A stretch of DNA of 64,000 nucleotides from Mucidula mucida (Eukaryota > Basidiomycota > Agaricomycetes > Agaricales > Physalacriaceae), in contig JADNYV010000009.1 in NCBI GenBank assembly GCA_015501055.1, forward strand, positions 248,001 to 312,000, given 5' to 3'. The position numbers and the translations under genes were made by a program. Of this stretch, positions 1-64,000 are shown piece by piece; position 1 is the stretch's first letter, and each line of letters begins with the position of its first letter. Below the pieces are notes generated by a model, which worked only from the letters and a program-made list of their open reading frames with translations, had not been told where the DNA came from and searched no databases.

Positions 1-1595
1 CTTGAATTAGGCATAATCAAAATGCAATTCAAGGACATTCCTCGATGTTTCCCAGGAGACTAGACAGTGCTTTCGATTTACGGCTTTCCCAAATTATTGG
101 ATAGTATGCCTTCGGAATGGATTCGAACGCTTCCGTTCCCTGTTTTTGGGCTATCAAGGTCTTGTAAACATTATTGCTCATAGCACTTATTACTATCAAT
201 GATGCTAGTTACCTGCCCTCTTAGACTAATTCTTTCCTTATGTTTGCTACCAAGAACCAAGAGCATCGAGTGCGTTACGATCTCAAGTAGTCTTCCCTAG
301 GCACACTATACACCTCGTGGGTGCTAGATAGCTGAGCTTACCATACGGGAATCAGAGTGGTTGATGTGCTGTGCCGGCGGAAGAGCTTTAAGCAAAAAAG
401 TCCCTTTTTCTTCGCTGTCTTCTTCTTCTGAGAATAGCAAGAACGGTGAGGTGGGACGCGTTGGTGAGGCCGCCACTACATCAATCGGAGTACCAATTCG
501 GGCGATGCCGTGTTCCGTGATATGCAAAGTATACTTTCTGAGGACAGCGGGAGAAATTGTAGCAGTCAAACACGGATTCGTTTACGCAGAAAGTGGGCCA
601 GAACGCGATACGCGTCGGACGCACGCGCGTGTGACGCTGATCCCGAAATATCCGAATGAACCTTCCTCTTTGGTTGGTCTTCGGTCGTATCGATGTAAGT
701 CCAAAACGAATGACAGCGGGTCACCTTCAGGCTCATAAACCAACCGCGCTAGTCATTCCGAGCCGCGTTCGACCCTTGAGCAAAATGGGAGGGAGACGAG
801 AATGGAAGTGCAGTACCGATCAACAAAGATTCGAACATCATGTGTTCGGCGAGCTCGTTAAATCGAAGCCGGAAATCTGCCGGAAGATGTGATCACTGAT
901 TGGCTCGTTGGCGCACTATGGCTTCCTTTTTCGTCTCCCTCCCACTTCGCACAAGGATCCGAAGCGGGTCGGAACGCCTTGCACAATGCTCGATATCGGT
1001 CTGGACCATTTCCCTTTTAGGTTCAACTCAGTCATTTTGCTCGTTCTCCGTCATTTGGTAAGGATGAGGGTGAGTGACATGTCCGCTCGTCTCACTGGGA
1101 TTACAGTACGTCACGGTGGAGGGTTGTCCCTCAACACACATGGACGTCACCGCCACTGAACATTCATGGCAATACAGACAGCCTGCTAGAACTGCAGGAC
1201 AGTCGAGCTTCGAGCAACCATCAAACTTGGCCTCGATGTCCTCTGTACATTTCAAGGTTTCACGAATTCTTGCTGAGAATGCATTTACAGCATACCCCGG
1301 TGTGAACATTATGGGCTTCGAATTCCTGATGGTAATGCACGCGAGATTTCTTGACAACGCTTCTCATCAGCCCCGGGGGCCTCATCTCGGACAAGTCCAT
1401 AGGTATATAAGAAAACCAAGTCTGCTCCTCTTCTGTCTAACACGTTCGGCGCGTTTCGCCACTCTACTTACATCTATTAGCGGGTCTTTTTACACGACCA
1501 CGAGCGCACCTCATTGCTCTTCGCTTCCTGCGTAACCTATATCCTCCCTGTCTGATACCCGCGATCTATATCGCTTTTTCATCATTCGCTGCTCA
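1..1595. other. No confident gene
   Basis: I recognise no gene here on either strand. A minus-strand open frame at about 1028-1357 is rich in cysteine but has no recognised domain and no convincing signal peptide. The last 200 bases look like the promoter and 5' leader of the gene that starts at 1596, with a TATA-like site and a C/T-rich stretch. Confidence 0.4.
1404..1411 (+). promoter_or_regulatory. TATA-like element upstream of the 1596 gene
   Basis: The sequence tatataag sits about 185 bases before the ATG at 1596 and is followed by a pyrimidine-rich leader. Its position fits a core promoter, but no transcript start is known. Confidence 0.35.
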
Positions 1596-2488
1596 ATGAA
1601 GGTGCCTACTTTCCGCCCTCGACTTAGGATCAACACCAAGGCATACCACAGTCTCTCTCCCGCTTCCTTCTTGTGCTAATATTGAATAGAAGTTAGAGGT
1701 GAACCACGACAATTCGAGTGGTTCGGTGACGCCTACACTCGCGCGTTATACGCCGCCGACTCCCGACGAGGAAGAAGTACGTTTGATCTTTCCCCCTAAG
1801 ATTCATCTAACAGCTTTCTAGCTTCATACTTCACCTCTTACGACCGCGACACCAACAAGGCTCACATTCCTTGCGATATGGGATCCGGAGTCGGAGCAAT
1901 ATTCCCTGCCTCCATTTGTTCAATTTGTAGACGAACAAGACCCTCCTTGCCTAGAAGTGCACGAAGACGAGGGATTCTACGACTCATTGCATTCAAGTCA
2001 TCCTGAATGCGAACCACATCTTGTTCGTATGATCCCTGCAGTATAATATGACTCCATTCTAACAACATCGACAGTCTTCACGATTTTCCACGTCTACGAC
2101 ATCCACCTCTAATTTCGTCACTGTATCTGTCCCGCCCACGCCCATGCACTTCTTAGATTTCCCTCCGCCGCCCACTGGCAGAAAATCTCGCGGCGAGCAG
2201 TCACGTCCGGGAACCGCCGAGTCTTTCCCTCCTACTCCTACGAAATCCTTTTTCCGCGATCAACAACCCGGATCGAGTACCGGTTCTCTAACATCATTCA
2301 TATCTCGGAAACCCTCCTCCCGCTCCACCAGGCCATCTTCCAAGAGATCCTTCTCGGTCCCAGCGGGTCCCGAATCTCCTCTCAGCTTCTTGAGGAGGCG
2401 CGTTAGCAGCATTCGGGGGGCCGACGACAATGTTTGGGTCATCATTGACCTGGAGAATGTAATCAAAGAGCGTATGGTCTGTGTTTGA
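1596..2488 (+). CDS. Hypothetical Ser/Pro-rich protein, 4 exons
   Basis: I do not recognise the family. Frame continuity gives exons 1596-1640, 1690-1776, 1822-2040 and 2075-2488, all joined in phase 0, for about 254 residues. The first intron (1641-1689) has a GC donor; the others are GT-AG, and the third contains a ttctaac branch point. The product begins with a short basic stretch (RPRLRINTKK), continues with a region ending in YTPPTPDEEE, and then has a conserved-looking block (FLAIWDPESEQYSLPPFVQF, about residues 55-75). The second half is a long Ser/Thr/Pro/Arg-rich, probably disordered tail ending near DDNVWVIIDLENV. Plausible coding sequence resumes in another frame just past the stop (SVWSVFECALDAP), so the true 3' end may lie further on, or the gene may carry a frameshift. 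Localisation and role are unknown. Confidence 0.5.
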
Positions 2489-4369
2489 GTGCGCGCTGGA
2501 CGCGCCATATACGTACCCGAACATCCTAACGGGCGCCTCGGACAAAGCGTCTTAGTCTCAAATGCTTCAGTACTTCTATACGCAAAATTGGGTCAGTGGT
2601 TTGTATCTTGGGAACGGTGGTTGTACAAATGGAGGGTTCACAGCGCTGCTTGTGGGTGTCGCGGACAGTACCCAACGAACATTTACGAATTTAGACGATA
2701 CGGTGCATATGATGAGTATTACGAGCCACAATGTTGTATGTAGTTCTATCATGACACGTATGAAAACGAAGCAAGAGCAATATGCGCTGAGGTTCCTTTT
2801 TCGGAAACAAACTTGAACCCCTTTTGGCATAGGATGATCGATCGTTCTTGGTTTCGTTCGTTCAACTGCCCTGGTTGCCTACCACTCTTGACATCGATGA
2901 TACTCCGACTGTGCTGCCCAGCAAACACTTTTCAGATCAGGTACCCGCAGAAGGACATTTTCCACGAGCTCAAGTAGGTCCAAGGGATGATCGATAACCT
3001 TTAGAATACTGACTCCGATCCGAAAAGGGAAAACATCGTACACGATCTCACAAGCTGTTCGCATGACCGTCTATCGAATGTTCACTACCCGACTCCGCAA
3101 TATTGAAGCTCATAGCTTCGTCAATTCTGTAAAGGGCTTAGTTATAGGTCCCGTACCCCAGTTTTTGTTCTACTTGGGCTTACATGGCGGGAACAGCATA
3201 CTGGTTCCCGATCAGAAAGGTTTTCAGAAGGATTAAATGAGGCTCTATCTTCTCTGCGAGATGCCGTCGCGCGCGCGCGCAAACCTGGATCACGACATTA
3301 CGGAATCGACTTCCTTCGGTGGCTGCCTCACTGACGCCATGCCATCCAGTGTCAGCCGCTGTCGGACACTGGGCAACGCATACTCTTATTTCCGACGCAT
3401 TATGATGCCTTCAAGCCTGGGAACCCAGTCCCACCTTCAGTATAACGCGTCGACCGGTATGAAACATCCATTTCCGTCAAGGAGCCGAGAGCCAAACATT
3501 GGAGGTAAGATTCACATTTTATCCCATCACTTTTGTCCTTGCTCTCTACTGATGTTTTCAGTTCAAGGCATCATGGACATACAGTAATGATCGTCGTTGT
3601 AAGCTATACGCACAAGAATGTGGGTTTCAGCGCGTTGACAATGAATGTCGAAGCCAGGTCGAAGCATCATGTAAATGGGGTCGGACCGCCTGTCGGCAGC
3701 GTTGTCTCGAATCAACGACGTGGTCATAAGGCCAACACACGTTGGAAAAGTGCGCCAGTAGCTCGAGGCAGGGCCGGGTCAGGTCGAGGTCGGGCCAGTC
3801 CGCCTCCCCTGCAGAACGACACTGAGAAGGAAAATAGAGACTCTCAACTCGCCCGCATCACCGTCTCTTTCTCTCGAAAGCCCGAATACCCCTCAATCGG
3901 GAAACAGTATCAGGCTAGAGAAGCGCCACCCTAAAGTATTTCCTCCTGGAAGGGACTTGCCGATTTACTTGCATCTTCTGGTGTCGTGAGTGCAATGTAC
4001 TGCGCCAATTTCACGCACGCGCTAATGCTTTGTTGGACAATGTGGGTCAAGGCCCCGAATGCTCTTTAACGCTTCACTTGCACGCGCGCCAACTGCTCTT
4101 CCGTAGCTCTGAATCGCGAATTGTGGGTCCTTCGCGCTATTTCCAAATAACTTAGTACTGAACGGGATGCCGCTGATTTAGTGGAGACGTTGTTTCCCGT
4201 GTACACTGGACCATTTTTATGAACTTGCCTTCCACCATCAGTCTTACTATCTGTGTCCTGTTCCTGCACCGATGGAAAACGTACGCTTCGGCCCACTTGG
4301 CCTTCCCACATCCGCACGTCTAGTTGGTATACGGCGATGGATCACCTGTATTATTTTGGGCAGCGGAAT
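2489..4369. other. Decayed or unresolved coding remnants
   Basis: Short stretches with coding character occur in several frames but are broken by stops. At 2472-2816 a plus-strand frame reads through one TAG. At 3229-3510 a frame containing LLFPTHYDAFKPGNPVPP has two in-frame stops. At 3561-3720 there is a cysteine-containing frame after a good intron acceptor. I could not join these into a gene or assign a family. Confidence 0.35.
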
Positions 4370-6013
4370 CGGGCTTACATGGCGGGATCGTAGCTTCACA
4401 AATCCATTGAAGGGATTCACTTTGGCTGTTCCTCAAGCACTCTGTGTACACGGTTTGGACTCGGCGTTTTTGGCCACGTATCCTCGGACTGCTTCTGTCA
4501 GGGTGTCTGCATCGGCGTCGACCACGTCTTATATCCTAGCGGTGGCGACATACGATTCACGAACGTCATGGCGTAGGACATCTCCTGTATACACATGCGC
4601 AATATCTTTCCAGCCGCCGGCTTCGACCAGCATGGCTATGTAATGACGGTAGCGCCGCGTTGCGTGCTCACTGCTACTTGGTTCAGGATTAGGAAACTAT
4701 CCCATTCTCCTAGTCTTCTGACTTCCAGCACATTCGCCTTTGTATTAATCATAACAATCTCCTTTTCCCTCTTAAACTGACGGATGGTGTGCAACCTTCT
4801 TGTACTCGTTGTAAGTCGAAATCATGTTCCTGCATCATGCTGTTCACCTGACTTGCGCTCAACGAAACGATGACGCATCTCGCATCGTCGTTTGTCTCCG
4901 GTAAGCTTCATTGTGTTTCGAAGTCATCTCAGTAAAACTGTAAGGCTTCCACAGATCGCAAGGGAAGCGCCTACTAAGGAATCAAACATTGAGACAACAG
5001 TTTGCAGGGCTATTAATGTAACATTGCAGTGTACACGTATAGTGTAGGTACATTTCGTAAACAATGCGGATACCATAAATAAGCTCAAGACACAACAGAT
5101 ATAGAGGAACAGTGTAACCTAAGAGTACAAGCACATTGACGGAGCGTATTCACCGGGAGGATCTCCGTTACAGAGAAACGGCAGAAGCAGAAAGCAGATT
5201 GAAAGCAGGATAACGCGAAAGCAAAATTGGTATGTGGGTATACCGGCGTATCGCCAGTGGCCACATCAAGAGCAATCAGACAACTTGGAGTGAATTTGTG
5301 AAGATGGTCTCTACTAGTGCTGCAGAGTGTAAGGACTGACCGGTATATGGCGTAGACGCGTGGCAAGACCGTATTCGCAGTCGATGCCGGCGACTAGCAC
5401 CGATTGTAGGAGGATGGTCAACATCAACATGACGATTGAGACGGATGATCTGCGTAGACTGGTGTTATTCAGAGTGAATGATGCGACCAGGACATACTTC
5501 TTCGTCAAGTTCCCAGACGAGGTCGTCGAGGTCATGGAAACAACGACGGGATTCCTTACACAGTGTGTATGTAGCAGGAATGTAACGATGAAAGCGAGTA
5601 GGGCGGAACAAGACGCGATGTTGGTCGAAGAGATGACGAGCGCGATCGCTGATACTGAAAGGAGACATTAACAAGCTGAAATAAGGTTAGCAGTACGACG
5701 ACGTATATGTCAAGACGCTGAAGCCTGCTGGCAGATATAGCATACATATCTGCAGGCCTCCTACGATTAGCCTCATCATCAAGATGGGCCCTTGTTGCTT
5801 CAAGTAGAATGTTCACTTTGACGAGAACCTTTCCTGGCCACAGTGCGGGGACGAGTGCAATATCCAGGAAGGCCACAATGACTATAGCTAGGGTAACCGA
5901 CAGTGAGGGACTGTTGAAGAGTCCGAGGAGATAGGCAAGGGATTGGATAGTGGCATCTCGTTTGGGGATGTCCATGAACAGCAATGGAGGTGGTAGTAAC
6001 GCGTTTGGCAAAG
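4370..6013 (-). repeat. Segmental duplication, copy A
   Basis: Two blocks of this segment reappear, diverged but in the same order and orientation, at 8937-9410. The block at about 4372-4640 matches about 8937-9165, sharing runs such as cttcacaaa, ggcgacatacga and acacatgc. The block at about 5845-6013 matches about 9205-9410. Copy B lacks the roughly 1.2 kb in between. In both copies the best coding frames are on the minus strand, so this looks like one minus-strand gene and its later partial copy. Confidence 0.5.
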
Positions 6014-6029
6014 AGTTTTCATGTATATA
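5341..6029 (-). CDS. Predicted multipass membrane protein, partial model
   Basis: Two well-joined minus-strand exons can be read. The first runs from about 6029 down to 5765 and contains hydrophobic segments (SVTLAIVIVAFLDIALVPAL). It is spliced over 5655-5764, which has a ctgctaac branch point, to 5654-5341. The second exon has more hydrophobic stretches (ALLAFIVTFLL and VSIVMLMLTILLQSVLVAG) and a loop with possible N-glycosylation sites (NNTS). A further exon rich in Phe and Cys may lie near 5085-5250, and the C-terminal part may reach 4370. I cannot name the family. The 5' end is unclear because the reading frame runs into the inverted repeat of the element at 6030-6463, which may have cut off the original start. 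The gene may be inactive. Confidence 0.4.
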
Positions 6030-6463
6030 AGCCAAGTTCAAAGCTGGCGTAGCTGGCCGTAGCTGGGCCGTAGAAATATTTCGTAGCTAGTTTCGTAGCT
6101 GGCTCAGTAACGGCTGACTAAATGTGACTAAATTGTGATTTCTGTGACCTTGTGTGACCCCGCCGTGCCGCTCCTCCCGACAAGCTTCCCGCTGGCTGTA
6201 ACAATTATATATCACCAGAAGTAACCATTCTAAGAAGATGATTGCATATATATAGCATCCCATCCGAAGCTCTACTACCTTCCGGAATAGTATCTTCAAC
6301 AAAATGTAGTACCATCAGTAAGAGGTGACAAGAGCGTGATGCCGCGGCAATTTGGGGACTTTCTCGGATGCCTCGGAGTGACTGAGGTGGCTGGCTACGA
6401 AACTAGCTACGAACTATTTCTACGGCCCAGCTACGGCCAGCTACGCCAGCTTTGAACTTGGCT
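6030..6463. mobile_element. TIR element (MITE-like), 434 bp
   Basis: The two ends form inverted repeats of about 75 bp with only a few mismatches: the left end starts agccaagttcaaagctgg and the right end finishes with the reverse complement. Inside each repeat the short unit gtagctgg recurs. The centre, about 280 bp, is AT-rich with no transposase. A target-site duplication is not obvious. The size and structure fit a non-autonomous DNA transposon. It abuts the start of the minus-strand membrane-protein gene. Confidence 0.75.
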
Positions 6464-7265
6464 ATGAAGACTAATTATATAGGAGGCTGTAATTTTACAT
6501 CGTAATGAGATTGAAGCAGCGGCTCACGAAGTAAACGGACCGATTTTTTTTGTTTACTGTCAGGAACTTCAACGAAAACACGCTGCGAGGTCAAAAAAGT
6601 GTAAGATTTACCCTACTAAAAATGAATCTACTTTTCTTACATAGGACTTCGAGATCCAGTGTTAGTTCGAGGTTTTTTTGGAGTGAGGTCGGGTTCAACA
6701 TCGCCAACGACAATCGGCTCTATCGGCTCTATGCCCGTAACCCTACTTGCTACTGAACATTTGACGCGTGGATGACCTCCCTCTTCCGAATAACTCCTGT
6801 TGCTGCTGCTCATGAGGAGAAGGATGCCCAGCCTGGGTTTCATTGCTGGTAATAATTGTATGAGTAATGTAGGTTGTAGGGAATGTCCCGTTGGTCCTGT
6901 GAGCAAGGTACATCGACCGGGATTGAGGTGCTCGTTCTGGATACTGATAACCGTTTAAGAGAGTAGATTCATTTCGAGTACGGTAAACTTTGCACTTTTT
7001 GACCCTGAAGCGTGTTTTTGTTGAAAACAGTCTTGCCGACATGCACATTGAACTTCAACAATTTCACTGTACGTCCTCTTGTGCTTCCATGATATGAGTA
7101 CATCACCTCACTGCAGGCCGCTCCCGTGCATTATGCTTTTGTATACAATAACTCGAGACATTTCTTTGCACGGACCCAAGTCTTCGGTGAACGATCGCGC
7201 TGGGTACGGCGCTAGACAGTACGGGAGCGGCTGACACCTCACGCACCAACCTCCACCTTGACTGG
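6464..7265. other. No confident gene
   Basis: Only short unsupported frames occur. A minus-strand frame at about 6637-6906 has a serine- and charge-rich composition like the tail of a membrane protein but cannot be linked to anything. The last 200 bases precede the gene at 7266 and should contain its promoter; no clear TATA box was seen. Confidence 0.35.
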
Positions 7266-8875
7266 ATGGCATTCATAACAGAGGGCCAGGACGAATATTC
7301 GCGCTTATTCTATCCCACTGCCCGGGGCTATACCCCAATCCAACCACATCCCGTGCAACTTGGCGTCTTTTCAGTTGAAGGAGTCCAAATTGGCGATCTA
7401 GTCTTTCGCACAAGCGAGGGAACAATACTCTACTCTGGCATGAATGTGACAAGACCTTGTAATGATCCCAGGAATTTCGGAACGTTGCCAAGGAACTACG
7501 CACCAGTAGTTTTACAACAAGGTATCGATTATACGGTCAACAATGCGCGCTTTCCTAGTCCGGGGATCTTCTACAGTGCTACTGCGGCATTCGACGTCTG
7601 TTCTGTTCCCAAGACCGAGTATGTCGATACATACATATCTCTATCATGCTGACAAAACCAATCAAAGGGAAAGCGACTCCGAGAAACTGGAGTTCTCCAC
7701 CAATGCTACAGCAGGCGCCTATTGTGGGCTTCCATTTGGCGGCTCCTCCTATGACTGCACATCGATCGGCCTGAAGAAGCTCCAACGCGCCGCTCTCGCT
7801 AATGGTCATCAATGGTATTACCAGCTCATGCACGTCGACTGTTTTGAGACGCAAAACGGGGAACTCTGCCTTGTCACTGGCTGCGACAAAGCGTCGTATT
7901 GGGCTACTGGCGTTTTCTCTTCTGCGACGTCTCCTGTGATGAAAAGGATGGTCATGCCACACGTCGACGCAGAGACGGGTGCTGTGAAAACCGGGAGTCT
8001 CCGAATCGAAAACTGGACGCCGAGGGCGGCGCAAGTCGACTTTGCGCACATAAGTGGGCGCCCGGATACTTCTGAGCGACTCGAGAATCAGGATAGCTGT
8101 ATTACGCTGCGCGGCTTCCACATTGGCTTACACGATTCGCTCTATAACATGGCATGGTGTCCGACCAGTACTTGCCAGACTTTTTGGCAGGCCCTGCCCT
8201 GGCCTATACAACCCAGGCTGAAACCGTGGCCTGTTGATTCTGAGTACGTCGCTGTAAGTCTTGCTGCGCTGTGCTCCAATTAGACTCGTCGCGCTGATGC
8301 CACCGTCAGCCGTATCATCCGTGTGCTGCTGTCAGTGCTCTGATTCATCGCCTGGTGCGGCATTCCCAAACTTTTTGGGGGAGTTTTTGTCACTCACTTG
8401 AAGTTAGGACAAGAACCTCAGGATCTCTGTCGTTCATGACAACGATGTTCTTTCCGTACTGAATCCGGTTCGTTTCTTTCGCTATGTCGCATCACTCTTC
8501 ATTTAATTTATTCTGCAGGATGAGAAAATCTTGCCTTCCGATGCCGAGTTGGCACGCAGGTTGACGGACAAGTTTATTGTTGCTGTCGACTCGTGTATGT
8601 TTCTTGTTCATTTCACCCTTCACCATTAAGCTAACTTGTCTTTAGCGGGGAGCGGTTATCTCGAAGAGAAGCAGGAGGTTACGTTGACGCGATTTGATAA
8701 ACTTCGCCACAAAATGAATCGCCTGCGACATCCGATGATTTCCAGTCATTTTCTTTTTGTTCATCGACGCACATGGGACGTCTCCTCGAAAATTTTGAGG
8801 GCAGACAGATATCCTTGCGTAATGGGTCCTGGAGCCGGAAACAGGGAGTTGGGATCTGGAAGGAAAGTACTATGA
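7266..8875 (+). CDS. Basidiomycete-specific protein of unknown function, 6 exons
   Basis: Exons are 7266-7618, 7668-8253, 8310-8354, 8408-8467, 8519-8594 and 8646-8875, and each junction keeps the frame. From memory, the product resembles a lineage-expanded agaricomycete family of unknown function: an N-terminal block with a 'GDLVF..G' segment (about residue 45), a central LVTGCDKASYWATGVF motif, a later ISVVHDNDVLSVLNPDEK motif, and a C-terminal charged region. No catalytic site is recognised and no signal peptide or membrane segment is seen. In the last exon the frame seems to slip after HRRTWD: a neighbouring frame gives a better ending (GRLLENFEGRQISLRNGSWS), and a third gives WDLEGKYYDFSEDEE with a stop at 8895-8897. 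This copy may therefore carry small indels near its 3' end. The last two exons are duplicated at 9603-10014. Confidence 0.6.
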
Positions 8876-8936
8876 CTTCAGTGAGGATGAGGAGTAGTCG
8901 TACCATTGTACATCATAGATTACCTGTAACCGCGTA

Positions 8937-9410
8937 CATAGCGGGATCATAGCTTCACAAACTCGTCGGAAAGATTCACTCCAGTTCTTCCTGTGTGCAC
9001 GGCGTGGAGTCGGCTATCTTCGGCACGTATCTTCGGATTGTTTTCTGGCTGAGCGCGTGATATCGTAAGCTCTGCCTCGAACTCAAGCGCGTCTTATACT
9101 TGGGTGGCGGCGACATACGAACCGCCGAAATTTACGGTGTATCCTACAAACACATGCACATGACCACAACCACAACAGGTGGGGTGCTCATGCGCAGGCC
9201 CCAGTTCGGGGATAAATGCAAGAGCTTGAAGGACTACAGCCGCGGAAACTGAGAATGAGGACGATTAAAGGATTGGCAAGAGCTTGGATAATGGTAAGAT
9301 CGTGGTTGGAGATATAAGTAGTCCACGATAGAAATGTGATGGGAGGTGAGAGCATCTTAGGAAAAGTAGTAAGTACGGTCAGTTGGCAATTGAAGAAGCA
9401 CATCACATTC
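8937..9410 (-). repeat. Segmental duplication, copy B (internally deleted)
   Basis: This is the diverged second copy of blocks from 4370-6013. The membrane-protein block (about 9205-9410) is broken by frameshifts on the minus strand but still shows the LPKMLSPPITFLSW-like start equivalent to LPNALLPPPLLFM in copy A. It lies between the gene ending near 8897 and the duplicate of that gene's 3' end, so two duplication events meet here. Confidence 0.5.
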
Positions 9411-9602
9411 GAGTCCTAGTGTTGTGTCCTCAAACGCCGAGTCAGCCTCTCTTGAATTTCTGATTTGTACAGTCGATGCCACGAATATAGCACATTGTCA
9501 TCGTCCTGCATCCCATTTGACAGTGTAAGATAAGCCTGTGAGGCTCGAGCGTAAGATGGCAAGCACATCGATTGATTCTGTGGGTGGTGATGCCCAAACT
9601 CA

Positions 9603-10014
9603 GATGCCGAGTTGGCCCGCAGGTTGACGGACAAGTTTATTGTCGCTGTCGACTCGTGTATGTTTGTCGTCGATTTCACCCTTCACCCATCAAGCTGACT
9701 TGTCTTTAGCGGGGAGCGGTTATCTCGAAGAGAAGCAGGAGGTTACGTTGACGCGATTTGATAAACTTCGCCACAAAATGAATCGCCTGCGCCATCCGAA
9801 GATTTCCCATCACTTTCTTTTTGTTCATCGACGCACATGGGACACATCCTTAAGACAGCATATGGTTGAAGGTAGACGAATATCCTTGCGTAATGGGTCC
9901 TGGAGCCGGAAACAGGAGGAAGTCTGCAAGTGGGATCTGGAAGGAAAGTACTATGATTGGATGAGGAGTACTAACAGTTCGGTTGTACGGTGTACCATCC
10001 TACTGACAAAGTAA
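9603..10014 (+). pseudogene. Duplicated 3' end of the 7266 gene
   Basis: The sequence from 9603 repeats 8540-8880 almost base for base at first, including the intron with its gtatgt donor and ctttag acceptor, then diverges. It encodes the end of exon 5 and exon 6 only (AGSGYLEEKQEVTLTRFDK and so on), with no upstream exons. In this copy the frame through ISLRNGSWSRKQEEVCKWDL is intact, but the ending differs from the parent because of a short deletion. It was probably made by a local duplication. No start or promoter is visible, so it is unlikely to make a protein. Confidence 0.7.
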
Positions 10015-10579
10015 TTTACTTTATGGATAATAAGCAACTCTTACTGCATATCCTCTACACGCTCCGGTTTGACTGGAAGAGTCGCATCTTTCCTCCTCTG
10101 AGTCTACTCGATCTTGGACAAGCGCCACGCTTGGAAGCTCACGGTATCGTGATGGATGTGGCAGTGTTTGCAACCGAGTAACTGATAGAGAAGTTCCCAC
10201 CCCTCGAGTTTAACATCACGATACTTGACATTGTATGACGCCACACAGAACAAGAACTCATACCGGATCCATTCAATTCACCCAAAAAAGAACACAAAAA
10301 AGTGTATATGTAGATACTGGATACAGTGCTATATTATCACCAAACAGAGAGCTGGAAATACACAAGATGACATCGTACAGAGACCAAAAACACACACAAA
10401 AAAATATAATAACAGTTAACGAACCGAAAAAAATCCTCTCTCATCCAAAAAGCATCTGGGTCATAGACTCGTCAGCTTACTCCGCATGGCCACCGGATGT
10501 GCGACGACAATGGTAGCCATTACCCCGTCCCTCGTCATGGGACTCCACGAATTCCTGTTCGCGATGCTCTTCTGCTTTC
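10015..10579. other. A-rich intergenic region
   Basis: No gene is recognised. The stretch 10235-10440 is strongly A-rich on the plus strand. It lies just beyond the 3' end of the minus-strand phosphodiesterase and probably includes that gene's 3' untranslated region. Confidence 0.4.
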
Positions 10580-12360
10580 TCAGCGCCTTCCCTGCAGCCC
10601 CGCGTATCGCAGCATGGCTCTCGCCCCGTGTGTCGGACGACCCAGAAGACGAAAACACCGTCGACGAAGCCACACTCTCGCTCTCATCACTCTCCTCGGA
10701 AACATACTCGCTTCCGCACCAGTCGGGGGTAGTGTGAGGCGGAACGCATTCATGTAGTCGTTTTCGGTAGAGTAATCGCGCAATACGAGGCAAGGCTGCT
10801 TTTCGAGCTCGGCCTTGCGTCGCTCCCATCTATGTAGATTCGCTGTGCATTGTGTCGCATACATCTGCATCTCAGGCACAGCCCGCACTACCAGTTCAAG
10901 TAAAGGTTTCGCAAAAACCTTGTTAAAGAATATTTGGGAGCTGGCTTCACTGAGGGCATCTTCCGAGGACTGTACGGTGCACGGTAGACTGAGCTGCTTC
11001 TCCAACGTGGCCTGGCAACTCCATTCGCGCATGAGCTTGGTAGCCCAGTGCTGCGAAACATGATACGGCCGGGATGGATTGCTGATATCAGCGCACTTCA
11101 TGATGGCCTGGCAGATGAGCACTTTGCGCATAGATATCGGACTCTCTTCGCCAGTGGTCATGTGCTCGAAGCGCTCCATAAAGTCCGCGTGAACACTCAT
11201 GTCCGTCGCCATTATTGTCTCCCATAGCAGTTTTCTGGCGTGCGGACGTTCTAGCAAGGGTCCGAGGCCATGGTGTCGCATGACACGTAGTAGAAGAGCA
11301 CAGTGCATCTGCTCGAGGGCCGAGCGATTGTTGAAGACGACAGACAAGGGCGTTTGTGCATTTTTCATAAAGTTGTTTGTGAAGCCGGGATGGCCGACGT
11401 CGTGACCTATTGCTGCAATGTAGACGATGAAGATGTCGTGAAGGGCGAGACAGGTGATGGGAGGTCCGCTATTGTATATTCGGTCTGTCCGCCACATGCG
11501 GTTTGGCTGGAAGAGGATGGAGAGTGGGGGGACGATGCCGGCGGAACGGAGGAAGGAGTAAGATGCCTGTAGGACGTCTAGGGCATGCTGAAAGTTGTGA
11601 TACGAGTTTTCTAGACGGTATATGCTTCTCAAGTGTCGGATGAAGGGGTACATCTGGTCTGTTAAGGTTCAGGAACAGTGCGAGAACATAACAAGGCACA
11701 CGCACCGAGTGATACACCGACCGTCTCCTGCATGCCGGCGATGCGCCAGAGGCCTTCGAAGAGGAGCATAGTGCACTGCAATACCTCGACGTCGCCCAGT
11801 CTGTGTGGTTCAAAGTTCCACGAGTCGAGTGAGCAGATGAAGCGCTTGCGGGTGGCCGGTGGGAGATCTGTCCATGCAACGCTGGATAACGGTCAACAGG
11901 GGTCGGCAGCGCATGCCAGAACAACGCACAGGTCATCTTCAGGTCCAGCTAGGGCGTTGAGGGTCTCGTTGTACATATCGCTGAGCAGCTCTGCAAATGG
12001 GGTCCTGGATATGATATCAGGATATATTCTGGTGGGCGAAGCAGGATACACACTGCAGATCTGAGCCATCGCCGAGCCAGCCATGTCCCTGTGACTCGCT
12101 GGCTGTGGCAAGATGGAGGCCACCCAGATCAGCGCTTTTTGGTCTGTGCTTGCGAGAAGGCGCTGAGCCGCACATGATTGGTGGAAATCGGCGGGTAAAA
12201 GAGCACCCCAGACGGTGCCAGACGGCGTGGACGACGACAACGGCGACGACGAGAGACGGTGGTGCAGAAGAGCAAGGTGGATTGGGCGTCCTGGTCGTCG
12301 CAGAAATAGAATTTCTCGGTCGCGTGGGTGAGAGTGACAGCCTGCTCGTGGCTGCCACAT
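10580..12360 (-). CDS. 3',5'-cyclic nucleotide phosphodiesterase (class I, HD-type)
   Basis: Hydrolyses cAMP and/or cGMP to the 5'-nucleotide and so shuts down cAMP signalling in the cytoplasm. Exons on the minus strand are 12360-11930, 11881-11706 and 11658-10580, giving about 561 residues. The PDEase domain is complete in the third exon: NSYHNFQHALDV supplies the first metal-binding histidines, AAIGHDVGHPG the HD pair, and KCADISNPSRP the later metal-binding Asp. A TGA that seems to interrupt the 5' part lies inside a 48-nt intron (11882-11929, donor gtgcgt), so the gene reads as intact. The N-terminal 140 residues are low in conservation and the start at 12360 is the first usable ATG; a further 5' exon cannot be excluded. 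The C-terminal tail is basic and Arg-rich. The overall architecture is closest to fungal high-affinity PDE2-type enzymes. Confidence 0.85.
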
Positions 12361-14142
12361 GCGTTTTGTTATGATTTTCAATTGTATTACGTATTTATTA
12401 TTTCACCTCTCCTTTTCCCCAGTCGCGACGCGCTTTGTGCAACCCCTTCTTTGTCGTAACCTAGGTGATCATCGCCGAAAATGCGCCACACGAGACCCAC
12501 CTTTGCCTCAGTCGTCTTTGCAGAATGGACCCCCGACTGCGGCGGATTCAGATTGCTTCTTTGGCATGCAGGGTTTGGCATGAAACGTCCAACAGACATG
12601 ACATTTGATTGCTGGATCCACACCACCAGCCAAGCTCCTCAAGTAACCGAAATTGGCGGTGCACAAATTCACCGGTCTGATAAATTATCGCTCTAGAAGA
12701 CAATGTACGAGTCATACAAGCCCGACACAATAGGACTGGGTCCTCAAGATCTACTTCGATATGGCTCATTCCCCAGTACCGGTGTTCCTCGTCGAAACTG
12801 GTGGCCCTTGTCGAAACTGCTCACTTTCCAGCATGGCTTAACATTTCGAATACACGAACAGCGCGTCTACTCCATAGTCATTTCACATAGTACGCGATGC
12901 CGCGATGATGAAGCAGGTCAAGCTGGACTTGAGATATGCTGACATGTAAGTACCTAAAGTGAGAAAGTAGCGGACTCCAAGAATAACCCAAACTCGAAAT
13001 AATGATGGGCTGGCGCAGAGCGGGAGTATCGTAATGAAACTCGACACAAATCCACGGCATCAAGTGTTTAACATGGCGGCGCAATCGCACTGTAGCACGC
13101 CCAATTGCAGATGAACCGCAGATGCCCTTTTATCCACCACTACCGGACCTTGACGGGAGTGATCGAAATTATGTGGCGTATTCTTCCAAAGACCTCGCAC
13201 TCCAGAGCCCCGCATAGCCAAATCATGGCAGCCTAGATGACGCAACTATATATTGTTATACCGCGCCGCCAGAGCCTTAATGACGCTGGGGCAGTAATGC
13301 GCCTCGGAGAGTTGGAGCCGTGCACGGTGTCCATCGCTGCCTGCGTCGGTACTTTTGAAGAGCAGGACCTGGAGCTCATATTATATGATGGCACGAAGCA
13401 TCGCGTTCTCCTCCTCTGCGAAGTATCCTCCGATATTCATGGGATGTGTAAAAATATTGGCAGCGCCGTTCTATAATCGACGGGTTTAGCAAGGTCTTTC
13501 ATGGTACTCACGCGTTCGTGTGGATGACGCGCGAGGACCGGGATAGGGTGAATACCGCTGTGAGCCGGTGTGTGTATAGAAGACATATTCTAGCCAATAA
13601 TCATTCAGCTCGTTACGGAAGGGAGGGAGTGTCGAGAGTGAATCCGGTCAAGAACATGTACGTTGTCACCACCAACAGCGAGATTTTTTAATGAACCCAT
13701 AGCCTGGGTATGTATGTCTAAATGGTGTACAAGACTTACCGACCGTTCTTCGTAGCGAATAATGCGCTTTTGGGGGTGGGAACACATAAGACGTGTCGTG
13801 TGAGCATACCTATGTTTTCGCTTTCGTGCCGATACCTGAAATCGCTGCGTCATAGAATGCCCCAAGATAGCGATATTCCTCGAGCAAGGCCTAGAGATGT
13901 GAGCCAGTGGCGAGTGAAGGAGTGCTAGTGGTCGACGTAACCGACAGAATGCATGACGATCATGACAGTTCGTGTCCAAACAAAGCAAGTCAAACGATCG
14001 GTTCCGAACGTCTTTGCACTTGACCTCCATCCGTCACCTTCCCTTCCTCCCATTCTCACCCATCTCGAAAAAGACTGACTCTGTAGGTTAGTCTACCGTA
14101 TATGACGCGAATACGAGCTCATCTTTACTTAGCTATCAAATA
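12361..14142. other. No confident gene
   Basis: Frames of 60-140 codons occur on both strands (for example plus 12703-12942 and 13237-13476, minus 13605-14030), but none shows a recognised motif, and I could not join them across splice sites. The region separates the phosphodiesterase promoter from the gene at 14143. Confidence 0.35.
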
Positions 14143-15075
14143 ATGCTAGCGCGATCGTTTTCTACTGGCATTGGCCGTACCCCACAAAATCTCCCTTTGA
14201 GATCGCGTCCTACGTTGCCAGCTTTATCCTCTGAACACCGCCCTCTTTCTCGTGGTATGCGTGCATCATCCTCTACCCGCCCAGCATCGACATCATGTCC
14301 TTTAAGAAATCCACGCCGATTAACTCGGATAAAAGTCCCAACCCCTCCGCTGCCCTCACATCAGATACGCTGCATCTCGCTAGAACCCGCTACGCAGGGG
14401 AGTCCAGATCCCTACGTGCGTTACTCATCACGAAAAACAGTCCGTACGTATCATCACTCCGTTCCAGAATTCCCTGAACACTCTGACTAACCGCGCTTCC
14501 TCTCAGTCCTTCTGTATCTCATCCCTGCCACCCTCTTTTACCAGCTCTTCTCGCAACACTCCGTGCTCAATACATATTTCCTCCCGACCATGTCAAGCTC
14601 CCTCATGATCGGGGCGTACACCTTCCACACATTCACAGAAATATACCCCGATTCCGAATCTCCGTACATCACCCCTCGTTACGTGAACCTCGACTCGTTC
14701 GAGTCAACGCGCGAGCTCTTCATGGACATCGCCATGCACGTCTACAGGGCGCGGCTTCAGCAGCCTCTGCCGCGCACCAAATCACATTACACGGACAATA
14801 TTCCGCTGGAGGAGCGCCACGCCATGATGCGCGATATGGTCGAGGACGTGCTCGTCATGTGTCACGATGCGGACGGGCAGGACGTGCGCGCGGCGATGAG
14901 CGGTGTGTATGGGACCCCAGAGGAAAAGAAGCGGACGCGGATTAGCGCCTCGGCGCTGTTCAAGCTTTGGTGGCTGGGCACGCGGATATCGACGCGAGTG
15001 GTGGCGGGGTGTCTTGCGATGGACATGCGCGCGCTGGGGATGAGTGAGCCGGTGGGCGGGGAGATGCTTATGTGA
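14143..15075 (+). CDS. Hypothetical mitochondrial-type protein with a membrane segment
   Basis: Two exons, 14143-14443 and 14507-15075, join in phase 1 to give 289 residues. The intron has a gtacgt donor and a ctctgacta branch point. The first 100 residues are rich in Arg, Ser and Pro with almost no acidic residues and begin MLARSFSTGIGRTP, as in a mitochondrial presequence. A hydrophobic helix (TVLLLYLIPATLFYQLF) follows at about residues 98-114. The rest is soluble-looking and helical with many Arg and Met residues, including ESTRELFMDIAMHVYRARL. I do not recognise the family. A mitochondrial inner- or outer-membrane location is inferred from composition only. The same DNA has a shorter open frame at 14295-14477 in another phase, which I reject because it does not splice to the conserved-looking exon 2. 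Confidence 0.6.
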
Positions 15076-15344
15076 ATTCAAGATGTGCAACTTGAAGTAC
15101 GTGGGAATTTTGTATGATTAGCGGTTTGAATGATGCTTTTTGGTTATCGCGACCGAGACATGCATTGGGACGCGAGTTTCTGATGAGAGGTATGTCTTCG
15201 ACGCTACTTGATAGTCACAGTCTTTTCGAGTTCTCGCGTTTTGGGGGAAGCTTGGTGTTATTTCACCTTTCACTAAGTCTATGTCAGAGAAAAACTGCCA
15301 CCTCGATACCACAACGATACGAGTCCTTCTAGTGCTGGATCTAA

Positions 15345-15540
15345 AAGCCAAAGTTGTTATACCTCGAGGCTACTTTCTGATAATCGCCTCCTCCACTTGA
15401 GCGTCACCGCTCAATCCGCTCTCCGAATCCTTGACCCTACGTGGCTCCGACGATGATGGCAGGGATCTCGACACTAGGCGGGCCGACAGAGATTACAAGA
15501 TTCTCGTTGGCAAATGGGAAGAACGGCGGTTCGGAATGAA
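15345..15540 (-). repeat. Partial copy of the carbonic anhydrase 3' end
   Basis: This stretch matches 18055-18440, the end of the carbonic anhydrase gene, with shared runs such as ttatacctcga, ttgagcgtcac and ggcagggatctcgacac. The copy lacks the alanine-rich repeat section and has lost the reading frame. It lies just beyond the 3' end of the aldo/keto reductase pseudogene. Confidence 0.65.
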
Positions 15541-15838
15541 CGGTAATATGCCCTCCAAGTCGTTCCCGCCGTATTTCCCGATGTATGACTACGGCAATGG
15601 GATGGCCAGGATGCGGCTCCGCGCCTGTGTTGGAGGTTCAGGTCTGGATCTGGGTCGTTCGACTGGCCAAGACTTTGTGGCGCGGCAGATGAATCTTGAA
15701 TCGAGATGAGGGAGAGAGACGCGTCTGTAAGAGCAAAAAAAACAATTTCAGTCATTGCAATTCTTGTAACTCGACGAAGGTAAGTACATCCTCTATAGCT
15801 ACTGATTTATTACAAGGTAAGAAAAAGTTTACAAAGTT

Positions 15839-17078
15839 TCATGTATCGTTGGCATAGTGAGTCAGAGGAGGAGTTTCCAACTTCCTTGGACCTTCAGCAT
15901 AGCGCTCTCCTGGGATTTCACTTTCTTCGGTAATCTTCCTGATGGCAGCTTACTCTTCCTTCTGATTCAAAGTAACTTTCAATGTTCCCAAGTTCTCCTC
16001 TAGATAACTACAAAAACGAGGTTACATCGGACGGAGAGAAGTAGATACCTTGATCTTCTTCGTGCCAGGAATGACGACGAACTCTGGGCCTTGAGCCAAG
16101 ATCCACGCTTGTCCAGCAGTGGCGTTGTGAGCGGCAACAATCGCCTTAATTTGGTTCGAAGCTTTCAGGACCTTTGGGAAAATATTCCTTGCCGTATCTG
16201 GTATGTACTAGACCCACCACAAGTGTCCGATGAATCTGCAACTTAGTACCGAGGAAACTGTCCTGCGGTAGTCGTCTGCAGCTAAATCATTAGGAGATTT
16301 ATACTGACCCGCTGGGCCAAAGGAGAATAGGCAACGACGGTCGCGAGCAGCTTCGAGGATGCCGACCTCGATACACAGCATAAGGGGCGAGTATTTGAAT
16401 TGGATCGCAGGTGGCATGCGCTCGGCGAAGATCTTTGGCTGAGCATTTCAGATATACCCAGGTACATATTTGACCTTTCACTCTCTAAAAAGACGCGTTA
16501 ACAACTCGAAAAGGATACTCTGTATTTGACCAGCTCAGCCATTGCACCAACAGTCAACTCATTCGGTGTATTAGGGTCAACTCTGGACGTGCATTTAGCA
16601 ACTTGAACCTGAAGTGGCCAAGCGCGATCTCTTACCAATGCTGATAGTACAAGTCGACCCCAAGCCTCTCTAAAGACTTCGCGCATGCCGCTTTAACGTA
16701 ATCTGAGTCTCCCCGTCCACATTGGAGAGTGATACCAAACTTGGTGGCGAGAAATATTTCGCTGCTTTTGCCAGTCCGTTTGAACCTACCTCGATATCTT
16801 CGTGTCAGGATGAGAATACGCGCCATTTTCCAATCAGGTCTTCGTTGTCGCCGTACACATTGACAGTGTCTACAACCCATTTCGTAGGCTGCGTCCAGTA
16901 ACTAATACGCTCGTGTCAGATTTTGTGCCGACTCTTGTCAGGGAGGACAACGCACCTTGAATTGCGCCTCATCGTCTTTGATAGGGCCAAGGTAGGCGCT
17001 GAGACCCATAGCACCAAAGCCGATCGGGTTCACGAGCGCGTCCCCAATCTTTCGCATGTATGCACTAGCTTGAGTCAT
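15839..17078 (-). pseudogene. Aldo/keto reductase pseudogene
   Basis: Remnant of an NADPH-dependent aldo/keto reductase of the fungal AKR13-like type, about 330 residues when intact. The minus strand begins at 17078 (MTQASAYMRKIGDALVNPIG, then FGAMGLSAYLGP). Later pieces are VNVYGDNEDLIGKW (catalytic Tyr region), EIFLATKFGI, DLYYQHW then VDPNTPNELTVGAMAELVK, RRAHATCDPIQ, FKYSPLMLCIE, GILEAARDR, GQYKSPNDLAADDYRRTV, HNATAGQAWILAQGPEF, IPGTKKIK and YLEENLGTLKVTLNQKE. Adjacent conserved pieces fall in different frames with no splice sites between them, and an in-frame TAA follows NQKEE before the C-terminal helix. The gene is therefore dead. Several original introns can still be recognised. Confidence 0.8.
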
Positions 17079-18076
17079 CGTAATCGGAGGGAGGTGAATG
17101 ACAGAGAACTTGCTTTCAACTCTTATAACTTTGACACGGAGCCTAAGATAACAAGCTTTACGCATGACCACAGCGGATTTAAATGACGAGACTGCTCGGC
17201 TTGAGAAACAATGAGATAGATTATCGACAGCGAATGTTGTCAGCAAAAGATTATTTCCGAACGTCGCAACAAACCTCTGGGTGTGTGATGATCGAAAGTG
17301 GCGCTAGTCACAAGCCGCTCTCTCATCGTGTACAAAAGAAGAATAACGGCAGCCCAGTGATTGATGGACCAACCGCTGTATAATGATTAGGTATGTACGA
17401 CAAAAATCCGTGCTTCATCGGTCAACACCTCATCCATTTCAGCGGTTTCATTCTTTCAATCGCCCTTAGGCAGACTCTAGGTTCTGCTTTCTTACGCGCG
17501 TCTTTATAGGAGCTCGGCATTTGACTCTTATCTTCATCGTCTTTCCGGGCCAGCAATATCGCGGAAAGCACTTTTAAATCAACAGATTTGTAATGATCAC
17601 TGTACCATATCAAGTCATGACCTTCTCAGACGTCTCGAGAATCTCGTCTTAGCCCCGTATCGCGCGTACCGGGACCGTGGCCGACTCCATCCATCGGGAC
17701 TGGCTTGACCGCCTCTACACGCTCACAGAATCGGCATGCACAGTACGACCAGCCCAGTAGAACGAACAAGCTCCAACGTCTTGTGAAATGTTGTTAGTGC
17801 TCTATGTCACAAGTGAACAGTCGAAGGTGACCTTGCCTTCGGACATGGTCACAAAAGAACTCATCAATGCGATAATAGTTCTAACGAGTCTGTAATTTTT
17901 AGTAGGTGAAGAGCTGCCTTGTCATCCGTGCGCACGGGCGCAATAACGACATCCCACACTCCAGGCAGTCAAACGATGTCTTCCTTTACAATTCCCTATC
18001 GCGTAGTATTCCTAAATGTGAAAAAAATGTCCCAGTCCTAATAGCTCAACAGTCCGTTATACCTCGAAGCTACAGT
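17079..18076. other. No confident gene
   Basis: Short frames only, none with a recognised motif. The stretch lies between the start of the aldo/keto reductase pseudogene and the 3' end of the carbonic anhydrase gene. Confidence 0.35.
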
Positions 18077-19454
18077 CTAATAATCGCCCGACAGCCTCTT
18101 CTGCAGCCTCCTCTTCGACTTGCACTGCTCCTTACACTTGAGCGTCACAGCATCGCCGCTCGATCCGCCCTCCGCATTCTCTAAAGGCTTGACCTCTTCG
18201 GTCGACGCTGCGGCGGACTCGGTCGCTGCAACGGACTCTGTCGCTGTGGCTTCTGCTGCAGCAGAAGCAGTTGATGTGGCTTCCGCAGCAGCGGATTCTG
18301 TCGCACTGGCTTCTGCAGCAGCGGATTCTGTCGCAGCGGCTTCAACCGCGGCTCCAACAGCGGAGAACGGGATGGCAGGGATCTCGACACCAGGCGGGCC
18401 GACAGATATTCCAAGATCTTGAATCTGACCGTTGGCAATGTCGTACACGAACCCGTGGATAAAGACATTCTCAAGCGGTCCTCCTTCTGCGCGCTTGCGC
18501 TCGGCGGTTCCTTCAGCTAGGGCAGCAAAGTGCTGCGGAAAACATGGTGGTTAGTAACAGAGAGAGAAAGAGAGAAGGTGACATACGTTCTTAATAACCG
18601 AGCTGCTCGCGATTGACTTGACGCTGGCCTTGACATTCTCTTCCACAAGGGCACGGAAGCCGGCTGTAGTAGGAACAATCGTCATGAAAAATATGCGAAC
18701 ATACTACTAATCCTAGACTTACGATCTTCCGGTTCGGGCTCCTCCACAACAGCCACGCCAGCGATGCTTTCGCGCAGAGCGACTATCTCTGGGCTGTAAA
18801 TTATTAGTCGACTCATGGTTCACAAGGGGAGAACCAGCACATACCGAGTAGAAGTTTCAAAGATTGCGCGAATAGGCGCAATCCAGTTCTGAATGGCACC
18901 GTTCGCCGCATCGATGATACCTTCGGGCGGCGTGGCGATGGCTGCAGCAACGCCGCCACACCCATAGTGGCCCATAACAATAACATGCTGGACACCGAGC
19001 TCGGCGACGGCATAAGACATGATTGTGTGACTATTAAGATGATGTTAATTGAACACCAAGCGCAAAGTACGGCGAGGGAAACTCACGCGTTAGCATCGTT
19101 CTGTGAAAACTGGTTGGCGATGTTGCGCTCAGTGAACAACGTGCCCGGGTCGGCATCAAAGATCGTTCCCTCGCTCACTCGACTGTCCGAACAGCCGATG
19201 AACATGAAGGGAGGCTCTGGATAATCGTAAAAGGACAATCATTTCGCTCATGGCCGATGCTCACCTTGTCCATTTGCCGTCAGATCAGCCAACAGCGTTG
19301 GATTCGCGCTCTGAATTTTCGACACGAAGCGTGCATTGCCATCGAAGAGGGTCTGGAGTCCAGAGCCAGCTTCTTGCCGTCTGTGTACGTGATGGTGTCC
19401 AGCATGTGCGTGGACAAGACTGGCGAGCCCAAGGAATAATACGGAGCTGAACAT
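18077..19454 (-). CDS. Secreted beta-class carbonic anhydrase, 6 exons
   Basis: Interconverts CO2 and bicarbonate with a catalytic zinc. Exons on the minus strand are 19454-19265, 19216-19087, 19030-18845, 18793-18723, 18663-18587 and 18532-18077; all junctions keep frame and give 369 residues. The N-terminus is a signal peptide (MFSSVLFLGLASLVHAHAG), so the enzyme is probably secreted, which is less usual than the cytosolic or mitochondrial forms. Zinc ligands and the Asp-Arg pair are visible: CSDSR early and HYGCGG about 55 residues later. The domain ends near HGFVYDIANG. After it comes an unusual 100-residue tail of imperfect Ala/Ser/Thr/Glu repeats (AAAESAT-like units, a minisatellite in the DNA) and a basic Cys-containing end. 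The upstream leader has a GAA-type microsatellite at about 19588-19620. A broken copy of the 3' end lies at 15345-15540. Confidence 0.88.
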
Positions 19455-21366
19455 CTTGAACGACGAGAAAGGAGAGGCAACCAGGCCGATGTTGAGCAGG
19501 AAAGGGATAACGAAAGTGACGAGACTGGCGTCGAAAACGAAGGGATAATTTAGGTGGACCGGCCCAGTGCACAGAGAGAAAGAAACGGAGAAGAAGAAGA
19601 AGAAGAAGGAAGGGAAGGAGACGACAACGAACACATCACAATATGGTTTTATATGCTCTACTGACGTCCGGCGATTGGGCAACGAAGTTGATACTGGCGC
19701 GCTCTTGGCGTGCGCTTGGCGTCGTAAACGTATTCGATCCGCAATCCAGGAACAACAATTCGCGAAGCCACATCGAAAAGGCAATGGACGCCGGCTGCGC
19801 AGCTCCTCCCGACGTCCAAACCACACAACTCGAGTGTGGCGCACCCGCGCCTGTATTTTTATAACCTTCGAGTTTAGACGTGAGAGGAGATAGCCTTGGT
19901 GCCGTTTGATCGCAATCAAGTCTATAGAATCCGTCAGACTGGAAAGCGCATTCGATTGGCTACACATACTAGATTCCATCAGCAGTCCAGGCCGTTGGAT
20001 TAGATTGAACAGGGCGAAACGATCCGTGTGTGCGGTGGTTGTGAACCCGAGCGGGCGGGCAACCAATCGAGTTGAGCCCAAACTACAGGGCAAGGGACAC
20101 CGCACACGAACGTGACGTGAGCAGGTGATGGGGACCAATCACGGCCATGGGTACTACAAATTAGGATGGAAAATTATAGAGAGCTCTGCAGCCACTAGAT
20201 TAACCTTAAGTGCACCTTTTGGGCAACATGAAGCTCCATACTTATTGACTGCTGCACTGCTAGTGATTGTCGTGTGCCACGCGTCGAGTTCCCACCACCA
20301 GAGGTGAGAACGATATATCAGGCAATCTGTCGTAACTCTCGTGATGCCCTAGTGGCGAGGCGTCTTCCCCCAGGCGACGCAGAACCCTATCGAATTCTGT
20401 CGAAAGATCATGTTCCGAGGGGAATTTAAGAAAGGCCTCTGTAGGTTCTCGTGAGTACCACTACTCGCGGTCAAGTCCCAGCCCGTAAACTGGCCTACCG
20501 TTGAACAAGAGTGAATGCGACAACCGCGGTTCACCCGTCTCGGAAGGAGTTCTATAGTGGCGCAATAGCGCGGTTTTCCGCGAGAGATTTCCTTTCATCA
20601 TTCTCCGTTTCATATACTAGAAATGATAAATCAGCGCCAAAACGCCAGAAGACGTACCATGGCTGCGAACTGTCGGATGCATCTTCATGTATGCGACGCA
20701 GGCTGGATCCATATAACAATGATTCACCAATAGGTATCAACATGAATAAAGCACTGAAATATGCTGCCTCTGTTGTTAGCTCGTGGCGTATACTTGTTGA
20801 TGAAGAACCCGCTGTTACCCACCATGAAACGGTAAACAAGGTCACGGGACGGGGTCTCTACGGTGCTTCGAGTGGGCGCGTATGCACTCGACTTTCATCC
20901 GGTACATTCGCTATTGATTTGGGTCGAGGCGGGTTTGTTACTCCTAGTTATGTGGATGCCTCCTAGGAAGCATACAGCGAACCATAGGGTGAAATGAGAT
21001 ACTTGCGGGCAATCAAATCGCGGGGCCTAGTGTGTGGCGATGATCGTTGCAATTGGGAAGCGGAATAAAGTGCTCTCGAGGAGAGCCTTGACATGGTGGG
21101 TGGACGGGCCAAACACTCTCAATCTGAATCTCAGTGAGTGCTGGACGAGTAAAGACAAGCAACATCAAGAGGGTCGCGTGGTAGTGACATCATATCAACT
21201 GTAAGCGCCAAGTTTTCGCGCCTCTCCAGAGTAATCGCGAATGCCTAATGGCGAGCTGCTAGCTACTTTTACACGATGCGCGACAAATTTGACGAGAACA
21301 CTGAGAAGACTCAAAAGGGATCGCGAATCAAAGAAACACCTTTCCATTAATTAGGCTGTAGGCGAT
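19455..21366. other. No confident gene
   Basis: Nothing recognisable on either strand. Open frames here are short or overlap the carbonic anhydrase promoter. The first 150 bases include the GAA-rich microsatellite in the anhydrase leader. Confidence 0.4.
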
Positions 21367-22175
21367 TTATAGGTAATGCAGCTGGTTCACGTCAGTTGGC
21401 GCATCATAATGCCACACCCTCCGCTGCGCAGGCTCTTCCGGCTTTGAAAGTATCGGTTGTCGTTCCACGATATCAAATGTCGTCCGCCGTCTTTCCATCA
21501 CAAGTGCGGATAACAGAATATCATCCAGTCTCTCGTGGCCTTCAGGATATACCTTGAGCTGCACAAGTGGCACCTCGTCTTCTTCAGGGTTACGTAGGGA
21601 GGTAGGCGCACAGAATTCAGCCAAAAGATCACATTGCCTGCAGGTATGCGATCGAAAACACTGGCGTTGCGTTAAAATAGACGCGATGAGAGAGGGATAT
21701 CTACGCACGAAACGGCGCGCCATTGTGCTACTGCTCCAGAACAAATTTCCGGTGTGTCCTTTCCAGACTATACACTATGGGTGAAGAGTTGAATCAGCAC
21801 TGAAACCTAGACAGGAATTCGAGATCGTACGCACTCGTACAGCGCGCTTGAACTCATCCAATACATCACTGATATACAGTTCCTTCCGGGCCACACGGAT
21901 CGTTGCAGGTTTGGCCTTGCTTGTGACACCCATCCTGCATGAATGATTAGAGAGAGGTCGTATGCACTTGTAGTAGGCCCATACTCAAACTCCCCAACTA
22001 GCTCCCCATCATCCGATGCACCGCGTGTTACAGTTGTGATGTACGAACTCGGTGTGAAACAGTTGTTACTAACTGAGATATGATAGCGAGGGCGTGAATC
22101 TAGTGCCGAACGCGGGGGTAAAAGAAGCATTGATGCCGGATATAGAGGCGAGAAGGAATAGACAACTGGTTCCAT
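21367..22175 (-). CDS. DUF6593-like protein, 4 exons
   Basis: Minus-strand exons 22175-21985, 21934-21841, 21774-21709 and 21660-21367 join in frame for about 214 residues. The order of conserved blocks matches what I recall of the DUF6593 family, expanded in mushroom-forming fungi: PSSYITTVTRG, then GELVGEFEMG across the first junction, then a short strand-rich middle, and near the end LKVYPEGHERLDDILLSALV followed by MERRRT. No signal peptide, membrane helix or catalytic motif is seen; function in the family is unknown. The first exon might have an additional upstream exon because the start is poorly conserved. The C-terminal 30 residues are polar and probably disordered. Confidence 0.7.
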
Positions 22176-22794
22176 CGGCAGACTGGCGGTGGCGTAGCTG
22201 AAAATATCCTTGAAGTGAGAAGTTTCTGTAGACGCTGAGGGAGCTATTTACTCAGGCGGATCTTCGCCGACCGTATTGGCTGAAACAGGAGAGGCCCCAT
22301 TGTTAGTTACGTTCGGTGCGTGATGGAGGTATCTACGATGATGGATACGTTCAGAAGGTCAAGAGAAGGGTTGTACAGAATAGCGCACCCGGGAGGAGGA
22401 GAAAGCGAAGAGTCGTTGATAGTTCGAGTCATAGTCATAGGCGATGCGTCGCGCTTGGCGCCTTAAGTCGTGCAAGTGGTGTCAGACGTGTTGGAGCCCT
22501 CTGGCTGTGCATGTAAGTAGCAGTGCTCTGCTGTAATATGTTCAGGTTGAAGGACATCGCCCCTGCAATTAATTGACGGTCAAAGTCAAAGGAGGATCCG
22601 GATTACCTCAGCATCACCTTCCTCATTCAAAACAACCATCTCCGATTTCAACATCAGCTTGGAAATTGTTACTATGTTCTAAATCTGCCTGCGCTTCTTA
22701 GTTTCACTCAATTCAACTGGTACACTCACTGGGGGGCTCTCAAACGCGTTCTTCGATCTGTTTAGCCATTTCCAGTGACCACACCATATGTTTT

Positions 22795-22989
22795 CTAGTA
22801 CACGAAACGTTGGCTCGCCTCTTCTCGTCTGTCCTTGAGACCTTTCGGGTGCCAAATATCATCACGAGTTGATGCGCCTTTTTTTGTCCATACATTCCAC
22901 TGGCCGCCACCTGCTTCCATCTCTCGCTGACATAGCGTCAACTTGACATATTCCTGTTCGAGATCATGCGCGTCTGCGTGGACACTCAA
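22795..22989 (-). pseudogene. Coiled-coil protein fragment
   Basis: A 64-codon minus-strand frame contains LEQEYVKLTLCQREMEAG followed by QWNVWTKKGA, with spacing of Glu, Tyr, Trp and Ala reminiscent of a basidiomycete coiled-coil protein family I have seen without a functional name. Flanking sequence down to 22560 has similar composition but is full of stops. Either a decayed gene or chance; I am not sure. Confidence 0.3.
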
Positions 22990-23158
22990 TCAAATGCTTA
23001 TCTTGGTCTTACGGATTGTTGTATTGCAAATCTGGTGCTCTAGAGGACACGTTTCAGACGCGGTTTGTCCATGCGCCTAACTGTGCGCGCCATATGTGAG
23101 GATTAACATATGGAGCACGGAAAAGCCTAGTCTGGAACGCGAAGCACTCTCTGGGAGG

Positions 23159-23166
23159 TATAAAAG
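23159..23166 (+). promoter_or_regulatory. TATA box of the glycopeptide gene
   Basis: A perfect tataaaag lies 98 bases before the ATG at 23264, consistent with a strong core promoter for a small secreted protein. Confidence 0.6.
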
Positions 23167-23263
23167 AAATGTCTTTTGTCGACTATTGAGTATCGTACTT
23201 CACACCTACGAACTCTTACGCTTTTACCAACTCATCCCTTCTACGAAATCTTCCACTGACAAT

Positions 23264-24097
23264 ATGTTCTCCTCCTGGACCAAATACGTCGTCGCCGCTG
23301 TTGCTGTCGGTGTCGCCACCGTCAACGCTGAGAGCCACACTGTCAGCTTTGTGAACAAGTATGTGTGAAATATATCCGCAAAGTGTCCGTAGCTGATATC
23401 GTTTTCTACAGCTGTGGCACCGGCACTGTATGGTGTCTATTTTGTTTTCGTTCTATCGGATGTTGATCTTTCGTAGCCTATCCTCTCTCAAAACTTCAAC
23501 ACGCTCTCAACGGGAGCTCCTTACACCGCAACTGGTGGATTCTCGGCGGTCATCGCGTACGTTACTTGCTCATCGCTGTTTTGATTGAACTCACCTTTCT
23601 TCCACAGTTATCTCGACACTGGTTCGTGAACTTGCTTTCCTGTAAACACCCTCATGAACTCTTCACTACCAGGCTGTGGATTCCAGGGCACCGGTTGTGC
23701 TATCGTCGAGACCACTCTCATCAACGGCGGCGTCTCGAGCACTGATATCTCCCTCATCGACCCGTATGTTTGCCCCCTTTTGATTCTGCATTATGTGCCT
23801 ATCGACTATCTAGACACACCTTCAATGTCCCCACCTCGTTCTACTACACTGGGGGCTGCCAAGGATACGGCGCTTCTTGTTAGTCGTCTACTACTCTCAT
23901 CCTATTGCCTTGCTCTGACACTGTTTCTCCCAAAAGGCTCTAACTCCGGCTGCCCCACCACGGATGCTTTCCACAAGACTGACGACTATGAGGCTCAGCG
24001 CCAGTGCACATCTGACAACGTGAGTGGCGTATAGTATTCAAGATTATGCTTTGCTAACACGAAGTATCAGTCTGGCTTGGTCATTACCTTCTGCTAA
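23264..24097 (+). CDS. Small secreted 'glycopeptide'-type protein, 8 exons
   Basis: A secreted protein of 156 residues belonging to a basidiomycete family usually annotated only as 'glycopeptide'. Exons are 23264-23358, 23412-23427, 23477-23556, 23608-23621, 23673-23763, 23814-23878, 23937-24019 and 24071-24097; every junction keeps frame. Two exons are micro-exons of 16 and 14 nt. The product has a signal peptide ending near VATVNA, then HTVSFVNKCGTG, a middle with CGFQGTGCAIVETTL and SSTDISLIDPHTFNV, and the family-typical end SGLVITFC with a C-terminal cysteine. At least eight cysteines suggest disulfide bonds. The role is unknown; similar proteins are strongly expressed and may act at the cell surface. 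The gene has its own TATA box. Confidence 0.8.
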
Positions 24098-24389
24098 GGG
24101 ACCTTCGTATCACAACGAATCACGATACACAATACGACACCGGGCTTAGGGCTAGCTCTAGTTCCTTTTTATAGGTTATTTAACTGAATAATTATTGTTT
24201 GGGCATTATATCAAGAAATCATCGTGCGCGAAAGCGTGTTTGTCATTACTCCATTGACGATGGTACGAGAACTGAAACTTAAGCAGTCAGTGACAAGGAT
24301 GTTTTGTGAATCTCACGTTGTCGGTAGGCGCAGCACGTAGACGCGCCTACAAAGGTCGAAGGGACAAACTTGACCAGGAACGTTCGCAA

Positions 24390-24396
24390 TATAAAG
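24390..24396 (+). promoter_or_regulatory. TATA-like box of the 24528 gene
   Basis: The sequence tataaag stands about 130 bases before the ATG at 24528. Confidence 0.45.
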
Positions 24397-24527
24397 GGGC
24401 ATTAACCGATCAAATTCAATTTTGACGGCACACCGTCACGTGTGGCTCGCGTGGCAGTATTACTATTAAGGGCACACCGGCTTGTTTCCTGACCACCTCC
24501 TTTAATTTTGAGTCTTGTTGACCCACT

Positions 24528-25175
24528 ATGGCCACTGAAATTGCGAAACCTGCTCCTCTCCGGGACCTACACTCTACTAGTCTGTTTGCCTGGTGTACAT
24601 ACCAGCGCTGTGCTTATGTCTACCTTTGCTAGATGCCGCCTTCGACATGCTCAAAGCAGGCGTCAGCTCGACCACCCAAGGAGTCGGTATGTTTCTTTCA
24701 CGAAATTGTCTGGTTTTCCCCTCCTGAACATGCACAGTTTCTCCCTCTCCGACCAAGTCCGTCTTTGACTTTCTACTGGATAACGAGGTACCAATTCTGC
24801 GAGAGACGGTGGCTGCCCGTGATAGGGCTAGCCGGATGTCGACCTCGGTGAGCGCCCCCATTCCACAACACCCCCCGACGGTTTTGAACCTCTCTAGTTC
24901 CTCAACCGAGACCGAGGTGACGGGCGAACAGTTCCTTATGTCGTAATGGCCTTTCTCGACGGATCCTTTCCTGACCACGATCCAGTGAGCGCCATCGAGT
25001 TTCATTCAATGCCAGGAATTGATATCGTTTACAGCACCACCTGCCCGCTTTACTCAATGTCGATAACATAGACGATCTTACTGACGACGAGGTCGAAGCG
25101 TATGTCGCCGGCTACGGCCTCTCCCAACAACACGGCCGCGACGCTATCAAAGCCTACATTGGATGCACCTGCTAG
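24528..25175 (+). CDS. Small hypothetical protein, 5 exons
   Basis: Exons 24528-24579, 24633-24686, 24738-24847, 24898-24984 and 25035-25175 join in frame to give 147 residues. The model is supported by good GT-AG signals and removes two apparent frameshifts and an in-frame stop. The product has a helical segment (NAAFDMLKAGVSSTTQG), a conserved-looking SVFDFLLDNEVPILRETVAA, then VPYVVMAFLDGSFPDHDP, and an acidic C-terminal part (NIDDLTDDEVEAYVAGYGL) ending IGCTC. No signal peptide or known domain is seen. I do not recognise the family. The protein ends in two cysteines but does not carry a CaaX box, so I do not call it a pheromone precursor. Confidence 0.5.
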
Positions 25176-27762
25176 AACTCGTACCTTCCCTTTCACATTC
25201 CTCGCTCATTCTGTTTTTCAAGGATATTGCTGTAATATAATTACTAAAAGTACCGGAACGCTTTAATGGGCCCGTGCGTGCCTCTGATTTTGTATCTATA
25301 TACACGCACTTTTGCTGGAATCGCATCTACTATAGAACAGGTTGCATGTTCTCGGAGTTTAGAATTTGGGCTCTGGGCTGTCGAAATGTTCGGTAATATG
25401 TTGGCAGATGTCAAGATTGTCCTTGCCTTGTTCTTGTTCGGGGTTGTTTTGTATGGGAAAGACATATCCCAAGTAACCTGGTCCCAGTCCCTCGTAATTC
25501 GCCCTCACGCGCACGTTCGGAACGCCTTTGTGTGTTTTTCAGTTGCGAGAAACGCGAAGCGGCGACGATCACGAAATGTGGCGGTAATATTATGACTCCT
25601 TCTGTGGTGGCGGGGCCGATCCAGATGTTTCGCGGGTACGTTACCTGCAAGGCTTCTGCTGAGTTATCGTGCTCATTGTCGTTAGTGCAGCGCGCGGAGC
25701 CTCTGAGCTGTATTATACCTCATGACTTGGTTCATATTTGCGCACCGGATCCTAGGTCAGAAGAGCTCTACTTGGGGACTAGAGATTAACGCAGTAGTGG
25801 CTCGACCATTGGACGTGTTCATAGCTGCCATCGCTCCCGGAACCGATATGGGTAGGCTGGTCTTGGTGGGCACTTTATTATCATTCTGTGACACGCTATC
25901 TTAATCCAAAGAAGCTATCCTCTTAGTGCCGTGCTTGAAATCTCTGGAGATCCTTGGACTTCGGCCACCGGGCTCCATCAGATACGGCCTCACCTCGGCA
26001 AACGTGGCGCTAATATGCCTCTTTCCGTCCGACTACCTATCATCTCTTTAAATTTTAGACTATGCCTGCCCAAGTTCTCGACGTTCTTTCATTCACAGCC
26101 ATGAATTCCTCGGAGCATCGTGAAACCAGCGCCCCCACGCCTCCGCTGGATTAATACCCCGTCTTTCCGTCAGCGTCCGCGTTCTCGTTCTTTGCACGGA
26201 AGTTAAATCCCCCTCGACTCACAATGCATCTACACCTCATGTGTTTGGCCATACCCCTGGCGTCGCCCTCTGTCCAATCCACGCTTCGAATAGTGGCCTT
26301 CGAATTCGGTGCCTCGCGCTGTAGAGCAACAACCATACTCCATGTCTCAACGTAACTACTCTCGTCATCCTTTATGACTTAGAAGGACTGAATAACATCA
26401 TTCAACGACATACAGGTACTACCTAGCTTACCTCGTTAGCCGGGTATTTGGGCGCGCTTACGGGATGCAATTTAGCGCCCCAATATGGGTTCCTGCGCAG
26501 CCTGTTAAGTCCATGGATTCCCCACGTCCTGGATCACCGTCGTGACTTCTCGTGGGTCGTTCGTACATGTGAACGCCAAGGTCACGACGCTATGTATGGC
26601 TCTCATCCGCCGAATGGATTTGTCTGCGCAAGTTGAAGCGCGGCGGAGGGCATGGGAGGGCAGATTTAAACTCCAACGGGAGGCCATCATTTCCGCGAGA
26701 TCTCGAAGCGCATGGGTGTTGTTTGGGGGTGGAAAGAGATCCGTCAACGTACGTATCGCAGGGATGACAGTTCATGTTCCTCAGTCATTGTATGTGCGCC
26801 ATAGATAAGTTTTATGCAACGCCACTCGAGGGCTCTTCGGGTTTCTGAGACTGCTCATGACAAACGAAGCTTTCCCCCGAGGTGCGGGAGTACAGGCGCG
26901 CTAGATGCATATCCATGGATCCATGCATTTCAGGCGTTCTGTGTCCTCTCACCTTTCCAGAATAAGGCGGACTACTAACAGTGTCCCGCGTGGCGCAACC
27001 CCTGGAGTGAATGACGCGTCCAGATGCGAATAAACAGCTTCCCAGCATGATGATCTGAATACAACTGGCAAGATCAGTAGCAGATCAGTCTGGGTAGATC
27101 AATTGAATCAATGCAGGATCAGTGTGTTATTCGAGGACATGTCTCCGTCCAGGGAGATATCCAGCCAATGGGAACTGGAAGGAGGAATCCAACAGAAAAA
27201 CGCGTCGAAAAAGCGCGACTTGTCTGTGGATCGTTTTGCGAACAGTGGACTGCAGGCTGTGCAATGTGATGGCCGGGCCGCGCTTCGGCCATCAGTGAAT
27301 CTGCTGGCAGGATGACATCAAGTGCGGATCCAACTAGGAAGCATCAAAAATCTGAATGGAGTTATGGCTCTTTACGGTAGTTTCCCCCCTCCCAGAAGGG
27401 AACCCGTTTGGTGGCATGCCTGGGAAGCACGGTGGGAAGCATGTATGAAATGTACCAGTCCTTGGATGTGCTTTCCTGGTTCCAATCTCCCGGCAGGCCC
27501 TGCGACACTCCTCTGTGAAGACACCTACTTGAAGCTGCACGCCTCACCTGGACCTCTTAAAGCTTCTGGGAGACTTTGCGTGCTGTTTGCCCTTTCTGTG
27601 ATTCTGCTTCCATTGTTCCAAATTATACAAGGTTCGTAAATAGTTTGTATATAAGGTAATGTCGTTTCCAACACTGATGCGAATTCTTTCCTCAGATTGC
27701 CGGGTTTCTGTAGGCTACGCCAAAAACTATATCTTACAGGTACTGACCAGTAAGTAGGCGCT
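25176..27762. other. Unresolved region with scattered coding-like frames
   Basis: No gene could be built. A plus-strand frame from the ATG at 26062 reads 30 codons, meets one TAA, and continues openly to about 26350. Another coding-like stretch (YYLAYLVSRVFGRAYGMQF) starts near 26415, and a charged helix (QVEARRRAWEGRFKLQREA) is seen at about 26627-26690. These could be remnants of one gene. Hydrophobic frames occur at 25266-25470. The 3' part (27100-27700) is unremarkable. Confidence 0.3.
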
Positions 27763-29621
27763 ATGCCGAAACACGCCCCGGTCGAATCTATGGGTCATCC
27801 GAGGCCTTTTGATGACCGACTGTACGCGCGACCAAGCCTCGCCACCGTGTATGCTGGTGACTCTATATGGCCCACTCGGTGGTCTCCGTCGCGGTCTAAT
27901 GCACTTTTGGCATCGTTGAGCACGGTAGACCTGTCGCCGGTGTCTACCATGTCTTGGCGCGAGCCAGCCTCTGCACGTTACAATACCACTCCCCCGATCG
28001 ATTCACCTCAGGTTCACACCCCGCCCAAGGCACCACATGCTCGAGCACGCATCGTTGAACCGCGCCAACAGCCCCCGACCCAGCTCGATCAAATCAAGCA
28101 GGAGCCAGGATCACCCACATTCATCATAGAATCCCTACAGTCATGTCCTTCGAGATCAAACGGTCGTCCCTCCGCCCGCTCCCCCATACCTGAAGGTGAA
28201 TCGTACGCCGTCGAGGCAACAATGCTAGAGCAGTCGCTCCTCTCACAATCCCTCGCCCCGCCGACCGAGGTGCCCCTACGGGCTACGCAGGCCAACGGAG
28301 AGATGCGCGCGATGATGGGCGTCTTTCGATTAAACCCGTTCTCTATGCACGGTGGTGCGCCTCCATCTCCTGATCTCACCTGGTGCGGCGAAGAGCCTGG
28401 TCCTCTACCAGAATCTCCGCAGATAATTGAGTGGGAGTTAGAAGAATATGATAGCGGAATTCCCGACTTCGAGCCGCTTCCCAGTAGAGTCTTGGACGAG
28501 GATTTGGAACGGCTTGAGCGTTTCTCGCCGCCCATATCCGGGTCCGGGAAACGCAAGCGAGAGCAGGTTGACGATGGAGAGGATATCGACGACCGGCCAC
28601 ATACGCACCTCGCCCCATCTTGGACGTCCGTGTCACCTATGACATATCCTTCCACCGTACCGTCTCCGGCTCAATCTATTGCTACACCCCAGCCTACGGC
28701 ATCGCGCTATCCTTCGGTGTTCAAACAGGAATCTGAGTCGGAAAGCGAGTCGCCACCATCAGAGCCGCGTTATAAAGGCATGTCTTTTTGGCAATTGCTA
28801 CTTTCCAATACTCACTCATCCTTCCAGTGTCAACGACGTCTTCCCTTGCAGGGTGTATGGGTGAGGGTTCACTGCAGACGACAGTGCGACCCGGGAAATT
28901 TTCCTCGTCCTTTCAACCTATTGGTTCTCCTCCACAGGCAATATCTGCGCCACAGGGCATTGCCAGCATGTTAAACCAGCCGCGCACCAGACAGCCGACG
29001 CGGAAGATGGCCGAGTATAACGCTCCGAGCGGTATGTATAGTTCACTGTCTATTTTTTTCCTCCAGTCACAAGCACTAATTTTTTATTTAGCTCCCATCT
29101 CGCAAGGGCATCGGCGCATGCTTGATTCATATACACGGAATCCCCAGTTTACAGCGCCTCCCCGTGTCGTCGAGCAATCGCTATACGATACCTCCTCGTG
29201 GAACAATGCACGATCTTCCCGTAATAGCGTGTCTCCGCCGACGATTCCCGGAACTTTCCTTACTCCAGCCCAACAATGGCAGCAGCAAAATCCGTCTATG
29301 CGATATGACTCCGACAATAGCTCCTCCACGTCTTCCAGCAGCAACGGCTACACATACGCGGCACCCGAGCCCTCGTATTCCGCCCAAACGACTTCTTATA
29401 CGTATTCGACGTATCCCACCGTATCAGAAAACAATTACACTCGCGCTGCTACGGTACTTTTTTTCCTTTTTAAGTGGCGTTGTCAGGTTGAGCTCATTAA
29501 TTTCGTTTCCTTCTTTCTTCAGATTCCGAGACGAATAGCAGCAGCCCCATCATATAGTCTAGGCTCTGGGATCATGTATGGCGGCTCACGGGAGCCGGAG
29601 ACTGCAGGATATTATGCCTAA
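27763..29621 (+). CDS. Hypothetical low-complexity nuclear protein, 4 exons
   Basis: Exons 27763-28777, 28828-29031, 29092-29453 and 29523-29621 join in frame for 559 residues. The first intron starts with GC (gcatgt) rather than GT. The protein is almost entirely disordered: Pro/Ser/Thr-rich with an acidic patch (EWELEEYDSGIPDFEP, about residue 225) followed by a nuclear-localisation-like GKRKREQ near residue 265, Ser/Glu repeats (QESESESESPPSE), and a C-terminal part rich in Ser, Tyr and Gln. No DNA-binding domain is visible. The combination of an acidic region, a basic NLS and a Gln/Ser/Tyr tail would fit a transcriptional regulator, but this is inference. Confidence 0.6.
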
Positions 29622-30035
29622 AACGACATTGTGTCGCATGCTTTACATGGATTGTCTCGATACTTTAACGCATATGGGTAATAGTGGACTGTATGTACTA
29701 GAACACTCATACGGTAGGCTATAGAATAAATATGTAGCGCAATAAATAATCTCCTTTTAGCTGTCAACGAAAAGAGGACGTACCACCTTTACTTGTCCTG
29801 CAATGACATGTTAGACTTGGAACTGAGTTATCTGAATGCCTACCTACTTGAAAACCAGGTCGTCACGGTTGAGCACCGACATTAGAGATTTATTTTGCAA
29901 GAACGCGTCGGTGGCGTCGTGGTGCCAGATATAGTAATACCGATCGTCCGATCATTCCTAATCCAGACGTCCTCTAATTATGAATTTCGCTGCAAGGTCC
30001 ACGCCAAGGTACGTACCGACGAGACTAGTTTGCTC
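29622..30035. other. Convergent intergenic region
   Basis: Holds the 3' ends of two converging genes. An AT-rich stretch with aataaat near 29728-29745 could serve polyadenylation of the plus-strand gene. No coding sequence recognised. Confidence 0.4.
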
Positions 30036-30910
30036 TCAGAATGAAGAGTACAGTTGAAACTCCCCAGGCAGAGCTTGATTGGGACCGGCTTCGCTGAACC
30101 AGATCCTTCTGAGGCGGCATGTGGCATAGATTTTGACGTGGGATACGTAGGCATAGGTACCACTTGGCACGATGCCGATGGAGTTGTTGTCTTCGTTTAC
30201 GAGAGACTGGTCGGAGAAATATGGTAAGAGAGAGGGTAGTTGGATTGCGATAGTCGACCACGCAGTGAACGCCTGGGCTGAAGGTCGGGGGAAGGCCAGT
30301 GGTAAATGAAGGAGCGCAGGTTTGTCGCCTACCGGAGGATGTAATCGAGGCGCACTCTGTAGGTATCATTAGCATCAATTCGACGTTTTGACATCGAGAT
30401 TGAAGATCCCCAGCGCGGGGCCGAGTTTGAGATGCGAAAATCGCGGCTGCTAAGAGTCGCAACGCGCCAAGAACGTCGACTTACCTGGAAGGTAGAAAGC
30501 CTGACGGTGCCTCTTCTCTTCGATTGATCGACCACTCCGACTTCGAAGCCCCATTCGCGGCCCATGTTACGCACTTGGAGGTGTATCCAAGGATGCTTGA
30601 TCCCCAAGTCCCCATGCGACTGGATAAAGGTGGTACGCATGGTTGGAGATTGTATATGGAGGACGGTCTGCGATAAAGAATAGGCCCTTCCCTCATCGAG
30701 AGTAGATTCGACAGAAGGAGGGGAGATTAATTTTGCGCGTGAATCATTACCGCCGGACTCATATGATTCCCCAGACGCGTCGTTTACAAGTATGATGCAC
30801 GAGTCTTCCGGAAGTGAGTGGTCTTTAAAGGAGAGGAACAGTCCGAGGGGATCAGAGCCAGTGGATGAGAATAGGGATATTAGAGGGGGCTGCACAGTTG
30901 AATTCAGCAT
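30036..30910 (-). CDS. CFA20-domain protein
   Basis: Two exons on the minus strand, 30910-30485 and 30356-30036, join in phase 0 over a 128-nt intron to give 248 residues. The protein aligns by eye end to end with the CFA20 (CFAP20/DUF667) fold: an N-terminal region with PLGLFLSF, central LSQTVLHIQSPTMRTTFI (compare the strand before the conserved 'KTLGIKLP' region), WIHLQVRNMGREWGFEVGVV (compare the 'YFTFEVQVLD' strand), LSTFQ, a WSTIAIQL strand, and the most characteristic block YVSHVKIYATCRLRRIWFSE near the C-terminus, where the family has 'VxIHANCRIRRVYFSD'. It ends with GEFQLYSSF. In flagellates CFAP20 is an inner-junction protein of doublet microtubules; basidiomycetes have no flagella, so this relative must do something else, possibly nuclear or RNA-linked. 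It carries an insertion of about 40 residues in the first half. Confidence 0.7.
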
Positions 30911-31486
30911 TATATTCCCCTACTGTGGACGGAAATTTGACGAAGTAGTGAACTTGAGGAGCTGATCGCAAGTGTCAAGGTATCATCGGCCCGAAGAATG
31001 CCGGATCGCTCTTGTTCTGTAACCGCCATGTCCATGTGTTCAGTTCTACATTTCGACGCAGTTACGAAGCGCGTCTTGATAAATCAAGAACAACAGCGGT
31101 ATTGCGTCCATGCTTCAACTGTCCTCGACCGCAAGCGAATGCGGTATCATATGTTCGTTCTGCCGCCTGCGTCTCCTTTAGTCCGGCTGCTGATAGATTC
31201 GGAATATCTTAACGTTGCCGCTGTACACCGGTCGCTCAGCAATCTGTTTTGTTTTGCCACTGAATTGCGACTTTCTTTCGTCCTTTGGCCGTTTTCTCCC
31301 GCTTGAAGACCAAATGATGAAGATCCCTGGGCTCGAATTTCTCCCACTGTGACTATATTGCTCTTGAAGCGACTCGGCGCGTTCGCCGTTGCGACCGTTG
31401 GTTGACTATGTGTACCGTGGTCCTCGCGTTCTAATGATCGACGACGGCAGTGCTACCCGTTTCCTGACGCTGTGTGTTTTATAACA
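30911..31486. other. Divergent intergenic region
   Basis: Shared upstream region of the minus-strand CFA20 gene and the plus-strand F-box gene. The open frame at 30998-31306 shows no recognisable domain. Confidence 0.4.
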
Positions 31487-33441
31487 ATGGCTTGGAGCGC
31501 TGTCGGCGTATTGGTCTTTGCGGTACTGACCGCCATGACTAGTTTAACAGATCTTCCTGTCGAGTTGCTGCACATCATTGTCGAACAGGTGAGTTCATAG
31601 CATGAACTCGTCGATATTATGTTAATCAAGACGCGTTCGCTTTAGCTTCATGACGCAGGTTACTGGAAGGCCCTGAAATCACTCAGGCTCACCTGCAAAG
31701 TACTCTGTGATTGCGTCAACCCGCTCCTATTCTCGACTGTCAATATCAATTTGCACCATCTTGCTCGGGCGTCTTCGCAGTTAGAGGCGTTTGCGAAAGA
31801 GCGGAGCAATGTAAATCAATTTGCTCGCCATCTGGAGATCATGTCGCTGGAACAGCGATACGAAGGTCACGACATCAACGTGAGTAACACTTTGAACTAT
31901 CTTTGCAAACTCCGCCGTCTGATGTACTGTCGCTCAGGCGCTTCATGCCGCCTGGTCAAATTTCAAGGCATCCAAGTATATATGCACTGCTCTGCAGAGT
32001 CTGCAGAATGTGGAAAGCGTCGAGTAAGTGGCGGTCAGACTTTGGGCTCCCAGGTCTCAACAACGCTTTGCTAGTTTCCATATCTGCAAATATAATCCTC
32101 ACCACAGCTCTATCTTCGTCATGGAAGCTTTGACCTGCATGCCCTCGATAACGACTCTCCGCTTGACCGAAGATTTTGGCACAATTTGGCGGGACATCCG
32201 TTTCGATCTTTTCACGACGATCCGCGACCTGACCATTGATGCCGCTACTGGATATTTTCTGGAGCTTACGCTTCCAAACTTCATGGTTAACAACCCCCGC
32301 CTCGAGCGATTATGCATCAAATTTTGTCCAGGGTATGGACGAAGTGGTTGGAGTCTGGATCTGACCTTTCTACTCGGAGAGGTCAAGGAACCCATCGCAT
32401 TACAACATCTTGAGCTGCATGGTCGGTGGAAACTTTCAAACTCAGACTGTATTCAACTGGTTCCTCACCTCTCTTCGCTCTGTTTATCCGATGACGATGA
32501 TCACGGAAAGAGTTTGGAACTTCTTTTGTGCTCGCTCGTACATCCTTTAGAGCGCCTCGCTTTACCAAATGGCGCTCGTGAAGGTCATGGTCATGATATC
32601 ATCTACGACCATCTTGAATCGTATTCAGGCCTTGTCGAGCTCACCGTCGGTCCGTCTGGGCTGTCCAACAGTGGAGACAGATTACGGAAAGCCCTCTTCT
32701 CCCACATTCCGACTCTCAGGAAGGTCTCATGGGAGCAGGCTATGTTTACTCGGTCCGATTTTGATTTCGCCGCCATATCACAATTGCAGAACCTACAATC
32801 ATTGTCGATTTCGTTGCTATCTTCTATGAAGAACATCGTAATGGGCGAAGTGATTATTACCACTGCTGTAAGCCACTCCCTTTCTGCTGATTCTCAATTC
32901 ACTAAGCTATTCTCAGAATGCATGGCTGGATGTCGCGACATCCCTACCTCACCTCACTGACCTCAACATCGAAGTCATTCGCAGACCCCGGTCACATCTC
33001 AATCCCTGCGAGGAGCCAATGAAGACGATCGACCTCGTTGTAATGCAGTATACTCCCAAGTCCGAGGCGCTCAACGCTGACTTAAGGGTACACACTATAT
33101 CGAATTGCTACCGACAGCTGGTCACGTACGGCGTAGAGAATGGGCGGTTAGTCTCGCTGTACTCGAGGAAGGGCGGGTTCGAGCAAGAGGTCGTTACTTA
33201 TCCTCCTTGTCGCCCGGATTTCGGAGATGGGGATGCTCCGTACAAGTTGTGGGGCGCAGCTATCGTCTCGTTCTGTTTGGGATATTGGTTCGAGGCTTAT
33301 CCGAGCGGGAGGTCACTCCTGGCCATGGCAGGAGGGTGTTTTGTGGTCACGATGGGCTTGGAGGTTATACATGCTATCACGAGTTCTCATTTCGAGTCCG
33401 CCTTATTCGGGCGTTTGCCACCTGTCCATCATCTCATGTAG
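31487..33441 (+). CDS. F-box/LRR-type protein, 5 exons
   Basis: Likely substrate adaptor of an SCF ubiquitin ligase. Exons 31487-31588, 31646-31879, 31938-32023, 32075-32867 and 32917-33441 all join in frame for about 579 residues. The F-box is at the start (LTDLPVELLHIIVEQ, then KSLRLTCKVLCDCVNPLLF), split by the first intron. A long leucine-rich-repeat-like region follows, with LERLCIKFC, LQHLELHGRW, LVELTVGPSG and LQSLSISLL spaced like degenerate LRRs. The C-terminal 170 residues are less repetitive and contain a hydrophobic stretch. A second in-frame ATG at 31535, just before the F-box, may be the true start, since the first 16 residues are hydrophobic and look unlike the family. Basidiomycetes carry many such genes and the substrate cannot be predicted. 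Confidence 0.75.
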
Positions 33442-34016
33442 GATCAGAAACAACCCTCTTTAATTCGAGCTAGGTACCATAATGCCTCTCCGTGCTTCGA
33501 ACGCCTTACTGTATACCTTATACTAAATATATCTCTCTACATCGATCATCTTTTCATGTTGTGCGGGATGAGCGACTTTTGCGATGTGAAGATTCTGGAC
33601 GGTGTTTTCATGAGGCCATGTCCTTGGATTCCGTGGGTTTCTCAAGCAATTGGGGTACTTTCGGGCAATGCCATTTCACGTTGTTCAGAGGTCTGCAGTT
33701 CCAATGAATACGCCCGGTATGCCGAACCCTAGCTGATGTCACGAACGCCCACAGCTCTTGAACTTAACTACTTATTACGCTGCAGTCACTATCAGTTTTG
33801 CAACAGCGCTAACTACTTAACGTATATTTGGTCTCCCGATATTCAAGGAGTTTCTCAAGGTGGTGGTGAACGAAGCGCGACGCACTTCAGACTCCTGGAT
33901 GGGCAGACCATTTTCAACAGCTGGGTTCGAGCCTGGATCTCTCAAATACTATTTGGAGGAGGAGATGTTAGCGTGGGAATGACGAATGTGCCGGGCATTC
34001 CCTTGTCTAAACGATC
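33442..34016. other. Intergenic region
   Basis: No recognised gene. The last 150 bases are the likely promoter of the multi-homeodomain gene, without a clear TATA box. Confidence 0.4.
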
Positions 34017-35347
34017 ATGTTCAATTCTTTCAAGCAGGTCGGCCGGCGGCTATACTCATATTGGCCACAACCGTCTTTGAAATATCATCCTGCTGATGTC
34101 TCCCAAGGACGATTAACGGGCAATCGACTTCCTGAAGCTTGCAAGGCACGTCTAGAGGAACTATTTCATCAGAACCAGAGACCGGACTTTGATGCTGTCA
34201 ATGCGCTCGCAATCGAGTTTAACGAGTCTTACAACGCGATCTGGTTCTGGTTTCGAAATCGGTGCGCGTGCCATTTACTTGAACGGATATTCCGAATACT
34301 CATTGCCGTAGTCGTGCGCGTCCGAAACCGCCGCCGGACAGAACGCCATTTCATGAAGCATTGGAAGCGGTTTACGTGAAGGAACGGTACCCAAAGCGCG
34401 ATGAACTAGAGACTCTAGCTAAGACCTGGAGAGAAAAGTATTCCACGGTGTATAATTGGTTTTACCGACGGTCCGTAATACTTTGTGTTCACTCTTTTAC
34501 AGCTCTTCCTCAATCGTCACAGGCGAAAACAGGACCAGGCTCTTGAGGAAGAGGCGGTTGTTGACAACCCAGAATTTTCCCCTCGCAAATACCGATTATC
34601 TGCTGCCTCGCGAGAGGTCCTTGAGGATTACTTCAATAACGACGAACACCCCAATCGCCGGGCTCTTGAACAATTATCTTCGGAGCTCGGTGAAACTTAC
34701 GAAAGAGTCTACAGATATTTCTGCAAGCGGTGCGCAGTCTTCCAAGTGAACATGACCCATTAATGGCTTTGAATAGGCGCTACCAGAAGAAGCAGCGCAG
34801 ATTGAATCGTGACAAATTGTCTATAGAATGCAAAGAAGCGCTCGAAGCGATCTACTTGAAGGAAGAATACCCGAAACGACAAACACTTGAGAGTCTGGCC
34901 AAGACGTGGAATACAGATTATCCCACATTGTATAATTGGTTCTATAGACGGTGCGGAGTGTTCCAACTTTTTGTCGTGCAACTAACGCCGTTTTCTGAAT
35001 CATCACAGGCGATATCGAGAGGCGACTAAAGCTCGACTATCCACCGCCGTGCTCAAAGTCCTTGAGGCTCATTTTGAAAAGGACCCGTCTCCCCGTCGGC
35101 CTGTCCTCCTTCAATTATCGACTGAGCTCAACAGAAGCTACGATACACTTTATAGATACTTCATCTGGCGGTACGTGCGATACTGCATGTAAGATTCCTC
35201 GCGCACTCATGGGGGTCTTTTCATAGGCGTTACAAAAGTCGCAAAGAATCTGACATGGTTTCGAAGCCTGGCCGCCCGAGACTACCAGAGCCTCAAATCC
35301 AGCGAGGCCGTGGACGTCCCCCAACTAAACAATTACTCGAGTTGTAG
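34017..35347 (+). CDS. Multi-homeodomain-like protein with two AT-hooks, 6 exons
   Basis: Predicted DNA-binding nuclear protein of 355 residues. Exons 34017-34261, 34312-34470, 34523-34729, 34777-34950, 35009-35170 and 35227-35347 join in frame; all five introns fall in the same phase (2), after the first two bases of an arginine codon. Each of the first five exons carries one helical unit of about 55 residues. Unit 1 is a real homeodomain, with LEELF in helix 1 and WFRNRRAR in the recognition helix (Trp48, Phe49, Asn51, Arg53). Units 2 and 4 resemble each other (YPKR...LAKTW...YNWFYRR), and units 3 and 5 resemble each other (QLS.EL..Y...YRYF..RRY); all four keep the aromatic pair and arginines but have lost Asn51. 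The C-terminus has two AT-hook cores, PGRPR and RGRGRPP. No signal or membrane segment is seen. The order 1-(2-3)-(4-5) points to duplication of a two-exon module. Confidence 0.75.
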
Positions 35348-35832
35348 TTCTCCTGTTGACCTGACCATAAGCTCACGACTAGTCTATGTTACGGAGTACT
35401 GCAACGGTGTGTTGAACCAAGCGCATCACAGATTCCAGAAGTAGAAGAGGCCAGAGAAGAAGAAGGTGTAGATTGGTCGTCAGAACCATCAGCCTGCTAG
35501 GTTTACGCTAGGTAAATACAAGACTGTCTATTCAACGCACCTCGAGTTCGCGTCGATATCATGTAATGTTTTTGAGACTCTGAGGAGGGCAGGGGAAGAA
35601 AGGAAAGACTGTACGAAGCGACGTTGCACTTCAATCGTATTTCCGTTGCACTTCAATCGTATTTCGGTCAAAGTGAAAGATCCCTGATTGTCACAAGATT
35701 TTCTGTCAAGCGCGTCTGACCACTTGGTTATAGAGGCGCCACGGAGCTCGGCTTTCGGAGCGAAAAGGCCGTTTCTTTGATTTGATTTGTTTTCCAAGTT
35801 CCAACTTGTCTCTGTACCACGTCTGTCACGAC
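35348..35832. other. Intergenic region with a short tandem repeat
   Basis: No gene recognised. A short direct repeat (gttgcacttcaatcgtattt) occurs twice in tandem at about 35623-35664. Confidence 0.4.
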
Positions 35833-37203
35833 ATGAATCACGAACGCCAATTCAATGACCAGCGAACACCGCTTGTAATATCTAGTCCAATGTCGCCCAG
35901 ATCTCATCGTAGCCATCGGGCCCACCACAGCCGCTCAGCGAGCGAGCAAAGCCGGGGAACACCAGGTCCATCCGGTCCATCTTCTCTACAGCACCCACCC
36001 GGCGACATTTTCGGCGTTAATCCACAGGAAGGCTTTACAGAATATCCTACCGTATCTCCGCAGGTGCCTCATGCCCAACCACTTCCTGTGAGGCGGAGGA
36101 CCATGCGCAATTTCGTTGGAGGGTTTAACTTGAAAAGGATACTGGGTAATAGGGCAGACCCGCAAGCTCCCCCATCACCCCCCGAGGAGGTCTATACATC
36201 TCCCACGAGAATGCCTGAGCCCATGGTGGAACCAATTTCTGAAATGGAACAGGTGTCCGGTGATTCCTTGACCGGAGTACACCTCGCTGAGCAGCCTACC
36301 AGCCCACCTCAGGCCAGTGTACGTTCTCAGACGCGTACGCTGCGTACTAGGGTACCATCACCTCCCCATTTCCCACCATCTGGGAGCATTCGTTCTCGTC
36401 CTTTCGATAACTATGTAGGCTCCATCCACCAGGTACCGCAGCCTCCCAGAAGCCCCAGCGCGTTCAATGCACCTTCAGGGAGCGTACATCCTCGTCCTTT
36501 GGACAACCTGATCTATAGCGATATGCCTCGGATGCCTCATGTTGCCAGTGTACCTCCTTCCGGAACCAGTCGTCCTCGTGCATTGGACGAGAACATCACG
36601 GATGATGCTTTATATGCACCGGAGCCTCACTATCTACCTCCCGTACATAATCTCCCTGCACCACCATCCACTGTCGGTCACGGCATGACGTTGGAAGGCA
36701 CCACCGCTGTTGGGCATGAGCCCGTCTTTCGCGTCAACCCTGACAGCCCTATTCATGCCAGTCCCGACCTCCGTCCCGCCTCTGACTACGCCAAAATGGA
36801 CCCTCCGCCTCCCGGGTCGGGCGAGATTTCCTTTAAATCCTTCCTCTCGCGCGTGGGCCACTTTTTCCGCGATCTCAACGAGTTGCCTTGGATGGCGGAG
36901 CGTATCACGGCGGATTTTGTTCCTGGGGAGCCTGTGCGTAGGCTCAGCCACACGCCGTCTCGCCAGTCCGTGCGCAAGGCGAGCAGGCCAGCGACCTGGT
37001 ATGGACCTGAGGCGTTCGATTTGACCCGTGGCATGGGGTCTCCGATGTCGCTGCAGCCGGAAATCATGGTGGAGTCGAACGAGAGGCCTGCAATCTATCC
37101 TGGTGGATACGTTCCGTCGCAGTCCAATTACATATATAGTGGGCCGCCGAGGGTGCAGGAGTCTTACCGATATCCCTATCCTGTTACGCATTCACAGGTC
37201 TGA
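35833..37203 (+). CDS. Hypothetical Pro/Ser-rich protein
   Basis: A single open frame. I place the start at the ATG at 35833 (MNHERQFNDQRTPL), giving about 456 residues; the frame is open upstream to 35782, but those 17 residues look like leader sequence. The protein is mostly disordered, rich in Pro, Ser and Arg. Between about residues 190 and 260 there are three imperfect repeats built on PPSG(S/T)..RPxDN (SGSIRSRPFDN, SGSVHPRPLDN, SGTSRPRALDE). A more ordered conserved-looking block lies near residues 335-375 (GEISFKSFLSRVGHFFRDLN then ELPWMAERITADFVPGE), followed by a basic region and a Tyr-rich C-terminus. No family or localisation signal is recognised. Confidence 0.6.
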   Translation: MNHERQFNDQRTPLVISSPMSPRSHRSHRAHHSRSASEQSRGTPGPSGPSSLQHPPGDIFGVNPQEGFTEYPTVSPQVPHAQPLPVRRRTMRNFVGGFNLKRILGNRADPQAPPSPPEEVYTSPTRMPEPMVEPISEMEQVSGDSLTGVHLAEQPTSPPQASVRSQTRTLRTRVPSPPHFPPSGSIRSRPFDNYVGSIHQVPQPPRSPSAFNAPSGSVHPRPLDNLIYSDMPRMPHVASVPPSGTSRPRALDENITDDALYAPEPHYLPPVHNLPAPPSTVGHGMTLEGTTAVGHEPVFRVNPDSPIHASPDLRPASDYAKMDPPPPGSGEISFKSFLSRVGHFFRDLNELPWMAERITADFVPGEPVRRLSHTPSRQSVRKASRPATWYGPEAFDLTRGMGSPMSLQPEIMVESNERPAIYPGGYVPSQSNYIYSGPPRVQESYRYPYPVTHSQV

Positions 37204-38623
37204 ATGTGTTTTCTTGCCGTCTTGCTTTGTGACTTGTATTCCTACCTTTCCATCACATTAGCAGGTCTGAACGTGTTTCTTGCTGTATCTCTACCCTCTT
37301 GCATTTTCCGTTTGCTTTCCACGTCGTCTGCCACCCCTTCTCGTCACCTTATTTACCATCTCAAAGCACGGTGTGTCATTGTTCGTATAAGAATGGGTTA
37401 TTCTCATTATCAAGATTTAGTAACCTGCTCTTCCTATCTGCGCGCACGCCACATGCTGTAAATAATCGCCATTAGAAGCATCTACGTACTTCACCGTGCA
37501 CGTCTGACCTGGACTGGACCTTAAGGATTTCTCCAATCACCGTTAATACACCTACTTGGAGCGTGTGACGGTGTCTTCTGTTCCCTGATGACCTGAGATG
37601 CCGGGAAGTCATCATGGTATTAATACCGCAACGAGGGGTATTGGACGTTCAACGCCAGCAATGGCTTCTACTGGGTTCAAGGTTCTACTAGCTCTCGGCC
37701 TACTCGGTCTCTTCTTTCTTCTGAGCCACAGGAAACGGGGCCGTCCCCATCTACCTCCTGGGCCCCGACCGCTTCCGATAGTGGGCAACTTGTTCCAGCT
37801 TTGCAAGGATCCTTGGCGATTCGTGTTTCCCGAATGGAAGCGGAAATATGGCAAGTTTATAGCTTCTATGAATGTCCGCCTTTTACTGGACTCCAGGACC
37901 GCTGACATACTTTCGCGTCGGAGGAACTGGTGCTCTTGTCTTGCATACACAGAGCGCTGCGGCGGCGCTCTTAGACAAAAGGTCTTCGATTTACAGTAGT
38001 CGTCCGCGATTCATTGGTGGGTCCTAGTCCTTCACAATACCACAGGTCGAAAGTTCTCTGAGGTCGTGCGTAGTCGCCTCTGAGTACATCTGCGGCGGAC
38101 TCTTCAGCGTTCTCATGCCGTACACCGATCTGTGAGGGATATAAAACGTTGTTGCTTGACGTGCGCGCTTGTTTAATTACGATGGTAGGTACCGACGCAT
38201 GCGTAAATGTGCTCAAGAAGCTCTTATGAATCGACGGAACTCTTCTGGGATCACCAGGCCCGTCCAGGAGAAAATGACGACTAGACTTTGCTTGAAGCTG
38301 CTTAACAGTGGTGAGGCGGACTGGATAGCGGAATGCCATGGGTTAGTTGGTTTTGGTGCTATCAAAATCCGCTTACTAACCTTACGCTCTATCATAGGAC
38401 TTTCATCTCCATCCTTACGTCGTTTTTATATGGAGAAGCGCTCTCCCAGTCCACCTCTGAGGAACTGGAAAAAGTATTCGACTTGATTGTACCTGCAATC
38501 ACAGAAGCGGCTGCCCTCGGGAAGCGGTTGGTCGAGTTCTTTCCCTGGCTGCGATATCTTCCTTTCCAGTGGAAAACGGACGCTCGGACGCTCGAGCGAC
38601 GCGCCTCGGCCGCATTTACTGCT

Positions 38624-38888
38624 TGTCGTGGTGAAGAGCAACACGGAGATTTCGGAGGAACGGAGATAGCGGAGATATCGACGCGACGAGATGAAAGGAA
38701 CATGCGCGTGTTGGGCTTTCCTCAGTACAGCTACGACGTACTGAGGTAAGCCACTCGCTGCGAATCACATTGGACCTAGGCTGACTATACATTGTAGAAT
38801 ACATTGATACTTACACCCTGCCTAGGTATAGTACAGCTACGACGTACTGAGAATACATTGATACTTACACCCTGCCTAGTTCCTAACA
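38624..38888 (+). repeat. 5' LTR
   Basis: The LTR contains an internal duplication: a unit with gtacagctacgacgtactga and aatacattgatacttac occurs twice, at about 38724-38825 and 38829-38880. The first unit is part of a near-palindrome (ctcagtac ... gtactgag). The region just after the LTR should contain the primer-binding site, but I cannot match it to a tRNA by eye. Confidence 0.95.
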
Positions 38889-39025
38889 GGTTATGGGCTT
38901 ATACTGCTGAAGGATCGACTCTACGAAGCGACTCTACAGTTAGGAACTAGCCGTCCCAGTGCACGCAGAGCGCGCCGGACACCAGAAACCTTATTTCTTC
39001 TTTCACATCCCTCTCTATCACCACC

Positions 39026-42000
39026 ATGCCACTCGAGGCTATCAAAGCTAAAACGATAACGGGTCTAGAAGCCCTCGACCTCAACAAGAAGAACTACGTC
39101 CGATGGAACGAAAGCGCCCTCGACGCGTTCCTCATCGCCGGCAGCAAAGAGTATGTCACCGGCGACGTATCGAAGCCCGACGCGTCCGATGCAGCCAATC
39201 TCGCGATCTGGACCAAGAATGACAGTATTGCGCAAGCGATGATTCGCATGAACATTGCTGCCTCGGAGAGAGACTACCTGCGCGACAACTGCAAGTGCAC
39301 AACCGCGAACGAGATCTGGAAGGAGCTCGAAAAACGCCACAGACAGAAATCGTCAACTCAGCCCTCCCTCTTAGACGACGCCCTATCCGCCAACATCTAC
39401 CGCGACGAAGACATGGTCACCACCGCGAATAGAGTCCGTGACATCTGCAAGCAGATCTTCGAGATCGGCACTCTTGATGCGGAAACGCTGGCGCGCGTCG
39501 TCCTACTTCGCGCCCTGTGTTCGGATCTCAAACACGTCCGCGAGAAGCACGAAGACAACGACAAGTCCACTGCCGCCGATATCGTCGCGTCACTCGAGAA
39601 GGAGACCCTGCGTCTGAAGGACGAGCTAAAGAAGGAGGCGGAAGAGGAGAAAGCGAATGCGGCGCTGACACAGAAGTCGCACAGCAAAGGCAAGGGCCAC
39701 ACTCATGGGCAGAACGGTCTATGTGAGACATGTGGAGGTCGTCACAGAACGGATGAATGCTGGGGAAGAGGCGGGGCCATGGAAGGCAAACGTGATGAGG
39801 TGTTGAAGAAGAGGGCTGCGCGACGCGAGAAGAACTCCCCCTCCCCCTCTCCTTCCTCCTCTGCCAACACAACTACGTCAACTCCCAAACCGCCAGATCC
39901 AAACAAGCCACGGTTCGCGTTCAAAGACTCCGCCGGTAAAACCGTCTACTTTACCATGGTCGAGGAGGAGCAAACAGCCGCCACCGCGTTTGTGACACCA
40001 AACTCCGAGCTCGAGGAGATATACGCCGCCCAACACGCACGTCGTGGCTCTGAGTCGTCCGAGTTTTCTATGCTCGCCGACGTCGCCAGAGTGTCCATTG
40101 ATTGGAAGCACCATCTGAAACCGGGCTACACCGTCGACGATGCTAGTACACCCGTCGCCCTTCAGACGAATCAGTACACCGTACTCAATATTGCAGACTG
40201 TGGACCTTTTGCCGGGGACTCAGGAGCGACGGTACACGTCTCGCCAGTACGCGAAGATTTTCACACTCTACATGCCATCCCACCACAGAAAATCTGGGGC
40301 GTCGGAGGAAACTACATCGAGGCAAGGGGCATCGGAGACATCCACATCCGCCAGGCGAAAGGCGCCACTCTCATCCTCCGCGATGTCTTATACGTTCCTC
40401 AGGCGACAATCCGACTCATGTCCATTGGCAAGATCTGCGACAACGGCTATACCGCCGACTTCGACGATGCTGGATTCTGTATTAGGAGCAAGACCAGCAA
40501 AGCAGTCGTCGCGACGGGAACTCGCCACAGCAAGAAGCTGTACACTCTAAACGGCGCAATACTTCCCCGTGTCAAGCACACTGTCACCAAGACAGCACCC
40601 ACTTCCAATCCCATTGCCGCCGCAGCCAATGCCAACACAAACACGGCTAACCTTCGCACCTGGCATGGACGCCTCGGCCATATCGGCATCTCCACAATCA
40701 AGAAGATGGCCCAACGCGCTATGGCAAAAGGTATGCCAGTCGACTTCTCCGAAAACCCACCCTCATGCGAATCTTGCATTCTTGGAAAGCAGACACGCAC
40801 GCCCGTGGCCAAAACAAGGGAGAATGAGCGGTCAAAGCGAAAGCTGGGAGTCGTATGTGTTGATCTTACGGGGCCGGAGGCGGTAGAATCCAAGCGACAC
40901 AATCGTTATTCAATGGAACTAGTCGATGAATATACAGACATGACGTGGTGCATACCGTTGCGAACGAAAGACCAGGCGTTCTCTGAACTTCAAAGATGGG
41001 AGAAGGAGAGGAAGCTCGAGTGCAATGAAGAGGTCGGCATATACAGAACCGACGGAGGCGAACTAAAAAGCGACCAAATGCGCGACTGGTTAGCAAAAAC
41101 CGGCACAAAACTGCAAGTCACCGCACCATACACTTCCGCGCACAACGGTATTGCTGAACGCCGTCACCGCACAGTATTCGAACTGGGAAGAGCAATGATG
41201 GCAGAGTGCAAAGCACCGGCATATCTATGGGACTATTTTGTGGAGACCGCGGGTTATGTGGCGCAGAGACGTCCGACGACGTACCAGAACAAAATGACTC
41301 CATATGAAGCATGGTACGGCGTCAAACCAAACCTGGCGCATCTCCGCGAGATAGGGTGCAAGGCATTCGTTCTGATCCAGAACAAGCACAACCCCAAGAT
41401 CTATGACCGTTCACTCGAGTGTCAGCTAATTGGGTATTCGTCCAACTCAAAAGCTTACATCTGCTACCATCGACAGACACATCGTGTAGTCACGTCATAC
41501 CACGTCGAGTTTATCGAGTCGCACCAGAAACACGCAACGCCACTACAGCCCGGACGCATAGTCAATGCCGATGATGATGATGATGACGAGGACAAGATGC
41601 CCGTACTGATTGAAGAGAGTGATGATGAAGACGAAGATGATGACAGCAGCGATGGCGAGGAAGACGAAGACAATCTAGGAGAAGACGGCGGCAATGTTTC
41701 CGATCCCGATCCAGATGTCCGAATACCCCGCAGGAGTCAAAGAGAGAAGCAAGCAGGACTCGAAGAACGTATCAGGAAGGCAGTCAGGGAGTCTACTGAC
41801 GCGGGGAACAGGCTCCGCGCTGATCGAGAAGCAAGAAAACGCGCACGTCAAGAACACATCCCAAACGAAGACGATGTTCACGCACTGATTGACGGGATCG
41901 TCCTCGCCACGTTAACTGAAGATGAAAATATCAATCTCGAATTCCCAGAAGAGCCCAAGTCGACGAAAGAAGCGCTGGAGAGCGACCAATCTGCAGAGTG

Positions 42001-43525
42001 GCATGCCGCGATTCAGGAGGAGCTCAAATCCATCCAAGACATGGGTGTCTATGATCTTGTTCCACGATCCACTGTCCCAAAAGGCCGCAAAGTGATGCGG
42101 GGCAAGTTTGTCTTCAGAACAAAACGCGACGCACTTGGCAATGTGTCAAGGTACAAGGCGAGGTATGTTCTGCGTGGGTTCGAAATGATATATGGGAAGG
42201 ACTACACAAAGACAACCTCACCAACAGCTCGTGCAGAGTCCCTACGCGTCCTTTTCCACCTAGCCGGTGCTCTCGATTACGAACTCACACAACTCGATGT
42301 GAAGACGGCGTACCTATACGGCGACCTCGACGAAACCACCTGGATGGAACAACCAAAGGGTTTCGAGGAAGCTGGAAAGGAGGACTGGGTATGGCAACTG
42401 AAGAAGGGATTGTATGGCATGAAGCAAGGCGGGCGAATTTGGAACAAGACAATGGACGCAACAATGAAGGAACTAGGATTCACTCAGCTTAGCGTCGAGC
42501 ACTGCATCTACTATCGGAAACGCGAGTCCGGTACCATATTTGCAGCTGTCCATGTCGACGACTTCACCGTAGCCGCAAGCAGTGCGGAGGAGGAAGTCCG
42601 ATTTGAAGAGGAGCTACAGTCAAAATGGCAGATATCCAGAGCCGACGCGAACTTCGTTATTGGGTGGGCCGTCCGTCGCGACAGAGAGAAGAAGAAGGTC
42701 TATCTCTCACAGAAGGCGCTTATCGATCGCATCATCAGAGAGTTCAACTGCGCCGACGCGAACCCAACCAAAACACCTCTTCCACCTAATACACGACTCA
42801 CCAAACGAGACCTCCCACAATCTGAGGAGGAGGGACGTCAAGCCGCAAAGCAGCCATACCGCCAGCTTGTGGGTGTCCTCATGTACCTCGCAATATCCAC
42901 TCGTCCCGATATCATGCATGCTGTAAGCACGCTCAGTCGTTTCAACAGCGGACACGGAGAAACGCACTGGAAAGCGGCGCTGCACGTTGTCAAGTACCTA
43001 AAAGGTACACGAGACTTCGAGCTGGAACTGGGTGGAGAAAACGTAGCGCGACTCACCGGATTTACCGACTCCGATTACGCTAACTGCCCGGATACGCGAC
43101 GATCAGTCTCCGGCTACTGCTTCTCCCTGGGATCGGGCCTTGTTTCATGGATGTCGAAAAAGCAAGCTACAACGGCGACGTCGTCCACAGAAGCAGAATA
43201 TATGGCAGCGGCGCCGGCAACAAAAGAGGCAGTCTGGATCCGAAACCTTCTACAAGGCCTGAACCAGGAACAGAAGAATCCAACTGTCATCTTCATCGAT
43301 AACCGCGGCGCCAGAATCCTCACCGAAGACCCGTCGTTCCACCAAAGAGTCAAGCACATCGAAGTCCAACATCACTACAGCCGAGAGTGCAGCGAACGAG
43401 GCATTGTCCACTTCGTTGATGTACCCACCAAGGACAATGTTGCGGATGCTTTCACAAAGGCGCTGCCAACCACGGTGTTCGAAAAGATGAGAGGTTGGAT
43501 GGGAATTGTACCCTCTCCGCGTTGA
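39026..43525 (+). CDS. Copia Gag-Pol polyprotein
   Basis: A single 1499-residue frame encodes all the proteins needed for transposition. In order: a UBN2-type gag region (about 1-230); a zinc knuckle CETCGGRHRTDEC (about 233-245, CX2CX3HX4C, one residue shorter than usual between the second Cys and His); the aspartic protease site DSGATVHVSP (about 400); the GAG-pre-integrase block WHGRLGH with CESCILGKQ; the integrase core with VCVDLTGPEA, YRTDGGELKS and HNGIAERRHRT; a very acidic linker (about 845-900); the reverse transcriptase with QLDVKTAYLYGDL and HVDDF (usual form YVDD); and RNase H with DSDYANC and SSTEAEYMA. No internal stop or frameshift is present. Confidence 0.95.
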   Translation: MPLEAIKAKTITGLEALDLNKKNYVRWNESALDAFLIAGSKEYVTGDVSKPDASDAANLAIWTKNDSIAQAMIRMNIAASERDYLRDNCKCTTANEIWKELEKRHRQKSSTQPSLLDDALSANIYRDEDMVTTANRVRDICKQIFEIGTLDAETLARVVLLRALCSDLKHVREKHEDNDKSTAADIVASLEKETLRLKDELKKEAEEEKANAALTQKSHSKGKGHTHGQNGLCETCGGRHRTDECWGRGGAMEGKRDEVLKKRAARREKNSPSPSPSSSANTTTSTPKPPDPNKPRFAFKDSAGKTVYFTMVEEEQTAATAFVTPNSELEEIYAAQHARRGSESSEFSMLADVARVSIDWKHHLKPGYTVDDASTPVALQTNQYTVLNIADCGPFAGDSGATVHVSPVREDFHTLHAIPPQKIWGVGGNYIEARGIGDIHIRQAKGATLILRDVLYVPQATIRLMSIGKICDNGYTADFDDAGFCIRSKTSKAVVATGTRHSKKLYTLNGAILPRVKHTVTKTAPTSNPIAAAANANTNTANLRTWHGRLGHIGISTIKKMAQRAMAKGMPVDFSENPPSCESCILGKQTRTPVAKTRENERSKRKLGVVCVDLTGPEAVESKRHNRYSMELVDEYTDMTWCIPLRTKDQAFSELQRWEKERKLECNEEVGIYRTDGGELKSDQMRDWLAKTGTKLQVTAPYTSAHNGIAERRHRTVFELGRAMMAECKAPAYLWDYFVETAGYVAQRRPTTYQNKMTPYEAWYGVKPNLAHLREIGCKAFVLIQNKHNPKIYDRSLECQLIGYSSNSKAYICYHRQTHRVVTSYHVEFIESHQKHATPLQPGRIVNADDDDDDEDKMPVLIEESDDEDEDDDSSDGEEDEDNLGEDGGNVSDPDPDVRIPRRSQREKQAGLEERIRKAVRESTDAGNRLRADREARKRARQEHIPNEDDVHALIDGIVLATLTEDENINLEFPEEPKSTKEALESDQSAEWHAAIQEELKSIQDMGVYDLVPRSTVPKGRKVMRGKFVFRTKRDALGNVSRYKARYVLRGFEMIYGKDYTKTTSPTARAESLRVLFHLAGALDYELTQLDVKTAYLYGDLDETTWMEQPKGFEEAGKEDWVWQLKKGLYGMKQGGRIWNKTMDATMKELGFTQLSVEHCIYYRKRESGTIFAAVHVDDFTVAASSAEEEVRFEEELQSKWQISRADANFVIGWAVRRDREKKKVYLSQKALIDRIIREFNCADANPTKTPLPPNTRLTKRDLPQSEEEGRQAAKQPYRQLVGVLMYLAISTRPDIMHAVSTLSRFNSGHGETHWKAALHVVKYLKGTRDFELELGGENVARLTGFTDSDYANCPDTRRSVSGYCFSLGSGLVSWMSKKQATTATSSTEAEYMAAAPATKEAVWIRNLLQGLNQEQKNPTVIFIDNRGARILTEDPSFHQRVKHIEVQHHYSRECSERGIVHFVDVPTKDNVADAFTKALPTTVFEKMRGWMGIVPSPR

Positions 43526-43532
43526 GGAGGAG

Positions 43533-43797
43533 TGTCGTGGTGAAGAGCAACACGGAGATTTCGGAGGAACGGAGATAGCGGAGATATCGACGCGACGAGA
43601 TGAAAGGAACATGCGCGTGTTGGGCTTTCCTCAGTACAGCTACGACGTACTGAGGTAAGCCACTCGCTGCGAATCACATTGGACCTAGGCTGACTATACA
43701 TTGTAGAATACATTGATACTTACACCCTGCCTAGGTATAGTACAGCTACGACGTACTGAGAATACATTGATACTTACACCCTGCCTAGTTCCTAACA
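43533..43797 (+). repeat. 3' LTR
   Basis: Same length and, as far as I can compare, the same sequence as the 5' LTR, including the internal duplicated unit. Confidence 0.95.
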
Positions 43798-45118
43798 CTG
43801 CTGCGTATACCGCTTCCAGGACGAGCGCTCAACCCTCGATCGGCAGGAATGTGGCGATGATGCAAGAACGCCATCTTCTTAGTGATAAAGAGTGCGGATG
43901 GCTTCTCGCCAACTTCTTGTGAGTCACTGCCATCTCAAACGTATGTGCATCGTCGTTGTGATGACACTGTAGTTTGGCCGGCGCCGATTCAGTATGTATC
44001 TTTTTCGCGAGCGTTACACCCGCCTGATGATTGGCTCACACAGTCGGACCACACGTTTCGATGGTTTGTCTTGGCGATGCTTTTGAATCCGTCTGTTCAA
44101 GAGAAATGGCACGCTGAGCTCGATCGAGTCGTTGGTCGGTCCCGTCTGCCGGGGTTTGGGGATTGGGAACGCCTGACTTATATTCGTGCTACATTGCGGG
44201 AGGTGGTGCGATGGCGGCCAGTCGCTGTTATTGGTAAGGATAGTCAGATCTAGGACTTGACACGCACTTAGTATTGTCTGTAGGCTTACCACATGCGTCC
44301 ACTCAAGTGAAGCTTGTGTGGTTTTACTGGTACTGATACTGAGTGCGGTTGATAGGACGATTGCTACGATGGATATTTCATTCCGAAAGGAACAGCTTGT
44401 ATCGCGAACATCTGGTAAAGTACTTTTGTCTTCCCCCATCGTGGCATTTACTAAAAATGCCTCAGGTCTATAAATCATGATACTGAGGTTTGGGTGAGTG
44501 ACTTCCAACGGGTTTCTGGCCTGAGATTACTGAACGTCTTTCGAGGGCCCAGACGCTGACGCTTTTAACCCCGAACGATTCATTACCATGGATTTCCCTA
44601 TGCATGAAGGTCAGTCAGTGCAAAAACGATTTCCCCTCTAAATCTTATTGACACACTTCTCAGATGGTGAGCAATTTTGTTGACCGGTACATTCGACTGG
44701 TAATCGTCACGAACGACTCTCTGAAGGACATGCCTCATTCGTAAGCTCAGTCGTTCTGTAAACACTTGGTTCCTTCCTGACTGCCACTTCCTCCTTAGGG
44801 ATTCGGACGAAGGTAATCAATGTTAATGGCTCATCTCACTGCGACTGCCTGATTATCTCGACCAGGATCTGCTCGGGGAGATACGTTGCCAACGATAACC
44901 TCTTCATTATGGCAGTCAAGGTACTCTGGTGTTTCCATATTCTTCCGCCCGCGAGTGGTCGACTGCCCGATGCAAACGAGTTTCGTGACTCTGGAATCAT
45001 TCAGTGCGTAGTGTTCCATAAACGGTCGTCCACGATTAAACGTTATGCTGTATTAGAGGTCCTGCGCCATTCGACTGCAAATTTGCGCCGCGCTCACAGG
45101 GTGTTGTCCACATACTGA

Positions 45119-45531
45119 AACTCGCCTGAGGAGAATGTGTGTTCCACCTATCCTGGTCCATTCCGGACTCCTTCTCCGTGATGATTTGTGTGTGAAAGAT
45201 TCTAGCTTGTGCTCAAATGGTACCATATGGATGGAGTCTGCGTTGGATACCCCATGAACACAATCAAAGGCACACTCTTCAGGCTCTTGGAGAGTGCTGT
45301 AAATCACTATGCGCCAAATTGCATGGAATTTATCAAGTTTACAACGAGATGCTGTACGAATTCCAATGCCATGCAGCTCGACCAAATCTTCGAAAATGTA
45401 GGAGACTCGACGCGATCCCAGCAAGGGCACAGTACAAGTGAATATATTCACTACTGCATAGCTTGAGCATAAGACTATAGAGCATACCATATAGTAAGTA
45501 ACACCACCCCAAGACCGTCCGGGCGGGGCGT
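45119..45531. other. Convergent intergenic region
   Basis: 3' ends of the P450 and eL8 genes meet here. No coding sequence recognised. Confidence 0.4.
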
Positions 45532-46432
45532 TCAAAGCTTGCCGAGCGATGCAGAAGTCACGCTCTGGCCAGCAGCCTTGGCGCGCTTGCGGAGCATTTG
45601 AGTGGACTTGTTGCCACGGAGTCCTCCACCCCACTGTCTGCGCTGCTCCTCGTACTTGTCAGAGAAATTCGCCTTGGCGGCACTGACGAGGGTAGCGAGT
45701 TCCCGCTGGTCCTCGCTCTTCACATCCTGGAGGGCGACAACGGCGGCAGTCTTTTTGTGAACGACTGTGCCGAGACGCGCTTTCCCCTTGACGATAACGT
45801 AGGGGACACCCATCTTGCGGCAGAGAGCGGGCAGGTAGACCACGAGCTCGATAGGGTCGACATCGTGGGCGATAACGACGAGCGATGCCTTCTTGGCCTC
45901 GATAAGGGCAACGATGTGGTTGAGGCCGTACTTGACGAATAGAGGCTTCTTGGTCTCCTACGCCAGAATGAGAAAGAACAATATATCAACAGATGCGCAC
46001 AAACCTCCTTCTTGTCTTCAGCGGCAGCAGCAGCGGTAGCTGTGAGACGAGCCTTCTTCTCGGCGGTGGTCTCGGGACGGTACTTGTTCATAAGCTTGAA
46101 CAATTGAGTAGCAGTGTTCTTGTCGAGCGTGTGTGTAAACTGCGCGATGGCAGGGGGAACCTTTAGACGCTGGTTCAGGATAACCTTTTGGCGCTGGAGG
46201 CGGACGTATTCAGGCCATTTGACGAAACGAGTCAAGTCGGTGGTATGCTGGACATCCTGGCCTGTATCGCTGTCAACAAAAAGTGCGGCGCATCTATATG
46301 ATTTGACTCACCGATACCAAAGTTTTTGGGCTTGGCCTCGAAAAGAGGGTTCTTCTTCGCCTTGGTCGCTTTGCTGGCACCGAAGGGCGCAGCAGCGGGC
46401 TTCTTGGCGGATCCGGCTTTCGTTTTGGGAGG
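45532..46432 (-). CDS. RPL8: 60S ribosomal protein eL8 (L7a/L8)
   Basis: Component of the large ribosomal subunit near the peptide exit and expansion segments, with an L7Ae-type RNA-binding domain. Exons on the minus strand are 46432-46312, 46261-46005 and 45957-45532, joined in frame. Visible landmarks are [72 protein letters not shown] (the RNA-binding core), [20 protein letters not shown] and the basic end. The initiator ATG is not in the first visible exon; it probably lies in a very small upstream exon, as happens in other fungal ribosomal protein genes, but I could not fix it. Confidence 0.93.
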
Positions 46433-47146
46433 CTGGTCATTGAGACGAAGCAATCAGCAATCATTCTGATTTTCTTGGGCTTCGGAGCTCTAGCGCCATA
46501 CATCTCTCGATGCAGGCCCAGCGTATATAGTGCTTCATCGCAAATGCTCAGCGACTAATTGTACATTTGCTGGCGCGGTCTACATTCTAGTCAGATTGGC
46601 GATAAAGGTTATCCAAAGCGAAACTTACCATCCAACTCGTTTCTTGATATTAAACGAGGATACCACGGATGCTAGAGCTCCAAGCCAAATAGTAGCGGCT
46701 GCTCACCATTCTGAGGTTTTCTTGACGGTCTTGAGGGAGTCTTGATGTCGTTGAGGTCGATGAGCAGACAAGGTTTATCGAGCTGATAAATACTTTCCCA
46801 CGTCACTTACTGTCATCCTCCCGGGCCCGCTATTGACTTCATTTTTGCACGCTGCGACAGCGCAAATTCACGGTTGAACTTGTGGTTGATTTACCTTTCG
46901 GCACCGTACTCTATTTTGAGCTCGAAGAAGAAGACAACATCAAGAAACTCTCCAAGCTGTCCATGAAGGATTGGGACGCAATAGATCTATATTCACAATA
47001 CTTATTTCAATGGCAATAATGGCCAGTTCGTTTGTAGTGAGATAGTCAATACCAGGTTGGGCATCTACAGCCGAAGCTTTCCATGCTTTCCAGAAAAGGT
47101 TTGTATCCGTACATGATATCCGTAACTCCGTATATCACTCCTTGAC
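46433..47146. other. Divergent promoter region
   Basis: Upstream region shared by eL8 (minus) and the large scaffold gene (plus). It should also contain the missing first exon of eL8. No other gene recognised. Confidence 0.45.
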
Positions 47147-50100
47147 ATGTCGAGCGATGGCCACAAACGACCACGACGATTATTCTCCTTTGACTCGACA
47201 AAGAGTTCTTCCAGTCGCCGTACACCGTCCGAGTCGTCCATCGACCAAGCTCAGACACATAGTCGCGGTCATTCCAAATTCTCCACGCTTTCGCAATTGA
47301 ACGAGGATGATAGTGACCTGCCGACACCATGGACAAAGACAGAAATGGTCGCCTCGCCGCTGGGGCCAGAGCATAACCCATTCAACGACGTCGTGACCCG
47401 TCCAGAAAGCCCCAGACCGAGATGGCGGCCCAAACTCGACTTATCACCCGTCATTACGACGAATGGGTCAACAAAGGCGGACATTGTACCTCCCTCGCCT
47501 TCTTCGGCGCGTTGGGATACCGTTCGCCAGCTCGTGTTACCCACTTCACCTCCTGCCAATCATGTCCAGCACGCCTCATCCAGCAGCTCCAGCTTGAGCA
47601 TACCCCGCTCGCAAACTTCAAAACCCTCGCGTATCACTCACAAGCTTGGCTTCAAGCAGGTCGTGGAAAGTGCGCGCCAGGTTGCTGTCGACGACTCCCA
47701 AAAATTTGCTTACGAGCTACAGAGGGCATGCTGGGCGAGCAGGTTTGGCGAGGTCAAGGCCCAGACATCTATCAACACGCACGGATCGTCGCTTTCCATT
47801 AACCAGCTCACCAATGTCAAGACGCGTAGGGCATCGTTACCGCTGGCTACCGCATCGCTGAAGCAATTGTATCACGTCCTCCTCAATCACGCGTCCTCTG
47901 AAAGTCGACATATCCCTCTTGAAAGCATTGTGCTCTCTACGCTCCTTGTACCGTTCCTGACGTTGGACAAGGGTGCGCGCGTCGACGAAGAGCGCTGGTT
48001 TGCCCTCGAATCGTTTGAGATCATGCGCAAGACGTGGGGACCGATTGATGAGGTATGCTACTCTAGCTTCCTTTGAAGCATTCTGACAACATTCAAGTCA
48101 GCCGGCGTGGAACGGTGTATGTGGTGTATGAAAGCCGCACTCATTCCTCCATCACCTCTCCGACTTAGGGTCTTGACTTGTCTTTGGAATCTGACTGTTC
48201 CACCGGATACGTACATGGCCGTAACGACACCACTCTCGTTTCAGGCGCTCGTGCAAGGTCTTTTTTCTCTTCTGCCATGGGTGGAATCACATACAGAGGA
48301 AGGAAAGATGTTGACTCAGATTATCTTTCACGTTCGAACCGGTTCGTGTGGCGAATTGGATGATATTGCAGTGGAACAGGACTATAATGCGATTTTTATC
48401 GACGGCGACAATCAACAAGCCGTCCGTGATGTGATGGCGGTGAAGGCTCTTGGAAAATGCATCGAAAACTCTTCCGACTCTGACAGAAAATGGCTTCTGA
48501 CTAATGTGGTGGACGACTACTGGCCTATTCTTCCTCGAGATCCGCCGCCATCATTCTCACCGCTCATGGCATCCTTGCATGCGCGTAAACTTAGTTGTTT
48601 TACACGCGTATTCTGTGCGCTGCTCCAGTCCACGGCTCCCGAGAGCAATAGGCGATTAAATGACTCTTTACTCATCATCAAGCTCTCGCGAGATCGGATT
48701 CTTCCCGAACTGGATATGCTTACCATTCCGGCCGTTTTTGAAGCAAAGCGACATATGATCAAAGCTATCTTACTCATGATGACAGCTGAAGATGCCGCGA
48801 ACGTTGGTCGTTGGTGCGTTGCCACTGTTTCGCACTGGTATAGGGAGGCAGGGGAGTGGAAATCGACCTTTGAGAAAAGTCTCAAACATGTGGTAAGTTT
48901 TGACATGCAAACCGCAAAACAGATCTAAAGTTCTTAGATTATGAACAGTCCGTGGACCGTTCTCTTACCGATCGTTACGGCTTTGGTGCAAGTTCTACCT
49001 CAAGAGGCCCGGAAACAGGTCATGGTATTCATGCTTCCTGTTCTCAATGACGTTCGTATCATATCCCGGCTATCTCTCGATATACACTGACGTTTTGTAG
49101 CGACTCGTTGACGATGCTCCTCCCCATCCTAACATGCCCCTCACGTCCTTGTTCAATGCCCTTTCCCAGGCCTATCCTCAAGTGTTTTACAAACCATTGT
49201 TTTCCTGCGCAGCGGCTACGAAGGAGATATCAGTCGTGAATCATCTATGCATCATCAATGCTTTGGCCAAGTTTCTACCTGACTTTTGGACCCATAATGC
49301 CGAGATGATATCTTTCGCTTTGATGAGCGACATTGGCGGTCCTAGCGGCAAAGACAACGATGCCGAGGGAAATTGGGGAACGGCTCGATTGGGACAGTCT
49401 GTGCTACTGGTGGAGTTGACTGGACGGGTCCAAGAGATTAGACATGAGCGGGAGAATAATTCAGTAAGCTACCTTTATCGTCACAAACCTGTTTCTGACT
49501 AGTGTAGATTGCCGACGCCGCTTTTGTAGAGATGGTAAAGTTTGCTTATGAGCTGGAAGTGCGGTTAGGTGTCATGCTCCAAGCTCGGGTAGAATTCACT
49601 CCCTCGTGCATCATCTTTCTCGCTGACAACTTCCCGTGGCATAGGAGCGAAAGAAATTGGTACCGCCTTCTCAACGCCTTTTATTCTGTGTCTTGTTCAG
49701 GGAACTCCGACTTTTGACGCGCTCTCTGAAATCGTAATCCTGCTTTCCTCTCTTCCAACCAGATCCTGACGAATGCTCTAGTGCTCCGTGGTTACAGCAG
49801 GTCGTGACATGGTTCATCAGCTACCACGATTCCATTGACGAGGATTTCTTTCTCGACGAAGTCGATGCATCAGTGTCGGCTTTGAAGAACGTTTACGCTA
49901 TGGTGCAAGACGGGAACACGCACAAAAAACAAGGGCGAAGTACAGTAATGCTTTCGTATTTCCAAGAACCTGCTAGGTCGACATCGGTTGGTACACCAGC
50001 AAACCCCGTCATCCGTCACACGAAGCTGCTTGAAGCTATCGAAAAGGGTTATATAGCGCGCGCGATGAAGCTGCTTGTGACTGTTTCGCTTGTTTTGACA

Positions 50101-53100
50101 GCCGAGGACTATAAGCAGATTGGTCCAATTGTTTGGGAAAGGTATCTTGACGATGCAGAAAATTCAGTACTTGGTTCGGTAATTGCTCTTTTGACCCATT
50201 TGTACGTGTTCTGAGTACCTTCAGGCCTGTTTCCTAATCATGCAATGTGGTGAGAAGGCGCCTGCAGATCTGCAAGCGACTATAGAGGTTGATCTAGGCA
50301 GGCTAGTCTTTCACATCATCGTAAAAGTTTCATCTTGACTGAGATATCCTCTTAGTTTGGATCGCACTACCAAGTTCAATGCCATCTCAAGGATCAGCAC
50401 GTTGTCGAATTGGCGTTTTCAGATAGCCTCGCAACTCATCGTTGTTGACCGTTCTCGACGACCGTTCAAGCTAGCTCGCCCTCCGCTACCTTTCATCGCG
50501 ACCGACATGGGCACTAGTCACTACGTTCGGAAAGACGATCCGTCCGATATGAAGGATAACCTGCCTGCGGAAATGCGAAAGCGGTTGGCTGAGATTGGTT
50601 GGGTTGATGAAGACGCGCCTGTTAATCGACATATGGACAGGGTTCGAACGCCGTTCTCGTTGCTTCCAGTGCAGCAGCTGGATCGTCTAGACGCCAAGCC
50701 TGACTTCACGTCCTCGCCCCTCGCAAGCCCCATGGCCACACCTCAGAAAAGTCCACATGGGTTAAGCGAGCTGGACGAAATCACCCTACTTCGACGTAAT
50801 TCTAGTACCGGTGGTCCTGCGCACGGAGTCAAGCGTCGAGCCGTCTTTGTTCCGTCAGTGGCGCGCATCTTCCCCATGCTCACCTCCATGGTCTTTGATG
50901 ATGATTTTGCGGTTGCTCACGTCGCTCGTGCTACTATCATCGACCTCATGCGTAATGATCCGTCTTTGTTGACTCGACCGATACTCGATCTTCTAGCAGA
51001 GGACTCGAAGGATGTGTCCGTGGCGGTGTCGTCTTTCCGCGCCTTTTTACATGTCCGGAATACCCTCCCTCCGTCGATGGCACATCATATCTTCAATTAT
51101 TTGACCGGTTTTCTAAAGCACAATGCGAAGAACGCTACATCGGAGGACGCCTTGCACGACTACGCCTATGTCATACCCATTTTGGCCAAGCTAGTCCCGC
51201 AGGTCAGCGAGTTGTCTTTACGAGATTTCCGCCGAGCCAAGGTCGACTTGTACTTCATACCTTCCGGCTCCCTCTTCTTTTCCCCCACAGCAGCGAACCC
51301 GTACATGTTCCCGCAGTCTATGGACCTCTCTCAACATATGGACGACGTTCCGGCTCGTCTCAGCGCAGTGATCATGGTTCGCATCTCTCAGAATATGCTG
51401 TTCCTAGACATGTTGAAAAAGAACCCGCAAGACGTCCAGTTGGTCCGAAAGAGTATGGTTCGGCTCGTGCTCCCGACGTGGGACGAGTGTCCGGAAGCGC
51501 AAACTCTTGATGTCAAGGACTTCATTCCGCGGGAATCGAAGTTCAGAGGGAATGTTAACATGAAGGACTACAAGCTAAATGCCATGTCTGTCTTGTTATC
51601 ACGGAGCTACTTGCCTCTCGTTGCCCAGATTTTCCGCTCCATGTCCCGGCATCTGAATGACAGAAGTGAACTTGCTGTTCTGATCGACGGTGTGAATCGC
51701 ATTCTGCTGGCGCATGGAAGTGATATTGGTATTGTCAGTCAAGCATTGATAGGTCAGCGAATCACGTTTCAAGATTTGGGATGCATACTTATCATTCTGT
51801 ACAGCCCTCATGGTAGCCAGCACTCGTTTCCACCGATTGTTCATCTCGAGAGGTGGTTATACTCTCTTCATGCCAGTTGTCATGAAGGTTTATGCCGAGG
51901 CTGAACGACATTCCGGCATCCGATTTGCCATCGAGTACGCTGTGAATCGCTTCTTCGCTCACCACCGCGAGGCTTTTGTCTATCAGAGTCTTGACGTTAT
52001 CGCTCATATCATCGCCCTCCCGGAAGCCGATGCCCCTTGGATTGCAAAGAGCGTCTTCAGCCTCTTCTCTTCGCTGAAAAACGTCTCATGCTCAGACCCA
52101 GACGCTGCTGGTATACATGACTCGAACAAGTCCCAAGAGCGCGAAGCGCTTATGGTCATCACAGCGGAAGAGAAGCCGCAAACATTTCTGTCCTCTTTGC
52201 AGAATAACACAATCGCCAATCTAGCAGAGAAGGATTACGAATATGAGACTAAGCGACTCAGTGTCGACAACTTTGTTCGGCTCTTTCTGACCGTCATCGC
52301 TCATGATTTGACAATCATTCGCTCGGAGCAATTCTTGTGCTTCCTCGGATACCTGGCGCCTCATCTTTATCAGGCGTCTATGTCGTCGCGTCATGTTCTA
52401 CAGCAGGGGATTGAAGCGCTAGGCGAGGTTCTTCGCATTTCGCCCAAAGTCAAAGGTGATGGAGCCAGTCATCGTCCCGCCGAGGACATACCACAGGACA
52501 GTGCGATGGATGAGATTCTGGATCAACAGCTAAACGAGAAGTCAAACACACCAAGTGATTTTGTGTCCATACGCCTGCATTATTTCTCTCTGGTGACGCA
52601 GTTCACGCGAGCCGGCGGGCAGCTGTCGTCACAGGCATCCCATAGAACTATCGAGCTCGTCAAACTTGTTCTTCGAGAAGCAAATACTGTTCGGGTGAAT
52701 GATGCCATTTCAACTTTTATGGTGGACTTTACGAGGACGTCGTATACGCAGGAGAATAATCGTAGCGTGAAGGCTCTCATTGCTTTATTGAAGGACTTGG
52801 CACCAGTAATCCATTCATACGCTTTGACCATCGACTTCTCTGGGGTCTTCGATGTCATTGCAGATCTATGCACCAACCCGACTTATGCCAACGAGCCCAG
52901 CTTCTCGGAACTCGTCGTGTCTCAGATATGCGCCGCTGGGTTGAACGCGTGTCACCTAGCAGTAACGGAGAAAATGCTTTTCACGCTACCGTGCAGGACG
53001 TCTCTGATACGTCTTCTGAGTCAGGCCGTGTTCTTGTATGGCGCTGATGTCTTTGTGGAAGTCGAGAAGTATGCGCCTACACACGACTATTTGGTGGGGC

Positions 53101-54260
53101 TGGTGCTACCACTCACTCTGGCCATTAAAACTACGACAGAGCTAGATCAGGACGCTCGTCGGCCTGAGCCGTGGCACCGCGAAGCGCATCATCGCGCCTG
53201 GGTACGGTTGCTGTCGTTTACAATGTCGGCCTGTCAGAAGCCCCGTCGGTCTGCATCGGAATCGTCGCTGCTGGAACGCTCCAAGTCACAGGATAGTTCA
53301 TCGACAGATAAGAGGAATCGCCTCTTCACGCTCGTCACCGCCTTGCAGGTCTTGAAGGTCATCGTGGTGCGCGCAGAGAAGGACCTGTCTGCTTGTTTGC
53401 CTTCTGTATGGTTGAGGATTGCGAGTTTCTTGCGCATGATACTGGACGACGGCAATGGAGACTTCTCGTTTGGTCAAACTGATTATTCACCCTCTCCTTC
53501 CCCGACGCCTTCTCCACGTGCAAGCGGACATTTTGACTTTTCGACGTCTCCGTCGACCGCTACTTTCCCCGGCACCTTTCCCAGCTTCAACCAACATCGC
53601 ACATTCTTCAACCCTCGGGTTGTTGACTACTGCCTATGGTCCTTTTTGGAGCTGCTTTGTGCATACCGGACGCCTCTCGTTGTACAAATGCGTCTTTTCA
53701 TGAAAGAGAAAGTCTTCACGCTTGACTCTCAACTCCGCGCTCAACATCGGCCATCGCGACCCAACTCGTCGATCTTTTCTAAACCCAGAAGACGGCAGTC
53801 TGGCATGCCTTCTCCGGAGGGCTCACCGCGAATGCGACCGTCACCTTCATGGGAAGCGCAGGACGCCAGCATGTTTACGCTCGATCCGCATCGCACGCCC
53901 GTGTCTAATCGCACAGGACATCGCATCGTGCACCTTGGGCCTAGCACTGATAATACGTTCCGCCGGTCGTTGTCGCCGATGTCAAACTTTTCGGCGTCTG
54001 CTCAGGCAAAGTCGACAAAGGTGAAATCTCTGTCGCTTATCCAGGCGACGTATAGGAGGATACGGCTGGTGCAGAGTTGTATGGGGTATCAGTCGATGTT
54101 GTTGCCGTGGCCGAGTGGGGACGTGGAGGAGCCGCCGCCGACTTCGTGGAGTACTCAGAGGGCGTTGAAGGAGGTGGTTGATGAGACGAGGCAGCTGTTG
54201 GAAGAGTTTGAGGAGTCTTTTGAGATGGAGGGTGAGCCGATGGTGGGTAAGCCTGATTAG
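47147..54260 (+). CDS. Very large helical-repeat scaffold protein (possible UNC80 relative)
   Basis: One gene of about 2200 residues. Exons in the first part are 47147-48052, 48098-48892, 48938-49051, 49101-49463, 49508-49588, 49645-49733 and 49782-50178; the next border near 50220-50356 is uncertain; then long exons 50357 to about 51752 and about 51810 to 54260. The first 190 residues are Ser/Pro-rich and disordered (RRLFSFDSTKSSSSRRTPSE). Most of the rest is alpha-helical with the look of HEAT/ARM repeats, such as RAFLHVRNTLPPSMAHHIFN and VLLSRSYLPLVAQIFRSMSR. A second low-complexity region (SPSPSPTPSPRASG) precedes the last helical part. The length, layout and the conserved middle recall UNC80, an auxiliary subunit of NALCN channels whose fungal relative is Cch1, but I could not verify this. 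It may instead be another HEAT scaffold acting at the plasma membrane. Confidence 0.65.
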
Positions 54261-55993
54261 AGCCATACATGTGTGTACCTACAATGCAGTAAGTTTGCTT
54301 CAAAGGGGCCTGCATGAAGAAGATTGACTGTGATATAATGACCTTTTCTGTTGCGACATCTTGGCATGCTTGGTGCCCGAGCTCACCAGCTACTTCGGAC
54401 TCAACGTTGGGGGATCGTTCGGACACCCTTGAGCCCAAAATGTATTTCCATATCTCGCGCGCTAGCGTTCACTCTCTATAATGCGCCTCGCTCGTAAAAT
54501 CTCATTTTGAAGCACAAATTCTCCCGTGGTCTCAATCTCGTCGCGAGATGTCTGCCTAAGGGCAGCCTGTTTCCCACGGGCTATTTGTGTAGACCCGAAG
54601 TCTTTGTTCATCTTCATTTGATTCCACGACATGTCCTTACAGACCAAGCTAAAACAATTCCTACTCGTGGGTCATCGCAAGACAAAGCGCAGCGCAGCTA
54701 GATCAGACAATGATCGTCAATCCTCATCTCACGAACGTCCTCCCGCCGAGCCGTCCCAGGCTCCGATTCCTACCAGCGTCGTAACCAGCACCGCTGTACC
54801 GAGAAACGATTCTGCAAACAACGAACCTGTTCCGGCAATTGCGGATCCTACCTGTGCTCATGCTACCACTTCGAGCGCTACTGCTGTAAAGAATGTTTTC
54901 GCAGATACCGAAAATCCTTCACATGTCGCCAAGACTTCAGGCTAGGTCACGATATCTAGAAACATCTCTGAACGTGTTACAGGATTTCTATCGGCCTCGT
55001 TACATGGACTGCAAGAGGCCTTGATGGTTGTGAAAGAGGCTTCGGACGTATGTCCACCACTCAAGGCTGCGGTGGGCGGGTTTCTTGCCTGTGTTGATGT
55101 TTACCAGGTGCGCTCGTTGCTCTTCGAGGCTAAATAGGTGCCTTACTGTCTATGTAGCAAACTGCTGCTAATTGGGACGAAATGGAGAGGGTCTTGAAGA
55201 GTATTGAAGTCCTCGCATCGCTGATCGCGAAGAGGTTAGAATGGATGCCCACGAAAGAACAACTCGCCTAAGGTGATGATGAAAAACTGGCCGGGTATGT
55301 GCGCGCTCACTTGGTCCTGCCTGGTGTTGATAAATGATGGACTGCAGCGATCTGACGACTATCGTCGAAAGGATAAAAAACCTTCAAACTCATGGATTCG
55401 TTCAGAGACTAACTGAAAATTCGGTCGATGCGGAGAAGCTTGTTGTCGCATACCAGCAGGTAAAGGAGATCTTGTCTATGTTACAAGTGCGTGAAACGTC
55501 TCCTTCTAAAAGCCGGCTGGCACACGATTCGAATGGTAGGTCGAAGTTGGTCTAGAGATCGAACGGAACATGAAAGATATTCTCAAAGTACGTTATTGTC
55601 CTTGACCCCTAGTTTCATCCTGACCGTGTTGTAGGAGGTCGTCATTCGTGATTTACATCGTTCACGGCACGCGTCATTATATGCCGCCATCGATTCTGAC
55701 ACCCTTTCGCGCGGTCGATGCACATCGGGAACATGAGGCGACATTCTCGATAAAATCATGACTTGGGCTCAAGCTGATGACGCGGGCTCTCCGCCTGTGT
55801 TTTGGCTCACTGGCCCTGCCGGAACAGGCAAAACCACCATTGCTTTCACCATTTGCGAGAGTATGCAGTTGGCGAACAAACCCCTCGTGTCCTTCTTCTG
55901 CTTGCCAGCTCAATAGCAAGGAGTCTCGGCTCGTCGTACCGACCATCAGTCGTTACCTCGCAGAACAATGCCGTTCCTATGCGACTGAACTTG

Positions 55994-56773
55994 TGTAGGT
56001 ATGCGGACACGGCTAGCCGCGCAGACATGATGGTGGTCTTCAGACAAGGTGTACATTCGGAGCCTGTGTACCTATAACATCCGTGCTACGCGTGTACATA
56101 TAACATAAGCGAGACATACATCCCATACAAACTAAAATATCAACCTCCGGGTTGATCTGCTGAATGCCTACACAACACAATGGCAGAGTACAATAGCAAT
56201 CCATAACAGTGGTGGGTGCGAATGGAATCAATATGATCGGCGGTGGCGGCGGAAACATATGTCGAGTGAGGAATGAGTGGCAGCCATTGGGCTCCCAGAA
56301 CGTAGAGGTGGGCACTCAGCATGCTTATAACCTCCCTGGCCTGTTATGACCTAAACCGTCTCGGAATGTTGGGCTCCCAGCGCTCTCGAGCGGATACTCG
56401 GTCCGTTGACCATCCAACTCGGCCTGGCCTGTTACAATCCCCTCTATGACGACCAGAATGTTTGGAAACACTTCTCTCTTCATCCCAAATCCTGTGATGT
56501 ACGGCTGGTTGATGATGCGCAATGCGTGGAATATGGTGACAGTGATGGCAAGTGATAACGGACGATGTGGGCTTGTCAACGCAATCAATAGCAATCAGAC
56601 TGGAATCTGGAGGCTGCTGGTGGTTCAGAATGCGGTGGTCACCAGATGTAGGTATGCGGACACGGCTAGCCGCGCAGACATGATGGTGGTCTTCAGACAA
56701 GGTGTACATTCGGAGCCTGTGTACCTATAATATCCGTGCTACGCGTGTACATATAACATAAGCGAGACATACA
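55994..56773. mobile_element. TRIM-like LTR element, 780 bp
   Basis: Two direct repeats of 127 bp (55994-56120 and 56647-56773) begin TGTAGG and end CATACA and differ at only one position that I can see (ataacatcc against ataatatcc). The flanking target duplication is CTTG (or ACTTG if the last A of the element belongs to it). The 526-bp interior has no gag or pol. This is the structure of a terminal-repeat retrotransposon in miniature. The interior has a minus-strand frame with a hydrophobic stretch (LSLAITVTIFHALRII), which could be a captured host fragment. Confidence 0.8.
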
Positions 56774-58736
56774 CTTGTGTCCGTCCTACAAAGCGGTTCG
56801 GACCTTGGCGATGCTCAGATCCACCGGCAGATCGACAAGCTCCTTGTTGAATTTATGGTCCTTGTCGCTTCCTAAACGCGAGGGTCTACCTGTGCCAGTC
56901 GTTGTTATCAACACTCTTGATGAAAGCGATAATGGTGTGGAATTCTTGAGGAGTTTGTTTCGCGTCGTTGGGAAGAAGCAGTTGACGGGGATCAAGTTCC
57001 TGGTTACGAGTCGCGTAGAGCCTGACATTGTGAAGCTCTTTGAATTGAAAGAACTTTCAGCAGACACGATTTGTCTCCACGAGGTACCAAAGGCCGGTAT
57101 TCAGGAAGATATTGCGAAACATCTCGCTGAACAGCTCCCGGTTGTCGATGTCAATGAGCGCGCACAACTTACACAACAAGCAGACGGACTGTTCATCTAC
57201 GCCGCGACCGCCGTCAGGTTCATATCGCCTCCGAAATATCCACTGTCCCAATACAAGCAGCGAGAAAAGTTGCAGGAGCTACTAAAGCCCGGAATTCCTT
57301 CGGGTCTTAATGAGCTTTACCAGTTTTGTTGGCGGCGTTTTGGGTGGAAGATGAAAAAATCCTTCGCCGACGGCTCGACATTCTCCATGCCATTATGTGC
57401 GCTCGGGAGCTCATCTCCGTTCAAGTGATTGCCCAGCTCCTCTCTGTGGACGAAGGCACCACAATGGCATGCATTAATTCCCTCCATTCTGTTGTCTACC
57501 TGTCATCACTTGGTGGACTTGTCTCATGTTATCATGCTTCCTTCCCCAAATTCATTCTTGACGCTCAGCGAGCCCAGTGCACCGCTTCCTTGCTCAAAGT
57601 CTTCTGCAACAAGCCAGCATTCGACACTCGTCTTGCCCATCAGTGCTTTCGAATCATGGAAGCTGAGCTGCACTTCAACATCTGCCATCTCCCATCCGCA
57701 TCTATGCTAGATCACAAAGTTGAGGATCTCACTGATCTTGTTGAGACAAATATTAGTCCAGTCCTCCGATATGCTGCCTGCCACTGGGGTGAACATTTGT
57801 CTACAACAAGTCACATTGACAGGTTTTTGTTGCATAACAATCTAGAGACCTTCTTCAAAGATGTTTTCCTCTTTTGTTTGGAGGCGATGAATCTCATTGG
57901 CTCTCAATCACTGTGTTTTCCTCTTCTCCAACTTGCTTGTAGGTGGCTGAAACCCAATGGTATGCTCTTCTTCCAATAACTTGCCAATAACTTCTAATTA
58001 TGAGAATGAAAGCTGAAAGCAATATATTTGTATTGGCTGATGATGCTGCCAGCTGAAGCAATTGAATGGCCATACACATATGGTCCAGTCTGTGATGTTT
58101 TCATATGATGACATGCAGGTTGTTTTATGCTTAAATGAGATATCTGTGCACATTTGGGATGTGAAAACGGGACAGCAGGTGAGGGAGTTGTCTGGCCACA
58201 CTGACACTGTCTGCTCTGTCATGTTCTCCCCATGCAGTCCACATATTGTATCTGGTTCCACTGATAGATTGATGCAGATCTGGGATGCAAATACTGGTAA
58301 AGAACTGAAGAAGTTTGACTTACATGCCTCTGTCATCTCTGTTGCATTTTCTGTTAATGGGCTGAAGCTTGTTTCTGGATTAGATGATAGCTTAATTCAA
58401 ATTTGGAATGCTACAACATGGGAATTGCTGCACAGTCTCACTGGTCATACTGATGCTGTATCATCTGTGATGTTCTCTCATGATGGTACTTGGATTATAT
58501 CCACTTTGGATGACCATTCTATTCGTGTTTGGAACTTTACAAGAGTAGGCAATCAACCAGTAGCCCTTAAAGGCCACACAAATGCAGTTAAGTTTGTAGC
58601 ATTTTCTTTAGATAACAAACATTTTGTCTCAGTCTCTACGGACAACACCATTTAGATATGGGATGGGACGACAGGTCAACAGATCAAAGAGTTCCATTGC
58701 GGGGCTCATTAGCTTGACTCATATGCTTCAGTAGTA

Positions 58737-58980
58737 CTGTAGTGTTTCGACCGCAAATTCACATAACGGGTCACGGGGGTCTTTGAAGTGAAGCTATATA
58801 TACATCATAACGGGTCACGGACCACTTTGGTCAGGCACGAGCCTCCAAATAAGGAAATTTCAGGTCCCGCTATAAGCGGAACTGTCCAAAAAAGGCAATT
58901 TAAGGGTCTGTGAAGCTGTTCGCTGTAACTTCAGACCATAATGGGTCACAGGCTGTGAAGTTACGGTTGAAACACTACAG
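58737..58980. mobile_element. MITE with TA target duplication, 244 bp
   Basis: Terminal inverted repeats ctgtagtgtttc(g/a)accg(c/t)aa lie at both ends and the element is flanked by TA, as for Tc1/mariner-type miniature elements. The interior repeats the motif acgggtcac or atgggtcac several times and has no coding capacity. It is inserted between WD40 repeats of the STAND pseudogene. Confidence 0.8.
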
Positions 58981-59885
58981 TACTCTCTTGCAATGGTACA
59001 TTAGCATGTTTTGCGGAACTGCAAAACAACGGTGACTATGGCATTTCTATTTAGGACACAGCATTGGGAAAGCTGTTAATAAAATGGTATATCACTGAGC
59101 AAGTGGCATGCCTGTCATTTTCTCTTGACAGTACTTGCCTTATAACCTGCTTGTTTGATGATTACTTGATTGTCTGGGATTCAAGGACAGGAGAGCAACT
59201 CCAGATCCTCAAGGACAATACAAACTCTGCCATCACATCTGTTGTGTTCTTCCCTGACAATATCCGATTTGTCTCTGGTTCAGAGGACGGTCCTGTCATG
59301 ACCTGGAATGAAGAGATAGCTAAAGTGCTAAAAGGCCATAGTACATCCACAATCCATTGTGTCATGATTTCTGTTGGTGTCAAGCACATTGTTTCTGGGT
59401 CTCAGAATGGGTCTGTCATCCTATGGGATGCGAAGACGCGCAAAAGTTTGAAACACAGTGACCTAGATAGCTGTGTTTACTCTGTTGCCTTTTCTCTGTC
59501 TTCACAGACTGTTGTGGCTGGGCTGATGGATGCTTCTGTTTGTGTCTGGGACGCGTCAACAGGAAAAGGTAAGGTACTTCATGGACATACCAGCTCTGTC
59601 AGATCAGTGGCGTTTTCACCGGATGGGACACGGATAGTGTCTGGTTCATGGGACAAGTCGGTGCGTGTGTGGCGAAACATAGAGGATCCACCGTGGCATG
59701 TTGATTCTGAGGGTTGGATTCGGTCGCGGGGCATTTCACTTCGGCTTATGTGGTTCTCTCGTGAGCGGCTTTATTCTTTACTCACACCGGAGACTGCCAT
59801 GGTAATGTCACGGACGGGATATTGTACAGTTTCATTTGAGGACTGTTATTTTGGTCAAGACTGGCATAGGTGCTATACTCCTTGA

Positions 59886-60716
59886 TCTTCGTGTTTAGGT
59901 CTGTATATCTCTACTTCTATTTACTAAGAAACGGTTTGATTTATGTACCTGGTAATTGATTGATTGCCCTGGCCATATCGAAGAAGTAAGTAGTACTTAC
60001 GCCACATTTCTTGGTAAGAATGATCCTGCACTACAGGGATACCGGTAGTACCACATTGTACGTAGGGATGCATGTTCTTATATTGGCAGCGATGTCACAG
60101 GGAAAAATGAGAACACGCATGCGAGAGGGTAACACCAGGCTTCAGTGCCGAAACTCGAAGGTAGCGAACAGAGTCGTTTAACCAGTCCACCTCACGACGA
60201 TATCCCCAGTCCGTAGCGGATCGCTGATACCGTGGGCGGAGACTACCCTGAAGAGACGCCGGCGCCGAATACTACACTCCATGACTTTCGTATTTGCATG
60301 TATACCATAGGCTTAGCAGGATGCATCCCGCCACAGGACATCATGAGATGTCAAATAATCTGAGTGCTGGGGCACGTATCCAACGCGGGAATGTAGATGC
60401 TTCAAGTCTAGCGGACTCGATGCCTGTACTCGACGTGGAACGTCTCATGAGCACAGACAACGCGGCAGTACAACATCGTGAAACTAACACGAAATGGAAG
60501 ACCGAAATTGAGGACATTGCGAAAGTTGAATAAGAGATGAATGGTCGCCATCCCGCAATGTCACTTGCATGTGATGAAGGAAGTGACGACCCACTTTGTA
60601 GCCCAGACTTGTACAGCAAAGAGGTGAAGATTACCTGATCGAGTCGGACCCTCTCCTCCTTGAGCCAAAGCATGTAGATTGATAATTCCAAAATTCCAGC
60701 ACATGGGTATAAATGG
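59886..60716. other. No confident gene
   Basis: Short frames only; the plus frame at 60294-60533 and the overlapping minus frame at 60341-60757 show no recognised motif. The last bases include the 3' untranslated region of the GH16 gene. Confidence 0.35.
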
Positions 60717-62168
60717 TCATAAGAACTGAACCAAAAGCGCGGCAACCAAGAGTCCAACAGTCAACAACCCATTCACCTTGACCGCCTCACCATAGACACC
60801 AGCCGCTCCATTGATCAAAGTGGACGCGTTCGTAAACGCAATCGCAGGGGTATCCGTCGAGCTATTCGTGCCATAGACATACGACGTGATATTCTCGCCC
60901 GGCGCCTGCGGATCGCCGCACTTTATCTGCACACTCTTCACCAGCGCATAAAAGTGGCCTGCGGACGTATAGTCGGGGTCGCTCCAGTCGATCATGCCCC
61001 CTGCCCATTGCACGGTGCCGGGGGCGCTCGAGTTGATGCCCGCGGGCCAGAGGCTGAGCTGGATGCGCGAGGGTGTGCTGGGGTACGTGGTCACACCGTC
61101 CTGCACGGTGTCGGACTGCTGAATGGTGCGAACGACGTTGCCGTCGATGGAGAAGGTGAGAGTCTCGGGCTGCCAGTCAATGGTGTAGTCGTGGTAGTTG
61201 GTATAGGTATCCGACAGATCTTTTACTGTCGTGCCGTGGGTATCAAGTGCTAGAGAAATGATGAGATGTGGTTGAAGAGTGGTGATGGCATAACTTACGG
61301 ACGACACCTTGCCAAAAGTAGTTGGTCTGCGCCTCGGTCGTTGCTGTTCCGGGGAACTCCCAGTCAATCTCGTCTTTGATGTCGCTCATGGTAATGAATG
61401 CAGTAACTACACCGGCCCAGCGACCCGTCTTGACTAACAAAGGGTGAGTTCGACTTTGGTATCTAGCAGTCTACGACGTACGAGTAGCAGTGACCGTGCC
61501 ATAATGCAGGTATTTAGTAGACGATAAACGCGTCCCGCCGTTGTCCTCAGTGAGAACAAGAGCTAATTCACCGCCGGAGGAGTTGGTGTTAAAGATGGCG
61601 CCCTTGTCAACAACCCAGTCTATTTCGCGATTAGGTTTGACATTTAACAAGGAAAGGCGGCTAACCATAAGCTGAGGAATTGCCGTCATAGTAGGTGGAA
61701 TTGCTCAAGATGCGCGAGTTATCCGCAAAAGTGTGCTATGAATCCCACGGCTAGTCAGATGGTGTACAATTAGGAGAAATCATTGCGCACCGTAGCATCC
61801 TCGCAGAGCGGGGCCGACCTACACGACGTGAGTGAATAGGAATGAAGAGGATTACATCCGCCTAGGCAGAACTAAACAGTCCAATCAGCGCCCGCAGTCA
61901 CTAGGATTGGCAGCGAGTCCGACTCACGTTATCGTCTCCACAATAACCGAATTCGCCTGCAGATCATGATATCATCACTTTTCCTCGACGCAAAATGCTC
62001 TTACTGCAGCATGGAGCCGACGCAGGGCATGCAGATGTGGCGTCGCTACGAACAGGTTGAGCGGGGTTGCCGGCGAGAGACGAGGCTTCGCACGGACCAT
62101 GTTACTCCTTGAGCCTTGACAGAAATGAGTACGGTCGATAACACCGCAACCACCAGGGCGGGATGCAT
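60717..62168 (-). CDS. GH16 Crh-type cell-wall transglycosylase, GPI-anchored
   Basis: Cross-links chitin to beta-glucan in the cell wall. Minus-strand exons include 62168-62098, 62045-62005, 61956-61928, 61871-61791, 61735-61666, 61619-61482, about 61433-61310 and about 61251-60717. The first exon encodes a signal peptide (MHPALVVAVLSTVLISVKAQ). Next comes a Cys-rich segment (ACPASAPCCSEFGYCG, then CLGGCNP) like the chitin-binding-type start of Crh proteins. The catalytic motif is DEIDWEFPG (ExDxE nucleophile and acid/base). Further GH16 strands are FADNSRIL, VTAFITMSDI, NYFWQ and YHDYTIDWQPETLTFSIDG. The C-terminus has a Ser/Thr region and a hydrophobic tail (LLTVGLLVAALLVQFL) that fits a GPI-anchor signal. 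Many small exons; the frame is intact throughout. Confidence 0.88.
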
Positions 62169-62471
62169 TGCTGTTGAACGAGTGGGTGTTTAATGAGAGG
62201 AGAAGTTGAACGTCGAACACGAGGATAATTAGTTGCCTTCGGGCGGTCGGCGAGGCACCAGGGCATTTCAAAGGTTACGAATCTGGGAATATTTTCTCAG
62301 GGTGTGCGCAAGACGATGGACCAGGTCCTATAAAGACGACAGAGAAATAAATCACAAGGGATTCTTGCGTTAGAACGACCTGATTCGCTACAAAATAGTT
62401 CGTTGAACAGAACACTACCAAATGCTACAAGACAGAAAACATAAAAAACCGACTCTGATCAATGATCATAT
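62169..62471. other. Short intergenic region
   Basis: Promoter of the GH16 gene and 3' end of the GTPase gene upstream. Nothing else seen. Confidence 0.4.
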
Positions 62472-63737
62472 CTAAACAGTCATGGACGCGAACTTGGCCA
62501 ACACCGACATCAAGGCGGGCGGCTCTCTGAAGCGACGCCTAACTCCATCTCCAACCATCGCCTTCAAAAAACGTTCCTCGTCGAAGATAACCATATTAGC
62601 CTTGCTTTTCTTCTCTGTAGTTTCCTTCGCAAACATTTCTCCATCAAGATAATCCGTATTGGCCTTCCTTCTCTTCGCTCGAACAATGGCCAACAACGTG
62701 CTCCTGGAAATGAGGAAGACTTGCTGGTCAGCCAGGCCAGCTTGTGCAAGGTTATCTTGAACGTTGCGGCGCGTCATCTCTGCATAGTCCATGGAAATGC
62801 GCTTCAGGCGCGCTGCCTCGTCCTCATCCTCCTCATCCTCATCGTCGGCATCTTCTTCCTCTTTTATCATGTTCGCAATGTACTGGTCCGATTTTGACCT
62901 GACGATGTATGCAGGAATGCAATACTTCTTACAGGCCTTGAGTATCGCAATGTCGGTGGCGCAGAATCGGTCGGCAATGACCACAACAATGGCGTCAAAA
63001 ATGAACAGCCCTTGATTGTTGAAATAGTCCCAGTCGGATATATCGAGCGTTCCCGCGCCAGGAATATCGAACCAAAGGATAGGCTTGGAGGAATCGGGAT
63101 CAGCATAGCTGGCGACTACTTTGGTCGTCTCAACGGTGCCGGTTTTGGCGGCCCCGTCTTTGTTGGGAGATATCCCGCGTAGAGAATTAACGAGGGAGGA
63201 CTTTCCACAGCCGGATATGCCAGCTACGGCAATATGAATCATGTCTGGCGTGTAACCATAGCGCTTCTTCGTAGACTCGAATTGCTCCGGCGTAGGCCAA
63301 ACGTCTGGACGAGCACCGCGCTTGAGGTCGTCGCGCGCCTTCCGCGCTTCCTCTTCTTGGCGCTCCGCCTCCTGCTGGCAGCGACGCGCATGCTCCGCTG
63401 CTTCACGACGCTCCTTGTCTGCTTGCTGTGCCTTCTCCTGGGACTGCCGCGCTTCTTCCGCTCGTTCTTTGGCCTCCCGCTGGAAGCGTCGTGCATCTTC
63501 ATCCGACGCCTGTTGTTCGCGCTCGGCTGCCTCTGCCCTTTCACGAGCTTGCCGAGCCTCCTCCCCGAGCCTACGCGCATCCTCTTGACATTGGCGCCCT
63601 CTTTCCTCAGCCGCTTGTCGAGCGCGCTCGGCCTCTTCGGCGCGCTTAGCATTCTGAGCAGCCAAGCGCTCAGCTGCGTGATGTGATTCAATATCATGCA
63701 TGGTCGGGTTCTTTTTACTGCGCCCTCCGCATCCCAT
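62472..63737 (-). CDS. IRG-type (interferon-inducible-GTPase-like) GTPase with N-terminal coiled coil
   Basis: Predicted membrane-associated GTPase of 421 residues in one exon. I choose the ATG at 63737 because it gives MGCGGRSKK: Gly2 fits N-myristoylation and Cys3 palmitoylation; the open frame extends 41 residues further upstream but with a non-conserved sequence. Residues about 20-145 form a highly charged coiled coil (AEEARQARERAEAAEREQQA and similar heptads). The G domain follows: P-loop VAGISGCGKSS (about 174), a switch-like TGTVETTKV, the G3 motif WFDIPGAGTLDIS with the DxPG of IRG proteins, and a G4-like YIVRSKSDQ. An acidic run (DADDEDEEDEDE) and a helical C-terminal region complete the protein. 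In vertebrates IRG proteins disrupt pathogen vacuoles; fungal members have no known role. The GTPase match is strong, the immune role is speculation. Confidence 0.8.
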   Translation of the reverse strand: MGCGGRSKKNPTMHDIESHHAAERLAAQNAKRAEEAERARQAAEERGRQCQEDARRLGEEARQARERAEAAEREQQASDEDARRFQREAKERAEEARQSQEKAQQADKERREAAEHARRCQQEAERQEEEARKARDDLKRGARPDVWPTPEQFESTKKRYGYTPDMIHIAVAGISGCGKSSLVNSLRGISPNKDGAAKTGTVETTKVVASYADPDSSKPILWFDIPGAGTLDISDWDYFNNQGLFIFDAIVVVIADRFCATDIAILKACKKYCIPAYIVRSKSDQYIANMIKEEEDADDEDEEDEDEAARLKRISMDYAEMTRRNVQDNLAQAGLADQQVFLISRSTLLAIVRAKRRKANTDYLDGEMFAKETTEKKSKANMVIFDEERFLKAMVGDGVRRRFREPPALMSVLAKFASMTV

Positions 63738-64000
63738 TGTGTCTGCAAGGCAAACAATGAGAGAGGAACTGTAGGCAAAAAAATCTAACACACACTTTAC
63801 GATATGCCGAGCGAGTCCTTTAAAGGAGATGCAATGAGAGATTGATAGAGCTGGATACATATGAGCGGGATGAATAGCAATGGCAGAGAAGCACCGACTC
63901 TGCTGAAAAGCGTCTACCAGGAGCGAGTACCAGATGAGGCGAGAGTTGGGGTAAAGTTGAGAAGTGAAGTGATCATTATAAGACGTCGCTGAAGGATCAC

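Follow-up and report, generated by a model that had tools for sequence, protein, structure and literature searches.

How could a wood-decay mushroom of the Physalacriaceae, Mucidula mucida, come to encode five homeodomains in one protein, and where in the cell would such a protein act? Here, we report the analysis of a gene found in a 64,000-nucleotide stretch of the M. mucida genome (the window; coordinates given without a contig are counted from its first base) and of the family to which it belongs. Homeobox genes in fungi usually number fewer than a dozen, according to PMC4901127, and the multi-homeodomain proteins described in the literature searched are mainly animal.

Gene model

The gene occupies 34017-35347 on the forward strand and lies on contig C937 (597,724 bases of a 59.9-Mb assembly) as a single intact locus in the genome. 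A preliminary description had proposed six exons joined in frame, and this was borne out: exons 1 to 6 (34017-34261, 34312-34470, 34523-34729, 34777-34950, 35009-35170, and 35227-35347, the last coding for a basic tail and the stop codon) give a predicted coding sequence of 1068 nt for 355 amino acids plus stop. Introns 1 to 5 (34262-34311, 34471-34522, 34730-34776, 34951-35008, and 35171-35226; 50, 52, 47, 58, and 56 nt) are all of the GT-AG type and all in phase 2, and each splits the codon of the helix-3 arginine that ends the pattern W/Y-F-x-x-R, just as had been claimed. Each of exons 2 to 5 spans from the tail of one recognition helix into the next, and the resulting module is symmetric, so that its duplication leaves the frame intact. 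The gene is presumably spliced in this way in vivo.

The NCBI model of the same gene (P0001, 342 amino acids) uses a different 5' exon and is identical from residue 32 onward. Residues 1 to 31 of our model are conserved in protein P0002 of Hymenopellis radicata (16 of 30 aligned positions identical; alignment score reached by 0 of 5000 shuffles), and because of this conservation the start at 34017 appears better than the NCBI 5' exon. A gene-model artefact was considered for the whole layout, which P0002 shares, and was rejected, since the protein is continuous across the matching junctions in P0002 and in the paralogs.

Elsewhere in the window, a perfect 22-nt tandem duplication (35622-35665) lies between this gene and the next. 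A copia-type long terminal repeat retrotransposon frame follows about 3.6 kb downstream of the homeodomain gene (38951-43522, forward strand; 1524 codons with gag, integrase, and reverse transcriptase domains) and is apparently intact. Two frames at 50339-54257 (forward strand) match the UNC80 C-terminal region (PF20262) and probably form a single multi-exon gene, and a frame at 62475-63998 (reverse strand), which reaches the window edge, matches the interferon-inducible GTPases (IIGP, PF05049, E value 5.9e-28).

Homeodomain units and tail

The Pfam Homeodomain model (PF00046) matched the full protein in five stretches (E value 5e-33), and all five units passed the curated cutoff when scored singly (27.0 to 36.3 bits, against 22.9). 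Unit 1 (34134-34321, residues 40 to 85) spans intron 1; it is followed by unit 2 (34343-34532, residues 93 to 138), unit 3 (34602-34786, residues 162 to 207), unit 4 (34823-35018, residues 220 to 265), and unit 5 (35043-35236, residues 274 to 319). Structure prediction on each unit had been suggested in the preliminary description; the AlphaFold model of the protein contains five helix triplets in the predicted three-helix, helix-turn-helix arrangement of homeodomains, which are also the closest solved folds. The five-unit architecture is firm.

Asn51 is the base-contacting residue of the homeodomain. It is kept in unit 1 only, within the canonical recognition helix WFRNRRAR (WFRNRR in P0002), and is replaced by Arg, Lys, Arg, and Trp in units 2 to 5, so both earlier statements about these helices stand. 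The protein scored 22.2 bits against the HOCHOB double homeodomain, under its curated cutoff of 26.3, which two relatives pass (P0005, 26.8; P0006, 35.6).

Two AT-hook cores had been described in the tail. The second (RGRGRP, 35303-35320) holds a canonical RGRP core and is missing from P0002; the first (KPGRPR, 35264-35281) has PGRP as its core and aligns with KRGRPK, and thus with an RGRP core, in P0002. Of the two, one is canonical and the other, which deviates in the window protein, is conserved; the Pfam scan reported no AT_hook match at an E value of 10 or less. By inspection, the tail is absent from the other relatives, and the AT-hook part of the architecture is weak, consisting of one conserved core found only in this protein and its ortholog.

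Duplication history

Over 46 ungapped columns, units 2 and 4 share 29 identities and units 3 and 5 share 22, against 12 to 17 for the other eight pairs; the counts made earlier by eye (28 of 39 and 21 of 40) were right in substance. A DNA repeat of 121 nt (72% identity) covers the unit 2/4 pair. In a tree of units (38 rows, 46 columns; good support on 10 of the 35 inner branches), units 2 and 4 form a clade with support of 95/96 and units 3 and 5 one with 91/81, which together with the identities supports the proposed duplication of a two-exon pair, unit 4 matching unit 2 and unit 5 matching unit 3, and growth by the copying of intron-bounded exon modules. Window units 1, 2, 4, and 5 each pair directly with the equivalent unit of P0002, and both unit 3s fall at the base of the 3+5 group; the duplications therefore predate the split of Mucidula and Hymenopellis.

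Two single-homeodomain genes of M. mucida (contigs C382 and C493) are best read with a phase-2 intron in the matching arginine codon (WFQNR^RAK), a splice chosen among several open ones; they resemble the window gene in this intron and differ from it in having a single unit with Asn51 kept (WFQNRRAK). Because these two genes are split at the same codon, the intron that bounded the copied module is probably an old one of homeodomain genes. Other homeodomain genes have an intron in the Trp48 codon (C493, C218) or at an earlier position (C429). The symmetric, intron-bounded module would have come from a homeodomain gene whose helix-3 arginine codon was split by a phase-2 intron; tandem copying would have followed, and then one further copying of two adjacent exons (units 2-3 or 4-5). 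In ordinary homeodomain genes of the genome the codon at the duplication boundary is still split, which makes this array of one exon per unit a clean, readable case of intron-bounded module multiplication.

A second multi-homeodomain gene lies on contig C1 (41564-42616; L043, L039, and L052), with a copy on C103. Its three matches are of a different type (NSWFQNKR, TNWFRNLR), and two of the three homeodomains have phase-2 introns after Gly-Met, a parallel case at another position. Exon-module duplication may thus have happened twice, in the window-gene family and in the C1 gene.

Gene family

The five-unit layout, for which a search of other proteomes had been proposed, was found in H. radicata P0002 (all five units, 61% identity; the comparison is of protein sequences only), and the design therefore predates the split of the genera. 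The M. mucida genome holds at least 40 exon matches to PF00046, of which 26, by our count, fall in 13 family loci on 10 contigs and in four subfamilies: the window gene on C937, one locus each on C209, C451, C73, C122, C612, C694, and C383, two on C177, and three on C116. Some of these loci may be alleles or assembly duplicates. The remaining 14 matches lie on C382, C493, C86, C218, C429, C704, and C826 and in the three-match gene of C1 with its C103 copy. All four subfamilies are represented in H. radicata (P0002, P0005 to P0008, P0010, and P0013), and P0005 to P0008, each listed with a 123,095-base contig, probably sit together.

Spliced models of the paralogs repeat the intron rule. In C209, C451, C73, and C612, all four introns are in phase 2 at the codon used by the window gene (one of them a Gln codon in C73 and C612), as are all three in C116a and C116b; C383 has three such phase-2 introns, the first adjoining a Gln codon. 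Because only phase-2 donors in Arg (later also Gln) codons were admitted, the search for models was blind to other phases; the models of C209, C73, and C116a are letter-identical to NCBI P0003, P0004, and P0009, which is independent support for the phase.

Protein searches, whose word filter can miss remote relatives, matched 2 of 3312 (E value of 10 or less), 8 of 8000 (0.01 or less), and 7 of 6063 (10 or less) scored candidates, all from M. mucida or H. radicata with the exception of P0014 and P0015, both very closely similar to M. mucida copies. The preliminary description knew of no described fungal family with this layout. That still holds, as no fungal multi-homeodomain family of this kind was among the matches listed in the open-licence literature searched, with the addition that the gene belongs to a multigene family and is not a singleton. 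The combination of five homeodomain exons with a presequence-like N terminus (see below) was likewise not seen in the fungal literature searched.

Three family loci lie within 78 kb on C116, and the paralog loci of C209, C451, C73, C122, and C612 resemble one another across many kilobases. Spread by a transposon was considered and rejected: five open reading frames beside paralogs gave only APH-like and C2H2 matches (any match in two of five), and segmental duplicates or uncollapsed haplotypes fit the repeated segments better. Other sequences around the paralogs of C122, C73, C209, C612, and C451 (L009 to L023) are also repeated and partly inverted; frames there look kinase-like by eye, and two pieces scanned gave no Pfam match. 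Two inverted family copies on C177 (6489-14391, L011) are about 80% alike; both have a broken reading frame, and each has one additional homeodomain-like unit farther downstream.

In Agaricomycetes, the mitochondrial intermediate peptidase gene adjoins the HD genes of the mating-type locus. The nine Peptidase_M3 matches in the genome lie on C480, C1, and C116, with none on C937. On C116, a Peptidase_M3 gene at 283.5 kb accompanies the three family loci and resembles a mating-locus flank; it carries the motif DFVEAPSQMLENWCW, which we take to mark the saccharolysin/thimet type and not the mitochondrial intermediate peptidase, and a mating-type origin was dropped.

N termini

Residues 1 to 26 of the window protein (34017-34094) are free of acidic residues and resemble a mitochondrial presequence: the first acid is at residue 27, the net charge is +4, and so long an acid-free stretch was rare among shuffles of the same protein (P = 0.02). 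Across 12 family proteins, the first acidic residue falls at 26 to 40, and residues 1 to 25 carry a net charge of +2 to +5. In the 12 N termini compared with their own shuffles, the acid-free length gave P values of 0.005 to 0.04, compared with 0.28 for the alternative NCBI start. A charge test (first acid at 27 or later, net charge of +3 or more) was passed by 10 of the 12 family proteins, P0012 and P0013 just missing it. These 12 exclude P0001 (alternative 5' exon), P0007 (starting inside a unit), and P0014 and P0015 (longer models).

The presequence cleavage consensus with Arg at -3, RX(F/Y/L)|(A/S)X, as given in PMC4986872, occurs in six of the 12: RLY|S at residues 11 to 14 of the window protein, RYFS in P0009, RYLS in P0010, RRYA in P0011 and P0013, and RFLS in P0012. 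P0002 (RLHS) and the C209 group (R(F/L)S) fit only the looser form with Arg at -2 and lack the strict motif. As background, 7 of 49 ATG open reading frames of at least 120 amino acids in the window passed the charge test and 2 of 49 passed charge and motif, a background of few frames, some of them spurious. Nor are the tests independent, given the relatedness of the four subfamilies. A helical hydrophobic moment above own shuffles (P < 0.05) was found in only 1 of the 12 shuffled N termini, that of the window protein (P = 0.035), a result that lends the presequence reading no support. Presequence-like N termini occur in all four subfamilies, and these features are suggestive of mitochondrial presequences. 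Taken as the best single reading of the N termini, a mitochondrial address has about an even chance of being right.

Helix 3 and selection

In 31 family units (none from P0004 or P0006 to P0008; the middle unit of P0009/P0010, without Trp48, also omitted), Asn51 is lost in 27, and position 51 carries Arg in 11, Lys in 7, Asn in 4, and other residues in 9. Position 50 carries 14 different residues; positions 48, 49, 52, and 53 are nearly fixed, with Arg52 and Arg53 each in 29 of 31, and helix 3 is strongly basic in nearly every family unit.

The contact positions of the homeodomain were taken as 47/50/51/54, and a core set served to define the other exposed positions. Between C209 and C73, contact codons had a pN of 0.149 and a pS of 0.076 (seven changes and one), against 0.021 and 0.069 for the rest of the homeodomain. 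Among recent copies, 6 of 20 contact positions had changed, compared with 8 of 150 other exposed ones (Fisher P = 0.002), in a test that is partly post hoc, positions 43, 50, and 54 having already been seen as least conserved in 15 unit pairs and the copies having been inspected first. Pooled over five comparisons, the counts were 31/80 and 142/600 (P = 0.006), an excess that 4.6% of random four-position sets also reached and that two comparisons carry (P0003/P0004, P = 0.002; P0009/P0010, P = 0.003). It was not significant in P0005/P0006 (0.26), P0003/P0005 (0.09), or P0011/P0013 (0.8) and was absent between the window gene and P0002 (8/20 versus 49/150, P = 0.6).

The dN/dS ratio was 0.40 to 0.46 in four comparisons of C209/C451 with C73/C612 copies (Fisher P = 0.003 to 0.008), and as judged from these ratios the related five-unit copies are under purifying selection. 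Other pairs gave 0.30 (C451/C209, P = 0.04), 0.62 (C73/C612, P = 0.49), and 0.61 (C116a/b, P = 0.05); C122 (frame broken), C694 (about three substitutions from C116b), and C116c (no full model) were left out.

Proposed function

We propose, with confidence evenly balanced between right and wrong, that the protein carries five homeodomain-fold units behind a presequence, is imported into mitochondria, and binds mitochondrial DNA or RNA at multiple sites. It would enter the organelle and then lose its presequence, and the array, whose putative ligand is suggested by fold and charge, would bind at several sites. Since units 2 to 5 have lost Asn51 while Arg53 stays, binding would be largely backbone driven, and unit 1 would account for most of the sequence preference. 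Location, nucleic acid binding, and any cellular role are predictions made from sequence.

The preliminary description had suggested a multi-site DNA-binding or chromatin architecture protein. A nuclear transcription or chromatin protein, in which unit 1 reads a specific site and units 2 to 5, together with the AT-hook, strengthen binding to AT-rich DNA, is possible but doubtful. The homeodomain fold, the canonical helix of unit 1 with WFRNRR conserved in P0002, and the AT-hook core conserved between genera all fit nuclear DNA too, and basic stretches of homeodomains could act as nuclear signals, a point against the mitochondrial reading. Yet Asn51 is absent from most family units, including units 2 to 5, the relatives lack the AT-hook tail, and presequence-like N termini extend to all four subfamilies; because the window protein and most relatives start in this way, a nuclear chromatin role is not favored over a mitochondrial one. 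The loss of Asn51 and the great variability of position 50 could also mean that the units keep their fold and serve mainly as protein-protein modules of a scaffold, in whichever compartment, and the DNA-facing positions are indeed not more conserved than other exposed ones; the retention of Arg52 and Arg53 and the strongly basic helix 3 make this improbable. Least credible, and very improbable, is a family without lasting function that was amplified with repeated genome segments and is decaying. Several loci do lie inside large repeated segments, the copies on C122 and C177 are frame-broken, and two pairs have ratios of 0.61 to 0.62, but the window gene is single, intact, and kept in another genus, and the four comparisons of five-unit copies point to constraint.

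Within the mitochondrial proposal, the family might play in a fungus the part that restorer-of-fertility PPR proteins play in plants, its exon-modular homeodomain arrays binding mitochondrial DNA or RNA of a selfish or variable kind while copies arise, are lost, and change at base-facing residues. Clustered copies, frame-broken beside intact copies, and changes at 47/50/51/54 between recent copies would be hints of this; the comparison of window gene and ortholog, without excess, and the three further nonsignificant comparisons speak against it, and we consider it unlikely.

Comparison with known systems

Among the homeobox genes of Caenorhabditis elegans are some that encode as many as 12 homeodomains, several being divergent and lacking orthologs in related species (CEH-100 has 12, and CEH-83 and ZAG-1 have 5; PMC4448998). 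They resemble the window protein in their several divergent homeodomains, lineage-specific origin, and partial clustering; they are animal proteins, and the account in PMC4448998 describes neither a presequence nor a one-exon-per-unit rule for them and gives no indication that the arrangement is homologous. DUX4, also with tandem homeodomains, was the best Foldseek match (E value 1.5e-3) and the best-ranked multi-domain sequence match after Pit-1 and differs in having two units and only 22 to 25% identity. Both DUX4 homeodomains bind DNA specifically. The vertebrate ZHX/HOMEZ proteins have up to five homeodomains, in ZHX beside C2H2 zinc fingers; no zinc-finger family was among the Pfam matches of the window protein at an E value of 10 or less. 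Plant restorer-type PPR, mTERF, and mitochondrial HMG proteins combine a presequence with repeated helical nucleic-acid-binding units and occur in clustered copies. Their folds differ from a homeodomain array, and they are comparable in presumed way of working only, the function here being a prediction. If the presequences work, homeodomains would have been taken up as repeated modules for nucleic acid binding in the organelle, a role that otherwise falls to PPR, mTERF, or HMG proteins.
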